From: Parietichytrium sp. I65-24A | Taxonomy: Eukaryota; Sar; Bigyra; Thraustochytrida; Thraustochytriidae | Direction: 5' to 3' | NCBI GenBank assembly: GCA_012862575.1 | Contig: BLSF01000014.1 | Location: forward strand, 124,001 to 188,000 | DNA: 64,000 bases | In this document: positions 1 to 64,000 of the stretch, one piece after another | How the letters are laid out: each line of letters starts with the position of its first letter | How positions within the stretch are numbered: position 1 is the first letter of the stretch | The notes under the pieces: generated by a model | Databases searched by the model: none | The model's input: the letters and a program-made list of their open reading frames with translations, nothing else | What the model was told of the DNA's origin: nothing | Made by a program: the position numbers and the translations under genes

Positions 1-2693
1 GACACGTCGAGTTTGAGCAGAGAAGCTAACCCTTTGATGGAGGGTGGGATCTCCACCAGAGCATTGCGCCCGAGATTCAATACTTGCAAAGACCGCAGCC
101 CGTCCAGAGTGTTCGGTAGCCTACGTAGCTCGTTCCCGGAGAGTTCCAAAATCTCCAGGGAGCTCAAATTGCCTACTGCGCTGGGAAACTTCTGCAGACG
201 ATTCCAGGAGAGATCTAGCAGCCTGAGGTGCTGGAGCTGGCCCAACTCCTCGGGAAGCTCCGAGATTGCATTTAGTGAGAGGTCCAAAGTCTGTAGCATT
301 GCGCACCTTCCAATCTCGCTTGGAATCACAGAAAGCGAATTGCGATAGGCGATCAACTCCGTCAAATTCGTCCTCAGTTCACCAAGTTCTGGGCAAAACT
401 CTTGCAGATCATTCTCGGCCACATTCAACGAGACCAAGGACTGCAGAGTGCGGAGATCTGGGGGTAAGTGCCTCAATCGGTTGTGCAACAAGTTCAGCAA
501 TTGCAGGTTCTCGAGTCCAGCAATATCACTGGGCAATGCAGCGACACGATTATGTGAGAGCACAAGCCGGCGAAGCGATCCGCACCAGAAAAAAAGACCT
601 GCTTGAGGCAGCTTTTCGATTTTGTTCCAAGAAAAGTCCATTGTTATCATGTACGATAGCTTTTCTTGAGCCTCCTTGCCTTTGTAGACCGACTCTGGGA
701 TCTGACGGAGTCCCTGCTCGACCATTTCGATCCTGTCGTCGCCGCGCTTGGCACGTGCGTCTTTCTCTTGTTGCTGGCGAAACTCTCTCTCGGCCTTACG
801 CTCTGCGCGCTCTTTTTCCTCCCGATAGCGCAACTCTTTGTCCAGCTGCTGGCGGAGGACTTGCTCGCGCTCCTCGAGCTGCTTTCGCTGACTAGACTCC
901 ACCCGCTTCTGCCGTCTCAGCTCTTTGTCCGCCTTGGAAACCGCCACGCGTGCAGCTAAAGCCTCCCGCTTTCGAATTTTGTTTTTCTCCTTCTTCATCA
1001 CGTCGAGCTCCATACGCATATCTCTCATGTCCTGATAACACCGCTCGCATGCCTCCGTGAACTCGCGCTCTTCTTCTTCATCTTCGGTACGAACAAGTCG
1101 TTCGAGAAAATCCCTCCCCCGTTTCAAAGCCCTTCCGCTAAGCACACCTGCATCGGCCTTGGCGAACAGCTTTTCGTACTTTTGCCACTGCTTATTCTCC
1201 TCTATCTCGGCCTTCGACAGCTCGGCTGCATCATGGGCAAGATTGATCGTCCTGTTAGCTTCGCTTGTTTTGGACTCGGAGCTGGGGTTTGGTACTGGCT
1301 GACGCTTTTGAATTCCTCGCAAACGGAGCCGATAGCGTAGCTCAGCCTCCACGTCGCAGAGAGAAAGCCAGATGTCGCGGAATTCGGGGTACTCAATATG
1401 ACCAGACCGGTCTTTGTCGCTCTTGTTGAAGATTTTGGTGGCCGCTTCGCGATCGACTGCGTCCGGGGAGATTGTGCGCACCGCTTCGTAAAACTCGTGC
1501 TCATTGAGCTCACCGGACCCGTCATAGTCGAAGAGCTCAAAGGCGTCCTTGCATGTGAGGCGTGGTTTCTGTCTGAGCTGGTCGTTTATGTGGATGGCGA
1601 GTGGGAGCTCCATGAGGTCCACGACACCGCTCTTGTCCAGGTCGCACGCGGCAAAGATGCGCTGGAGCCGAGCTTCCGTGAGAAACATGCCCAGATTCTC
1701 CGTGATGGATTTGAACTCTTCAAATTCGATGGTGCCGGACCCGTCCTTGTCAAAGTACCGCAGCTTGGGCTTGAGCAGCTGGCGAATCTTCTTGAGCCCC
1801 ATCCCCGGCACCCACGTATTCAGATTCTCAATTTTGGCCTCCATCTCGGCCATCTCCTTCTTTTTCCGCTCCACCTCCTCCTTGTTCGTTTGCATGTCCT
1901 CCGGCGGGCGAAACTCGACAGAGCACAAAATCGTGGGTTGGCTTGTAATCGGATGGGATGCCGCGCGCTTGGCGATCACGAGCCCTTTCCACTCAAGAAT
2001 AGTCCTTGGCAGATCCGTGAAGATTTCCGGTAGTTGAAAGCAGCAATTCTCAAAGAAGTCATCATCTAGCCCGTCCCCATCGGCCACCATCTTGGTCCCC
2101 GAGTCGCCCAGCACCAGATCCTCGTCAAAAGCCACATTATGTGCAAAATTCCCCAGGAATACAACCGTCGCGCGCGGCTTATCCATCCTGCTCTCCAGCT
2201 CGTCTGCTTCTAGCGCTCCCATCTTGCCCGAAGGCCTGTTCTTCACCAGAAACAAGCCCAAGTCGCTCTCCATTTGCGCCAACGCATTAAGGGTCTGCCT
2301 CCCTATTCCCACGCGGAACTCTGCTCCCAACTGCACCAAGAACGCCAGCTGCCTTCCGGACCCCAGGCATTTCTCTATCGCCGCCTCTACCCTCTCCTTG
2401 TCCGCGCCGGTGTCCTCGCCGGTGTCCTCGCCAGAGTCGCCGTGGCCCTTGCCCACTCGCGCGTGCTTCAGCGCGGGCTGCGGCTTGAGCACTCCCGCTC
2501 TGCGCACGGTGGGGCGCAAGCTCAGCGCCACAGATCTGCGTCTGCCCCCCGCAGCAGCAGAAGAAGAAGAGTTGGGGGAGGAGGAGGAAGAGGGGTCCGC
2601 GCGGACAGCGCGCTGTACGCGCGGGGGACCGCCGCACAGGACCCGGCGTCGCTCCTCCTCAGGCGTGCCTACCACCACCGGGCCGGAGGACAT
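1..2693 (-). CDS. EF-hand / leucine-rich repeat protein, 3' part missing
   Basis: The frame is open from the ATG at 2691-2693 to the left edge (about 897 codons), so the C-terminus lies outside the window. Residues 1-110 are low complexity (Ser, Pro, Glu/Asp). Four EF-hand-like motifs follow from about residue 313; the clearest loops read DKDGSGTIEFEE and DYDGSGELNEHE, while the second (DLDKSG) and fourth (NKSDKDRSGH) are weaker. A long Glu/Lys/Arg-rich coiled coil spans about 470-650. From about 656 on there are LRRs of roughly 23 residues with an LxxLxLSxNxLxxLP signature, as in Ras-group or SHOC2-like LRR proteins. What is seen is a Ca2+-binding module plus an LRR protein-binding surface. 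A role as a Ca2+-regulated scaffold is inference. It is divergently oriented from the BK-type channel gene. I do not recognise a named orthologue. Confidence 0.85.
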   Translation of the reverse strand, partial: MSSGPVVVGTPEEERRRVLCGGPPRVQRAVRADPSSSSSPNSSSSAAAGGRRRSVALSLRPTVRRAGVLKPQPALKHARVGKGHGDSGEDTGEDTGADKERVEAAIEKCLGSGRQLAFLVQLGAEFRVGIGRQTLNALAQMESDLGLFLVKNRPSGKMGALEADELESRMDKPRATVVFLGNFAHNVAFDEDLVLGDSGTKMVADGDGLDDDFFENCCFQLPEIFTDLPRTILEWKGLVIAKRAASHPITSQPTILCSVEFRPPEDMQTNKEEVERKKKEMAEMEAKIENLNTWVPGMGLKKIRQLLKPKLRYFDKDGSGTIEFEEFKSITENLGMFLTEARLQRIFAACDLDKSGVVDLMELPLAIHINDQLRQKPRLTCKDAFELFDYDGSGELNEHEFYEAVRTISPDAVDREAATKIFNKSDKDRSGHIEYPEFRDIWLSLCDVEAELRYRLRLRGIQKRQPVPNPSSESKTSEANRTINLAHDAAELSKAEIEENKQWQKYEKLFAKADAGVLSGRALKRGRDFLERLVRTEDEEEEREFTEACERCYQDMRDMRMELDVMKKEKNKIRKREALAARVAVSKADKELRRQKRVESSQRKQLEEREQVLRQQLDKELRYREEKERAERKAEREFRQQQEKDARAKRGDDRIEMVEQGLRQIPESVYKGKEAQEKLSYMITMDFSWNKIEKLPQAGLFFWCGSLRRLVLSHNRVAALPSDIAGLENLQLLNLLHNRLRHLPPDLRTLQSLVSLNVAENDLQEFCPELGELRTNLTELIAYRNSLSVIPSEIGRCAMLQTLDLSLNAISELPEELGQLQHLRLLDLSWNRLQKFPSAVGNLSSLEILELSGNELRRLPNTLDGLRSLQVLNLGRNALVEIPPSIKGLASLLKLDV

Positions 2694-3789
2694 GGCGTTG
2701 TGTGTTTTTGGACCTTGGATGGACCAGGACGGAGGGGGGGTACGCGCCGCGGACTCTTGGGCGTTACGCAAAGGGTGCGCGCGCGCGCGCTGGGTCCGGT
2801 TTGCCCTGCCTCTGGGCACCCTTTCCCCTCTCTCTTTCTCCCTCTCTTTTCCGCGCGCTCTCCCTCTCAAGATTAAAAGAGTTTGGAGAGTTTGGAGAAA
2901 CTTTTGCAAAATTTGCGATTGGAAAAATGCGGAATTCTAGCGAGGACTATGCGAATACTAGTGGTGCGGCTGTTACCGGAGCCGGCAAGTTTGTGAACGA
3001 GAAATGCGTGCCATTGATGGAACTCGCAGAAGAGGTCAGATTCGCTGGAGCTCTGACAAGGCTTGGAAAGCCACAGCTGTTTTAACTAAGATTTGGTTCT
3101 CTTGGAAAGAGTGGAATTCGTTTTGAAAATGAAATGGCGGAAAAGTCGATGGGTTCCTTGTGAAGGATTTGAATCCATCCATCTATCCATCTTCGATTCC
3201 ATCGCACTGCATTGCCCACTGGCGAAACTACGCACTCTTACCAGCTGGCTACCCCAAACTGGTGCTAACGGCTAGATGTGGCGGACCTTCGCACAAGACA
3301 TGTCCGTGTGAAGTTCGCTGGATTTGTTAGTCAACACGTCCGGTATTCTGACATTATTTACACAGAGACATTTGTTCCCGGGGTCGCTGTCGCGAGCTAG
3401 CCCGGGAGTAGTGTGATGTTTGGAAAGTGTCCTCGGAGCCAAAGAGAACAAACATTTTCAGTGACAAAGTGTCCTCACAGAGTACTGAGAACGGCCATGA
3501 GCAGAGAGAGGTCCTTCACCCAGGCATAGGCGCGGAGTGGGCCAGCTCTGTGGAGTGAGAAACCTTTTTCATTGAGACACACATCCTTGAGTCTAGCTCG
3601 TGACAGAGAGCAAGGAAGAAAAAAGCCAACAGACGACGGCATTGCCACAGTCCACCATCACCATCACCATCACCGCTTTGCAGAAGTGCTTTAGTTTGCG
3701 CGCAGCACAAGTTATTTCAGGGGCACCAGAAGCCAACTGTGTGGCATTGAGTCAAGGTGGCCGACCGAGGTAAAAAACGTCACAACAGA
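2694..3789. other. Intergenic, divergent promoter region
   Basis: This 1.1-kb stretch separates two divergent genes and must hold both promoters. It contains an alternating GC tract near 2776-2791 and a CACCAT-type microsatellite at about 3651-3674, probably inside the 5' untranslated region of the channel gene. Short ORFs here show no recognisable protein. Confidence 0.6.
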
Positions 3790-6700
3790 ATGGGATCAAT
3801 GAAGAAGACCAGGCAGCAGCGGTTGAGCTCAAGCCGGCCAGAAGATTCGGCGCGGAGAAGTTCGTTGACGAGTTCTCTGCGCAAACTTTCAGCTCTCCGG
3901 CTTAAAGGTTCAGAGCTGGAGGTGCTCAAGCCGAAAAAGTCGAGGTTGGTGCAGCTGATAGAGACATCGGGGAATCTGCTGCGTACAGTGAGACTTCTAC
4001 TTTTTGGCGGAGCGAAGAGAAGGGCAGCCTCATTAGGCGCTGTCGTGGGACTTTTATCGTGCTCGCTCTATCTTGTAGAGCAGGCGGACACCAAGTCGGG
4101 CAACTATTTTCTGCAGTACTTCACATTGTATGCTGCAGCAAGTGTATATTCTTCGGTTGAGTACATTCAGCTGTGCGTCGCACACGCGTGGTACGCATCG
4201 TACCTCTTTAGTGTCACAGGAATTGTAGACTTCCTCTCCTCTCTTCCTACCTTGCTCCTTGTCGTTTTGATAGCAGGCAATCAGCAGTACTATTGCACAG
4301 AGTGCACAAGCTTTTCTCTTCAGGCTTTGCGAGTCTTGACGACTCTACGGAGTTTTCATCTCCTTCGTGTGCAGATTCTGATTCCCTCGGAGGGGTTCAA
4401 GAAAGCATACGTGTTTGTTGTACAGATCAGCGGCATCCTATTTGTGTTTTCCGCGTATTTGTGCGTTCTCGAGGACGTGTCCTTCTTCAACAGCGTTTAC
4501 TTCGGAGTCATCAGCATCACGACCGTCGGGTTTGGAGACCTGGGAATTGAGCAGACCCTATCAAAACTTGCTGTGCTTACCCTAGTTCTTTCCATGATGA
4601 TTATCATTCCCATGTCTTCTCAAAGCTTGGGGGACCACTCCTCCGGCGAAGGGGAAGGGATGCAACAAAACACGCAAGCCGTTTCCAAGATTTCGTCCAA
4701 CCACATACTTATCACTGGGCCGATAAAGAGCGGAATCTTGATGTTTTTTGAGGAGTATTTCCACTCGGATCACGGCGTCTTACAGCGGCCAAAGATTGTG
4801 GTCGTGTCCTCAAGCACCTCTATCACGCTTGCGATGAATCTAACGATGTTCAATCGACACCGCGCCCATCACTTGATGTACATAGATGGTCAACCGACTG
4901 ATATTCGCGCACTCGAGAGGGGGGGGTTAGACAGGGCCAGAAAGGTCTTCATCTTGGGAGAGAGCCACTCACTCCGCCCGTTCGAAGATGACCAAACGAC
5001 TATATTGACAAGTCTTGGAGTGATTCGCCGCAAAATTGCCTTGTCTTCGATAAACACCGCGTACGCGAGTAACAAGCGGCAATCGGCTCGGAATCTACTC
5101 GAGCGGAGCAGTCAGCTCTACATTAAACTATTGCTGACACGAAGCAAGAAAATGCTCTATCACATGCTCTTGGAGAACCAGACATCGAGCGTTCGGCGCA
5201 ACGTACACGTTTTATGCGCGGAGGAAGCCAAGCTCCAACTCTTTGCAAAATCATGCATGTGCCCTGGGTTCTCTACCTTTGTCAGCAATCTTCTTATGTC
5301 CACCAAGGCCTCCAGCACTGACGCGGATGTTGCTGACAAAGCTGTGATTGAGGAGGAGAAGCTCGGAAGTCGTGGGTTGCTTAACATAGACGGAGGAGCA
5401 AGTCCGACGGAGACGGCTCTCTTCATGTCCTGGGAGGACGAGTACCAGCAAGGCGCATGCTACGAGATTTACAAAACCAAACTTGGGGAGTGCTTCAAAG
5501 GCATGGTGTTTAGCGTGATGTCAAACATCCTTTACCAAGAAGCTGGCGTGATCGTTTTCGCGATCGCACTAAGGCTTCCAAACCAAGACGAAGACCAAAT
5601 CTTTCTGAACCCGGGGGATTTCATTATCCCCAACCCAACCAAATTTCGGATTCATGTGTACTCAATCGCAAAGGACAGGCAGCAAGCTGAGATAACAAAC
5701 ATTAAAAATACAACAGTGCTGGCAACCAAAAAGAACAGGCTGTTTGGGCCTTCTTCAACGACAGGATCGCGGTCTTCGATGGCAAGCAAGCTTTTTTCTA
5801 GTAAGAAGTCCATCCTGCAAACAAATAGGTCGGTTTACTCCAGCGAGGCTGGGTCGCAGGTCGTAACCTCACGAAGTACGGCCTCCGCCTCAGCCCGCAA
5901 GTCGTCATTGCGCTCCACTTTGGCTCGAACGACCTTTCGTTTTGGAGGAAGGAGGAACTCGCGAAAGTACTCCTCCTTGTCAATAGCGAGCATGCCAATG
6001 CAGCGCCGGCTGTCCAGGGAGAACTCTGCAAACGGGGGCGGAAACGGTTTGGTCTCGCTCGGGCCCAAGGCTGGAAGTCTGCCAACCTATAACCAGGGTC
6101 GCTCACTCGCGGCGAAGGCTGTAGCTGGAAGCCGCGAGTATGATGTAGGGGCTTACTCGTCTGGTGAAGAGAGCGCACCATCGAGTGAATTCTCTGGATC
6201 GAGCTTGTATGGATCTAACATGTATGGAGGCGGCAGAACCCCAGTCAACGGGTCGCTGTCATACGCTCCCGACGGAGGTCTCGGTTCCACCAAGTACAAA
6301 GTTTCCACAACGTTTCCTGATGGATCGTCGGAGTATTCGCATGGCGGGGCGAGTTCCTCGCCGAAGTCAAATGTGTCCAACCAGTCGCCTGGGGTGGCCC
6401 CAAGCCCTAAGAACCGCAACGCAAGTTTGAGCGCTCAGAATAAAGCGGACGCGTTTGACTCTGCAAATCGAACAGGGGCGAAAAGTCCACCTGCAAGGAC
6501 CGAGACGAAAGCGAGTCTACTCAAAAAATCCTTTGCGAATAAATTTTCAAATACAAAGCGCAGCATCTTCGCCTCTCGTACGTCCAAAAAGTTTGCGGAA
6601 GATCTTGAGAGGCAAACTGCAGACGCTGTCAGAGCCAAGGTGATCCAGTACAACCGCTTGACGAAGGGGGTCTTCTACGAAGAAGAAGACGGCTTCTTCT

Positions 6701-8502
6701 CTCGACTGTCGAGCACGGATACCGAAACTTCTCTGGAGTCAAAAGAAGGTTTACTGGCCTTTCCTGAACATGAAGCCGTGGAGGAGAAGAATGACGAAGA
6801 GGTAGCGGAGGGCACTGACGATACCAAAATTGTTCCTGCGAGATACTCCAGAGTAGTCGGGGGTCGAGGCTCACTGAAAGACAAATTAGACGCCAAAGCG
6901 CAACTGTCTGCCCTCATTGCGCTGAAAAGGAGTGGGAGCCAGTATTTATCTCGAACAAAAAGTGGGAGTGTGATGCGTGCGCATCAAGGGGGGCCGATCA
7001 AGCGTGACTGTGGAGACAAAATGTGGAATTTGTTTGGCGCAGGCTCAACGTACATGTACAATAAGTATATTCTACGAACCAAGCCGTGTTTGCAGAGCGA
7101 CGTAACAGTTAAAACTTCTCTCTTGGAGAACTTCCCCGCGGTTCGAAATCACGTCATCATTTTAGCAGGCGAGCTTGACCTGACGGAGTTTTTCACTCCG
7201 CTACGCGAGCGAACGTGTGGTGGTATTGTTCCCGTTGTGATTCTGACAAGAAAGCCAATGGAGGATTTTGTCTGGGAGCGCATTTCGTACTTCCCGGGAG
7301 TCTACGTTTGCATAGGGAGAGAGACCGCACCGGAAACTTGGAGAAAGGCAGGAATCAAATACGCTGCGAGGGTTGTCCTTGCCGACATCCCATTGTCCAA
7401 CGATATTCACGACAGCACAACCGAGGCACGATACTCACTCAGCAGTTCCAGCCTCGATGAGGAGGAATCTTTGGACGAGTTACGAAGAGAGCATTCCGAT
7501 CCTGATTTGGGTGACCCGAATGAGCCAGGCGGCAAGTCGGACTCAAGTTCGCTGTATCAAGATAGGGACGGTGACACAATTTGCTTGTACAATCTCATCC
7601 AGCGCGAAAACAAAGACGTGCATATATATTGCGAAATGGAGCGCCGTGAGAATATCAGCTTGCTGAACGGCCGGCAGTCCGTCAAGGGTGAGATTCAAGC
7701 GTTCATGGCACCAGCGTTTGCTTCGGGAAACGTGTTTCTGAGCACGATTTTTGACAGTGTCATGGCTCAAGTGCAGTACAACGAAAATATTCTTACTATT
7801 CTTAAGCTCCTGCTGAACTCTTCCGAGGAGCCGGAGAAGAAGGAGACTTTTGCGAAGCGATGCGGTATCACCCCGTCCTCGTTTTTTGCGCTGGACGTCA
7901 CGAGCAAAATCGCCGAGGTGAGATTCGGGGAAGCTTTTCAAATCCTTGCAGAGGCAGGCATCGTTGTTTTGGCGATCCGGAGAGGGGTTCAACAGCGTAC
8001 AAAGTTGGGGCAGATGGGAAACAGGCACCCCTATGTGGTGACCAACCCGCCCAAGCAAACGAGGATGTATTTGAACGACTCGTTATTCTGTCTTTGTCAG
8101 TCAAGCCCCAACCTAACTTTGGACATTCCGAAACTCGGCATTTTTGCCACACGTGAAGTCACAGTGAACTCGAGCCCACTTGCTCGACGAAACTCAAGAA
8201 AAGTCAACATGAGCGACTTTATTTCTGAAGCCGTTTTGAGCAAGTCCAAGCCAACAATCAGGCGCAGCAGTTCAGAGATTGCAGAAGGGTACATCGCGAA
8301 AGTTGAGGCTGCCGCCGCTGCTGCTCATAGAGCATCGCAAATTTCTGACGAACTCGAGAAGACGCTTTCGAGACTCTCACGGGTGGACAAACGAACGGTC
8401 CAAAAGTTCCGAGATGGCTTCAGGTCCAAACTGAACACCACAAGACAGTTGGTGCAAATGCTCGACGAGTGCATATCTATTTCCCAGGATAGCTCGGCAT
8501 GA
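3790..8502 (+). CDS. BK/Slo-type potassium channel with two RCK domains
   Basis: The product has 1570 residues from the ATG at 3790; an in-frame GTG at 3757 is ignored. Six hydrophobic segments lie between about 88 and 295. The fourth is Arg-spaced (LRVLTTLRSFHLLR) and so could sense voltage. The pore carries the K+ selectivity signature TVGFGD at 245-250. A first RCK-like nucleotide-fold domain begins near 304 (NHILITGPIK) and a second near 1120 (NHVIILAGELD), the arrangement of Slo/BK and Na+-activated Slo2 channels. The product should be a membrane K+ channel gated by cytosolic ligand, possibly Ca2+. A basic, Ser-rich linker of roughly 450 residues separates the RCK domains, longer than in animal BK. 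No classical acidic calcium bowl was found with confidence, so the activating ion is unknown. Single exon. Confidence 0.88.
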   Translation: MGSMKKTRQQRLSSSRPEDSARRSSLTSSLRKLSALRLKGSELEVLKPKKSRLVQLIETSGNLLRTVRLLLFGGAKRRAASLGAVVGLLSCSLYLVEQADTKSGNYFLQYFTLYAAASVYSSVEYIQLCVAHAWYASYLFSVTGIVDFLSSLPTLLLVVLIAGNQQYYCTECTSFSLQALRVLTTLRSFHLLRVQILIPSEGFKKAYVFVVQISGILFVFSAYLCVLEDVSFFNSVYFGVISITTVGFGDLGIEQTLSKLAVLTLVLSMMIIIPMSSQSLGDHSSGEGEGMQQNTQAVSKISSNHILITGPIKSGILMFFEEYFHSDHGVLQRPKIVVVSSSTSITLAMNLTMFNRHRAHHLMYIDGQPTDIRALERGGLDRARKVFILGESHSLRPFEDDQTTILTSLGVIRRKIALSSINTAYASNKRQSARNLLERSSQLYIKLLLTRSKKMLYHMLLENQTSSVRRNVHVLCAEEAKLQLFAKSCMCPGFSTFVSNLLMSTKASSTDADVADKAVIEEEKLGSRGLLNIDGGASPTETALFMSWEDEYQQGACYEIYKTKLGECFKGMVFSVMSNILYQEAGVIVFAIALRLPNQDEDQIFLNPGDFIIPNPTKFRIHVYSIAKDRQQAEITNIKNTTVLATKKNRLFGPSSTTGSRSSMASKLFSSKKSILQTNRSVYSSEAGSQVVTSRSTASASARKSSLRSTLARTTFRFGGRRNSRKYSSLSIASMPMQRRLSRENSANGGGNGLVSLGPKAGSLPTYNQGRSLAAKAVAGSREYDVGAYSSGEESAPSSEFSGSSLYGSNMYGGGRTPVNGSLSYAPDGGLGSTKYKVSTTFPDGSSEYSHGGASSSPKSNVSNQSPGVAPSPKNRNASLSAQNKADAFDSANRTGAKSPPARTETKASLLKKSFANKFSNTKRSIFASRTSKKFAEDLERQTADAVRAKVIQYNRLTKGVFYEEEDGFFSRLSSTDTETSLESKEGLLAFPEHEAVEEKNDEEVAEGTDDTKIVPARYSRVVGGRGSLKDKLDAKAQLSALIALKRSGSQYLSRTKSGSVMRAHQGGPIKRDCGDKMWNLFGAGSTYMYNKYILRTKPCLQSDVTVKTSLLENFPAVRNHVIILAGELDLTEFFTPLRERTCGGIVPVVILTRKPMEDFVWERISYFPGVYVCIGRETAPETWRKAGIKYAARVVLADIPLSNDIHDSTTEARYSLSSSSLDEEESLDELRREHSDPDLGDPNEPGGKSDSSSLYQDRDGDTICLYNLIQRENKDVHIYCEMERRENISLLNGRQSVKGEIQAFMAPAFASGNVFLSTIFDSVMAQVQYNENILTILKLLLNSSEEPEKKETFAKRCGITPSSFFALDVTSKIAEVRFGEAFQILAEAGIVVLAIRRGVQQRTKLGQMGNRHPYVVTNPPKQTRMYLNDSLFCLCQSSPNLTLDIPKLGIFATREVTVNSSPLARRNSRKVNMSDFISEAVLSKSKPTIRRSSSEIAEGYIAKVEAAAAAAHRASQISDELEKTLSRLSRVDKRTVQKFRDGFRSKLNTTRQLVQMLDECISISQDSSA

Positions 8503-8856
8503 TCGGTCAAGGGCTATTTTTTTCTAATCCTGTAAAGAAAAAGCAAATAGGTTTTGCGCCGCGACGCAAGTTGCATTTCCTCACGTACGTTTTCCTTCGT
8601 CTTCGTGGTGTGCTAGCTAGTAGATACTTCCTGTCAATGTTGAATCCCATACTCTTGGCCAATGCACCAGCAGCACACAGGTTAAAATTCAGAAAAGCCG
8701 CGAACGACATTTAAGCGAGGACCGTTTCTTCAATTTATTTTCCAATCTGATAGAGAGATGCAAAGGAGTGTTAAAAAATATTTCATCTGATTTCTGTGCC
8801 CCAAAAAAGGAAAGAAATCAAATCGCAAAATAAACAAGAATGTAATGTGAGAAGGA
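8503..8856. other. Intergenic between convergent 3' ends
   Basis: A 354-bp AT-rich stretch between the stop codons of the channel and the CAX antiporter. It presumably holds both 3' untranslated regions and polyadenylation signals (for example AATAAA-like tracts near 8828). No coding signal is seen. Confidence 0.6.
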
Positions 8857-10512
8857 TCATGCTGCTTCCCAGCAACATGGCTCGCCACAGACACATGCCG
8901 GTGTCAGAGCTGCTGACTGTGGTGCCTCTTTACGATAGTAGTACGCCAAAGCGATGATAAAATATGAGATAATGAGCATAATACCTTCCAGCCAAGTGCT
9001 GGTTCCTTGCCTCACAGTGGAGGTGACTACAAGGACGCTGATAACAAGGACCACGGTTTCAAACGGATGAAAGTCCAATGTCAAAGGCTTGTCCATCAAC
9101 CACCCCACTAGACACAACGCAGGCACCACGCAGAGAGCAATTTGGATGGAGGAACCAAGCGCCACCCCAAGTGCAAGATCCATTTTCCCTTTAATGGCCA
9201 CCGTGATTGCCGTTGCGTGTTCAGCAGCGTTTCCAATAATTGGCAAAAGAACAAGACCTATAAAGACCTCGCTAAGGCCCCACGACCGTGAGACATCTTC
9301 AAGAGAGCCAACAAGCAGTTCTGAGCACCATGCAACGAGCAAAGTGGTGATAACCAGCATTACAGTTGCAGCGCGAAATGTCATCGAGGGTTCTTCGTCT
9401 TCATCGTCCTCGCTCTCTGTAGTAAACGAAGATGTTTTGGTCAGAGCTGACCGCGCAGATGGTGGGCCGCCGTTGCGGCCAGTGAGCTCTTCAACACCGC
9501 CGTCCTGGAGAGATGATTGCGCCTCTGAGATTGCCGAGGAATCGCCGTAATGATGTTCCGCTGCTGCGGGGTCCATCAGATGTGTGTGCGTCTTTAACTG
9601 GAAGAGAAGCAACATGCCATAGAGGAAGAAAAGAAGGAGTGCTGTGTAGTGCGACAAGTCAACAACGTTCTCGATGTGACACGGGACCCTGCAGTCGCTC
9701 GTGACCGTAGAGACAAAGGCGGCAGGTATACTCAGACCAAGTACGGCCATAAGGAGAAGAGAGCTATCGATGGCTGCAATGTGGCTGTTGAAGTGTTGCT
9801 CGCTATGATACATCCCGCCGAACAGGAAGCAGCAGCCTGTTACCAAAAGCTCGTTGCTAAGAACAGATCCGAGAAGGGAGACTTGAACAACTCGCAACAA
9901 CCCTCTCTGAATAGCAAACATTGAGATGATCATTTCCGTAGCATTGCCGAGCGTAGCATTGAGTAGCCCCCCAATGGTGTCGTTGGTATACAGGGCAATC
10001 TCTTCCGTGAAGTCTCCGAGCAGCTGTGCTAGAGGAAGGATGGCAAGAAAATTAAGGACGAAAATAGCAGAATCTCCCCAGTTAAGCCACTCTGCCATTG
10101 CGCCAAAAGGTATGAGCGCCAGGAATATACAGACTTTGTTGCCGAATACGTATCCGCGTATTGCTCTGAGGTCGGTCTGAAATGTTTTCTCGTCAATTAG
10201 CTCCACGCTCAGCTCATCCTCTCCCAGTTGTCCTGGCGCGCGACCGGAGGACGGGAAGCTACCGTAAGAACCTCCATTGAGTAAACTGCCGCCAGTCGAC
10301 TGATCCACCCATGATACTCTTCGCTGCTGCGGGGTCCCATGTTTTGCCCTCCGAGCGCGCATACGCACATTCAACAAGCTCTTAAATTTGAGTGCCCCAT
10401 ACAAAGCTGCGTTCCCTTCGCATCTTCCCGTCGAACTCTGCCGTCTTTGCGACGAGTTATTCGACACCCTCGAAGGAATGCGCAGAACCAAGTCTGGTTT
10501 ACCGTTCTCCAT
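8857..10512 (-). CDS. CAX-type Ca2+ (cation)/H+ antiporter
   Basis: The product has 551 residues from an ATG, in a single exon. An N-terminal cytosolic region of about 120 residues, rich in Ser/Arg, precedes about eleven hydrophobic helices. Both diagnostic cation-exchanger repeats are present: GNATEM near residue 192 and GNAAEH near 427, each with the Glu used for ion exchange. A Ser/Glu-rich, highly acidic loop (about 330-375) divides the two halves, as in the VCX1/CAX family. The family uses a proton gradient, usually vacuolar, to drive Ca2+ or Mn2+ out of the cytosol. The vacuolar location here is inferred from the family. It is convergent with the BK-like channel, so two calcium/ion-homeostasis genes are adjacent. 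The C-terminus ends in several Cys (CVCGEPCCW). Confidence 0.92.
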   Translation of the reverse strand: MENGKPDLVLRIPSRVSNNSSQRRQSSTGRCEGNAALYGALKFKSLLNVRMRARRAKHGTPQQRRVSWVDQSTGGSLLNGGSYGSFPSSGRAPGQLGEDELSVELIDEKTFQTDLRAIRGYVFGNKVCIFLALIPFGAMAEWLNWGDSAIFVLNFLAILPLAQLLGDFTEEIALYTNDTIGGLLNATLGNATEMIISMFAIQRGLLRVVQVSLLGSVLSNELLVTGCCFLFGGMYHSEQHFNSHIAAIDSSLLLMAVLGLSIPAAFVSTVTSDCRVPCHIENVVDLSHYTALLLFFLYGMLLLFQLKTHTHLMDPAAAEHHYGDSSAISEAQSSLQDGGVEELTGRNGGPPSARSALTKTSSFTTESEDDEDEEPSMTFRAATVMLVITTLLVAWCSELLVGSLEDVSRSWGLSEVFIGLVLLPIIGNAAEHATAITVAIKGKMDLALGVALGSSIQIALCVVPALCLVGWLMDKPLTLDFHPFETVVLVISVLVVTSTVRQGTSTWLEGIMLIISYFIIALAYYYRKEAPQSAALTPACVCGEPCCWEAA

Positions 10513-10660
10513 CCTCTCGATTCTTCCTGCTGCTTCCCACCTCTTTCCTCCACTTCTCTAGTTCAATCAAAGCCCAGAAATACCAGAAATCCAGTTTTTT
10601 TTGCACGCCCCCGTTTCTTCCTAAAGCCCCTGCCCGCCAGCGAAGTTCTAATCACAAAAT

Positions 10661-10730
10661 AAGCCAAAGAAAGCACGGCAGTCCCCCGCAGCTTCAAGCC
10701 AAAGAAAGCACGGCAGTCCCCCGCAGCTTC
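10661..10730. repeat. Two tandem 35-bp units
   Basis: A 35-bp unit beginning AAGCCAAAGAAAGCACGG is present twice head to tail without visible mismatch. It lies about 150-220 bp upstream of the CAX start. Confidence 0.85.
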
Positions 10731-10770
10731 TGCGCGTACCCTCTGTGCGGTACTCGCGTACGCCACTCAC

Positions 10771-10794
10771 TGTACACTGTACACTGTACACTGT
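10771..10794. repeat. TGTACAC heptamer tandem repeat
   Basis: The 7-bp unit TGTACAC is repeated three times plus TGT. Each junction also forms a short palindrome (GTGTAC-like). Confidence 0.85.
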
Positions 10795-11120
10795 TCGTTT
10801 GTTGTCTCTCTCGCAGCGATCCAAAGTGATCAGAAACGGGTTCGGACGACTGCTAGGCGATTGGATAGCCGATTCCCAGTGGGATCGCTGCGAGACGGGC
10901 AGTGCTACCGGTGCAGGTAGAGAGGGTTAGCTCCGTTACGATGTAACCGCCGAATGCGGAACGCATCTTATCCGAGTGGATTTTGCTTTTGTTTAGTGAG
11001 TTTGGTGTTTTCCATTTGTTTTATTTTGTTTTTCACGTTTTTCAAGTTGTAGTTTTTCATCGTTTTTCGTTTGCTTGCTTTTACTATTGTTTGCTATTGT
11101 TTGTTGTTGTTTGTATGTGG

Positions 11121-11150
11121 ATGTTTGTGGATGTTTGTGGATGTTTGTGG
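11121..11150. repeat. ATGTTTGTGG decamer x3
   Basis: Three perfect head-to-tail copies of a 10-bp unit in a GT-rich stretch. Confidence 0.85.
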
Positions 11151-12728
11151 AATACGGACCACATCAGACTTGCGACTGTTCGAGTTGGAAATCGTCGGCG
11201 ACGAATCGTTAGGGTTGTTGGGTTCCGGGTTCGAGGTCCTAGGTTCTAGGTTGCGTTTTTGGGAGCTTGGTGGGGTGCCAGAACTCAAGTTGCCAACAGT
11301 GATTAGAGACGCTTACGTGCAAGGGGATGGTGGCATGAAATTCCGCTGTGTCTCTATGGTGGGACCCATCTTGGATCGGTCGAATCGATTGCTTTGGGCT
11401 GTGGGAGGAGGAAGGATTGGAGGAAGGCATGCAAGGCTTGCAATCTATGCCTGTGTTTTTGGCCGGACGAACGAAAAACAGTCTTGGTGAAGACGAAAAT
11501 CTTTCATTAAAAGCGGCGATCTGCCGTGCGTTGGGAAGAACACTGATACGGGGTCGTTGGAGAACGTGCGATTTCAGAAACGGTCTCGAAACGAAGGTTA
11601 TTTTAATTTAAGCGACTGAAATTCTCCGTGCTTCATGTCTCTTGATTGAATGAAATTAGTCTCCTCTGGAATCGCATTTGCCTTGAACGGGTACCAATGA
11701 TCAGTCGCCTGCTGGAGAAGAAAGAGCACTGGTACCGGAACGTGCGAACGTGACACCAGATCCAAAAATAAAAGTAAGCGTCGTGGCTGACCAAAGAATA
11801 TCTTCATAAATATCAGAGTTCAGAATTCAGAACATGGATGCCCTTGAGAAGTTACGAAGGGATAGCAGCGATTGTTGCTCGCTCGTTAAACAGGAAGGTT
11901 GTTTTGCCGACTCGACCATATATGTGGAGCCCTCTGTTCATCCCAATCCTAAAATCCGTCGCCGAACGTGCACTGACTGTGAGTACTGGTGCAGTACGGA
12001 AAGTGTGAGTACAGTATTCGAATGAAACTGCCAATCCTCTGAACCTCATAAATCCAAGTCACAACCTCTGAGTCCAGTCTTCCAATTCGTTGCAATCATC
12101 CCCACGAATCGCTACCACCTGTGCTAATAGTCATCCTCGCCCCTACTTGCAGCGAGGACATGTACGCTATTGAATAGGACCCAACTACACTCTCCTCCCT
12201 CGCCACCCTCGCCTCAATGAGCACTTACACTCACCCTATTAGGATTTACCCGCATCTATAGCATTAGTGTAACAGTGGACTGTAGGGCTTCTTAAGAGCT
12301 GAGGTATGTAGTGTGCTGGACGTGTTGGACAGTCAGTTCTGTCAGCTCAGGTTCATTCACTCTCTCTCTCAAATTGACAGTGACTGTGAATTAATAATTA
12401 TTCTCTGAATTCTGCTTTCTATCTATAGCTCCTACTATAGCTAGTTGCTACCAAAGCGGGAGGAAAAAGAGGAAAAGAAGGAGAACAAAGCAGAGAGATG
12501 GAGAGAGAGGCCGATGATTGCGCGGTAGCTACAGTAACAACACCCAAGCTACCTAATCACCAGGAAGTTGGACTGCTCAAAGATATTTCCAAGAACGAGG
12601 AATCCAACAAAGAAACAGAACTCCTTTAAAGGAGTCAATCGGCACGGTGGTACGTAGGGTAGCGCAGGTGCATCGGTGCTGTCGCCAAGGGAACGAAAGA
12701 GAACGAAAGAGAACGAGGGCAGTCGGAG

Positions 12729-12773
12729 CAGTTGGATCAGTTGGATCAGTTGGATCAGTTGGATCAGTTGGAG
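12729..12773. repeat. CAGTTGGAT 9-bp tandem repeat x5
   Basis: Four perfect copies and one variant copy of a 9-bp unit end about 80 bp before the phosphate-carrier ATG, probably within its 5' untranslated region. A 10-bp GAACGAAAGA repeat lies just upstream at about 12691-12715. Confidence 0.85.
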
Positions 12774-12855
12774 CAAGCAGACCCTGAATAGGAAGGACGC
12801 TCGTGGCACACTCGGAGGTTGGGTTACGCGAGAGAGTTTGGCGGAGGTGAGCGAG

Positions 12856-13960
12856 ATGGAGATCGGTTCGCAGGCAGTGTCGGCCAAGTGGAACGCGCGG
12901 TACGCAGGGGTTGTCCCGCACGATGCGGTTTATTACACCAAATGCTTTGCCGGAGGCGTGCTGGCGTGCGGGAGCACACACACGCTCATGTGCCCGGTGG
13001 ACGTGGCCAAAGTGTCCATGCAAGTGAACCCGAAAAAGTATCACTCCATTGGTCAGACTGTGTCATCGATTCGCGCAGAATTTGGGGCAGGCGCGCTTTC
13101 AAGGGGTGCGGTGGCTACCTGCATTGGGTACTCGGCTCAAGGGCTCTTCAAGTTGTAAGTTTGGAAAATACAGGTGCAACGGCACTTTTTTTGGAAAAGC
13201 GCTCTAACACTGGATATCGCAGCGGCTTGAACGAAGTCTTCAAAGATTTTTACGCCAATCAGGTTGGTCAAGAGAATGCCTCAAAGTATAGGGGGTGGCT
13301 TTGGGCTGCGAGTGCCGCGTCGGCGGAATTCGTGGCAGATATCTTTCTGTGCCCATTTGAGATGGTTAAAGTGAAACAGCAAACTGCATTTGACTTCCCC
13401 AAATCATTTTCTGCTGCATGGAGTAACATGCAGGCCAACAAAGCAACCACCTCTTTCCCTTTTGGCTCTTTGGTGCCTCTTTGGACGCGCCAGATTCCTT
13501 ATACTGTGACGAAATTTGTCGGATTCGAGTTTGTCGTCGAGCAGATGTACGAACGGGTCTTCACCAAACCAAAGGATAGCTACTCAAAGTCCACGCAGCT
13601 GGCCATCACGTTCACATCAGGATGTAAGTTTACTTGTTCTGACTCCAGGTCTGTAGACAGTTTCGCGACCCACTAACTCTGCCGTTCTGGAACAACTCAG
13701 ATATCGCTGGAGTCTTCTGTGCGATAGTAAGCCAGCCTGCAGACAATCTCGTGAGTCAGATGGGCAAGGCAGAAAATCGAGGCAAGGGATTCGGCCAAAT
13801 GGCTAGCGAGGTGGGGATGCGCAACTTGTTTTTGTCCGGCCTTGGCGCAAGAATCATCATGATTGGTACCCTCACTGGCCTCCAGTGGTACATCTACGAC
13901 ACCTGGAAAGTCATGGTCGGTCTCGGCACAACTGGCGGAGGCGCAGTTGCCAACAAATGA
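12856..13960 (+). CDS. Mitochondrial phosphate carrier-like protein (SLC25A3 family), paralogue 1
   Basis: The gene model has three exons: 12856-13154, 13223-13623 and 13701-13960, giving 319 residues. Both introns (68 and 77 bp) start GTAAGT and end AG, and joining them restores the carrier fold across the junctions (FKF-GLNEV and TSG-YIAGV). The three mitochondrial-carrier repeats are visible through their Px[DE]xx[KR] signatures: CPVDVAKVSM, CPFEMVKVK and QPADNLVSQ. The order and spacing, the FKFG segment after repeat 1 and the IPYTVTKF motif place it with inner-membrane phosphate:H+ symporters. The second signature (PFEMVKVK) departs from the usual PLEATRIR-type sequence, and the C-terminal repeat is also divergent, so substrate or regulation may differ. 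The paralogue at 21015-22188 looks canonical. Confidence 0.87.
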
Positions 13961-14249
13961 ACAGCTTTCAATGGTGGCGCAAGTACGCCATCAAAGGAGC
14001 AGTGATCAATGTACGTAGAGCCAAATTATTCCATTCACCTTCGATCACTTTTTCTCAAAAATAGCTAGCCTTAAGAAATCCCCAACCATAGCTTGCCCAT
14101 AATTTCGCCTCGTTTTGATTTTACTTGTGTCACCGCCAACTCTTGGAATGAAACACATACGGTCGACGCTCAAAGATGGAGGATGAGTTCTTGTTGTCTG
14201 CAAATGAAGGCGAAATAAAATAATATTTAACTGTAAGTTACAACAATGC

Positions 14250-17200
14250 TTAAAGTTTACCTCCAACGGTGTGTCCTTCAATTTTCGTCAGAAACCACTT
14301 TGCGAGCAACAATCTTCGGGGGGCGTCTTCGGTGCGGGAAATGACTCCAAAAAGATTATCGGTGAGTGCCTCCTTGCTTGCAAATTCAAAAGCGTCCTCT
14401 TGAGCAACTCCGATGTCGGCGCCCTCCTTCAAAGTAGAAGACGTACCTGGATCCTGAGAATGGCCTTTGAGAACCAGCTTCTCTGACATGTCCAGAGCGC
14501 TGTCCAGGGCAGGTAATGAAATAGCCTTAAGGCAGGTGAAGAGCAGCGTGCTCAAAATCGTGCCGCTCTTCTGTTTGCGGGGGGTCAGCGCTTTGCCTTC
14601 TATCACATTCTCCAGAGAGTTTAAAACCCTGCGGAAGGCCATCACCGCCAATGGTTGTGCCAATTCATTTGGATCATTTCCAAGGGCAGTGAAGATGGAC
14701 GAAACCACATACGCCAGGCGTTTCGCAGGGGTTGCCTCTGGGAAAGAATCAAGGGTTTCGGTGATGTAGCGAGGAACTATTGCGAGCCTGCCAGGCGGTG
14801 CACCAATAGAGGCATTCTCCGAGGCCTCTGCATCACCCTTTGTACCAACAATGTCGGTCAGCCACTTATGCGTCCTGAAGTTCAAATGCGCAAAGGAGTG
14901 GTGTACTCCAACTTCGAGCAATATCAGAACAATTTCGCCGAAGAGAGGTGGAAGGGCCAGTTCGTCGTCTTTTGGCGATTCCGCGCCACGAAAAATGTTG
15001 TCGTTCTCGTTTGCGCTTAATGCTGCGGTCTTTCGTGCAGTTTTCGCGCGAGCTAATTCAGCCTGGGCAGCCTCATGGACCTCTGCTGCAGTGACGACTG
15101 GGGCCGCGATGAAGGCATCGTTATACAACATGGGCTGATCGTCCACAACGCCAACAGTTGGCGACGCTGGCATGTAGCTGGCTCGCTTGAGGGTGGGCAA
15201 CAGGCAGGATTCCCCAAAACCCATCAGGAACTCCAGTCGTGCACCAAGCACCCAATCTTGAAAGCCCTCCTTTCGGGGGTGAGCCGCGTATCCTTCGCCG
15301 TCTCGACTCCGAACAAACAGACTATGCAGACGAAGACTCGCGACAGACTGGCTCACAGCGCCATCAGAGCAAATATATGACTGAAGGGCGCCTTCAAGCT
15401 GAATTGCCTCGTTGACACGAACTTGAAACGCGCTCATGCTTGCAACTGCGTCTGCCACCATGAGCGCGTATCTCTTCGATGGAAGATTTGAAATACTCTG
15501 GGAGCTGATGAGGACAACGCAGAGATAGCCCATCTGTAAAAGTCGGGCCATCCCTGAGTGGATACCCAGATACTCTTGAAGAGGATCAGCCGGAGCTTGC
15601 GAGGCTTTAGCCTTCTGCAGCTTAGCTTGATGTTTCTCCACAAGCTCAGTCACTTGCTTTAAGAACAATTGCTGCTCTTGCACAGGATCTATCTCCTCGG
15701 GAGGAATTTCTGCATAATAGCCCTCCAGTTTGACCTCTCTTGGACCGCTGGCGCCGCTCTCCGCCTCGGGAACATCTACGGCCACCTCTGCTACCGGTGA
15801 AGCACCGATTTCAGATTGTTCATCGCTCATAGTGTCCCCATCCTCGCGCGAAGTGACCGTCGCCGACGCGTTTTCCTCCCCGGTTCCATAGACAAGTTGG
15901 ACAGTCCGCCTTGCAATGACTCCGTATAGATCCGGGTTCAGTCGCGTCGCTTGATATACGCGCTTAGCGTACCTCCGAAGTCTTCCGATGCACCACTCTG
16001 TGACCAGAGTGTTGGACGAATCTGGATTCGACACAGCAAGGTCAGACGCCGTTGGAAGCTTGCGCAAAATTAGCGATACGAGCTGCGGGGCAAGTTTGAA
16101 CACTTCGGTCTCAGTATACTTTGAAGCGAGGGTGGCTCGCTCACTCAGAGTCTTGTCATTGCGCGGCCTCAAGCAAGCATCGCTCCAAGCAGATGCTCCA
16201 AGCAGCCCTTCGACTACGGCCTGTAGAACCGCAACGTCCCAATGAATATGTGCGTCTGCATACACACATGCGAGGCCAGCCGCGACGACAACGCCTTGTG
16301 CCCTTGCAAATTGCGCTTGCTCTTCTTCCAAAACGTCGTCGCTGGCATCGCCAAGATCGCACACCTTTTCATAACGTATGATGGATGCGCGTGCAAGACG
16401 TTGAAGAGCTAGTTCGAGGCGTGGTTGAGGGCTCTTCTTAACATCCTTTCCCCAAGCATAGTCCGGGGCACCGCGGAGTAGACCGGCGGCAACGTATGCA
16501 GCAACATCCTGGGTTCGATCCCTCTGATTCTCGAGATGGTTAACAATGAACTTTACCACCGGTGATCCGATCGTGTCGAACGGGAGATAGGCAGCTACAC
16601 TGCAAAATGATCCATGCACTGCACGGGCAAGGATGCCGCCGTGCTCAAAGTCAATCGCGGGCCATGATTTCCAGAGCTTTAGAATCGGTGAAAGGATACC
16701 TTGAGGAGAAGTGAAGTGGAGATTCACTTGCTGTACCTGTTGCAATCCTTGCTTGGCATATCGATCAATCTGGTCTGCTCGTGCCGCCATTTCCATTGCA
16801 GATTCAAAGAAAAGCTCCAGGTCTTCTTTTTCGATCCCGTGATCTGGGGTGAGCTTGGCTTTCACGAGTGCTGAGCGTAGATATCGGCACCCGATGGCCA
16901 CGCAAGATGGCGACACGAGTGCAGCTCTGCATCTGGTCAGACCCATTGCCAACAATGACAGGATGCGCGTGGCAAAGACTCGCGAAGATTGATTTGGTGA
17001 CTCAAAATCAACAGCAAAACCCGCGCTGCTAAGAACGTCAACGACACAATTTATGGTTCGTTGCAAAACCTTGCCGCTCGGGTCCGTCTCGTCGCTTTCC
17101 ACATATCGATCCACCTTCAACTTGCTTGACGGCACTGTACACAAATAAGACGGCACAAGCTCAACCTTCGCACGGATTGCGGCTTGCAGAACCTCTTGCT

Positions 17201-20171
17201 CTGTCAGCCCTTGGTTCTGCAAATAGACTACTTTTTCTTCAAGCGGAACTTCTTGTACAGAGGGGTCTAGAAGAAATGCTGCGCCGCGCTTAACCTGTTC
17301 TTCTCGAATGGATGCTTTAGACATGGCCGGTCGTTCTTCATCGCTTAATGCTGCACGCTCAATAGCAAGCTCGATTTCCTCCTCTGTAAGTCCTTTGCTA
17401 CGGAGATAACGCACTCTCTCTTCAGGAGCGGATTGCCGAGCAAGGTCATTCGCCAAGAACGTTGCTCCAGTTTGCACTAGGTCTTCCCGAACGCTCGAGC
17501 TCGAGGCACGTGGAGGAAGGTCATCGGGGTTGAAGGGCAAGTCAGCCAGCCGAAACGCTTGCTTGATGGCCTCCTCCGTAAGGCCTTTGGAAGCCAGATA
17601 CTCCACTTGCTGAGCCACACTCTGCCCCTGCTTGTGAGTCAAGAGAAGAAAATTCTTCGCTTGTGCCAGCTGTTTAGGGAGCTTCGAAGCAGTTGAGAGG
17701 TTGGGATTGGCGATGGTGGCGAGTTCCTCAACGGCAGAGATCTCGCTCTCCGATAAGCCCTTCTTCGAGAGATACTGGCGCATTTCTTCTACAGGAATGT
17801 GTTGCCCATTCGAGCTCAACCAAAACCTTCGACCTTGCTCCAGAAGTTCTCTCCGAGAACCGGCAGAATTTAGGATTGACTGCTCTTTATCGACCGCAGC
17901 GTTGATGTCGTGAATTCCGATCTCTTTGAAGGCAGCAGCGATGTCGCTGTTGCTCAATCCTTTACTTAGAAGAAACTCCATGCGCTCCTTTACTGAGGTG
18001 CCCTCTGTGTCAGCACTTTCTAAAAATCGCTTGGCCAGTTTGAGAGGAGCATCCGAATCCGTTTCGCTCGAGTCCTCTGAAGTAGAGGGCACTTTGAGTC
18101 CCGCATTCTCGAAAGCCTGTCGAATTTCTTCAGGAGTGAGACCTTTTGAGCTCAAAAAAGCTACTTTAGCCTTGGAATCACCTTGACCCCGAGATGTCTC
18201 AAGAAAATTGGTGCCTTGCTTGACGCGTTGCGCGCTGGTAGGAGGCGGCCCTTCGGCATTGTAAAGTTGATGCACTTCCTCCGAGGAAAAACCTGCAGAA
18301 AGTTTTTCTCCTGCCTGGATAATTTCGGCTTCAGAAACCCCTTGAGATTTAAGGAATTTGACCTTATCCACCAAAGAGCGGGATTTTGTAGCCGGATCGG
18401 ACAGGAAACGAACTGCGTTCCCCAGCTGCTTATTGTCGGAATACGAAGCCTTCGCCAACTTGATATCTTCTTCAGACAAGGGCAAACCCACCTTGGTGAA
18501 TGCCTCTTCAATCTCGTCATCTGAGAGACCCTTCTCATACAAAAACGAAGCTTTGGCAGTAGAAGACGAACTCCCCGTGGTCTTATTGAGCAGAAATTTC
18601 GTGGCTTGTGATATTCTCTGTTTTCGCGCTTTCTCCTTTTGCAGCTCCTCCTCCAATTCTGGGCTCCTTTTTGCCTGCGCAGGACTCTGCGACTCCTCTT
18701 CTAACTCGGGAGTCTCTTGTGGCTCCTCATTCTCGATTTCAGCGTTTGTGGGATTCATAGAGACTCCGGAGACACCGTTTGTCGTTACAGAGCCTTGAAC
18801 TTTGCTCATCGCTTCCTTGATCTCGGATTCAGAGATCCCCTTGGACTTGAGAAAAGCTATTTTTTCGGAGATTGGTCGGCTCTGAGCGCTCGAATGGCTC
18901 AGAAACGCTACCGCTTTCGAGATGTTGCTGTTGCTTCCTGCAGGCGAAGACGAGGTGGAAGACTTGCTTGCGATGTACACGTTTCCGTCTCCAGCTTGTT
19001 CACACGCGGTTTTTAGCTCTTGCTCGGTCAGCCCTTTCGACCTCAAGAAGGCGAGCTTCTCTGCCATTGTCTTGGACTTGACGCCAGGGTGCTGCAAAAA
19101 TGTTACGCCCTTTTCAACCATCTCAGGGCGCACAGTGACTCCATCAGTCAAATGCTCATTCGACGAGTCGATTGTGCTCTCACTTATCGCTGCGGACGGT
19201 TGTTGAAGTGATGGCGGTGGGGAAGCGGAAGGAATATCATCCAGGCCGAATTGCTTGGACACTTCCGGCGATAGGGCCATACCTGCTCTTGAACATGACA
19301 GCTTTATCTCCTCTGCCGTGAGACCCTTGCTCTTCAGAAACTCTAACCTCTCCTCCATGGTCTTCCCTTTCACTGAGGGGTGCTTTAGAAAGATTGCCCC
19401 ATTCTTTATCATGTCCTCCCTCGGCGCGCGAGGTTGATAGGCCTTTAGAGAATTCAGCTCTTCCACGGTGGGTATTCTTGCAGTTTCCGCGGCTTCACAA
19501 GACATGACAATTTCGGCATTTGTAAGGCCTTTTGATTTGAGAAACGCTAGCTGCTCATCGAAAGGTTTCACTTTGATCGTCTCGGTCTGGAGGAAAGCCT
19601 TACCGTTGTTCACCATTTCCTTGCGAACCTTTTCATTAATAAGGAACGAAGCCGGAGGTTCCACGCCCACCTGGGCGCAGGCTATGCGAATCTCGGTCTT
19701 GTTCAGCCCTTTCTCCACCAAGAACGCAATTTTTTCTGCCACCGTGCGATCCTGAACCTGATCATCCTCCAAAAACGTCACAGCAGAGGCGATTAGTTCG
19801 TCTCTCAAGGGATCATCAGCCGGGACCCCGTCTTCTGCCACATTCGCCCGTAGCCCTCTAGCCCACACGTGCAACAGCCGAGCAGCTTCCGCCCTCGTGG
19901 ACACCCACTCATCATCCACAAGATCGCTCGCAGGTGGCCCATCACCGGAACTTGGCTGCACTTGCGAGTTCGTTGCATGTCTCCTCTTGCGCCCAATTTC
20001 CCACACAGAACTACTGGCGCAAACTCCCAAAAGCCACTCCACGTGTTCCAGGTCGTGCACCGCGTCCGCGCTCTCCAATACCTGACGAGCCAATTTCACC
20101 GCGGATACTCCCCCGGAAACAGCCTTCCCATCTGGCTGCAGCAGTCGCTTGGCCGCCTCCACAGCCTCCAT
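14250..20171 (-). CDS. Giant protein with 13 PEX14 N-domain-like modules and an unassigned C-terminal half
   Basis: A single exon of 1973 codons starts with ATG. After about 120 N-terminal residues, 13 modules of about 50-90 residues follow between 123 and about 1005. Each has a first helix with xAVxFL, a short Pro/Ser-containing turn, then a helix and turn of the form KxxFLxxKGLTxxEIxxAxxxxG. This is the pattern of the PEX14 N-terminal domain, the three-helix module that binds WxxxF/Y peptides of the peroxisomal import receptor PEX5. Ordinary PEX14 has one such module, a membrane segment and a coiled coil; here no convincing membrane segment is seen. Residues 1006-1973 are helical, with an acidic loop near 1410-1475, and resemble no family I know. 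A multivalent scaffold for WxxxF-type ligands is inference. The gene is flanked by two phosphate-carrier paralogues. Confidence 0.85.
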   Translation of the reverse strand: MEAVEAAKRLLQPDGKAVSGGVSAVKLARQVLESADAVHDLEHVEWLLGVCASSSVWEIGRKRRHATNSQVQPSSGDGPPASDLVDDEWVSTRAEAARLLHVWARGLRANVAEDGVPADDPLRDELIASAVTFLEDDQVQDRTVAEKIAFLVEKGLNKTEIRIACAQVGVEPPASFLINEKVRKEMVNNGKAFLQTETIKVKPFDEQLAFLKSKGLTNAEIVMSCEAAETARIPTVEELNSLKAYQPRAPREDMIKNGAIFLKHPSVKGKTMEERLEFLKSKGLTAEEIKLSCSRAGMALSPEVSKQFGLDDIPSASPPPSLQQPSAAISESTIDSSNEHLTDGVTVRPEMVEKGVTFLQHPGVKSKTMAEKLAFLRSKGLTEQELKTACEQAGDGNVYIASKSSTSSSPAGSNSNISKAVAFLSHSSAQSRPISEKIAFLKSKGISESEIKEAMSKVQGSVTTNGVSGVSMNPTNAEIENEEPQETPELEEESQSPAQAKRSPELEEELQKEKARKQRISQATKFLLNKTTGSSSSTAKASFLYEKGLSDDEIEEAFTKVGLPLSEEDIKLAKASYSDNKQLGNAVRFLSDPATKSRSLVDKVKFLKSQGVSEAEIIQAGEKLSAGFSSEEVHQLYNAEGPPPTSAQRVKQGTNFLETSRGQGDSKAKVAFLSSKGLTPEEIRQAFENAGLKVPSTSEDSSETDSDAPLKLAKRFLESADTEGTSVKERMEFLLSKGLSNSDIAAAFKEIGIHDINAAVDKEQSILNSAGSRRELLEQGRRFWLSSNGQHIPVEEMRQYLSKKGLSESEISAVEELATIANPNLSTASKLPKQLAQAKNFLLLTHKQGQSVAQQVEYLASKGLTEEAIKQAFRLADLPFNPDDLPPRASSSSVREDLVQTGATFLANDLARQSAPEERVRYLRSKGLTEEEIELAIERAALSDEERPAMSKASIREEQVKRGAAFLLDPSVQEVPLEEKVVYLQNQGLTEQEVLQAAIRAKVELVPSYLCTVPSSKLKVDRYVESDETDPSGKVLQRTINCVVDVLSSAGFAVDFESPNQSSRVFATRILSLLAMGLTRCRAALVSPSCVAIGCRYLRSALVKAKLTPDHGIEKEDLELFFESAMEMAARADQIDRYAKQGLQQVQQVNLHFTSPQGILSPILKLWKSWPAIDFEHGGILARAVHGSFCSVAAYLPFDTIGSPVVKFIVNHLENQRDRTQDVAAYVAAGLLRGAPDYAWGKDVKKSPQPRLELALQRLARASIIRYEKVCDLGDASDDVLEEEQAQFARAQGVVVAAGLACVYADAHIHWDVAVLQAVVEGLLGASAWSDACLRPRNDKTLSERATLASKYTETEVFKLAPQLVSLILRKLPTASDLAVSNPDSSNTLVTEWCIGRLRRYAKRVYQATRLNPDLYGVIARRTVQLVYGTGEENASATVTSREDGDTMSDEQSEIGASPVAEVAVDVPEAESGASGPREVKLEGYYAEIPPEEIDPVQEQQLFLKQVTELVEKHQAKLQKAKASQAPADPLQEYLGIHSGMARLLQMGYLCVVLISSQSISNLPSKRYALMVADAVASMSAFQVRVNEAIQLEGALQSYICSDGAVSQSVASLRLHSLFVRSRDGEGYAAHPRKEGFQDWVLGARLEFLMGFGESCLLPTLKRASYMPASPTVGVVDDQPMLYNDAFIAAPVVTAAEVHEAAQAELARAKTARKTAALSANENDNIFRGAESPKDDELALPPLFGEIVLILLEVGVHHSFAHLNFRTHKWLTDIVGTKGDAEASENASIGAPPGRLAIVPRYITETLDSFPEATPAKRLAYVVSSIFTALGNDPNELAQPLAVMAFRRVLNSLENVIEGKALTPRKQKSGTILSTLLFTCLKAISLPALDSALDMSEKLVLKGHSQDPGTSSTLKEGADIGVAQEDAFEFASKEALTDNLFGVISRTEDAPRRLLLAKWFLTKIEGHTVGGKL
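17155..19805 (-). repeat. Array of 13 diverged PEX14-like modules (coding)
   Basis: The modules lie within the 1973-residue protein, with the first at residue 123 and the thirteenth from about 953 to 1005. They are clear at protein level (for example FLKSKGLT in modules 2 and 3, FLRSKGLT in 4, FLKSKGIS in 5, YLASKGLT in 11 and YLRSKGLT in 12) but diverged at DNA level. This indicates old duplications kept by selection rather than a recent expansion. Module 10 (FWLSSNG, YLSKKGLS) and module 13 (YLQNQGLT) are the most diverged. Linkers of 10-50 residues are Ser/Glu/Pro-rich. Confidence 0.85.
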
Positions 20172-21014
20172 CTCGCGCTCTCTCAGCTGCTCACCACACC
20201 TCCAGCAAGCTCAAACTAACCACACGCACTCCCCAAGTTCCGGATCCCTGAATCCCTGGATCCCTGGATCTCTGGATCTCTGGATCCTTGGATCTGCCCA
20301 AGCCCACCACGGCGAAGCTGCCAGAATCCGGTTCTGCGCGAGAGAACCGGCGCGCACGCGGCGGGGATGGGTTCCCGGGTGACTGGGCGACTGTGGCGCG
20401 CGTTGCAGGCCCTTCTGCGCGCAGTTTGGTTCGCGTTTCTGTTTCTGTTTCTGTTGTTTCTGCAACTCTTTCTTTGCCCAACCAAGTTTCCTTTTTACCA
20501 ACTCTTATCGTTTAGGGTATGTGTGGTGGTTAAGGTGAGTTGTGCGGCGGAATTCCCGAAAACTAAGGATTCCCAGCGATTGTTCTTTTGTTCGCGTCAG
20601 TGGTGATGTGAAATCTTGTGAGATTCCGAACTTTATGCTCAGGATCAATTGTTTGTGGACTGTGAAGAGAGAGATTTGGGTAATCGTGGACACCATGGAC
20701 GCCGAATCTTCAAGTTCTGAATTGTGCAACAAAAGTCTTGTGCGATGTTGCCAGAGGAACATTTTGTGAGTTGAAATTGTTGAATTTTGAAGAATACAGC
20801 AGATGCACGCGTGATCGAGACAATTCATCGAGCCACACCTCGTTGATGAGAATAGGTTCCCCAGACGCGAGCCACAACAAGAAGAAACTGGGGGGGGGGG
20901 GAGTATGGAAATGCTTTTGGTTTGAAAAATGGATTTTTGGCAAACAAAGCTCTAGAGATTTGGAGATGTCAACAGAGTGGAGGGCGCATGGCGCAAAACA
21001 CAACGTTGAACAGT
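20172..21014. other. Intergenic region upstream of the PEX14-module gene
   Basis: These 0.84 kb contain the promoter of the PEX14-module gene and the 3' end of phosphate carrier 2. They hold an 8-bp repeat array (listed separately) and a run of G near 20890-20901. No gene is recognised. Confidence 0.55.
20241..20296. repeat. Seven tandem 8-bp TGGATCCC-type units
   Basis: Seven consecutive variants of an octamer (CGGATCCC, TGAATCCC, TGGATCCC, TGGATCTC twice, TGGATCCT, TGGATCTG). The array lies 70-125 bp upstream of the PEX14-module ATG, in its probable promoter or 5' untranslated region. Confidence 0.85.
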
Positions 21015-22188
21015 TTAGTGCTGCTCGAGGGAAGCAGGGTCGACGAAGTGGAACTTCTCGGCGCCGGTAGCCTGCATAACAATGTCGAAGATACCGAACT
21101 GTCCTGCGGTGAGGGTACCGATCATGACGCAACGAGCTGGGAGTCCGGTGAAGCAGAGCTTGACGATGCCCATCTCTGCAGCCACGCGGCCGAGGCGGGT
21201 GAACATGCTTCCCTTGCCTCCAGCGCCTGGCTTGTTGATGACGGAGAGAAGAGTATCAGCAGGGTGGGAGATGATAGCAGCGGCGACACCAGCAATCACA
21301 CCAGAGCCAAGGGAAAGAGAGACCTTGGTGGAGTCAGAGGCGGTGGCGAGGTCAATGCCAGAGGCGACGCACATCTTCTCCTGAGCCCAGCCCTGGACAG
21401 CGAACTTAGCCATGGTGTATGGGATCTGCTTGAAGAGGATTGGGATGAAGCCAGAGTAGAATCCGGTAAAGAATCCTTCGTCCTTGATGATCTTTGGGAA
21501 TGCACTGATGAGTCCGGAAGCGTAAGATGGGTTTGCGACGAGCTTGATACGGGTAGCTTCAAGTGGGCAGAGGAAGACATCAGCGATGAACTCAGCCATA
21601 GCAGCAGCAGAAAGGTAGATTGGGAAGCGGTATTCCCATGCCTTCTGCACGCCGAAGAACTGAGCCTGCTGGATCTTGAAGAACTCGACTCCTCCGAACT
21701 TGAACCATCCCTGGATGAAGTAGCCGACAGCGGTTGGTCCGAGGCCAGTTGCGAGAGCACCAGCACCCTCCTCAGCGATGACGGTCTTGAATCCCTTCAC
21801 CATACCGCCGTTGTACTTGACAGGGTCAAGCTGCATGCGGGTCTTGACCACATCCACTGGGCAGAGAGCTCCGTGGGTGACACCACAGCAGATCTAAATA
21901 AACAAGCACCAATCCATATTCATATCCACATTCGCAATCACATTCACATTCACATGTACAGTCAGTCAACCTCCGCACCCTCTTCCCCCGTGACCCGCGT
22001 GACCCGCGTTCGCCTTCACCAAACAAACTTACACCTCCGGAGAGAGCTCCCTTCAAGTAGTAGTTGAGGTCGAATGGGCCCTGCTCGTGTCCGCTGTACG
22101 CGCGCACGGCTGGCTTGGCTGGGCTGTACGCCATCACGCTGCGCTTGCCCTGCTGCTGCTGCAGCATCTGTGCCACTGGTCCGAACAT
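21015..22188 (-). CDS. Mitochondrial phosphate carrier (SLC25A3 family), paralogue 2
   Basis: Exon 1 is 22033-22188 and exon 2 is 21015-21893, joined in phase 0 across a 139-bp intron with a GTAAGT donor; the product has 344 residues. The three carrier signatures are CPVDVVKTRMQ, CPLEATRIK and HPADTLLS, and the motifs FKFGGVEFFK and KQIPYTMAKF are typical of the mitochondrial phosphate carrier. It should import phosphate with H+ across the inner membrane for ATP synthesis. The first about 35 residues (MFGPVAQMLQQQQGK then SP/AKPA) are Gln/Ala-rich and could be a short presequence. The long open frame on the opposite strand (20922-22067) is a shadow of this gene. Compared with paralogue 1 it is closer to the family consensus, so it is the better candidate for the housekeeping carrier. 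Confidence 0.94.
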
Positions 22189-22243
22189 CTTTCTGTCTCG
22201 ACTTTCGATCTCACGCTCTGCGCTCTGCGCTCTCCTCTCTGCT

Positions 22244-22274
<31 letters not shown>

Positions 22275-23871
22275 GCTACTTCTCCTTCTTCTCCACTGCA
22301 TTCTCTTCTTCGCCTCACCTTTCTCTCTATCTCTCTCTCTAACACTCTTGGTTTCTTCTTTCACTCTTTCACACTTTCCCCCGCTACCAGTAACGCCGCT
22401 AATTGGTGCTTACGCTGCGCGCTAGCATTTCGTGGTCTGCAGTATAGGACAGGAGAGTACAGGTGCCTACCGTTTGGAGTAACGGGGTTCTACTGGCCGC
22501 GTTGGACTTTTCCCAGCTACAACTCTTTGCAGGACTAGTGAGGATTATGGATGATGCGTAGATACTACGCTGCCGGCTAGCTCGTTGTTTCCACAGATTC
22601 TGTATGTTAGAATTTGTGGTGGAGAGGGTTAGTGGGATGAGGTGAAACGAAATGAAAATCCATTACATCACTCGCGCAACTGACATTGCCAGCCTGGTTG
22701 ACTCATCGACTATCACGGTAGAGTCGGTAGATTGTACCCTCGGCGAACGTTCTTACGATGAGGCATACCTCCCATTGATATATGGTATTAAGCACACGGG
22801 TGGCTGGGAGGCGCGTGGGCGGATGACGTAATCTGGCACAAATCGGAGTCCGCCGTGGCGACAACATCTACCTTGAAACGTGGTTGGTGAACTCAGGAAC
22901 CTTGCAAGGCTCGCAGATTCCAGAGATAACAGTCCGGTTCCGCGGGCTCCGATGGCTCTCATGCTTGTCAGAGACTGCGTCAAACGCATTTCCGCAGTGG
23001 TTCAATTGAATATACGACAATGGACTTTGTGGTTCTTCAAGTGAGCCGGGTTCTCCTGAGCAGCATCATCAGCATGCTTCCAAGTGTGAATGGGATGACG
23101 CTGCATTAAGGTAGCGCAGAGTAGAAGCTGATAGCGTATTCAGTACCACAGGGTTGCTACAGTATACTATAAATAATATCTATACCCACACACTCTCTCT
23201 GAAAGTGATTAAGGAACTTTTTAGCACTCAGCACTCAGCCCGCTGCTGCTGACGCAAGCACATCAATCCAACGATGTCTGTCGACAGCATTGCCCCCTTA
23301 AAACAAACCCAACTTCTATCCTTGTAACATAGTCCCGAATACGAATGAGTCCAAGAATTAAGGCCCTTCAGCTATGCGTTTCGCAGTATGAAAAGGTTCA
23401 AAGAACTGCTCACGTGCAGCTCCTTTTGTTCTTTTATGGCCGTTACGCCAGTGTGCCAATGTGGACAATGTGGTGTCATAACTTATTGCGAACATCGCTT
23501 AGAGTGTATTGGGCAAGGCCGTGAATTGCCGATTGACAGCTTCCCAGTCAAAAGCTCAAACGAACGGTAAGCCCAAAAGGGTTGGGTGGTGGCTTCCAAC
23601 GAAAGGGATAAGGGATGTAATAAGGGATAAGGAAAATTGACAGAGTGAGTGCGCTGAGCTGGGGCCAATACCGTGAGACTGTGAGATCGTGAGACCGTGC
23701 GCGGCATTTGCCAAGTCATTCTGGGTCGCAACTGAAACGTATTGAGGCATCGGAAGAGCGGACGCACCAGCTTGCGACGGTTGGTTGGACAGGGATAGAA
23801 GCGCAAGGTGAGATTAGCGCTCTTCCGCGCTCGTGCAGAGGGACTTTGGAAGCGGGCAGAGATGGGTGTAG
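22189..23871. other. Divergent intergenic region
   Basis: These 1.7 kb separate the starts of phosphate carrier 2 and the methyltransferase gene. A CTG/GCT trinucleotide tract lies at about 22246-22272 and a CT-rich tract runs to about 22380. A possible donor (AAG/GTGAGA at 23806) and a possible ORF from 23388 may belong to an unrecognised 5' exon of the downstream gene. No independent gene is supported. Confidence 0.5.
22246..22272. repeat. CTG trinucleotide tract
   Basis: About nine near-perfect CTG units just upstream of the phosphate carrier 2 start codon (on its template side), within the likely 5' untranslated region. Confidence 0.8.
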
Positions 23872-25809
23872 TCGAAAAGTGCGAAGAGGAGACGCAGACT
23901 TGGCATCGATGCGGAGCTTCTGGAGGAGGAGAGCAAGGGGAAGAGCGATGACTGCGAATTCGTGCACCCTGTTGGAGAATGCACAAAGTTTTCCCAGTCC
24001 GTGCTGTGGGAGCAGATGAGGCGGTTCTACGAGATTCAAGGTGTTCAAGCTTGGAGCAAGGGCATCGTTCCGTTCTTTATTACCACCAATCAGATGATTG
24101 CAAATTCTTATGCCAAGGTCATTCAATCATATCTGCACGATCTCTACATGAATGGAAGTATTGATCCCATGGAGGCGGTGCACATCTTTGAACTTGGATC
24201 AGGGAGTGGCAAATTTTCGTTCCTCTTGCTGAAGGCCATCAAAGAGCGGCTGGAGATGTGTTACGGGGACACTGCCCCATTTAAGGTAAAATATGTCATG
24301 ACCGATTTTTCTTCCGCCCCGTTTGCTTTCTGGAAGGAGCACAGCGCCCTGCAGCGATTCTTCAATTCTGGAGCGCTTGATTTCGCAAAGCTGGACGCTT
24401 GCCAAGATCAGTGCATAACTCTGGAGGTTAGTGGCCGGGTCATAGAGAGAGGCAGCTTGCGAAACCCGTCCATAACGGTGGCCAACTATCTGTTCGACTC
24501 TCTTCCAGCTGATGCGTACAGAGTTCACCGAGGCGTCTTGGAGGAAGGTAGAATACAAGTTTTCTCGAAGCAGCCTGAGCGCGACCCGTCTGAGCCAAAC
24601 ATTCTGAATCGCTTCAAGCCGAAATACGAGTGGGGTTCCGCAAATTTGAACAACGCTGAATCATCAGTCGCCAGCAAAATCTTGCAGTGGTATGAAACGC
24701 ACTTTGGCAAGCGCGATGCATCGTTCCTGTGGCCTACCGCGTCGCTCGAATGTCTTGGAAACATGCGAGCGCTTTCGAGCACGGGCAAAATGCTCGTCTT
24801 ATCGGGAGACAAAGGCCTGAGTAATACACTCTCATTTCAACACGGTGGAGAAAACCATTCCGATCCGCATATTGCAGTCCACGGGTCGTTCTCCTTGATG
24901 GTCAATTACCATGCCATCGGCCTCTGGTTCGACGCGCAGGGTGGGTTCGCACTGCACTGTCCCGTGGAGGATGCATCCCTTAAAGTGTCGGCGTTTGTTT
25001 TGCACGATACTGTTGAGGGTAATGACATTGACACCAACCATTGGAACTGCTATGGCGAGCCTGCACGCGACCGAATGGTCAAGTTTCCGACACTTCGCAT
25101 TGCATTTCACGACACGATTAGAAGCATGAGTCCCGACCATTTCTTTCAGCTTCAGCAACACAATTTTGGCCTTCCGGACAGGCAGAGTTCAGGGACAGGC
25201 GGCGAAGGGGGCCACGCGGATGAGTGGTTGCGATCTACCATAGCCCTCTTGCAATTGAGCGATTGGGATCCTGACTTGGTCTTTAAGTTTCGAGATGGTC
25301 TTCTTGATTGCATGAACCACTGTAGCAGTAGACTTTTGGAAGATCTTCGGCGCGGGATGGACAGAGCTTGGGAGAATTACTTTGTCCTTGATCTGGAGAA
25401 GGACTTTGCATTTGAATTGGGACGATTTTACTATGGAATTCATGAGTATGAGCGGGCCCTCTTATTTTACTTAAAGTCGTCTGAACAAGCTGGAAAGCAT
25501 CACGTGACAGAGCATAACATCGGCTTGTGTCATTCCAGCCTGGGAAATAAGACCCAAGCTCTCTCCTTTTTCGAGAGCAGTTTGGAACTCAATCCTGACT
25601 ATACCAAGGCACAGGAGCAGCTCAATGTGATTCGAAGAAAGCTAAACCTGCCTCCTGTGAAACCCAGGGTGGCCGTGGATTTGGCCACAGCAGGTGACAT
25701 TGTGTTGTCTGTCGATAGCCCTTTGAATAGTCCGCACGTTCGCGTCTCCTTCGATCCCGAGGTGATTCAACGCACCAAGTCCAGCTCGTCTTTGAAGGTG
25801 GAGCTGTGA
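23872..25809 (+). CDS. MidA-like SAM-dependent methyltransferase with C-terminal TPRs; 5' end unresolved
   Basis: The coding frame runs to a stop at 25807-25809. The SAM-binding motif I reads FELGSGSGKFSF, followed by a TDFSSAPFAFW strand and a NYLFDSLPADAYR motif, as in the MidA/COG1565-type methyltransferases. The segment FFITTNQMIANSYAKV is typical of a bacterial/eukaryotic subfamily with TPR tails. Two or more TPR units lie near the C-terminus (FYYGIHEYERALLFYLKSS and HNIGLCHSSLGNKTQALSFF). The methylated substrate is unknown. The frame is open back to a stop at 23869-23871 with no in-frame ATG before 24016. Yet the homologous region (SVLWEQMRRFYE) already starts before 24016, so an upstream exon is likely. 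One possible acceptor, GACGCAG, ends at 23897 and pairs in size with a GTGAG donor at 23806. The start coordinate given is only the limit of the open frame. Confidence 0.78.
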   Translation, partial: SKSAKRRRRLGIDAELLEEESKGKSDDCEFVHPVGECTKFSQSVLWEQMRRFYEIQGVQAWSKGIVPFFITTNQMIANSYAKVIQSYLHDLYMNGSIDPMEAVHIFELGSGSGKFSFLLLKAIKERLEMCYGDTAPFKVKYVMTDFSSAPFAFWKEHSALQRFFNSGALDFAKLDACQDQCITLEVSGRVIERGSLRNPSITVANYLFDSLPADAYRVHRGVLEEGRIQVFSKQPERDPSEPNILNRFKPKYEWGSANLNNAESSVASKILQWYETHFGKRDASFLWPTASLECLGNMRALSSTGKMLVLSGDKGLSNTLSFQHGGENHSDPHIAVHGSFSLMVNYHAIGLWFDAQGGFALHCPVEDASLKVSAFVLHDTVEGNDIDTNHWNCYGEPARDRMVKFPTLRIAFHDTIRSMSPDHFFQLQQHNFGLPDRQSSGTGGEGGHADEWLRSTIALLQLSDWDPDLVFKFRDGLLDCMNHCSSRLLEDLRRGMDRAWENYFVLDLEKDFAFELGRFYYGIHEYERALLFYLKSSEQAGKHHVTEHNIGLCHSSLGNKTQALSFFESSLELNPDYTKAQEQLNVIRRKLNLPPVKPRVAVDLATAGDIVLSVDSPLNSPHVRVSFDPEVIQRTKSSSSLKVEL

Positions 25810-26425
25810 TTGTTTGCTTTCATGGCAGTGCCGTATGCAATAATACTGTTTTGACACAAAAAAAATCATGACTTCATCACACAGGGTTCCGACTTTTCTT
25901 CTCGACTGATTCCCTACAAAAGAGACGTCCCGATGTCGTTCGCCCGCACGTCGCGGCACGTGAACTGGCATCAGCTCACCTGTTCTTGCCCGACTTGGGC
26001 CCTCCGCAGGGGTCTGCATTGTTCTTCAATTTGAAATTGCCTTTTCAACGAGCTAGCTCAACTCAGGGGACGGAAACGAAGACGAAAATGACAGGTGTGA
26101 TGGAGTTGTCAATTTTGGAGAGGTGAGGAGAAGTATCCACCAACACTTTTGGTTTCTATTTGGCCTAATTTTGTGTTACTGTGACTTGGAACAGAAGCGA
26201 CCACAATGCTCTCGAGCACCCTACGATACAGTGAGCGATGGAAGTCTTCGCCCAAAAGAACCTGTGTCGGTCAATGGTTCAACTGAGCATGAACAGTTTC
26301 GGGGTATCATATCTCACACAATCGATGAAGTGTAAAACTCGAGGTAAGCAAGATGGTTTACAACAGAGAGTCTCGTAATTTATTGTTCCATTTGCAAATA
26401 AAGAAAAAAAGGATCCTTTTAAACG
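25810..26425. other. Intergenic between convergent genes
   Basis: A 616-bp stretch between the methyltransferase and the glutathionyl-hydroquinone reductase stops. It is AT-rich near both ends (poly-A near 25857-25867 and 26402-26410) and presumably holds the two 3' untranslated regions. No gene is seen. Confidence 0.55.
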
Positions 26426-27598
26426 TTAGAGCGGAAACTTCTCCTGGCGATCATGAGGTTGGCAAAACATTTCCTCTGCGTTTGGGCCAATAGAAACGAT
26501 TCCAAGCGGATTGATGGTTGGATGACTTCTCATATAATGGTTTCGAATGTGGTACATGTCAACGGTTTCGGAGATGCCATCCATCTGGTAAATTTCTCGA
26601 ACGTAGTTCAGAATGTTTGAGTAGTCTTTCATCATTCTCTTGTTGCACTTGAAATGTCCGTGGTAGACTTCGTCGAAACGGACCAAGGTGACAAAGAGCC
26701 GCACGTCGGCCTCAGTTATCTTCGAGGAGCTTGCGATGTACCGCTGCTTGGATAGTATATCCTCGGCGCGGTCCAGTGCCTCAAAGACGTCAGACACAGC
26801 TTCTTCATAAGCGGTCTGTGTCGTTGCAAACCCAGAGCGGTACACGCCGTTGTTCAGCTTGGGGTACACCCATGAGTTGACCTGCTCGATCTCCTCCATG
26901 GAGCTTTCATCGGTGAGATCCAAGTCTTGGTTTCGCTTCGCGAGGTCTGTGAATTCGGAATTGAGCATGCGCAGGATCTCGCTGGACTCGTTCGAGACAA
27001 TCTCGTCCCGCTTCATGTCAAACAGGATTGGTACCGTGAACTTTTCAGCGCCTTTGGAGAACTTGTCGTAAAAGTCACGAACGGAGTTGCACCCATAGAA
27101 CGGCTTTTCAAATGCCCAACCATGGTGCTTGTCCTCCGGATCATCGCGCGTCTTAATGAACACTGGCTCCACCACGGTCACGTCCAGTACGTCATCCAGC
27201 CCCTTCAGCTTACGCACGAAGAGGCACCTGCAAGCCCACGGGCACGCCAGGCTCACCACCAGGTGATATCTCCCAGCTTCCGGGAGGTACGGCGTGCTCC
27301 CGTCCTTCTTCACCCAGTTTCTGAATACCGAGTCCGTACGCACAAAAGCCCCGTCCTTGGACACCTCGTCCATCGCTGTACGCCCCATGCTGTTGTTCCC
27401 CGCAAAGCTCGAAAACTCTGCGCGCTTCCAAGGTGCTCGTCCCGTTTCAACAAAAGCGCCAAGACCTCTCAATCCTCCAAGACACCGAGCGTTTGACAAC
27501 GCCGACCAGCTCGCGCGAGGGGCTTGCAACGCACCGAATACGCCGAATACGCCGAACGCGATTGGGGTCTGTAGTCTTCCGACGAGCGCCGCAGTCAT
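26426..27598 (-). CDS. Glutathionyl-hydroquinone reductase / omega-class GST-like (ECM4/YqjG family)
   Basis: The product has 390 residues, starts with ATG and is a single exon. The catalytic CPWA motif of the family is at residues 119-122 (SLACPWACRC), preceded by YHLVV. The N-terminal thioredoxin-fold half continues with TVPILFD and SNESSEILRML (glutathione binding). The helical C-terminal half has the conserved RLFVTLVRFDEVYHGHFKCN and HPTINPLGIV segments. The family reduces glutathionyl-hydroquinones and dehydroascorbate-like substrates using glutathione. The first about 75 residues are Ala/Gly/Arg-rich with few acidic residues and have no counterpart in bacterial members, so an organellar (plastid or mitochondrial) targeting peptide is likely. 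That location is inference. Confidence 0.93.
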   Translation of the reverse strand: MTAALVGRLQTPIAFGVFGVFGALQAPRASWSALSNARCLGGLRGLGAFVETGRAPWKRAEFSSFAGNNSMGRTAMDEVSKDGAFVRTDSVFRNWVKKDGSTPYLPEAGRYHLVVSLACPWACRCLFVRKLKGLDDVLDVTVVEPVFIKTRDDPEDKHHGWAFEKPFYGCNSVRDFYDKFSKGAEKFTVPILFDMKRDEIVSNESSEILRMLNSEFTDLAKRNQDLDLTDESSMEEIEQVNSWVYPKLNNGVYRSGFATTQTAYEEAVSDVFEALDRAEDILSKQRYIASSSKITEADVRLFVTLVRFDEVYHGHFKCNKRMMKDYSNILNYVREIYQMDGISETVDMYHIRNHYMRSHPTINPLGIVSIGPNAEEMFCQPHDRQEKFPL

Positions 27599-29178
27599 CT
27601 AAATTCTACAACCCAAACTCAATCCTTCGCACACCTACCGGTACGGACTCTGTCTACCTCGTTGTTGTTGACGACCGGAAAACGTCGGAGTGAGTTGGCA
27701 CAGTTTCCGTGCCAGTCGATACGAGTCTTACGGGTCCCGATGTTGAAACTTGAAAAGCTTGTTGACTGTGGATTGTGTCCATCAGCAGCGACGAGTGCGA
27801 CGAGCGACAAAGAAGCGTGCTTGCAATCTTTTTTTTAGTTTAGTTTGGTTTGGTTTGATTTGGTTTACGACTTTGTGAAAAGTAGAGTGGTTTCTTATAC
27901 CTGAGATGAAACTGCTTGGACAGTGGATTGTGGATTGTGGATGAGGAGACCACACGGCTACGGCACTTGCACTTGTGTAATGTGAAATAATGTTAATCAT
28001 TCTGTTGACTGTCCAGAATTCTGTGTTCAAATATTTTGCCGGCTCTGCATAGCTTCATTCGGAAATGGGAGATGAGAGTTCCGAGACAAATCTGTGTTCT
28101 CTTTGATCGCTAGTGACTATTCATATTGAAGGTCATGTGTCTGTAGTGGCTTATTATAGCTCATTAAGGGTTCGATTTCTCAAAAATTTACGAGTTCCAC
28201 CACGTGAGTTCATGTTCCTCACTTGAGTCCGTTTCATGACGTACCGGTAAGTTCTTGTGCCAATTTTTCAATACAACACAACAACCGCAGAGCGAATTTA
28301 GCGTCTTGACGTGCACCTCACTTACGTACTACCTGAGCTACACGAGCGCACCTCATCGAGTTCATCGTCGAGAAACATACGAACAAACCTGCGCATCTGC
28401 CATTAAATACGCTTACAAGCCACAAGCTCGAACAAACCGTGAACCTGGAATACAACTTCCTCTACATCTTGATTCTACCTTCGAGTTGTGCACGCGGCGC
28501 CATCTAACCAAACTTTTATTGCACATTCAGAACTTCAAGATCCGGCAGCCTGTGTCCGTACTAGGTACCACTATGGATAGCAGGGTATCCAGCTGCTCAC
28601 TGCCGTTCGCCTCCGCCGGTGTCACGGTATCCACGGTATAATGCGACACTCTTCTCCGGGCTTGCAATCATTTTGAATTTACATTTTACCTCTCCGCAGT
28701 ACTCGCCTTACAGGAGTTTCCCTGTTCCAGCGGAAGCGAACGACAGTAAGCAGTGTAAGCAGCTGTGTAGGTTTCTTACCTTAAGCATCTAGCACTTAAC
28801 ACTTACGACTATGTCGCCTCTATAGGGTGTGCGCGTAGAGTAGCTTACCGATAAATTAGAGTAGTCGCGTACACGTGCAAACTGTACGAGAGCGGAGAAT
28901 TAGTGAGGTACAATAGCCCCATTATATTGGATATAGTGGCTCCACGCATCTCTACGCTGGAAATGTATGTCGTGTCTATTAAGAGATAGCCACTACTACT
29001 AGCTTGTAGAGCTTGGAACTCGCTCTTCCATGATCTTCCATGATCAGTCTTGGACGCACTTTCTCCGCAGTCTCAACATGTCCTAACAGAGCGACAAGTC
29101 GATCAAAGTGTACGCGGAGTGAAGCGGCGAGCGAGTGCAAGGAGCAGGGGAAGCGGGAGTGTAACAAGAAGTGAAGAG
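27599..29178. other. Divergent intergenic region
   Basis: 1.6 kb between the reductase and the dynamin-like gene. It contains T/G-rich tracts (near 27830-27870) and unremarkable sequence. Short ORFs such as 28255-28641 have no recognisable features. The frame of the dynamin-like protein is open back to a TTG at 29050, but there is no upstream ATG. Confidence 0.5.
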
Positions 29179-32100
29179 ATGAGTGGGAACAGCAACAGTG
29201 ACGATGAGTGCATCCGCGTAGACCACACCGCCTTTGAGATTCTGCGCTTGGACGCCGATAGCCAGCGAATCGATGACGCGACTGTCACCAGCGCTTTTGA
29301 AGCTGCCAAGGAACGTGCATCCGACGATGACGACCTTCGGCGTATCCGTGAAGCGCATGAGACACTTTGTACCGAAGCCCGCAGGAATGGGTACAGGCTT
29401 GCACTGGAGCTTGCGTCCGGTCGCAGTAGACCGAGGTCGTCCAGTTTGTCATCGCCGGGCGCCGCTCCTGAGGACGACGGGTCAAGCATCGATTTGAAAG
29501 GTTCTAGACCAGAAGGAATGCATAGGCACGGTGGGTTGGCAGAAATCCTTTTCAGCAGAGACGCTCCGTACGGCCGCTTGTTGAACGCTGTCTATAAAGT
29601 CCGTGGCGACTTTACTCTGCAACTGCCGCAAATCATTGTGTGTGGCATGGAGAGCGAAGGCAAATCCAGCACCCTGGAGCGTATCGCCATGCGGAATGTG
29701 TTCCCGCGTGATTCTGGGTTTTGCACGCGACTCCCGATCCGACTTATGCTGCGATGTAACAAGCATCAAAATAAAGTCACCATTCGGTTGAAGAATACTG
29801 AGACCAACTCGGTCGTTCAAGAGCCCGAGTCGTACATATGCGAGACAGGTGATCAGATGGACGAGCCGTTTGCCACACGAGTGTCTGCCATCATTCAGAA
29901 CTTCATCAAGCAACAGCATCCGGATGACAATGGCACCAATGTCATCATTGACCACGAGGTGCAGGTGGAGATTTGCGCGCCGTCTGTCCCAACCATCGAT
30001 CTGGTCGACCTGCCAGGGATCGTCGCTGCGCCAGCAAACGCCAAGCGAGACACCGAGGAGCTTACGCGGAAGATGCTCCGGGTCCCTCATACTTTGGTGC
30101 TGGCAGTGGTTTCCGGAACTGCTCGTCGGATCCGAAGCAACGGCATCTGGCCGTTCCTTCTGGAAGCGGGGAACCCAGTGGTAGTGGCGTTGACAATGGT
30201 GGATGAGCCTGGTGGAGACCGTGATTTGTTCAGCCGCATCAAAATGGAAGGCATTGACGTCCCGGATGATGTAAATATCACCTCTGTTATTCCACTGGTG
30301 AATCGCAATTCATGTGATGGTATTTCTGATACTCGTTCCCTCACGCACTCAATCACTCGTGAGCGAGAAGTGTTGCAGGAAAAATGCGAGAAGCATGGCG
30401 TTAAATATGATGAAGCAAAGCATGGGCTGATCGGTCTACTCGGGGCTTGCAACGAAATGCTCACACGATACATGCGCGAGACTTGGGTGAGTAATGAACT
30501 CGAGCGCGCACAAATCGAACTTCAACGTCTGTTTACACAAATCTGGGACCTCGGTTCTCGACCAGATTGCGTGTCAGTGGAAGATGTCCAAGGGGAGGTA
30601 TTGGGTGGGTTTGAGAAACTACGCAATGTGCCGACGACTGCTTGGCTTGATGCATTTGATCAAAACGTCGAGCTGGAAAGGGATGGTGTTGTTGTAGAGC
30701 AAGAAGTAATTGATCTCCCATTGGTGAAGCGGATGAAAATGGCAAGGGATATCATCAGTGAGACGGACGAGCAGATCGAGCAGGTGATCGAGTCTTCCTG
30801 GGCCGTCGTGCGCTCGCGAGTTCTAGAGAACGTGATCGAATCGTCCGGATTGCCCTTGAACATTTCCCGTTTTGCACGTCTGTGCGAGACCATCGAAACA
30901 GCTATTGACAATTTCTTCCAGTGGGAGAGAGACGCTGTCACAAAGGCTTTGAAAGACAGAATCTCCGAAATGGTCAGCGACCTAATGACGAGTGATTTGG
31001 ACCGGGTGGATATAGACGAAATAGTCAAGGCGTTGAAGAAAGAAGGTGGCAAGATCATCCTGCGCTGCACTGTCTCTCGGCGGCAATTTCTTGAGGAGAT
31101 TCTTGAGGCTGCCAAGCGTTGCTCCGGCCTCGAGGAAACCACATCGGTTGCTCAGTCCAGGCAAGCGCTGGAGGAGAAGGTAGAGGCAGTGTATTCTGCG
31201 AAAGATGCGCTTTTGGAGTTGCGCATAGGTGCCAGTGTGGATGGTTGCGGCGCGAACACTACCGTCGAGGGGCGACTTTTTGAGGCCGCAAGGTGTTTTG
31301 CAACTGGATGTAAAGGTATTCAGGATCTCGTGGATGAAGAGAAACTGCGGGTATTTGCTCCTGACCACCTTCGCAAAGTAGTTGGGCTCTTTGAAAACGT
31401 GGAAGGCCCAGACGAGGTCATTTCACTCATGAGAGAACATCTAGCAAGTGTTGGCATTCAGATGAAAGGATGTCAAATGTTGGGGAAATTCGCTGATGAC
31501 ATCAATCTCGGCGAGAACCTTGTCAACCAAGTTGCTGTTGAGCGGATCATCGCGGCCATGCAAGCGCATTTGGGGAATGCTGGTCTGCAAGAGATTGCAT
31601 GCGCAGCGCTTGCAGATCTTGCTGAGAATTCTGAAATCCAAATAGCATTGATGGAACAAAACGCTGGCGAGCGGATCGTCGCGGCCATGCAAACGCATCC
31701 GGATATTGCGGGCGTCCAAAAGCAGGCATGCGGGGCACTTTATGAGCTCGCTGCGAATACTGGGAATAAACTCAAATTGATGGCACAAAACGCTGGTGAA
31801 CGGATCGTCGCGGCCATGCAAGCGCATCTGGGGAATGCCGAGGTCCAGAGACTAGCATGTGGGGCTCTTTGGAATCTCGCTATGCATGCTGAAAACAAAA
31901 TCAAATTGATGGAACAAAACGCTGGCGAGCGGATCGTCGCGGCCATGCAAGCGCATCCGGGGAATGCCGAGGTCCAGAAACTAGCATGTGGGGCGCTTTG
32001 GAATCTGGCTGAAAATTCTGGCAACGAAAAAGAATTGATGGAACTAAACGCTGGTGAGCGGATCGTCGCGGCCATGAAAGCGCATCTGGGGAGTGCCGAG

Positions 32101-32403
32101 GTCCAGAGACTAGCATGCGGGGCGCTTTGGAATCTAGGTGAAGATTCTGGAAACCAAATAGAATTGGTGGCACTAAACGCTGGTGATCGGATCGTCGCGG
32201 CCATGCAAGCGCATCTCGGGAATGTCGGGGTCCAGAGTCTAGCATGCGCAGCGCTTTCGAATCTCGCTGTGAATGCTGAAAATCAAATTAAATCGATGGA
32301 ACAAAACGCTGCTGAGCGAATCCTCGCGGCCATGCAAGCGCATCCGGGGAATGCCGAGTTTCAATACTACGCGAAATTAGCCTTCGAAAAGCTTTCTTCA
32401 TAG
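29179..32403 (+). CDS. J-like / dynamin-family GTPase / armadillo-repeat fusion protein
   Basis: The product has 1074 residues from the ATG at 29179; the in-frame TTG at 29050 is ignored. Residues about 12-75 (TAFEILRLDADSQ, then LRRIREAHETL) look like a degenerate J-domain without the HPD motif. A dynamin-type GTPase follows: P-loop GMESEGKSST from 156, switch region GFCTRLPI, DLPG at 277-280, and a G4-like TMVD at 339-342, where dynamins usually have TKxD. The middle part (about 430-780) is helical and stalk-like. The C-terminus (about 745-1074) consists of eight armadillo-type repeats of 43 residues, the last seven nearly identical. Dynamins remodel membranes with GTP. The target membrane is unknown, and the usual PH or GED regions are not recognised. 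The G4 Met for Lys change may alter nucleotide specificity. Single exon. Confidence 0.85.
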   Translation: MSGNSNSDDECIRVDHTAFEILRLDADSQRIDDATVTSAFEAAKERASDDDDLRRIREAHETLCTEARRNGYRLALELASGRSRPRSSSLSSPGAAPEDDGSSIDLKGSRPEGMHRHGGLAEILFSRDAPYGRLLNAVYKVRGDFTLQLPQIIVCGMESEGKSSTLERIAMRNVFPRDSGFCTRLPIRLMLRCNKHQNKVTIRLKNTETNSVVQEPESYICETGDQMDEPFATRVSAIIQNFIKQQHPDDNGTNVIIDHEVQVEICAPSVPTIDLVDLPGIVAAPANAKRDTEELTRKMLRVPHTLVLAVVSGTARRIRSNGIWPFLLEAGNPVVVALTMVDEPGGDRDLFSRIKMEGIDVPDDVNITSVIPLVNRNSCDGISDTRSLTHSITREREVLQEKCEKHGVKYDEAKHGLIGLLGACNEMLTRYMRETWVSNELERAQIELQRLFTQIWDLGSRPDCVSVEDVQGEVLGGFEKLRNVPTTAWLDAFDQNVELERDGVVVEQEVIDLPLVKRMKMARDIISETDEQIEQVIESSWAVVRSRVLENVIESSGLPLNISRFARLCETIETAIDNFFQWERDAVTKALKDRISEMVSDLMTSDLDRVDIDEIVKALKKEGGKIILRCTVSRRQFLEEILEAAKRCSGLEETTSVAQSRQALEEKVEAVYSAKDALLELRIGASVDGCGANTTVEGRLFEAARCFATGCKGIQDLVDEEKLRVFAPDHLRKVVGLFENVEGPDEVISLMREHLASVGIQMKGCQMLGKFADDINLGENLVNQVAVERIIAAMQAHLGNAGLQEIACAALADLAENSEIQIALMEQNAGERIVAAMQTHPDIAGVQKQACGALYELAANTGNKLKLMAQNAGERIVAAMQAHLGNAEVQRLACGALWNLAMHAENKIKLMEQNAGERIVAAMQAHPGNAEVQKLACGALWNLAENSGNEKELMELNAGERIVAAMKAHLGSAEVQRLACGALWNLGEDSGNQIELVALNAGDRIVAAMQAHLGNVGVQSLACAALSNLAVNAENQIKSMEQNAAERILAAMQAHPGNAEFQYYAKLAFEKLSS
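31540..32403 (+). repeat. Seven 129-bp coding tandem repeats (armadillo type)
   Basis: Units begin at 31540, 31669, 31798, 31927, 32056, 32185 and 32314 with an exact 129-bp period; the last is truncated by the stop codon. Each encodes ERIVAAMQAHxGNAxVQ, then LACGALxNLA and NQIKLMEQNAG. The units are similar at DNA level, including silent positions (GAGCGGATCGTCGCGGCCAT recurs). Unlike the old PEX14-module array, these were therefore duplicated or homogenised recently. Confidence 0.92.
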
Positions 32404-34129
32404 ACGCCTTGCTCCGAACCCATCGACAACTCTGAAGTCTCGAGCTTTGCTGACCATAACAAAAAGATTTCGTTTGTTTTCCTGTTTGAAGTCAATGGGA
32501 GGTGACGAGTGCACCTACCGCAGGGTTGAAGAGGTGTATTTGTTTAGTTCCTGCTGGGTGTAGGAAGTCGGGACCCCAAGCATGGGAGTTCTCATTGGAA
32601 ACCAGGCAAGTTTCGAAGTTGCGGAACGTCGCGCTGTGTCGGGAGTGGTCCAAGTAGTCGTCCTTGGAAATTTGGCCTCTTATGTTAAATCTTCAGCAAG
32701 CTCGGGAGCCTGCAATCTCGAGATCGCCGAGTTGAAATCATAAGTAGGAATTGTATTTTATATTGAAGGAGATTGTAATTCCAGCTCTTTCGCTTTTGAT
32801 GCTCTCGCGTTGAGCACCTGTCATGAAACCCCTTTGCCTGTTCTGCTTCCGTGTTGATCTATACTGTCTGGCATTTCGAGACCCGAAGGAAAGTCCGCAG
32901 CAGCAGAGCTCCTGTTCATCCCCTCACCGCCATGATCTTCGAGTCCTGGGCCTCGTCGAGTCCAGCAGCGGCATAAGAGAGGCCAAAAAGGTATTTAGTG
33001 AAGAGTAAGAGATTTTTGGGGCCAAGATTCAACGCAGCGAAAGTTTGAAGCATTGTTCGATGTGCAGAATTCCGGAACCAGATTTTCCGCTGGAACGGAG
33101 CTTTGATCTCCTGGCGTGGAGAAGCTTGCACATCAGTTTTCTCCGAAAGACAAACGAATGAAGCAGGCGTCAGGAAAGTGCGAAATTTTCGGCTTTCCGC
33201 AACACGGTCTTCGATAAATGACTAGAAAAGCCGCCTTTCGAACGCCACTCGACCCCTATTTTTTACTTGCGCTCAGTGAAATCTTTATTAAGAAGACGGG
33301 GGGAAAGAAGACGGGGGGAAAGGAGACGGGTCTGAAATCTAACGCTCTACTGCTGAATACGTTGTTTCTCTGGTAAGGGTAATTATGCTTTACTGGTAGC
33401 GTGCATACCGGATATGTCGTTGGCACGACAAATATTCCGGAAAAAAGCGGGGTGGTCGGAAGGACGCAACGGCCCGGGACGAGCATGACCCGTCGATGGC
33501 AATTGAGCCCCCGTGAAGATGTGTCCAACACCAGCCGAGCAAGTCATGGATGCATGCATGGAAAACGGCCGGCGTTGTATTGGTGGATCATTGCCATCAC
33601 GATGATATCGAGGCTACTCATGGCTACTCGGTGAGGGTTATGATGGTGGCCATGGGTCACCCACCCGCCCATGCATGCCCGGGTGGTGGTGTTGGTGTAA
33701 GCACGAGCATCTCCTTGCTACCAAGATGTGCAATCCTCTCGAAAAGTAGCCACGTAGCTTTGTCTTTCGGAAGCGGCCACATGGGGTGGGATGAAGCTGG
33801 AGCTGCTGAAGTCCTGGGGACTTGGCATGAAGTGATCAGTAATCCTTGTGTCCCTTGCTTGGCCCTGTCCTTTTTACTCTTTCAAAAGCAGATCAAATGT
33901 CAGCCAGAGTTAGTAATTTAGTTCTGGTCCTTAGCCAATTGGAAGGCCTGGTCTTACAAGGCGCTTGAAGTACTTGGAAGTTTAGTATAGTTTAGCGGCA
34001 GAACCACGAGATTGAAGATCCCAGTCCCCAAACGCAACAAGCAGCAAGACAAGCAACTTGAACGAGTACGACAGACGTAAAGTCAGCTCTCAACTCTCAA
34101 CTTCTCCTCATTTCGCTCTCCCAGTCATT
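32404..34129. other. Intergenic region, no gene recognised
   Basis: A 1.7-kb stretch between two plus-strand genes. Features are a repeated AAGACGGGGGGAAAG unit at about 33292-33330 and a G-rich ATGGATGCATGCATGG palindromic patch near 33548. Open frames such as 33550-33921 have biased composition and no recognisable domain. Confidence 0.5.
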
Positions 34130-34600
34130 ATGAAGGTCACAGTTTTCGCAAGCTGGGCTCTTGCCATGGCAACTTTTGACGCATTCATTCCAGCGAACGG
34201 GGAGGATGAGGGCACTGTGGGTCGCTCCTTGAAGCGCAAGAAGCACCCGGCGACCGCGCAGCCAACTTCTTCTTCTGAGCTGGAGACCTTCTGGCCAGGG
34301 AACAGCACCGACGTCCCATCCTACTGCCCGCGCCCAACAAGCAGCAACGGAATTTCAGACGATGACTTTCACACTTGCGTCTGCAACCGATTCTGGAACC
34401 TTACTGGAGCGATCATGAAGAGTCAGGAGGAGCTGTGCGACTGGTGCGACGAAAACATCGAAGAGGAGACCATCGTCGGCTCTGTCGGCCGCTTGCTGAA
34501 GAAGAAGAAGGAAACCTCAGGGTTTGGAAGTGACATGGGAGAGTGCAGCACGCTGGGCTTCGTTTGTTCATGCTGCGACGTTTTCCTTGCCAGCGAGTAA
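34130..34600 (+). CDS. Small secreted cysteine-rich protein with a duplicated VGRxLK motif
   Basis: The product has 156 residues from the ATG at 34130. The N-terminus (MKVTVFASWALAMATFDAF) reads as a signal peptide with cleavage near residue 24. The mature part has nine cysteines, arranged as one C, CxC, CxxC, one C and CxCC (FVCSCC near the end), which suggests disulphide bonding or metal binding. A basic motif occurs twice, VGRSLKRKK near 35-43 and VGRLLKKKK about 85 residues later, each after an acidic run. These could be proprotein-convertase sites that release two peptides, or a functional duplication. Two NxT/S sequons are present. I recognise no family. The neighbouring genes give no clue. 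Confidence 0.65.
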   Translation: MKVTVFASWALAMATFDAFIPANGEDEGTVGRSLKRKKHPATAQPTSSSELETFWPGNSTDVPSYCPRPTSSNGISDDDFHTCVCNRFWNLTGAIMKSQEELCDWCDENIEEETIVGSVGRLLKKKKETSGFGSDMGECSTLGFVCSCCDVFLASE

Positions 34601-35559
34601 AATTTCTGGGCTTTTGGATACACCAAGCAAGCAGAATCAGATGATAGTACTAGTACACACGAACAAGATAGAAAAACACAACGAATTTGCATTTCTCTTT
34701 CAAAACTTCGACTGAATCGCCAATCCGATCTTGTGTTTCCTGTCGCATGCAAGCGCAATGGGAAAAGAGGCATATGGAAGAAGAGGCGGCCGATGCCCCA
34801 CCACCCGGTCCTTGGCTCCAACCATAAATGCAGTGTCAACCAAAGCAAAACAAACTATGAAGACTTCTGGGTAGCTGCTATTTTTTCCTGACTGATGGAA
34901 AGAATTCAAAAATGTGAGAAGACCAGCATAATGTTGGTACTTTTGTGTCTATTTTTATGGATGAGTGAAAAGATACCCTTTACTAGTTGGTGCCCTCTTG
35001 GCGAGCTGCAACGAGAGTAAACATAAGATTAAAAACCTGACTACCCTAAACTACTACCGACTCTCAGCGTTTCAGCAGAGCACTAAGCACATTTACCGAC
35101 TATTATTAATCCCTGGCATAGCGAGAAGAGATCCAAGTCCTTAGGACCTCCACTCTTAGTGTTTCAACTATCCCCTCCGCAGTAGCACCGAGCGGACAGC
35201 GCGATCCCAGTCTCCCTCACAACAGCCTCTCCGCCCTCACAACCTTCCTGACATCGCGCGTACGCCACTCTCCACACACCGCGTTCTGCGCTGCACACTT
35301 CCACCTATCCCAGCTATTCCAGCTACGGCGCGCGCACCCCAGGCACCCCAGGGGAGCAAAGAGAGAGAAAGTGAAAGAGAGGCCAGTCTACCGAGAGAAG
35401 AAAACTTACACGAGCTCTGGGAGAGAGAGAGAGAGAGAGGGGAAAAGACGTACGCGGGCGCGTACGCGTGGATAGGTTACTAATTGCGACGCGCACGTGC
35501 GCGCGCACATACACTCATACATACACACATACATACACACACACACTTTGGGAGGTGAG
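34601..35559. other. Intergenic / promoter of the CDPK-like kinase
   Basis: 0.96 kb without a gene. A GA dinucleotide tract is at about 35421-35441 and an ACAT/AC-rich microsatellite at about 35507-35546, both immediately upstream of the kinase ATG. Confidence 0.55.
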
Positions 35560-37828
35560 ATGGCGCAGGTTCTGTTCGAGGGCTCAGTGGCGAAGAAGAG
35601 CGAGATCATCGGCAGATGGAATGCGCGGCACGTACGCGTGGTCCTCGCCGAGGACGGCCGTCGAATATGCGAGTACTGGCGCGACGCCTCCGACGCGGCC
35701 GCCGACGCACCTCCGCGCGGCGTCCTCGACGCCTCCGCCGCCACCGTCCGCGCATCCCCATCTCTCTCCTCGTCCCAGTCGTCCCAATCGTCCCACGCCG
35801 GGGAGGAGAAGGAAGGGGGCGCGGACCCCGGCGGGCCTTGGGAGGTGGAGGTGCGGCACGTCCGCGACGTGGTGCGCGAGAGCGACTGCTTCGGGAGCAG
35901 GGAGGACCTGGTGGTGGCTCTGCGAGCAGAGTCGCGCGAGGCGCTGGAAGGGCTGCTGGCGGCGCTGGGACAAGCGCGGACACATGGGACACATGGGTCG
36001 GCGGGCGCGGGGGGTACGCGCGACGGGCAGGTGGTGTTCGCGGCGTCAGCGGTGATCAACTACGACAGGGAGAAGAGCGCGCCGGCGACGAGAAGGCTGC
36101 AGGCGCTGGGAAAAGTGGGCGAGGACCAACTGGAAAAGCAGTTTGAGCTGCTGGGAGAGCTGGGCAAGGGCGCGTTCTCCACGGTGTACCGCGCGAGACG
36201 CAGGGACGACGGTGATGACGCGGAGGAGGTGGCGGTGAAGGTGGTCTCGCTGGGCAAGATGAGCGCGAGGGAGAAGAAGACGCAGATTAGGTATTTGAAC
36301 AGCGAGATCGCCATCATGCGCAGGGTGAGCGAGTGCATGCCGCACAATGTGAACGTTGTACATCTGCTCGATACCTTGTGCGAGAGCCAGCCCTCGTTCA
36401 AGGTCAGTATGGTGCTAGAGCTCTGCAACGGCGGGGAGCTGTTCGATAGGATCGTCAAGCGTAACTATTTCTCCGAGAAGGATGCCAAGAAGCTCATTGT
36501 GGATCTGAGCCGGGCGTTGGCAGAGCTACACAAAATTGGCATCGTTCACCGCGACCTCAAACCCGAGAATCTCATCTATGACACACCGCAGGAGGACGCT
36601 ACTATTAAAATCACCGACTTTGGTCTTGCGCTTGACCTCAACGACGCCGAGCATGATGTTTACAAATCCCATGTCGTCGGCACCAGCGGATACTTTGCTC
36701 CGGAGGTTCTTTCACTTCGATACGGGTAAGTCGTGACAGCCTGTTGTCTTTTTATTTTGTTTTTTCTTCTTGTTGCCGGCACTGACTCCTTTCTTTTTGT
36801 CCCACGTAATTGTCGTTTCACTAATATCTGTATTCGCGTGCAGGCCGGCGTGCGATGTATGGTCTTTAGGGGTTGTCCTTTACATTCTCCTCTGCGGATA
36901 CCCGCCGTTCGCTGGTAAAAATCGCATCGAGGTGCAGAAGGAGATTCGCATGGGGAGGTACTATTTTCACATGCCTGAATGGGCGAACATCTCTCTGGCT
37001 GCGCAAGACCTTGTTTCAAAAATGCTCGAGTACCGGCCGCGATTTCGCATTCGCCCGGAGCAGATTCTTCAACATCACTGGATTACGAGCATGTCCCACG
37101 CAGACGAGGCGCCAATTCCTCTCGACAAGCACAAACAATTCAACCATAAGAGGAAACTTAAGGCCGCCGCGTACGCGGTAATATGGGGCGCCAGACTCTC
37201 AAACCATCGAAAGGAGAAGCTGTCCAGCCTCAAGCAGATGCTTCGCCCGGAGGGGTTCCGTTCTGATGAGCTAGACCTCATCAAGGAAGCTTTTGAGCGC
37301 CACGCCACTCGCTCTGCTGCAGGGAGCGAGTCTGAGCAGACTGAAAGCGAAAAGAGTGTCTTTGATACTGAACAGTTGAAGGATATTATGTCCGAGCTTG
37401 GATATGACAACATGCCCATCGCTCGGCTCTTTGAGCTGTTCGACGAGGATGGAAACGGCAAGATCGACCAACGCGAGCTCCTCTCTGGCCTCGCCTCGCT
37501 ACAAGGGCCTGCCGAGGAGTCGTTGAAATTTTGTTTCTCGGTTTACGACAAGGATGGTAGTGGCGAGATCGATCGTGCGGAGCTTGCGAAAATTCTAAAC
37601 ACTTGCATTTCCAACGATTCACGGTTGGACGCTGAGAAAATCTCCCGCGAACTATCTGAAGCTTTTGAAGATATGGACACGGATGGTGACGGAAGCATCT
37701 CCTTCGTGGAGTTCAAGCAAGCGTGCGAGCACAAGCCATATCTTGTGCGGTGTCTCCTCTCGCGCAAATTGAGCCAACATGCTAGTTTTGCTCAAGAGTC
37801 TGAATTAGCCAACGTCAACGCGCTATAG
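35560..37828 (+). CDS. Calcium-dependent protein kinase with N-terminal PH-like domain
   Basis: Exon 1 is 35560-36725 and exon 2 is 36844-37828, with a 118-bp GTAAGT-AG intron; the product has 716 residues. The first about 170 residues look like a PH domain (FEGSVAKKSEIIGRWNARHVR and YWRD) with a long low-complexity insert. The Ser/Thr kinase domain starts near 193 (LGELGKGAFSTVY) and shows VAVKVV, HRDLKPEN near 328, DFG near 354, GTSGYFAPEV and DVWSLGVVLY. The junction helix is followed by three good EF-hands: DEDGNGKIDQRE, DKDGSGEIDRAE and DTDGDGSISFVE; a fourth is degenerate or absent. Family knowledge says Ca2+ binding relieves autoinhibition. A lipid-binding PH-like domain would give membrane targeting in place of the N-myristoylation of plant CDPKs. 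The PH assignment is the least certain part. Confidence 0.87.
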
Positions 37829-38387
37829 TTTCCCGGCCTTAATTACCTATTGGATATGGAAAGTCGCGTGATGTGCAAAGGCATCAAGGGTGGCGCCTCA
37901 TCAGTGCAAAGTCTCGTAGCTTTTGGTTGATTTTGATACAAAGGTGGTAAGGTTGGTGTGGGTTATTCAGCTGCGCGCAGGGCAAAAGTCGCGAGCAATA
38001 TACAGATGAAGCGAAGTCTTCAACGCAAAGGCATGGTTCCATTTCTCTTCTCATGGATGTGAATCTTTTTTTGCCGCCCTTCCACTCATTCATTCGTCTA
38101 CGAGTTCGGCATCACATGTATGTATCATTTCATTTCATACATTAGATGTGTACCCTAATTCCTCTCTCAACTCCGAAAATTATATTTTATAATTTCTCTC
38201 CAAAAAAACAAACGAAAAAAAGAAAGAAAAGAAAAAGATTAGGAACAAAAATTAGAGTGTAATGTAATGAAACTCATGTTGCGAAGAAGGGAGACAGATT
38301 GCAACATAGGCGATTATAGAAGGTATCGCGACCGGCACAGACGAGCGACACAAACAACTCGAGAGAATGCGGAAACTGCCCCTCAAC
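37829..38387. other. Intergenic between convergent genes
   Basis: A 559-bp AT-rich stretch with A-rich tracts near 38200-38235, consistent with 3' untranslated regions of the kinase and the type I membrane protein. No gene is seen. Confidence 0.55.
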
Positions 38388-40067
38388 TCATGTGTACACA
38401 ACCCGAACACCAGGTATGGCGTTCTTCGAGGCGGGCATAGGACGTACGACAGTTGCTCTCGGAACATCATCAATGTACTCGGTCTCGAGCTCGACTTGCA
38501 CCAGTTCCACCTTGGGGACTCCTGCTCCGTTGTCCCCTTGCTCTTCGAGCGGAAAAGTCGGCCTTTCGAGTTTCTTCCGTTTCGTGATGCGGCAGCAGAG
38601 AAAGACCCCCAAAGAGAGGATGGCAAATCCAACAACAGCAAAGCCAATAATGACACCAATGTAGCTGTCTCCAGAGTCCTTGCCGCCATCCTTCTTGCCT
38701 TCAGAAGCATGGGATGAGGTTGGAGTGCTAGTTTTGGTGTCGCGTGAACTAATTGTCGAAAAGTAGGTATCGACGTCCGTGCTGTAAAAGGTACCTTTTT
38801 CGCATCGAGAGTAATCTTCCAAAACATTTAGGTCTGGAGGACAGTACGCAGCAGTGTCGGGGCTCAAGCAGACGCAAGAGTCTTGGAGGGGTGCGGAAGC
38901 GTAAACATCTCCATTCTCGAGCTTGCTGCTGATACTCCAGACGTAAGCGACGTCCCCAGTTCCGCATGACACCTCGCAGTCAGACGTGCTCGCCGAAGTC
39001 AGAGAGGAAATGAAGCTCTCAGTTAAAGTAGAAGTTACGCCAGCGGAAAACACAATTTCAGAGTCGTCCTCAGAAGAGTCTGCAAGGACCCGCCGTGAAC
39101 CGATCCAAGTGTAGTAGGCTGCAGGCAAACTTAAAGACGAGCGAATTAGGGCGGACTCTACTGAAGATGAAGAGCGACTGATCCGCGACTGCCTGCTTGA
39201 AAGTGCTTCCGTGGCCGAGTCCGTAGTGACGAGGACAGAAGCTGACGACTCACTTGCAAGACTCCAGCCTGCGACTGGTGCCACAGGGCAAATCGCGGTG
39301 ATGTCCTGCACCTTCAAAGCGTTTATTGGCGTCGCATCAGAGGAGAACCCAAGGCTCGGCAAGAAGCTGTTTCGGAGGTAGAAAAACATCGCGTAGGCGA
39401 AGCAATACCTGTCTGAGCCTGTGGAGGAATCGTATGACCCTGACAAGGATAGATAGTTACTCCGGTCAGAACAAGATTTTAGCGCTGATGTATCAAATCC
39501 CCAAGCTTCAAGACTGTCGCTGGAGCGAAGCATGTATCCCGCTTTAAAGCGAAAGCTAGCTGTCTCCCAGGTCTCAAGCATTTCATCCCTTGCAGCGTTG
39601 CGCAAGACACATGCCTCCATCTCGTCTATCGCGTCTTGGGTGTCGTCCAGCGACAAAATGGCACCAGCTGCATTCGTGGGATAGCTTGTTGGATAGCTTG
39701 TCGAAAGCGTCGTTGGGTAATCTGTCGGAGAGGAGGTGGGGTAGTTCGTTGGTGGCTCCGTGGGGTGACTCGTAGGTCGACTTGTGGGTGCCTCAGTGCA
39801 TTGCCAGCAAAGATAGCACCTCTTTCTACCAAACTGTTTCCACTCTGAGATCGAGTTGTAGTCCTCTTCGCACTCCTCGTCGCAGCTGTAACAGGTGTTC
39901 GTTGCCACCTCAGAAGACTTGCATCGAGTAGTCAACGCTGTTTCCCACTTCCCGGAACCCCCGCCGCAGGTCTCTACCGACGTCTCCGCCGCCTTTGCCC
40001 CTGCCAGCGCCATTGCCATTGCCATTGCCAGCGCCGCCACTATCAGCCCCGCTCTCAGCCTCCCCAT
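38388..40067 (-). CDS. Type I membrane protein: Cys-rich head, Pro/Thr stalk, cytosolic tail
   Basis: The product has 559 residues, starts with ATG and is a single exon. A signal peptide (LIVAALAMAMAMALAGAKA) covers about 1-27. A Cys-rich module (about 34-92; CYSCDEECEED and CYLCWQC) is followed by a Pro/Thr/Ser stalk of PTxx repeats (about 93-130), as seen in algal and diatom cell-surface proteins. The central 330 residues are Ser/Thr-rich with scattered Cys. A single transmembrane helix (IGVIIGFAVVGFAILSLGVF) lies near 468-490, followed by CCRITKRKK and a cytosolic tail of about 65 residues. It is probably a cell-surface or secretory-pathway protein. No enzymatic domain or named family is recognised. 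The next gene rightwards on the same strand is also a membrane protein with a signal peptide. Confidence 0.78.
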   Translation of the reverse strand: MGRLRAGLIVAALAMAMAMALAGAKAAETSVETCGGGSGKWETALTTRCKSSEVATNTCYSCDEECEEDYNSISEWKQFGRKRCYLCWQCTEAPTSRPTSHPTEPPTNYPTSSPTDYPTTLSTSYPTSYPTNAAGAILSLDDTQDAIDEMEACVLRNAARDEMLETWETASFRFKAGYMLRSSDSLEAWGFDTSALKSCSDRSNYLSLSGSYDSSTGSDRYCFAYAMFFYLRNSFLPSLGFSSDATPINALKVQDITAICPVAPVAGWSLASESSASVLVTTDSATEALSSRQSRISRSSSSVESALIRSSLSLPAAYYTWIGSRRVLADSSEDDSEIVFSAGVTSTLTESFISSLTSASTSDCEVSCGTGDVAYVWSISSKLENGDVYASAPLQDSCVCLSPDTAAYCPPDLNVLEDYSRCEKGTFYSTDVDTYFSTISSRDTKTSTPTSSHASEGKKDGGKDSGDSYIGVIIGFAVVGFAILSLGVFLCCRITKRKKLERPTFPLEEQGDNGAGVPKVELVQVELETEYIDDVPRATVVRPMPASKNAIPGVRVVYT

Positions 40068-40277
40068 CGTATTTGTGTGTTTTCAGAACTCAACCCACCC
40101 TGGCCGTCAGATGTCCCGCACCTGGTTCGCCGCAACGAGTATCCCTTTCGCTCTCGGGGACGCTGGGACACGCTGGGACACGCTGGGACGCTTGCGACGT
40201 CTGGGCCTCTGGTCCTTTCAGTTACTTTCGGTTACTTTCAGTTAGCACTGGCCAAGTGAGGGGACTCGGACTCGGAG

Positions 40278-40308
<31 letters not shown>

Positions 40309-41724
40309 TTTCTTTTTTCATTCTTCCCTCCTCAGAGCCACCTTAATTCTACGCAACGCCGTAGGCCCAAGTGAATGATGTTATGGAATGGATAGAGGAT
40401 ACTGTACGAGAGCCCCGTGCCACAGTGTCTCCTTAGTGGAGCGAGTGAATGAACTCACAGGAGAGAAAAAGAAAGGCAGGGAATATGAGTGTATTCTGTC
40501 ATGCAAGCTATGCAAGCGCTCTGACAACACTGTCAACTTTCGAAGTTGATTGATTTTGATTGACTGTGAATGAAAGAGAGCCAAGATCTGCGTCAAGAAA
40601 GAAAGAAATAATGGGTGAATGAAAGAAGTCGTGAGTATGCATAGTATGCGTAGCACTTACTGACATCAAGACTACCAAAAGACCCAAGTTAGCCAAAACA
40701 AAATAGCCGAACCATGCCAAAGTGTGCGATTCCGATTAGGGCGTGAGATAGTAACCAAGTAGCCTTGGACTATCGTGCTAGTGGCTCTTATACTTTCCCA
40801 TGACATTCAGTGCTTAGCAAGTACTGTACAGTGGCCATTTTCGGTGGGAATTGTGGCATCATTACAGATCATTGCGCGAAATGTTCAAGTAGTGAGTGTT
40901 TCACTTTCGAAGAGAAACCTTAATCTTTCTTGTAGTCTGGATGATAGCTTCTGTTCAGTGAATGAAATGGAGGTGGAAAGAGTGGAAAGCCCAAAAATAC
41001 TGAGTAGGTACTCACAGTCAGAAATTCACTGTCAGTACTCAGTACTCGTGTATTGAAAAAGCAGTTTTCCACATTTTCCACAGCACATGCGCCAGTAGGC
41101 CTGACTGGGAGATGGGTTGTCTCGGTCAGCAAATTACTGCACAGCTCCTGGTCATTGTAGGGCCAACGAGATCGAGAGAGACGATAGATGATAGAGCAGC
41201 TCGCAATAGTCTCGAATAGGAAGCCCATAGGCAAGTGTCCCTGGCAAAGTGGACGAATTTCGACTGGAGATATCTGCATTTGAAGCGCTGAGAGCGTACA
41301 AATGCGGACATCTCTGCGAAGATTTCGTAGCGTTCGACACAAGATGAATAGAACCGGTCAGCAAATTTAGAACGGCTCCAGAGCGGAGACCGACTATGAA
41401 GGCTCACTGCGGGCTTAAAATGCATCAATGAAGGCCGTCAGAGTGCGACCGCAAAGGACGGTTCGACGATACGACACCTACGGGAGAAGGACCGTTCTCT
41501 TCTCAACTCATGCCAATTGGATATTCCAAAAAGAAAAGAAAGGAAAGGAAAAAATCGTTAGTTCGGAAAGATGCCTGAGTAAAGTGAGTGCATTGTAAAA
41601 AAGTGCCGTAGTTGTATCAATCTGATGGGGTGGCGGGTGGGAAGCCAAAATGTTTCGCACCATTCTGATGCTGTCTTCTGCTAGAGTCCAAAGACTTGTC
41701 TTTGGGCGAAATGAAAAGAGAGAA
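40068..41724. other. Intergenic region with CTTT microsatellite
   Basis: 1.65 kb containing a CTTT-type tract, listed separately, and clustered GTACTCAGTACT motifs at 41006-41050. Open frames here are short and unrecognisable. Confidence 0.5.
40278..40320. repeat. CTTT microsatellite
   Basis: About eight TTTC/CTTT units with a terminal poly-T run, about 210-250 bp upstream of the type I membrane protein start. Confidence 0.8.
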
Positions 41725-43623
41725 TTAGACGTTGCCTCCACCGCAGCAACTTTCCTCCTTTACAGCGCGAGGTGGGGAGGAGGAATTGTTGTCGCAAATC
41801 CTCTCCACGTCAATAGACGATGCGCTATCTGTCTCGCTATTTTTGTCATTGTCTTTCACAACCTTCGTACTCGAGTGGCGATGCCCGCCTTCATGAATAT
41901 CCTCCATGAATTGACAGCAAGGATCGCTCTGCTCACCAACATCGTCGCTGGAGCCGCTAATTTTCATGTTGAAAATTGCGTGACCGGTAGCGAGCCCGAG
42001 TACGATTGCGATAAATACCCAAATTGAGTACGTCATGGCCAATAGCATCGCAAAGTACCCGAAAGTAACTTGCACGATGTAAAGGGTTAAATAGAAGGCT
42101 TTTTCAAAGAGAATGTGACTTTTTACGTGTCGTTTGGCGTTTCGCTTGCGGCTCCACACAACAAACTCCGTAAAAACACCAAAAAAAAAGGTGCCAATCA
42201 CTCCTCCTGCAAACTTGCCCTCGGTGTCAAGGATCCAATCTGGAAACAGCAAAACCACGCAGCTCTCGGCGGGGTCGACGCCAGTAAACCCGAGCATATA
42301 CATTGATGTCCCGTATCCATTGCAAATGCCTTCGGTATTCTCCTCAGGTGTTTCACCGGTGCATTGAATGACACACGTTTCGCAATGGTCATCGCCTGGC
42401 TCCCAGATGGTCCCGTCGGGCGAAATGCACTCGAAGTCCTCTTCCGGAGTGTCCGTTGTGCAGCCAGAGCTGTTGCTCCAAGCCCTGCATTGCATCCAGC
42501 AATACCAATAGCCCTCCTCGCATGCAATGGCTTCATCTGCAAGATGGCGACCGTGCGAGCACCCAACTTGCCCAAATGCCGTGTCCGCGTCGCGTGTAGA
42601 TTTGTCCACTGTTGCGCCTACTTTTGCCTTGCGGATCTCCGAAAACGGAATTCCCGAAGCTTCGTGGATGGCGTCTTGTGGTGGAAGCATCATGCGGCCA
42701 TACCATAGACGCAAGAGCTTCTGCTTGTCGTCCAGTTCTTCGCACACATCGTGCAACCTGAGAGAATGTGGAACACTTCGCATAAACGGGCAACTTCCAA
42801 ACCAGTCCGAAGCGCCCTCGCCAATCATGAAGACGAGGACATTCCCGTCATCAGCGAACGACGGTGACACTACGTTTCCGGTGGGGTCCTCCACATAGAA
42901 ACCCGCGTTCGAGCTCACTTGGTGCAGACGCTCTCCGCTCGTGGAGAGAAACATGGAAGGGACAAATGAGATGAACAATCCATCGTCCGTGTGCAGCTCC
43001 AGCGTTGCAGATTCCGAGTCCTCTTGGCAGTCCGCCTCGTACCCGTGAAAGTGCTCCAAGTGCTCCCCAGCATGCAGAAATTGCCAAGCAGAGTTGTAGT
43101 TACTGGCGCCACTCAATGACCTGGCCAGCGGACGTGCTTGCGTGAAAGTTGAGGAAGACCGGCAGATATTATCGAGCTGATGAAACACCAAGTTGGCCAC
43201 ACGGGTAATGGTGTTTCTAAAATTCTGGCTGGCCGCCTCAAATTCCTCGCATTTGGTTGGTACCTCGCCGTCCGGGAAAAGCGAGTGCATTTTGAGATCA
43301 AACGAAGTCCCAAGATGAGTGGCCGACGCGAAAGACTTGCGGAAGGTCCCATCTTTCAGGCCAAACGCTCTGGCTCCATTCTGCGCCTGAAGCATGCACT
43401 CCCCCGCGAGTGCCAGCACGGACTCCCTCGCCTTCGCAAACCCCGGAATATTCCTCACCTGGAACATACCATCCCACGCTAGCACGGACTTGACATGCGA
43501 TTGCGCCCCATCGTCGACCAGTTCCACAAAGTCGATCTCCGGCAAGTCGTATCCGTGCGTGCTCTCCGCGCACAGCAGCACCAAAGCCGCTGCCAACGCC
43601 ACTATGGCGGCCGTCCCTCGCAT
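41725..43623 (-). CDS. Secreted 2OG-Fe(II) oxygenase-like domain fused to a Ctr-type copper transporter
   Basis: The product has 632 residues, starts with ATG and is a single exon. A signal peptide covers about 1-24. Residues about 30-330 resemble the isopenicillin-N-synthase-type double-stranded beta helix: a HxD pair at H211/D213 (LHTDDGLFISF) and a distal His at 286 (SVPHSLRL) would form the iron triad. A Cys-rich linker (about 368-436) has CxxC pairs. The C-terminal 190 residues look like a Ctr copper transporter: an MxM motif at 441/443 (MYMLGF), FPDW before helix 1 and TEFVVWSRKR after it, MLLAM (MxxxM) at 526-530 in helix 2, and GxxxG at 543-547 in helix 3. The Cys-rich tail (DPCCQF, final CCGGG) may bind Cu. 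The oxygenase part would face outside or the lumen. Whether it is catalytic is unknown. Confidence 0.83.
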   Translation of the reverse strand: MRGTAAIVALAAALVLLCAESTHGYDLPEIDFVELVDDGAQSHVKSVLAWDGMFQVRNIPGFAKARESVLALAGECMLQAQNGARAFGLKDGTFRKSFASATHLGTSFDLKMHSLFPDGEVPTKCEEFEAASQNFRNTITRVANLVFHQLDNICRSSSTFTQARPLARSLSGASNYNSAWQFLHAGEHLEHFHGYEADCQEDSESATLELHTDDGLFISFVPSMFLSTSGERLHQVSSNAGFYVEDPTGNVVSPSFADDGNVLVFMIGEGASDWFGSCPFMRSVPHSLRLHDVCEELDDKQKLLRLWYGRMMLPPQDAIHEASGIPFSEIRKAKVGATVDKSTRDADTAFGQVGCSHGRHLADEAIACEEGYWYCWMQCRAWSNSSGCTTDTPEEDFECISPDGTIWEPGDDHCETCVIQCTGETPEENTEGICNGYGTSMYMLGFTGVDPAESCVVLLFPDWILDTEGKFAGGVIGTFFFGVFTEFVVWSRKRNAKRHVKSHILFEKAFYLTLYIVQVTFGYFAMLLAMTYSIWVFIAIVLGLATGHAIFNMKISGSSDDVGEQSDPCCQFMEDIHEGGHRHSSTKVVKDNDKNSETDSASSIDVERICDNNSSSPPRAVKEESCCGGGNV

Positions 43624-44822
43624 CCTGCGCGCCTTTCACTATGGCCTTGCAGAGTATCCCAAACTCCCACGGTTACAAGACTGCGTGTATGCACCTATAC
43701 TCTTTCGCTGCGAGGACACACTTCCGCGCACGTCCGCGACACACTTCCGCCCTCACACAATCTTTCACTTTGCTCTCTTTGCTCTCTATCAAAATCAACC
43801 ATAATCAACCACCCTCCCACATCCTACCGCATTAGCTACCCAATTGGATAGCAATATTTGGATTACCTATAGTGGTAGGCAGAGACTTACCAGAAGTTGG
43901 GTAAGAAGTTGTAATGTGCGGTTAGAAATGAATATGGTTTTATGTGGCACTCGTAGTATTCTGAAATGCCGCGTGTCCAAGCTTAGTGTATTGAGTATCG
44001 GCCTTACCGCGGGATCCCCCGTGAAAATGAGAGTGGTACTAAGGACAATTTACTAATAGTACCGGCCATATCGGAGCGATTTTTAGTATTATTGGTACTG
44101 AGCACTGAGTGGTACGAAGTGCGTGTAACAGTGTTGTCAGTAATTGTGAGATTTTGTAAGCCGAAACTTTCGACTTCTCCGACATCGAAGACCGATGCGC
44201 TTTTCTTTACGTCTGTCACTTGTTACTCAGAGGTCGAGTACCCAGTACTGTGGGTACAACAGCCAAACGTCGTGCGTAATCTAAATTCTAGCTTTTTTTA
44301 AAATCTGAGAACAATTTTTGTTGCTATTCGGCTTCGATTGCTCTCACAATTGGCAAATGGCGTGTGCTCTAACTTGCTAGCCTAGCTGATATTATGGGCA
44401 TGTAGGCGGAACTGGAGAACGACATGAACATACTCAGTTCCCCCGGTTTCCCCGATTTTGCTGTGAAAGATTTTCCCGAAATTCGCGTTTTTGGTTGTTG
44501 CCGTAAGAGCGTGTTAGTAATCACGGAGTTGTGTACTTCAAAGTCGACGCTCATTTCGCTCATTGCGTGCGATAACTAAACGAATCTGTAGTAGGGTGCT
44601 ATGGATTCCCCGGAAATCGTCACAAAGCTCTCCTCCGATTCACCAGATTGAATAGATTGATGTTGATGTCTGTAAGCTTTGAGCTCCAAGTGACACGTTG
44701 AAGTTCGTTGAAGACTCGGAGAGCGAGAGGCACAACAGAACAAAGCAGAACAGAACAGAGCAGAACAGAAAACGAATTGGCAATAGCAGGGACGCGTGGC
44801 ATCGCGAAATTCAGCGGGCGAG
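43624..44822. other. Divergent intergenic region
   Basis: 1.2 kb between the Ctr-fusion and carotenoid-oxygenase starts, presumably with both promoters. An AACAGAACAGAGCAG-type repeat lies at about 44731-44770, and a GTACTGAGCACTGAG motif near 44095. No gene is recognised. Confidence 0.5.
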
Positions 44823-46379
44823 ATGGGGTTGAAAGCATGGGGAGCAGAGGCCGTGGCAAACGCTCTTGAGACGGCGGCTGGCTGGCTGACGGGTGAAGCG
44901 GAGCGCAAGGTAGGGCAAGAATACTTTGAAGGGAATTATAGCCCGGTCCACGGCGACCTGGTGGTGCGAGCATGTGAAATGAAAGTCGCTGGGGAGCTTC
45001 CCAAAGATTTGCGCGGGAGTTTTCTAAGAATTGGTCCGAATCAGGTTTTTCGGCCCGATGGAGGCTATCATCTCTTCGACGGAGATGGAATGTGCCACTT
45101 GATTCAGTTGGATGGAGAGAGCGGAGAGATTGTTTACCAAAGACACCAGATCAGGACGGCCAAACTACAACAGGAGGAGCAGAAAAAACGATCCTTTTTC
45201 CCTGCGATTGGGCAGCTCGTCGGGTACTCTGGACTGCTGCGAATACTTGCGTTCCAGACTCGGGTCGCCGCAGGACTTGCCAAGCCGGGATCCACGGCAA
45301 ACACCGCAATGGTCGCTCATGCAGGGAAGCTCTTGGCATTGAATGAAGCCGATGCGCCGTATGTTCTTTCCCTTGACAATGACAACTTGCTCAAAACGGA
45401 CGGCATTCTCGATATCCCGAAGATCACTCCTTTTACGGCGCACCCAAAGGTGGACCCAACAACCGGATACATGCACGCGTTCGGCTATCAGCCCCAAAAG
45501 CAACCGTTCCTCAAGTACTATGTGATGGACCCTACGGGCAGCCTCGTCCACACCTTGGATATTCCTCTTCCGGAGCCTATCATGATGCACGACTTTGCTA
45601 TTACCGAAAACTATGTCCTATTTTTGGACTTGAACCTAGTTTTTCGAGCCGAAGAAATGATTCGTTCAAAGACGCTTCCATTTGTCTTCGACCAAAAGAA
45701 GCAGGCAAGGATTGGGATCATGCACAAGATGGAGACCGACCCTGACAAGATCAAGTGGATTCACACGGACCCGCACATGGTCTTTCACGTGATGAATGCA
45801 TGGGAGTCCGGCCCGGACACCATTGAAATGGTCGCTTGCAAGATGGACGAGTTTGAGCTTTCGCTTTCTGCTCTTCAAGACAAACCGTCCGACGCCGAGC
45901 GAAACAAGCTGGTCCACTACAACATTGACTTGGCCCAATCGAAGGTGGATATGTCGTTGATTTTAGACGGAAACCCAAGCATACTCGACTTTCCCTTGGT
46001 GACTCCGGAATTAACTGGTAGAAAATCTACGTTCGGGTACGTCTGTGCGTTCGAGCCGGGCGTTGCAGTCGGCGTTTGCAAACTGCATAAAGTAAATCTC
46101 GACACCCATGCGGTGTCTACGATCGAATTTGGTCCTGGGAAACTCGGAGGGGAGTGCTTTTTCGCGCCTAGAAGCACGGACAGTCGCCGTAGCGAGGACG
46201 ACGGATACCTGATGACCTTTACTTTTGACGGCTCCTCCCAACGGTCGGAGTTTAATGTCTGGGATGCGTACACCATGTCATCATCTCCAATTTTCAAATG
46301 CGAGCTTCCTTCTCGCGTACCCTTTGGCTTCCATTCCCTATTTGTCCCTCTCGGCTCCGCTCCGCTCTCTAAACTGTAG
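44823..46379 (+). CDS. Carotenoid cleavage oxygenase (RPE65/CCD family)
   Basis: The product has 518 residues from the ATG at 44823; the GTG at 44796 is ignored. Single exon. The four iron-coordinating histidines are H207 (AHPKVDPTTG), H256 (MMHDFAIT), H322 (VFHVMNAWE) and H504 (FGFHSLFVP). The N-terminal LRGSFLRIGPNQ, FDGDGM and NTAMVAHAGKLLALNE segments are typical of the family. It cleaves a double bond of a carotenoid or apocarotenoid with O2, giving aldehydes or ketones. Which bond is cut cannot be told from sequence. There is no obvious transit peptide ahead of MGLKAWGAEAV, although an N-terminal amphipathic helix is possible, so cytosolic or membrane-associated action is as likely as plastid. 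Its presence fits a photosynthetic organism but is not proof of one. Confidence 0.94.
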   Translation: MGLKAWGAEAVANALETAAGWLTGEAERKVGQEYFEGNYSPVHGDLVVRACEMKVAGELPKDLRGSFLRIGPNQVFRPDGGYHLFDGDGMCHLIQLDGESGEIVYQRHQIRTAKLQQEEQKKRSFFPAIGQLVGYSGLLRILAFQTRVAAGLAKPGSTANTAMVAHAGKLLALNEADAPYVLSLDNDNLLKTDGILDIPKITPFTAHPKVDPTTGYMHAFGYQPQKQPFLKYYVMDPTGSLVHTLDIPLPEPIMMHDFAITENYVLFLDLNLVFRAEEMIRSKTLPFVFDQKKQARIGIMHKMETDPDKIKWIHTDPHMVFHVMNAWESGPDTIEMVACKMDEFELSLSALQDKPSDAERNKLVHYNIDLAQSKVDMSLILDGNPSILDFPLVTPELTGRKSTFGYVCAFEPGVAVGVCKLHKVNLDTHAVSTIEFGPGKLGGECFFAPRSTDSRRSEDDGYLMTFTFDGSSQRSEFNVWDAYTMSSSPIFKCELPSRVPFGFHSLFVPLGSAPLSKL

Positions 46380-47297
46380 TGATGTACCTTGCCCATCCGA
46401 CCAAGGACAAATCTTATATTTCTAATTTAATTTTTGCTGATTTTCTCGCACAACCCAGCGCCGCGCGCGAAGGCGGATGATTAAACATCAGGCATTTTCA
46501 CCATGATATTTTCCGCGATTACTCTTAGAGCGGGAGGCAAGCAGGAACAAGGGAACAGGAAACAGCATATGAGCTTTTGACAATGAGTGATGAAGTCAAT
46601 CTGTCTTTGCTTTCTCAAATAGTCGCGTGACTTTTCAGTACTTCCTCGGCGCTTCTCTTCTCTTCTCTTGAAGCGGTACTCACTAGCCTCGAGAAACGAC
46701 CAGAAAAAGACAGTGGCGGGCGACGGGGAAGGAAAACAAAAGAAACACTGAATGACGCAGAAGAAACATGATCATCGAGAAAAAATCTGTTTCCATACCT
46801 AGCTCATCGAGATCGAGGTCAGGCGTCAAAACACCAAGACACCGAAACTCCAAAACTCAGAACACCCAAAACAAAACACCGAAACACCAAACAGAGGCCA
46901 GTCGCTGGCTGCTGGCTGCTGGCTGCTCTCTCAGCGAGCCTGGTCGCCACTTGGCTTCCAAGACATCAATCAACAATCAACCCAAACCAGCACGACCCAA
47001 ACACCAAGTCCTGCTAAGCGGCCACGTAGTCATCTCTACAAGCGCAAGCACAGAAGAGAGAAAGAGGCGATAGGACAGAGACAGAGTAGTGAGCCAGCGT
47101 GCTCCTGCGTAGCCTGAGGCTACTATTCCACCAACGTTCAATCAAAGAGACCACTGCACTTTACTCAGAATATCCATCCATCTCCTCTTCTGAATTGGAA
47201 TGCATGACCGACAGATCGAGCAGACCCGTATCAGCAGAGCACCGCGAGGAGGGAGGGACAGAGTGTGCGTAGAAATCCGAAAAGGAGAGCAGCGAAG
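46380..47297. other. Intergenic region, no gene recognised
   Basis: 0.92 kb between two plus-strand genes. A GGCTGCTGGCTGCTGGCTGCT repeat is at about 46904-46927, and AACACCAAAAC-type A/C-rich sequence at about 46830-46890. It should include the carotenoid-oxygenase terminator and the GFA promoter. Confidence 0.5.
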
Positions 47298-48197
47298 ATG
47301 GCCGAAAGAGTGGCAGAGATCGCGTCGCATCTGAGCACGGCAGAGTGCGCTGCTGTGCCTAAGCTGAAAGGGTGAGTACTGGTTTGCTTGTGAAGATATA
47401 GATAGATTCTTGCCGGGCGTTTGAGGACGAGAGTGGCTGACCGCGCTTTGACTTAGACGCTGCTATTGCGGCGAGACCAGCTGGGAGGGAATCGGGGAGC
47501 CGGCAGTGACATTCTACGTAAGTGTTTTCTTTGTCAGCAGGAAGGGCTCGCGGGAAAAGATTGTCCGAGAAAGTAATTGAAAGTATCGCTGACTTGGTTT
47601 GGAGGTTTATAGTGCCATTGCAGCCTGTGCAGAAGAGCTGGCGGCGCTGCTTTTGTTGGTGCTGCTGCTTTCAAGCCTGAGAACGTGGTTTTCCATGGTG
47701 AGGGTAACATCCGCGAATGTAAGTTTCGGATGCTGCGAGCATTCTTGTTGTATTTATATGTCCGCTGACCCTATTCCTACGTCCAAGTCACCCCGCCAAA
47801 CTCTCGCGTTCCTCGTAGGTACTGCAACAAGTGTGGAAGCTACATTGCAGAAGACGCTCGCCCAGTCCTCGGAGTGTTCGCGCTCCCAATTGGCCTCTCC
47901 CAAGAGCCGGTGCCAGAGATATACGCACCAAAGCAACACATCTTTTATGACAGCAGAATCGTTGACGTTTCCGATTGTAAGTTCCTCTTTGTACTCTGTG
48001 GTTCTTGGCAACGGCGAAGACCAAAACTCATATATTGTGTGCTATCGATTGCCCTGATGATTAAATAGCTCTTCCGAAATGTAAGTTTGAAAACGCTCTT
48101 GAGATGCTCGAATGCAAACTCGCCACGGACATAGTTCTGACAATCCTTTTCCTATTGCAAAGTTCTACAAATGCCAGACGGCCCACGCCACTCCTGA
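47298..48197 (+). CDS. GFA-family (glutathione-dependent formaldehyde-activating-like) zinc protein, six exons
   Basis: I reconstruct exons 47298-47371, 47457-47517, 47613-47718, 47788-47976, 48069-48080 (only 12 nt) and 48163-48197, giving 158 residues. The five introns (85, 95, 69, 92 and 82 bp) all have GTGAGT or GTAAGT donors and AG acceptors, with consistent phases. The joined protein has the seven GFA cysteines: C27, C29 (RCYCGE), C46, C48, C51 (CHCSLCRR), C93 and C96 (YCNKCGS), which bind two zinc ions. It ends with the family-typical DSLPKF, supplied by the microexon and last exon, then MPDG. Members bind small molecules and are often called S-(hydroxymethyl)glutathione synthase, but most lack proven activity. 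This is the most intron-rich gene in the window. Confidence 0.85.
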
Positions 48198-48457
48198 GCA
48201 AAGGAAGCAACTTCTTTCGTTATCTACTGTCGTTTCCAGACCTAAAGCAATTTGAGTTGATTAACTAACAAGGTTCTTTACTTTTTTCTCTGCTCTTCAA
48301 ATTCGGCACTGCCTGCAGAGATCCAGAACACGTTTCTTGCCCCAATATAAATAGAATTGATGATTACTGTGAAGGAAGATCTCTTTTAAAGAAAAGAATA
48401 TTCAGATTCATTAAAAGGTAAATAAGTTGCTTCCGCAAGACAAGAAAAATTGCCACT

Positions 48458-51400
48458 TTAGTAGCTCCCGCCAGCTGCAAAAACATCCACATCGTCAGGC
48501 ATTGTCTCCCCCGGTGCATCATCAAGCACCTCCTCTTCTTCAACAGGTGCTGGACCGTTGGAGAGCAGAGGCTCGCCCTTCATGATCCTATCAAGCTGAG
48601 TTTCAAACTGCTTTGCCGGATTCACTCCGCGCACAAATTGCTCGTACCACTGAATGACTCCTTCAGAGTCGACAACAACGGTCAATCCAACTCCGCAAGT
48701 TGCGCGTTTCATTGCGGCTTTCAGTGCTGTGTTAAACGACGACCCATCGTCGAATGCCAGGGGAAAGTCGATTTGAACCGTCTTAAGTGACTCGTCGTTG
48801 TCAGGGACCTGTGACTCGGCCATGTACTTGCCTTGGTATTTCTGGAGAAAGGCGTCCGGTTTGCTATCCGAATCCCGTGAAACGCCAACAAACTCTACTT
48901 CATCCCTGGAGTATTTGTTACGATATCTGTTCAGCAAGCTAAGCGTGCAATAGTCTGCCTTGTTTAATTTGCTGAAAAATGTCAGAACGACTGCCTTTCC
49001 ACTACCAACTTCAAGTGAATCTCCGTTGAAGAACTCCAAGCCTTCAAGGCTCGGGCACTTTTGTCCCAACGCAGGATCATTCTCGTAAACGGCAAACTCC
49101 GGATCTACAGGCGGAGCGGCTTCGACGGTCTTATCCTTGCTCTCTTGGGTGGTGGAAGCTTCCGCTTCAGCCTGCAAAGCGGCTCCATTTTCATGTGGCT
49201 GACTAACCTCGGTTGGTTTCGCGGTCGATTCTTCAGGCTGCTCGTGCTTGCCATTTTCGACTGCTTCCTCGGCTTTTTCGCCGCTACCGTTCGTAGCTTC
49301 GCCATCATCAACCTTCTCAGCTGCTTCGGCCGCTTCCGATGGTTTTGGCTGCTGCACTGCGGTTTCGACCTTCTTCTCCTCCTCAACTGGCTTTGGAGCA
49401 GCGCTGTTTGACTCAGTCTGCTCTCGTTTGCGCTCTTCTTCTTGGATCTCCAGGAAGGATGGCCCCGCGGGTGCGGCGGCAACGGCTCCCCAGCCACGCC
49501 TGACTGTATTGCGTGCTGGAGCAGGAGCAGCCACTGCGGGCACTGGTTTAGGAGGTGCTGTGGCCTTGGCCTTTGTTGGCGCGCTCTCGGTTCGGGCCTG
49601 GGATGCAGGCATTTCTGGCAATCGCTCGTTTGCAAAAGGATTTGGGGCCCCTAGAGTCAGGGCAAACTTTGAGCACCTGTGGCAAGCAGCAATGACTTCA
49701 GCTGGGAACTGGTAGCTCGAGTCTCTCTTGCCCTCGCGATACAAATTCAAAAGCTCCGACGTTATTGACTGAGCGCTCTGTCGCAGAGCCTGAATGGCTC
49801 GCTCGTCTTCCTCGAGGTCGCGTCTGACTTGCACGAGGCGCGCTTTCGCTTCTTCCACCAAGGTCGGCATATTGAGCGACTCAAGATTGGGGATTTTCCC
49901 TTCCAAGTCGGCAATCTTGTTCTTCGCTTCGGCGATTCGATTCTCCAACAGCTTGACACACGTCACCTCGACGCCGAGGTAGCGGTCAACGGACAGAATG
50001 GCTCGCGTTCTCCAATCTGCGACAGCGTTTTCAGGGTGATATACCTTCAAAGACGATGCCTTTTGTTGCTGTGCAGAGGCGCCGCCGGAAGAGCCTGCCT
50101 GTGGAAGGTTGACACTCTCTTTCACATAGTCACAAAAGTGCTTGACGCTGCTGAGGGCTGCAAGCTTCATCTCCTCCATAGAGATACTAGCCTTGGACGA
50201 GGCTGCAGCTTCCTTAAGCTTCTCCTCGGCCTCTTTGCGCTCAGCCTCGGTAGAGCTTTGGGAAATTTCGAGCCTCCTCATCTCCTCGCTGCGGGCGACA
50301 ATCTCGAGATCCAGCTTTTCCAGCTGCGCCATCAGATTCAAGCGCTGATCTTTAAGGTTGCTCAACTCTGTCTTCAAAACAGGGATCCGCTCGGAGGGCC
50401 CCGCGCCGCTTCCTGATTGCGCAGAATGGGAGTTGTACGACACCCCTTGCTGAGCTCGATGGACATATTCATTGAGGCTCTTGATGCGGTCTCGCACCGA
50501 GTTGATAAGATTCTCAATTTTCTGGGACGAGTTTGACTGCACACTGTAGCTTGCAGAGCTCGACGAGGCATTCGCCGCTCCTGGATTTTGAGCCGAAATG
50601 TGCATGCATTTTACCGAAGCATCTGCAAGCTTTCTTCCACTATCGCGCAATTTGAACAAGCGCGCTACATCACCCGCGCTCATTTTGCCACTATTGTTCA
50701 AGCTCACATTGTCTCCCTGAGGCACGACAGGAACAACCTGTTTCTCTAACTCGGCAACGATCACAGAGCCCTGCTCCAAATCGCTAAAGTCACCGCTGGA
50801 TGAAGAAGTATTAGCGGCCTTAGCTTGGGCGAAGCCAGCGCGCTGGCGGATCTCTAGAATGACGCTCGCGGCAGCTTTTGCTACGGGTTCTACAGATATG
50901 CTCGAAGAACCCTTCGATGCGTTCATCATGTTGATCTCGCGAATTTTGAGAATTGAAGTCATCAGAGCGTTCACAGCGCTCTGAAGCAGACGGATTTCTT
51001 TCTGACCAGTCTGCAACAGGAGCTTGAGAATATCCACGATCTGGCGCTCCAAGCTGGTCACTGCCGCGCCAGAAAGGCTCTTCATGACCGTTACTTTTTC
51101 GAAAATCTTGACGAACAACAACTGAATAACGTCCTGGTCAAACACGGCTTCCCGTTGCGACTCCGTGGCGTTGTTAAACCACATCTTGATACCTTCTAGC
51201 ACTGATCCGATCTCCTCCACATTCTTGAGCACGTGCATGAGGCGCTCCAGTGTGCTGCTCTTGTCTGCCGCGGCCGGTCCTGACCCTGCAGTGGCGCCAC
51301 CAGCGCTCTTTTCCGAAGCCCCCTTGTCCACTGACGGATTGCTCGTCACAGCCTGCTTGGCCGGGCGCTTGGAATGTTGCTGCATTGCCTTGCGCTTCAC

Positions 51401-51682
51401 CTCCAGGTAGGTCAACACCGCCTCTTGGTTGTCGATCGCAAGGTTCTGCCTGAACATCTCGCCCGTAGCGGCGTCCACCTCCGCCTTGGAGTACCCTTTC
51501 GCGATGCATGCGTCGTACATCGCCGACGACATCTCCGCATCGCCGGACCCTGCGCTGCCTTTCGCCCCGCTCTTCTTCTTTCGCCGACGCTTCTTCGCGT
51601 CCCCGCCTTGCTGCTGCTGCTGCTGCTGCTGCTCCGCCGTGAACGCGCCTCTCGACGAGTCCAATACCTCGAATCCCGGCAT
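48458..51682 (-). CDS. UBA-like / coiled-coil / thioredoxin-fold protein, uncharacterised
   Basis: The product has 1074 residues from the ATG at 51680-51682; the upstream TTG is ignored. Single exon. A poly-Gln run (about 18-25) and a basic stretch precede a UBA-like three-helix region at about 55-98 (YDACIAKGYSKAEVDAATGEM). Residues about 430-660 form coiled coils rich in Glu/Lys, followed by a Pro/Ala/Glu-rich linker (about 700-870). The last about 170 residues have a peroxiredoxin-like thioredoxin fold (VVLTFFSKLNKADYC, EFVGVSRDSD, GLTVVVDSEGVIQWYEQF). The usual CxxC is replaced by KADYC with a single Cys at 912, so a reductase role is doubtful. It may instead be a ubiquitin- or protein-binding adaptor, which is inference. 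The tail is acidic. I recognise no named orthologue. Confidence 0.72.
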   Translation of the reverse strand: MPGFEVLDSSRGAFTAEQQQQQQQQGGDAKKRRRKKKSGAKGSAGSGDAEMSSAMYDACIAKGYSKAEVDAATGEMFRQNLAIDNQEAVLTYLEVKRKAMQQHSKRPAKQAVTSNPSVDKGASEKSAGGATAGSGPAAADKSSTLERLMHVLKNVEEIGSVLEGIKMWFNNATESQREAVFDQDVIQLLFVKIFEKVTVMKSLSGAAVTSLERQIVDILKLLLQTGQKEIRLLQSAVNALMTSILKIREINMMNASKGSSSISVEPVAKAAASVILEIRQRAGFAQAKAANTSSSSGDFSDLEQGSVIVAELEKQVVPVVPQGDNVSLNNSGKMSAGDVARLFKLRDSGRKLADASVKCMHISAQNPGAANASSSSASYSVQSNSSQKIENLINSVRDRIKSLNEYVHRAQQGVSYNSHSAQSGSGAGPSERIPVLKTELSNLKDQRLNLMAQLEKLDLEIVARSEEMRRLEISQSSTEAERKEAEEKLKEAAASSKASISMEEMKLAALSSVKHFCDYVKESVNLPQAGSSGGASAQQQKASSLKVYHPENAVADWRTRAILSVDRYLGVEVTCVKLLENRIAEAKNKIADLEGKIPNLESLNMPTLVEEAKARLVQVRRDLEEDERAIQALRQSAQSITSELLNLYREGKRDSSYQFPAEVIAACHRCSKFALTLGAPNPFANERLPEMPASQARTESAPTKAKATAPPKPVPAVAAPAPARNTVRRGWGAVAAAPAGPSFLEIQEEERKREQTESNSAAPKPVEEEKKVETAVQQPKPSEAAEAAEKVDDGEATNGSGEKAEEAVENGKHEQPEESTAKPTEVSQPHENGAALQAEAEASTTQESKDKTVEAAPPVDPEFAVYENDPALGQKCPSLEGLEFFNGDSLEVGSGKAVVLTFFSKLNKADYCTLSLLNRYRNKYSRDEVEFVGVSRDSDSKPDAFLQKYQGKYMAESQVPDNDESLKTVQIDFPLAFDDGSSFNTALKAAMKRATCGVGLTVVVDSEGVIQWYEQFVRGVNPAKQFETQLDRIMKGEPLLSNGPAPVEEEEVLDDAPGETMPDDVDVFAAGGSY

Positions 51683-52377
51683 CTTGATGACGGCCAACTA
51701 CCCGCTAAATGAAACCTGCGTCAAACCGCTCAACTTCTCGCCAAGTCAAGCAAGTCAACCAAGTCAACCAAGCCAATGGAGCCCGACTGGCCAAATCTCC
51801 ACCGTCCGGTGAACGATCTGAACTCTCTCTCACTCTCTCTTTACAGTTCTCTGTCTCTGTGCCTATGTGCCTCTGTGCCTCTGTGCCGCCGAAACTCGCT
51901 TTCGCCACGTGTGGGGCCGGTAGGTCCTCGCGCACTCTAGTCTGCTGCTGTGGGTGTCCTCGGAAGCGCCTAGGATTGGTAGGGTACTGCTGCACATGGA
52001 ATGAATATCTTTTCACTAAGCCATGCGCGCTCAAGTCGCGGAAAATGACCCTCGAATCGCGCTCTGCGGCCAGTGGAAGGCTGCCAGCCGTTTAGCTGCG
52101 GGTGTAACGATTTCTATGTAAGGATGTGTAGAAATAGAGCTAGTGTTGATAGGAGTTGTGCTGATGCCGACTATGTACTAGTACTCTAGGCACTGGCGGA
52201 AATGTATTGGCAGTAATGGTCGTCTAACCAGCTGTATGTTGTTGGATTAATGATTAGGTTACTGATGTGCATAGCGAGTGGCGTATTCACCGAACATTCG
52301 TTTGTTCCAATTGGAAATAAGGATTGATTTGGGAGATCAACGATGATGAGCCAGGCGGAAGAGAATGGGCTCCGAAA
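51683..52377. other. Intergenic region, no gene recognised
   Basis: A 695-bp stretch upstream of the UBA-like gene and downstream of the next minus-strand gene. It holds a CAAGTCAACCAAGTCAACC-type repeat at about 51747-51772 and short CT-rich runs. Nothing coding is convincing. Confidence 0.5.
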
Positions 52378-54522
52378 TCAATTGGATAAATGAAAGTCGC
52401 GAAGTATCTGCTCCTGAGAAGACTTTTCACGGTCTATGTCAACGCGCAGGGATCCGAGAGAGCTTTCCAAAGACTCCACGGAACGCTGCAACGTTTCGAC
52501 ACGATCGGCTGTGCTGGGATCCATCTCTTGCTTGAGGTTCTCCTCGTATTGCTTGATGTAGCCGTGGACTTTTGCTTCCAGATTGGAGAGCTTCGCCTCG
52601 ATTGGCTCTGGTATTAATTGATTCGAAAGACTTGTTGAAGAGATTCGCTCGGCCAACTGCTTCAGGAGCCCGTCGATGCCTTCCTCTTGGAAAAGCCTAT
52701 ACTCCGGCTCCTGGGCACGCGGTTCCGGCTGCTCAGGTAGCAATGGCGACGGAGCGAGAATAGTGTACATCACAGGTAGTATTAGCGGGGAGTCTTCAGC
52801 TTGGACGACGAAAATGCTATCCGTTTCGCCCTCGACGCCGTCCATTTCGCTGTAAGGTACGCGGACGTTCAAGGAAGTGTACTCTTCCGGTATCGATCTG
52901 CTCAGTGACGCCACGGCAACCAAGTCAGTAGCGCTCTCAGGACCCACTTGTATTGTGTATGAGCGTGGCAAGCTTGCTTTGCAGCGAATTACGCGATACA
53001 TACCCCTCGCATCGCTGCATGTTCCAGCAAACCTCGCCGCAGTTGCAGGATCTGAGCAGAGCACGACTCGGCCATCTACTGCTGCTGCTGCAACGCCGTG
53101 TAATAAAACCTGTTTTAAGGTCCGCAAATCCGAAACCCCAAGGTACAAATAGACTTCCTGACGTTCCTCCTCCGGAGATGCAGACCTCCGCGTCGCGATG
53201 TTTTGCTCGTACAAAATCGCGTTGTATACCTTCAAAGCGCGAAATATCACGAGCTTCGATGCTCCAGCAGCAGGGTCTCTCTGGGCGGCGTCGATTGACA
53301 AGCACAACGACTTGAGTTCCGCAGAGACATTCGAAGCCAACGCAGTGGACTCCGTGCACAAAGCCTGGAACGAGACCCTGCAAACAAGCTTTTCTGGGCC
53401 AGGGACTTCCACACCGTTCCCCATCTCTGTCATAGCGATGGACTCATTCAATTCAAGCCGAGCCCTCCGTGACAAATGGGCAAACAGCTTTTCCTCTTCT
53501 TCCATTCCTGCCTTTTCCTCCTGTATCATACGGTCAAGCATCTCGCGGTATTTGGATTTCAGAGCTGACAGCTGCGTTTTGAGATGTGACATGCTCTCTT
53601 CTCGGAGTTCTAATAGTCTTCTCTGCTCGCTTTGGATCTTTTCTCTGCCAGTTGCAACAACATCGCGAAGCTTGGAGAACTGCAAAAGTAATCTTGCTTT
53701 GGTCTCCTCTACCTGCTGCGCACTCTTCAGCTTTGCAATCTCAATGCCGCGGAGCTCCTCCCTGTGAGCTACATGCAATTGCTCAATCTTGTCATTGAAT
53801 TCCAGAGCCTTCTGCAGGAAACTGTCTTCGGCCACGCTTCGCTCCTGATCCACCACCGGGGAGCCGTCCAAGCTCCGCAGCTGAACGAGGGTGCATATCA
53901 CGTAAGGGCGATACGAATCCTGAAGTACAACCGGGCAGGACCCGTACAAGTCAGAATGCAAATCTAGTTCGCGTAAGTTCACGAGGTGCGCCAGGGCTTC
54001 CAGCTCTTTGACTCGCGAGATGCTGTTGCGCGAAACATCTAACTTGTACAAGCTGGAGTTATTCTCTAACCCGCCCAGCTTGCTTATTTTGTTTCCTGCC
54101 AATACCAGCTCTCGCAAGTCCACCAAGTTTTCCAGGCCTTCGATGACACTCAACTTATTCTCACTCAGCCAAAGCCTTCGCAGCTTTGGGCAGCCGGACA
54201 AGCCCTCTATTCGTTGTATATTATTGCGCTGCAAAAACAACTCGGTCAGGTTGGGCAGGAAACTCAAGCTCTCGATCTTCTCGATACCTTGTTTCGTTAG
54301 CGTCAAGCTCTGCAAGGTCGTCCCCAAGCTCTTCAAGCTGCCCATCCTTTTCAGCCTCGTGTCGATAAAAGCCAGCCGTCTCACATTTTGCAGCAGCCCG
54401 AACGACTGAAACTTGCTCAAGTCCGCGAAGATCACCTCCAGCTCCGTCACCTTTCCCAGGTCATTCTCCCCGGTGGCGTCGCGCAGAAACTTGGCCTCCA
54501 ACTCCGCGTGCACTTCTGCCAT
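52378..54522 (-). CDS. SDS22-type LRR / coiled-coil protein, possibly LRRC9-like
   Basis: The product has 714 residues from the first ATG (54520-54522). The same frame is open further upstream only from a GTG. Residues about 35-200 are LRRs of 22 residues of the SDS22 type (LPNLTELFLQRNNIQRIEGL and LVDLRELVLAGNKISKLGGL), closed by a cap region. A coiled coil follows (about 225-350). The region about 390-630 (LVIFRALKVYNAILYEQ, YLYLGVSDLRTLKQVLLHGV, RVVLCSDPATAARFAG) might be a divergent PARP/ADP-ribosyltransferase-like fold. The C-terminal 90 residues are coiled coil again. The order LRR, coiled coil, PARP-like region recalls animal LRRC9, from memory only. No catalytic residues were identified. 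A protein-interaction scaffold is the safe reading. Confidence 0.72.
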   Translation of the reverse strand: MAEVHAELEAKFLRDATGENDLGKVTELEVIFADLSKFQSFGLLQNVRRLAFIDTRLKRMGSLKSLGTTLQSLTLTKQGIEKIESLSFLPNLTELFLQRNNIQRIEGLSGCPKLRRLWLSENKLSVIEGLENLVDLRELVLAGNKISKLGGLENNSSLYKLDVSRNSISRVKELEALAHLVNLRELDLHSDLYGSCPVVLQDSYRPYVICTLVQLRSLDGSPVVDQERSVAEDSFLQKALEFNDKIEQLHVAHREELRGIEIAKLKSAQQVEETKARLLLQFSKLRDVVATGREKIQSEQRRLLELREESMSHLKTQLSALKSKYREMLDRMIQEEKAGMEEEEKLFAHLSRRARLELNESIAMTEMGNGVEVPGPEKLVCRVSFQALCTESTALASNVSAELKSLCLSIDAAQRDPAAGASKLVIFRALKVYNAILYEQNIATRRSASPEEERQEVYLYLGVSDLRTLKQVLLHGVAAAAVDGRVVLCSDPATAARFAGTCSDARGMYRVIRCKASLPRSYTIQVGPESATDLVAVASLSRSIPEEYTSLNVRVPYSEMDGVEGETDSIFVVQAEDSPLILPVMYTILAPSPLLPEQPEPRAQEPEYRLFQEEGIDGLLKQLAERISSTSLSNQLIPEPIEAKLSNLEAKVHGYIKQYEENLKQEMDPSTADRVETLQRSVESLESSLGSLRVDIDREKSSQEQILRDFHLSN

Positions 54523-55014
54523 CTCCCACTCGCTGTTCACTCCAGCTCGCGAACCTGTCAACGGCCGCTCTTCCGCCGGTCCCTGGTCCCTCGATCTTCT
54601 CCTGCAATCAACCGCTTTCCCAGGCGTTCCTTCCCGAGGACCCTCCGTGCGCGCACCCCTCTGTCCCCGATACAATACACTCACTCTTGGTTACATAATA
54701 TACTCTTTCGATTGGCACGAACTTAGTGGCACACAGTCACAGTGTTAGTATAGAAAAAACGGCCAAGAGGTGTCAGACAAGAGAGCTAACGTCAAACATC
54801 GTCAAACACACAAAACCAAAGAAGCCAATGTTTAGCGCAAAAGCTGCGAGAGCCCAATCCTAATTCCAAATTCCAAAGTGAGAGTAGTTTCGATTTGCTT
54901 TGCTTTTCGATGCATTACATTGTTTTGGTTTGGTGTGCCGCACTACGTGTTTGAGCATGGCGAAAAAGTGTATCAACTTGAAGGGAAATTACAATTATGA
55001 AGCAGGTCTCGAGG
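54523..55014. other. Intergenic region, no gene recognised
   Basis: 492 bp between two minus-strand genes. It holds the promoter of the LRR gene and the 3' end of the tail-anchored protein gene. Nothing notable is seen. Confidence 0.5.
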
Positions 55015-56583
55015 TCAGACACTTCGCTTTAGTCTGCTGATCAATAACGTGGAGACGGAGAGAATGCAGATGATGGTGAGCGTCTGGGTCATGAAGGGCC
55101 GGGACTGGTTTGGCAGGTCAAGCTTTTCAGGTGGTGTTCTGGGCAGGGCGGAATCGGTCGGGGAGAAGCAGCTTACCCAGTAGGATCGTTGTCGGTTCAA
55201 GCTTTCCACGACACATACAAAAAAATCTTGCGCGCGTCTTCTTTGCTCTGGGTCTGTGTGCTGTCCCGATCGCAAGAGTCTTTTAAACGTAAGGTAGCTG
55301 ATCACATCGATGCTATCCTTTTGGACCATGAAATCCTCGGCATTCTTTTTCAAGAGCGGCTCAAGGCAAGCACGTTCATCAGAGCGCAATTCCGGAAGCA
55401 ACTGCTCCTCGATCGAGTACATGTCACCGAGAGCAATGCAGGCGACGATGCAGCCAATGAGGTAGCTCAAGTATGCGTAATGGTCATATTCGTAGCCGTG
55501 CAGGACTGCGGTAGAGATGTCTGCGTCAAGCTTTTCAATTTTGCTGCGTAGCTCCGCGAGGGAAAGCAGCATCCTGGTGTAAGCAATTCGAAAATGGATT
55601 GAAAGACTCTCGTGCTGCTTGCGATTGGAGTAGAGGATCTGAGGTATTCCGATCCCGGGTGACAGATGTGGCTCTTCTGCATCGTAGTCAAGAAGTATGT
55701 CCGCTTCGTAGGCTCCGGACGAACCCTTTTTAAGGTCTATGCTGGATATAAACTGACTTCTTGCAGCGTAAAATGCTCTTTTGAAGATCTGAGTGCTTTG
55801 TTCCAAGATCATCTTCTCAGATCGATTGGAAATCTGTATCAGCAAAGCAAGAAGGAAATCGTGCCGCTCAATGGAGACCATCTCGACAATCTTCGCCGAG
55901 GTCTGCCAGTACATGATCGAAGGCAGGACTTTTTCCTGCTGCCCGAACCGCCCGGAGCTTTTCCGCAGTATGCAAGAAGCAAGGAATTTGCTGTCTCCAA
56001 TGCTCAGGAAAACAAACATTGGCTGTTCCATGTACTGAGCCCAGTGGCTGAGTACTTTAGCACGTTCCTCGGCGAGTTTGTCGTCCGCGAGGCTCGCGCG
56101 AATGACGATGAGAACCTTGACGCTCTTGAGAAGCTCCACCCTCAGCTCCGCGCGATTCTCCTTGCCGACGTCCCAGTTGATCTTGCGCTCCAACTCGTCA
56201 TCCACCACGTACTCGCCCTCTTCGTTCACGGGGAACTGGTCCACGTCAAAATCAAAGCGATGCCCCACCAGCGTGCCCGGGTCGTCGTCGTACCTGCGCC
56301 ACTCTTCGCGCATGTTACTCTGCAGCGCTCTCCTGGAGCACGTGTCATGGCTGCACAGCAGGAAGCAGGACTGCACCTTCCTCTTCGCCAACTTGACGCC
56401 ATTCTTCTCGCAGCTCTTCAGAATGCGGCCCGTCTGCGCCAAGTACTGCGAGATGACCGGCGCGTTGCGTCCCGGCTTGCTCTTCTGCGCCATGCTGTAG
56501 AACGTGCTCAGCTTGCCCACCACCAGCACCACCAGCGACTCGATCTCCGACTCGCTCGCCTCTTTCTCGCCCGGCTTCACCAT
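55015..56583 (-). CDS. Uncharacterised tail-anchored protein
   Basis: The product has 522 residues, starts with ATG and is a single exon. It is largely helical and charged, with no signal peptide and a single hydrophobic segment at the extreme C-terminus (TIICILSVSTLLI, followed by SRLKRSV). This fits post-translational insertion as a tail-anchored protein with the bulk in the cytosol. The basic tail (RLKR) is compatible with peroxisomal or mitochondrial outer membrane as well as ER. Residues about 60-75 (CFLLCSHDTCSRR) hold several Cys. I do not recognise a family. It is unlikely to be a SNARE because no heptad SNARE motif is visible near the anchor. Its neighbours are uncharacterised coiled-coil proteins on the same strand. 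Confidence 0.68.
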   Translation of the reverse strand: MVKPGEKEASESEIESLVVLVVGKLSTFYSMAQKSKPGRNAPVISQYLAQTGRILKSCEKNGVKLAKRKVQSCFLLCSHDTCSRRALQSNMREEWRRYDDDPGTLVGHRFDFDVDQFPVNEEGEYVVDDELERKINWDVGKENRAELRVELLKSVKVLIVIRASLADDKLAEERAKVLSHWAQYMEQPMFVFLSIGDSKFLASCILRKSSGRFGQQEKVLPSIMYWQTSAKIVEMVSIERHDFLLALLIQISNRSEKMILEQSTQIFKRAFYAARSQFISSIDLKKGSSGAYEADILLDYDAEEPHLSPGIGIPQILYSNRKQHESLSIHFRIAYTRMLLSLAELRSKIEKLDADISTAVLHGYEYDHYAYLSYLIGCIVACIALGDMYSIEEQLLPELRSDERACLEPLLKKNAEDFMVQKDSIDVISYLTFKRLLRSGQHTDPEQRRRAQDFFVCVVESLNRQRSYWVSCFSPTDSALPRTPPEKLDLPNQSRPFMTQTLTIICILSVSTLLISRLKRSV

Positions 56584-57208
56584 CTCCGCCCACGCTCTTT
56601 TTCTCGCTCCTTCTCCGCCGCCTCCACGCCGAGGACCTAACCTTGCACGGCGACCCGACCGTCCGCGTGCCGGGAACGTTCACGAGTGCTCGTCGAGGTT
56701 TTCGTTGCACTAGTTGCAGACCTTGCAGACCTTGCAGACCTGCAGTGCTTGGAGCTGGAGCTGGAGCTGGATGGGCGTCGCGAACGTTGGGTTTGATGCG
56801 GGTCACAGGCCGCAGCGAGAATGTCTGTGGTCCTCGTCGCCAGCCGATGGAGCGCGCAGGAGCTCTGGGAAGCCAAGGGGCCAAGGGGCCAAAGGGTCAA
56901 GAGGGCAAGGGAGCACGGGAGCAATAGAGGGCACGCAAGAAGCGCCGGGGACAGGGCTGAAGTGGTCGAGATGGTGGATTGCTCGCGGCCGCGGAGGATG
57001 TTAGATGGCTTTGGATGAGGAGTCTTGTGAGACGCGACGGCGGAAGGGAACAAGAACGCCAGACGCCATGATGGAGAATGGCTATTCGGAAACTTGTGCG
57101 CGGCACCGCGTCGTTGTACTGTTGGTGAAGGGGTTCGAACGTGCGAGAGCGTTGCTGCTTCGATTGGTGTGGTTTGGTTTGGTTTGATCTTGGGATCGTG
57201 AATAGAGG
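56584..57208. other. Intergenic region with GCTGGA repeat
   Basis: A 625-bp stretch between two minus-strand genes. It has a GCAGACCTT repeat at about 56717-56743 and a GCTGGA repeat at about 56753-56771. Open frames across it are shadows or low complexity. Confidence 0.5.
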
Positions 57209-57946
57209 TCAGTAGTATTCAGAATGGTCTTTGTTTCGCAAACCATACTCGAGCTCAAGCACGTTCAAGCGCGACATGGCTGCTTGGCCGCGGAACTCGT
57301 CGACTTGCAGCTCAAGACTCGCTTGTTTGTCCAAGAGCTGCTCCCGCTCTTCGTCGAACTTTTGCTTTTGTGAGCGGATGGACTCTCTCAGCTCGTGTTC
57401 CAGCTTTGAACGGAGACGCCTTTCAGCTGCGATTGCTTGGCTATGCTCGGACTCGATTGTGCTCAGCTTGCGTTTCATACGAGCGGACTCGTTGCTCAAT
57501 TTTGTAAGACTGCTCTCCAGCTGTGTGCACTCTTCACGCTGCTTGACAAGATCTTCCTCCAAATTCTTATTCTTTGTGCGGAGCTGGCGCAGCTCCAGCC
57601 TCATGAGAGCTTGAGCCTTCTCCGTTTGCTCCTTGAACTTTGCATACTCTTCTCTTGTCTTTGTTAGCTCTTGAAAGATGCCGATCTTGGATTTCGGAAG
57701 CTTGGAGAGATGGCTGTACATCATCGCATGGTCGAATTTCTCCACATTTTGGTTGGCTGCTTTGAAGTCCTTGACGACATTCGATCTCATTGAGAGGGCA
57801 TCGTTCAGCAAAGAGTCTATCGCGTCTGCTGTGCTCCACAACTTGTCAGCAATCGGTTTCCTTGCCGGCGCGACCTCGCTCTTCGGCGTCTCGTCTCGGA
57901 TGTGGTCTTCTACTCGAGCGCTGCCCTCGTCGCCGAGGGGGTCCAT
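57209..57946 (-). CDS. Coiled-coil protein, uncharacterised
   Basis: The product has 245 residues, starts with ATG and is a single exon. Residues 1-35 are acidic and polar. A short helical region (KLWSTADAIDSLLNDAL) leads to a heptad-rich coiled coil covering about 95-235, with Leu/Lys/Glu/Arg periodicity (LRQLRTKNKNLEEDLVKQRE). No enzymatic motif, membrane segment or targeting signal is apparent, so it may be a cytoskeletal or trafficking adaptor. That is only a guess from composition. It is the last convincing gene before the gene-free right end. Confidence 0.65.
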   Translation of the reverse strand: MDPLGDEGSARVEDHIRDETPKSEVAPARKPIADKLWSTADAIDSLLNDALSMRSNVVKDFKAANQNVEKFDHAMMYSHLSKLPKSKIGIFQELTKTREEYAKFKEQTEKAQALMRLELRQLRTKNKNLEEDLVKQREECTQLESSLTKLSNESARMKRKLSTIESEHSQAIAAERRLRSKLEHELRESIRSQKQKFDEEREQLLDKQASLELQVDEFRGQAAMSRLNVLELEYGLRNKDHSEYY

Positions 57947-59516
57947 CCTATTCGCCTCCCCAACCCGTTAAGCAACTAGCTGTCACCAAGCTTTGGCGCA
58001 TCCCTTCGCAACCGCACGTCCAGACTTGTGCAGTCGCTTTTGGCAACTCCTCGGCGTAATTCAATTGCGGATGGCGAGTGCTCTACTCGGCCATTTCGCG
58101 TGTACTCGAGTACTGTGTGCGCTATGTTTCTATGTTTGCCTTTTTTCACGAGAACACAGGTTTCCGCTTTCTTCTTTTGCTTCAGAATTCATAAGTCAGC
58201 TCTTCCCTTTTTCTTGTTGGATTTCAATTAATTTCAAGATGACTTGCGACGTTAATTGTTCACTGGTTTCTCTCAAATTGAAATATATCAATCAACTCAA
58301 CAACCTCAACAACCAAAACACGACAAAGCAAAACACAACCACCCCACCCCAATTATTATAGAGCAGGTTTCCGTTCAGCGAACGAAGGAACTGCTCCCTT
58401 TGAATGCTAACACTACTTAGGGGTTTGGTAAAGGTTTTCAGTTAGACTCCGGTTATAGATCTCATTAGAGCCACGAAAGACCAACACTATGATGGTCCCA
58501 TCAATGGTGCCCAAGCACAATCAATCATCACAACCCAGAGACGTGCTTGCAAATCTCGAACCACCCCTTTCACTTGGAAACAAGTTCACACTTGCTCTCT
58601 CTCTCTCTCTTTGCATTTGCTTTCGGAATCCTTTTTGATGACAACATCTATTCCTCACGCATGTTACATCCGAGCTTGCGCTGACAAGAACTGGTGCTTT
58701 CCTCCCCGTCCATCACAGCAGCTCCTTGGCAGCGAGGAAGGAAGTTCAAGGTTTAGGCTTTTTTTCCAATGCTCGGAGACTTGGCGCAATGAGTTGTTGT
58801 TATATACATGTCGCCATCGTCGAGTTTCCGTCTCCGTGACGCCCAAGTCTGAGCTCGCAATGCAGCCAGCGGTGCGCAAGGTCATGGATTCTGGACATGC
58901 GACGGTACAGTTCTCGACGGCTCTCATGTTCGTTATGCGAGAGGCGGGACAGAATGGGATAGTAGAACTGCCCGTGAGCTCGGCCTCTCCGGAGCAGCAC
59001 GCCTTCCTCAGACCACAGACAGACCAGTGCTGCGGCGCGATGAGCCTGACGCTATGCGCAATGTGACCCATGTTGAGTTAGTGCAACATCGCTGATCTGG
59101 ATGGCGCAAAGGGAAGCAAGAAATGAACTGCAGGGAGCGCTGGAGTCTGATTGCCTGGCATGTGAATTTGCAACGCGGGACTTGTGGAATCAAAGAAGAG
59201 AAGATACAACGTTGGTTGAAGGTTAACAATAAAAATCAGGCGCCCCGAAAAGTCACCCCTAGGGCGTTCGTTCGAGCGAGTCCGAATAAATAAGCCCTCG
59301 ACAACGACAAAACCATCTACGAAAAGGCTGCCGATAAGAATCCTCACCAGCAGAATGAGCAGTACCCAACAAAAGTGCAGAGACTGACAGAAAGTGAACA
59401 GCAAAGCAGCGCTTTAGAGTTGCTGCAAGAGATGTGGCTCTTGCATTGGGATCACTTCACGCTTAAAATTTCAAAACAGAAAACAGGAAAACTTGGCTGC
59501 AGCCAGCCCGTCGCAC

Positions 59517-59720
59517 TCAATCCGTAAAGTGCGGCAAATCGACTTCTGCTGGAATCCGCGCGCGCCTCTGCCTCCTTTTGGGAATCATAATATGGGAGTA
59601 ACTTTCGAGCTCGTCCTGAGGTTCGGGTCCGCCAAGTGCATGCGCAGGTTGCGAGTCCGCCTGCTGCAGCTGCTGTGGGGGTTGCTGGAATGTCTGCCGG
59701 GACTCTGGTTTCGGCGCCAT
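59517..59720 (-). CDS. Possible small hydrophilic protein, low confidence
   Basis: The ATG at 59718-59720 opens a 67-residue frame with protein-like composition: Gln/Pro-rich (QQPPQQLQQADSQP), then acidic, then a basic patch (PKRRQRRARIP) and DLPHFTD before a TGA. The basic patch could be nuclear. I do not recognise it. It may be a first exon or chance; the supporting evidence is composition and the start codon only. Confidence 0.25.
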   Translation of the reverse strand: MAPKPESRQTFQQPPQQLQQADSQPAHALGGPEPQDELESYSHIMIPKRRQRRARIPAEVDLPHFTD

Positions 59721-59770
59721 TGTTCTCGCGCTTCACAGGGCACAGGAAAGGTCGAGTACCGAGTACCGAG

Positions 59771-59809
59771 ACTGAAAACTGAAAACTGAAAACTGAAAAC
59801 TGAAAACTG
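59771..59809. repeat. ACTGAAAA octamer tandem repeat
   Basis: Nearly five consecutive copies of an 8-bp unit in the gene-poor right part. Confidence 0.85.
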
Positions 59810-61044
59810 TTCTACGTTCGCAAGGTGATGGATGGATGCACTGCGCTCTCGAGTTTGAGGTCTGCTCAACTTGCAGGACGACTAGTGGTGCTTGCTTTCA
59901 CAGACATTCAGACTTCAAATTTCAGCATCCTAGGAGCCTCTACCTCACGACGTAGTATCCAAGACCCAACATGAAAGCACCTCAATTCATTGACCAGAGA
60001 TTCCTGAATCTCCAAGCCTCCTTCCTCTCACACGCGAGGTTTTATTGGAGGGGAGAGGAAGCACATCACTCTCATCGAAGGAATCAGGACGCGTCCCCTC
60101 CAAGCTTTGACGCCACTTTCATTCACTTCGCGAGAAGAATTGGACTTCGGAATTCAAGTTCTACTTTAAATCCAGCCAAGAATGCTTGAATGAAAACAGC
60201 GCTGCAGGGCAGAGCTATCCCTCCTTCCTTCTGCGCTCTCACTATGCTCAACGCAATTGCCCGATTGATTTGCTTGACACTTGATTTGTCGAGTGTCCAC
60301 AAGATCCTTCCTCCACCTTCCTCCTCTCTTTCCAGTCCTAGCGACGAATCGCCACTCACAGGCTTTCTAGCTAGAGTGCTGAGAACTACTCCAACCACTC
60401 ACAGGTTTGGAGTCTGTGGGCTTACGCATCTTCACCCACTCAGTGTATTGGCCAGGGGAAGAAGAAGAAGAAGTATAAGTTCGCGGTTAGGTTGTGAGAG
60501 TGAAATTGTCCCTACTAAGTGTAGGCTGTCGTCCCAGGGCCAGTAATGAACGGCTGTGAGTAATAATGTGGGACTTGAGGGCTGAAGCTTCTTACAGGCA
60601 CTGAGGAGTGAGCCTAACTTCCTGAAGACAGGGGAGGCTTTCCTGCTGGTCTAACCTTGAAGGAGGGTGTGTAAATAAACGACTACACTCAAACAATCTG
60701 AAAACTCTTTGTTAGCCGCACAGAGTCCATGACTCATTTGCGCGTTTCGTCAACTTGGGGTCGTCCCCACTGAGTTGGCTTGCACTGAGTGTGCGAACTA
60801 AAATAGTCCTATGCACGATTCTAACTTTGGCCCAACTTCTTCTTTTTCCTCTTCTAGAAAATAGCCTCTTATAGTTAATGATATGATTTCCATAAACTCC
60901 ATTCTTTGCTCCTCTCTCCTGCAAGAATATGGCTACATAGATTTTAGGACATGACACTCCTACTCGCAAACGTTTGCTCTAACAAGTTGAGCAAGCCAAA
61001 TAGCTTTTCCTTGCTTTTTACAGCTTTGATATTAATTAGACATC

Positions 61045-62216
61045 TTTATGCCTAAACAGTAGATGCTGAATGGGGGTCTCAACAGTCTCAACGCCAAATG
61101 GAACATTAAGCTTTTCGTTCAGAGAGTCTTATGATTCCAACGCTACGCGCAAGTTCGAGGGCCTAGCTCAACTCTAGTTGTTCTGCCAATCATTGTGAAG
61201 GAAAAGGTGTATGAATCGCGTAGTATAAATCGCCAAAAGTTAGAATCAAAGTGAACTTTACACATCTTTACACAGTCGGCCGTGGATGCAAGCGACATTG
61301 CTCAACTGTGAGTTACTGAGCAGCCATGCAGAAGCCAGGAGGCCAGTTCAGCTATAGGCTACTATATAAAATATAGACNCTGCCGCTCTCTCAGGACTAC
61401 GATGCAGAAGCCAGGAGGCCAGTTCAGCTATAGGCTACTATATAAAATCTAGACGAAAGGAAAGGCAGGTAACAAAATTTGATTCACTCGATGGCCCCAC
61501 TCGTTCACTCCGAGTGCTGTCTCCTGAGGCCCAGTTTTGGAAAGGAAAAGAGGCGGTTGGTTTTTCCCTTAGCGTTTTCGCCTGCAAGAAGCTATTGTAT
61601 CTGGTACGGCTCGCCCGTACCAGTGGCGCCGGCCGGTAGACTTTCTGCTCAGAGAGAACAGTAGTTGGAAACTCGTTTTGGCAGTTTGCTCTCTCGCCGC
61701 GCTGAACTGCGAGCTCAAATTCGACACAACGAAACGCGTTCGAAGAGCCGCATTGCCTTGAAAAGTTGGCGACAATCCAACGCTGTTGCGGTGCAACAAA
61801 GAGGAACGGGCCACTCTAAAACGTAGCTTTTTCGCCATCACGGCGGCGTGAGAAGGCGTGAGACGTGCTTTCAATGCCTGTCGAGGAACACTCTCTGTGC
61901 ACAACGCCCAAGTCAGTGCAAAAATTGATCCCTCTCCGCGCAACAGTTACAAAGTACCAGCGTGCTGAGTAATGGAAAAGGGTTAAAGAGGTTAAAGCCT
62001 CTGAGTTTCGTTTCGCAACCCACAGACGTCCTACAACCGAGAGGCGCTGATGCCACGGATGAATCACGATAAGCGTTTTTCTCGTCCAAAAACGAGGCAG
62101 GATGCTTCGTGAATGAATGCATGACTTGAATTTTGAATTTGATTTACGAACGATGAAAAGCACAAGATCTAACAGTACTCAGTACCGCTAGGTCACAATA
62201 AATTCTGTGCACCAGT
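61045..62216. repeat. Direct duplication, copy A (about 1.17 kb)
   Basis: It begins TTTATGCCTAAACAGTAGATG and ends at CTGTGCACCAGT just before an N at 62217, where copy B begins with the same TTTATGCC. Copy A also has an internal duplication of about 55 bp (CATGCAGAAGCCAGG to ATATAAAAT) around an N at 61379. The copies differ by substitutions and several indels, so they are not a trivial sequencing duplicate. Confidence 0.88.
61601..61623. other. Perfect inverted repeat (hairpin), copy A
   Basis: Nine-base arms, CTGGTACGG and CCGTACCAG, flank a five-base loop CTCGC. The same hairpin is kept in copy B. Confidence 0.7.
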
Positions 62217-62217
62217 N

Positions 62218-63322
62218 TTTATGCCTAAACAGTAGATGCTGAATGGGGGTCTCAACAGTCTCAACGCCAAATGGAACATTAAGCTTTTCGTTCAGAGAGT
62301 CTTATGATTCCAACGCTACGCGCAAGTTCGAGGGCCTAGCTCAACTCTAGTTGTTCTGCCAATCATTGTGAAGGAAAAGGTGTATGAATCGCGTAGTATA
62401 AATCGCCAAAAGTTAGAATCAAAGTGAACTTTACACATCTTTACACAGTCGGCCGTGGATGCAAGCGACATTGCTCAACTGTGAGTTACTGAGCAGCCAT
62501 GCAGAAGCCAGGAGGCCAGTTCAGCTATAGGCTACTATATAAAATATAGACGAAAGGAAAGGCAGGTATTAGCACGTGGGTATTAGTAACAAAATTTGAT
62601 TCACTCGATGGCCCCACTCGTTCACTCGGAGTGCTGTCTCCTCTGTCTCCTCAAGGAAAAGAGGCGGTTGGTTTTTCGCTTAGCGTTTTCGCCTGCAAGC
62701 AGCTATTGTATCTGGTACGGCTCGCCCGTACCAGTGGCGGCGGCCAGAAGACTTTCTGCTTAGAGAGAACAGTAGTTGGAAACTCGTTTTGGCAGTTTGC
62801 TCTCTCGCCGCGGTGAACTGCGAGCTCAAATTCGTCACAACGAAACGCGTTCGAAGAGCCGCATTGCCTTGTAAAAGTTGGCGACAATCCAACGCTGTTG
62901 CGGTGCAACAAAGAGGAACGGGCCACTCTAAAACGTAGCTTTTTCGCCATCACGGCGGCGTGAGAAGGCGTGAGACGTGCTTTCAATGCCTGTCGAGGAA
63001 CACTCTCTGTGCACAACGCCCAAGTCAGTGCAAAAATTTATCCCTCTCCGCGCAACAGTTACAAAGTACCAGCGTACTGAGTACTGGAAAAGGGTTAAAG
63101 CCTCTGAGTTTCGTTTCGCAACCCACAGACGTCCTACAACCGAGAGGCGCTGATACCCACTATGATACGGATGAATCACGATAAGCGTTTTTCTCGTCCA
63201 AAAACGAGGCAGGATGCTTCGTGAATGAATGCATGACTTGAATTTTGATTTACGAACGATGAAAAGCACAAGATCTAACAGTACTCAGTACCGCTAGGTC
63301 ACAATAAATTCTGTGCACCAGT
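62218..63322. repeat. Direct duplication, copy B (about 1.1 kb)
   Basis: It is collinear with copy A over its whole length, without the 55-bp internal duplication and with a 16-bp insertion near 62563-62586 (GGTATTAGCACGTGGGTATT) that itself contains a repeated GTATTAG. It ends at CTGTGCACCAGT and then leaves the shared sequence. Confidence 0.88.
62712..62734. other. Perfect inverted repeat (hairpin), copy B
   Basis: Identical to the copy A hairpin: CTGGTACGG, loop CTCGC, CCGTACCAG. Confidence 0.7.
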
Positions 63323-64000
63323 GAGGAGGACTCCTGGATTCTGAATTCTGAATTTCTGAATTCTGTCGTGTTGGACTACGGAAACGCAAGCGAGTATTTT
63401 GGGCAGGCGAACATAGGCAAATGGTCCCACAGTTAATAGTACTACCGTAATGTTGGACTGCTTTTCTACAGCAGAGAAAGTTCCTCTCATTCCGCCACGA
63501 CAGGAGGCTCTTTCTCTGCTATTCATTCCTTCTCACTCTTTTTCTCTGATTTCTATCTATTGTAGCGTTTTGGTTCGACAATGGGTCATCACTACCTTGC
63601 TCGAAACAATCAATCAGTGAATAGAAGAATGCGAAGTTTATGAATTCCGCATTTGGTTTCTGGTGTTCCGCGTTCGGATTTGCGCGTTTGGCTGGCAGCA
63701 CTCAGAGGCTCTAGTTCGAGTTCGGAAAAAGTATGATAATGAGTGGCAGAAACTTGACAGTGAATTAAAATATTTGAACAATGTAGTACTCAGGTACTCG
63801 TAAAGCTGGCTGCTTTTTACAAAACAAGAGTCAAAAGAAATAGATCCACCACGACCATTGGCGTACTAGTAATACCCACACTGCAATGTCAAGCAAAATC
63901 AAAAGGATATGTGATTTGGAGTGCGTACATTATGCGAATCATCGGATCTCGTGCTAGTGGGGTGTGCTGCGCACCTTTCGGAATATAGTAAGGTAGCTCA
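63323..64000. other. Right end, no gene recognised
   Basis: Unique sequence after the duplication. It contains a TTCTGAATTCTGAATTTCTG repeat near 63338-63360 and a GTAGTACTCAGGTACTCG motif at about 63785. Nothing coding is convincing. Confidence 0.5.

Follow-up and report, generated by a model that had tools for sequence, protein, structure and literature searches.

A Ctr copper channel carrying an IPNS-like oxygenase-type domain and a cysteine-rich module in one reading frame

Introduction

As a rule, Ctr proteins are small channels and depend on separate reductases to supply their Cu(I); both their topology and their trimeric assembly are known for the family. The sites of 2OG/IPNS-type enzymes are O2- and Fe-dependent; 2OG is unlikely to be abundant outside cells, and a position outside the cytosol is an unusual one for the IPNS-like family.

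According to the available portions of two articles, an MxxxM-x12-GxxxG signature is present in all CTR proteins (PMC9502191), and the N-terminus of Ctr/COPT/SLC31 transporters is rich in Met and His (PMC9502191, PMC8867124); hCTR1 has His clusters for binding Cu(II) and Met clusters that coordinate Cu(I) (PMC8867124). Only a loose precedent is offered by the fungal isocyanide synthase systems (the crm and xan clusters; PMC5974471), in which crm expression goes along with ctrC, a copper transporter gene, and hybrids between isocyanide synthases and PF02668 dioxygenase domains are reported. These systems differ from the present one: the dioxygenase belongs to another family, its partner is an isocyanide synthase rather than a transporter, and a copper response of the dioxygenase hybrid itself is not evident in the available portion of that paper.

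The gene described here lies in the window, the 64,000-nucleotide stretch of DNA that was analysed, and joins parts that are each of a known kind in a combination that is new to us. Among the matches listed from open-licence PMC full text (titles and abstract openings), there was no report of an oxygenase–Ctr fusion, which is weak evidence of absence, and no open-licence full text pairing ctr copper transporter with 2OG-Fe was found.

The gene and its product

As a preliminary description had proposed, the gene at 41725–43623 is a single frame; it lies on the minus strand, has 632 codons and a stop, and requires no intron; two in-frame stops (TAG TGA) lie directly upstream of its ATG, and the plus-strand reading of the same interval is interrupted by stops. 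Residues 1–24 (43552–43623; this and all following features of the gene are on the minus strand) form a signal-peptide-like N-terminus, judged from hydropathy; the mean KD of residues 1–19 is 2.08. The oxygenase-like N-domain (IPNS/2OG type) spans residues 26–345 (42589–43548). Within it, H191-F192-H193 (43045–43053) is placed such that H193 lies 18 residues before the His of the HxD metal-ligand motif, H211-T212-D213 (42985–42993); further on are the distal metal His, H286 (42766–42768), and R305-L-W307 (42703–42711).

A Cys-rich module with nine Cys follows at residues 355–421 (42361–42561), and then the Ctr copper channel region, residues 437–551 (41971–42315), with M441-Y-M443 (42295–42303) ahead of the first transmembrane stretch and the signature, here MLLAM-x12-GLATG, at residues 526–547 (41983–42048). 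Hydropathy places hydrophobic stretches at 471–489, 510–530 and 524–551. The protein ends in a soluble tail with two Cys pairs: C569-C570 (41914–41919), past the last transmembrane stretch, belongs to a PCC motif common to this protein and its paralogue on contig C8, and C626-C627 (41743–41748), near the C-terminus in CCGGG, is absent from that paralogue. The motifs cited in the preliminary description (HTD at 211–213, VPH at 284–286, MYM at 441–443, MLLAM at 526–530 and GLATG at 543–547) are all found at those residues. In our best reading, the product is a single membrane protein in which a Ctr Cu(I) channel carries, on its N-terminal side, an IPNS-like, non-haem-metal oxygenase domain followed by a Cys-rich module.

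A family of four paralogues

The genome to which the window belongs (42.5 Mb in 172 contigs) holds three further places that match the window protein. One of these paralogues, L006 on contig C8 (544 aa), is 35% identical to it over residues 44–582 (E = 2.3e-63) and has the parts in the identical order, with the same linker Cys pattern and signatures and a Ctr region above the Pfam cut-off (39 versus 25.3 bits). In each of the four segments compared between the two genes, the joining Cys module included, the third position of the codon shows less conservation than the first two; identity is higher in the Ctr part (46% over 112 codons) than in the oxygenase part (34% over 263 codons).

These observations bear on the alternative that two neighbouring genes have been joined by an error of assembly or gene reading, which the preliminary description had named as what would undo its proposal. 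We know of no other fusion of the two families concerned, and this much speaks for an error; the uninterrupted frame, the second locus, which at about 35% identity has the order of parts, the linker Cys pattern and the signatures in common, and a codon-like substitution pattern that runs across the join all speak against it. Because two loci this diverged carry the same join, an assembly slip is very unlikely, and an artefactual origin of either kind is scarcely credible to us. The fusion of an oxygenase-type domain to Ctr is real.

The other two paralogues, L005 (contig C55, 502 aa) and L007 (contig C26, 713 aa), retain the N-domain along with most of the Cys pattern, and neither has a Ctr match in Pfam. 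Seven of the nine Cys of the module are invariant across the four proteins, and the other two are lacking in L007, which bears out the Cys-rich linker noted previously. The tail of L005 consists of a PT-rich stretch (Pfam E = 0.0064, below cut-off) and a short hydrophobic end, whose best 11-residue mean is 2.35 and in which no 19-residue window exceeds 1.6. In L007 (844–2985, minus strand), a region with a weak likeness to DOMON comes after the N-domain, and the protein closes with a hydrophobic end: the tail aligns with DOMON at 12% in hhalign (score 25.2, against a mean of 11.3 and a maximum of 18.5 for 60 shuffles), has no DOMON match in Pfam and does not figure in the genome's 10 DOMON matches. 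Searches of the genome with L007 and with the N-domain of L006 found no further close family member. The N-domain and Cys module are an inherited unit carried on differing tails, and in two of the four copies that tail is a Cu(I) channel.

Relationship of the N-domain to IPNS-like oxygenases

The N-domain belongs to no credible Pfam, NCBIfam or PHROGs family; besides Ctr, the only Pfam row for the window protein is MFS_5 over residues 453–537, below cut-off at E = 0.028. A comparison with PDB sequences returned three chains at E values of 0.59–1.5, with no oxygenase among them, and a single-sequence AlphaFold2 model of residues 24–345 had a pLDDT of 35, too low for fold assignment.

Profile–profile comparison within the genome was more revealing. 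The first set of relatives, A3, comprised six of the seven PF03171 matches, chosen by Pfam, the weakest (L014) being left out. The profile of the four paralogues aligned with A3 at a probability of 80% in hhalign (E = 1.4e-5, score 46.4), well beyond 60 column shuffles (12.9 ± 2.4, maximum 20.4) and 31 fragments taken from the window's other ORFs (maximum 20.1). This result is fragile, falling to 17% without L006, to 45% without L007 and to 0.73% for the window domain alone. Taken singly, three members of A3 scored clear of the 31 unrelated fragments (34.5, 29.3 and 27.3), one just above them (21.8) and two within their range (18.6 and 16.5).

A search of the genome with the N-domain of L006 gave three weak matches, on contigs C25 (E = 0.001), C65 (E = 0.4) and C4 (E = 0.8). 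The C25 and C65 proteins, both of which resemble PF03171 below the Pfam cut-off, made up a second set, A5; the C4 match was not taken. L055, the C25 protein, matches PDB entry 9hdl, a 'Clavaminate synthase-like protein', with E = 7.3e-44. The family profile aligned with A5 at 96.2% (E = 2.4e-9), a figure to be read with the fact that this set, unlike the Pfam-chosen A3, was selected by a search with a family member. Against all eight relatives (A3 and A5 together, six of them above the Pfam cut-off), the family profile reached 97.05% (E = 8e-11, score 83); 60 shuffles gave a mean of 13.3 (sd 2.0, maximum 18.2), and the reversed control scored 12.2. The four leave-one-out profiles gave 95.3–97.5% with the same eight. 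Single members varied more: the window domain, L005, L006 and L007 scored 78.6, 5.7, 82.1 and 81.6%, respectively, against the eight relatives, and 82.9, 1.6, 65.8 and 1.4% against A5. BLASTP aligned the window domain with L055 over 289 columns (E = 6e-6 as a single comparison) and L006 with L055 at E = 2e-8. At a loose setting, the similarity extends over 297 columns and so covers a large part of the oxygenase.

Both the profile comparisons, with their controls, and BLASTP therefore support homology between the N-domain and 2OG-Fe(II)/IPNS-like oxygenases (PF03171/PF14226), as the preliminary description had suspected from the HxD...H pattern, and the domain would be expected to adopt a double-stranded beta-helix fold. 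The nearest IPNS-like relatives in the genome are L055 and L056, with 9hdl as their PDB relative. The N-domain is set apart from such enzymes by a signal-like N-terminus and membrane tether, an R-x-W in place of R-x-S/T, the HFH motif, the Cys-rich module and its invisibility to Pfam.

Collections searched beyond this genome were viral and prokaryotic and have little bearing on other eukaryotes. Profile A2 gave 19 pattern matches in viral contigs and 58 matches in prokaryotic genome contigs, none of either confirmed; a DNA pattern for YCWMQC hit 29 viral loci, none matching profile A1 or A2; and a search of plasmids returned one match, with E = 6 over 30% of the query. Relatives of a plain 2OG protein (L010) were likewise sought in prokaryotic genome contigs, where none of 147 matches was confirmed. 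A separate possible fusion, of oxygenase and globin, was seen elsewhere in the genome: an ORF of locus L013 (contig C46, 330878–331156, minus strand, with flanks; ORF at 817–2400, minus) has 2OG-FeII_Oxy (E = 2.1e-9) and Bac_globin (E = 1.7e-18) matches in one frame, with a stretch between the parts that looks hydrophobic by eye.

The active site

Seven residues, H191, H193, H211, D213, H286, R305 and W307, are invariant in all four paralogues. When the family is aligned with its relatives, the HxD motif, the distal His and the Arg fall on the canonical columns, and H211, D213 and H286 are thus in register with the metal ligands of the oxygenases. The exception is the residue two past the Arg: Ser or Thr in each of the eight aligned relatives from the genome and Thr in 9hdl, it is Trp in every paralogue, and BLASTP aligns this point without a gap between L006 and L055. 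In canonical enzymes, the residue at this position helps to hold 2OG or the substrate carboxylate. Given that role, the replacement suggests that the 2OG/carboxylate pocket has probably changed, leaving ordinary use of 2OG uncertain; the domain may bind 2OG in an unusual way or may not use it at all. Since R-x-W is common to all four proteins, we describe the domain as homologous and IPNS-like rather than as a proven 2OG-dependent oxygenase. We make no claim that H191 and H193 replace the N-x-Y cosubstrate residues, the gap placement between HFH and HxD permitting more than one register.

The copper channel

The Ctr assignment is secure: PF04145 matches with E = 5.8e-14 and 53.3 bits against a cut-off of 25.3, the best-scoring stretch being residues 510–551, and the complete set of Ctr signatures that had been read from the sequence is in place. 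The likeness to Ctr/COPT/SLC31 transporters comprises hydrophobic stretches fitting three transmembrane segments, as read from hydropathy, an MxM before the first, the MxxxM-x12-GxxxG signature and a Cys pair past the last. The difference is at the N-terminus, where a domain of ~320 residues and the Cys module stand in place of the Met/His-rich segment.

Three Ctr places were found in the genome, by a search that may miss intron-split genes. The signature is exact in L006 as in the window protein; the stand-alone Ctr, L001 (1459–2667, minus strand), has a His-rich N-terminal part and MLLAM, and lacks GxxxG at the usual spacing. On this comparison of three, the fused proteins would be good candidates for the working copper importers of the organism.

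Ten matches to Ferric_reduct were found in the genome, so that the organism probably has access to Cu(I) through ordinary reduction. We had considered the N-domain as the cupric reductase that Ctr needs; these matches weaken that idea, as the domain need not have such a role. At one of the places concerned (contig C45, 91236–92597, plus strand), DOMON and Ferric_reduct matches lie ~0.7 kb apart, each in an 821-aa frame, and this is likely to be a DOMON–ferric reductase fusion.

Location and possible function of the ectodomain

Near the candidate start Met, the best 11-residue mean KD is 3.21 for the window protein, 1.75 for L006, 2.14 for L005 and 1.95 for L007; the plain relatives L055 and L056 give 0.48 and 1.20 at the first Met. 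The stretch in L006 is modest (4 of 304 domain windows are as high), those of L005 and L007 require an internal Met as the start, and only the window protein, among the four, has a 19-residue segment at the N-terminus that qualifies by hydropathy. Together with the Ctr topology, the hydrophobic N-terminus makes it likely that the N-domain resides outside the cell or in a lumen.

On this basis, we favour, tentatively and with a probability of roughly 0.38, a Ctr Cu(I) importer with an oxygenase-type ectodomain that liberates or prepares copper at the pore mouth. The ectodomain would bind a metal at H211/D213/H286 and act beside the pore on copper, or on an organic ligand of copper, either by O2-dependent oxidative chemistry or by binding; the copper would then be handed to the MxM and pass the MxxxM gate as Cu(I). 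Several points count against it: two of the four paralogues have no Ctr, and the substrate of the N-domain therefore need not be copper-related; with the Ferric_reduct matches at hand, no separate reductase is missing; and 2OG is probably scarce in the place proposed for the domain. A more specific proposal, which we regard as distinctly doubtful, is an importer with its own oxidative stripping enzyme: a non-haem oxygenase at the surface, its 2OG pocket rebuilt (R-x-W, HFH), would attack organic copper ligands and release the copper into the Ctr pore, while sister enzymes on other anchors would attack other ligands. If true, metal would be taken up by destruction of its ligands, a route additional to the known reductive one.

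The copies without a channel invite a different explanation, namely that the ectodomain is active as a hydroxylase, in a lumen or at the surface, on a substrate (a protein, glycan or small molecule) unrelated to copper, with Ctr as an interchangeable anchor or as a means of placing the enzyme in a copper-handling compartment. The recurrence of the N-domain, along with most of the Cys pattern, on a PT-rich tail with a short hydrophobic end (L005) and on a longer one that also ends in a hydrophobic stretch (L007) fits this, as does the retention of the metal residues and the Arg in the whole family. A mere anchor, however, would need neither the full transport signature kept by both fused proteins nor a Ctr part better conserved than the oxygenase part, and we consider the explanation somewhat unlikely. 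The same copies are awkward for the suggestion that the ectodomain senses oxygen, iron or redox state, and gates the Ctr pore or governs its withdrawal from the membrane, since they have no channel to gate; the O2 and Fe dependence of 2OG/IPNS-type sites and the direct covalent link to the channel are in keeping with such a sensor, to which we give little credence.

The altered active site could instead be taken to mean that catalysis has been lost, and that the ectodomain now serves as a lid that binds metal. In such a lid, the HxD/H site, together with H191/H193 and the Cys module, would capture Cu(II) or Cu(I) and pass it to the MxM, much as the His and Met clusters of human CTR1 do with their respective copper ions (PMC8867124). 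The change from R-x-S/T to R-x-W throughout the family and the invariance of H191 and H193 agree with such a lid, whereas the Arg kept by every paralogue and a similarity running along much of the oxygenase length, at the loose setting, go beyond what a simple binding peptide would need; on balance, it appears rather unlikely.

Should the preferred reading, in which copper is freed or prepared at the pore mouth, be right, the covalent attachment of an oxygenase-type domain to the channel, kept in two diverged copies, would couple import of the metal to chemistry at that point that depends on O2 or on metal binding, and would place an IPNS-like domain outside the cytosol. The fusion would offer a testable system for the release of copper from organic ligands, and the four-member family, with one N-domain on differing tails, a useful natural comparison.

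The genome and the surroundings of the gene

The preliminary description had spoken of an alga, a label for which we find no support: the genome has no match to the light-harvesting family PF00504, in an exon-by-exon search of a possibly incomplete assembly that matched one of 14 control genomes (Synechococcus). The elicitin family PF00964, taken as a sign of an oomycete, likewise gave no match, in a search that matched no control genome. A PUFA-synthase model gave 13 partial matches below cut-off and is uninformative, as it also had matches in 11 of the 14 control genomes. The genome fits an intron-poor, non-photosynthetic protist; to name a labyrinthulomycete would be guesswork.

Of the ten frames scanned in the window, all of them long and single, nine match Pfam at E ≤ 0.001, though for one of the nine the match is just a sub-cut-off PT repeat. 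An RPE65/carotenoid oxygenase family gene (44823–46379, plus strand; E = 4.3e-111) points away from the fusion gene. A neighbour of the fusion gene on its own strand (38388–40067, minus) encodes a Cys-rich N-terminal part with CYLCWQC, a PT-rich stretch, the sub-cut-off PT match being its only Pfam match, and a stretch that looks transmembrane by eye. Farther away (29179–32403, plus strand), a Dynamin_N domain is followed by armadillo-type repeats in one frame.
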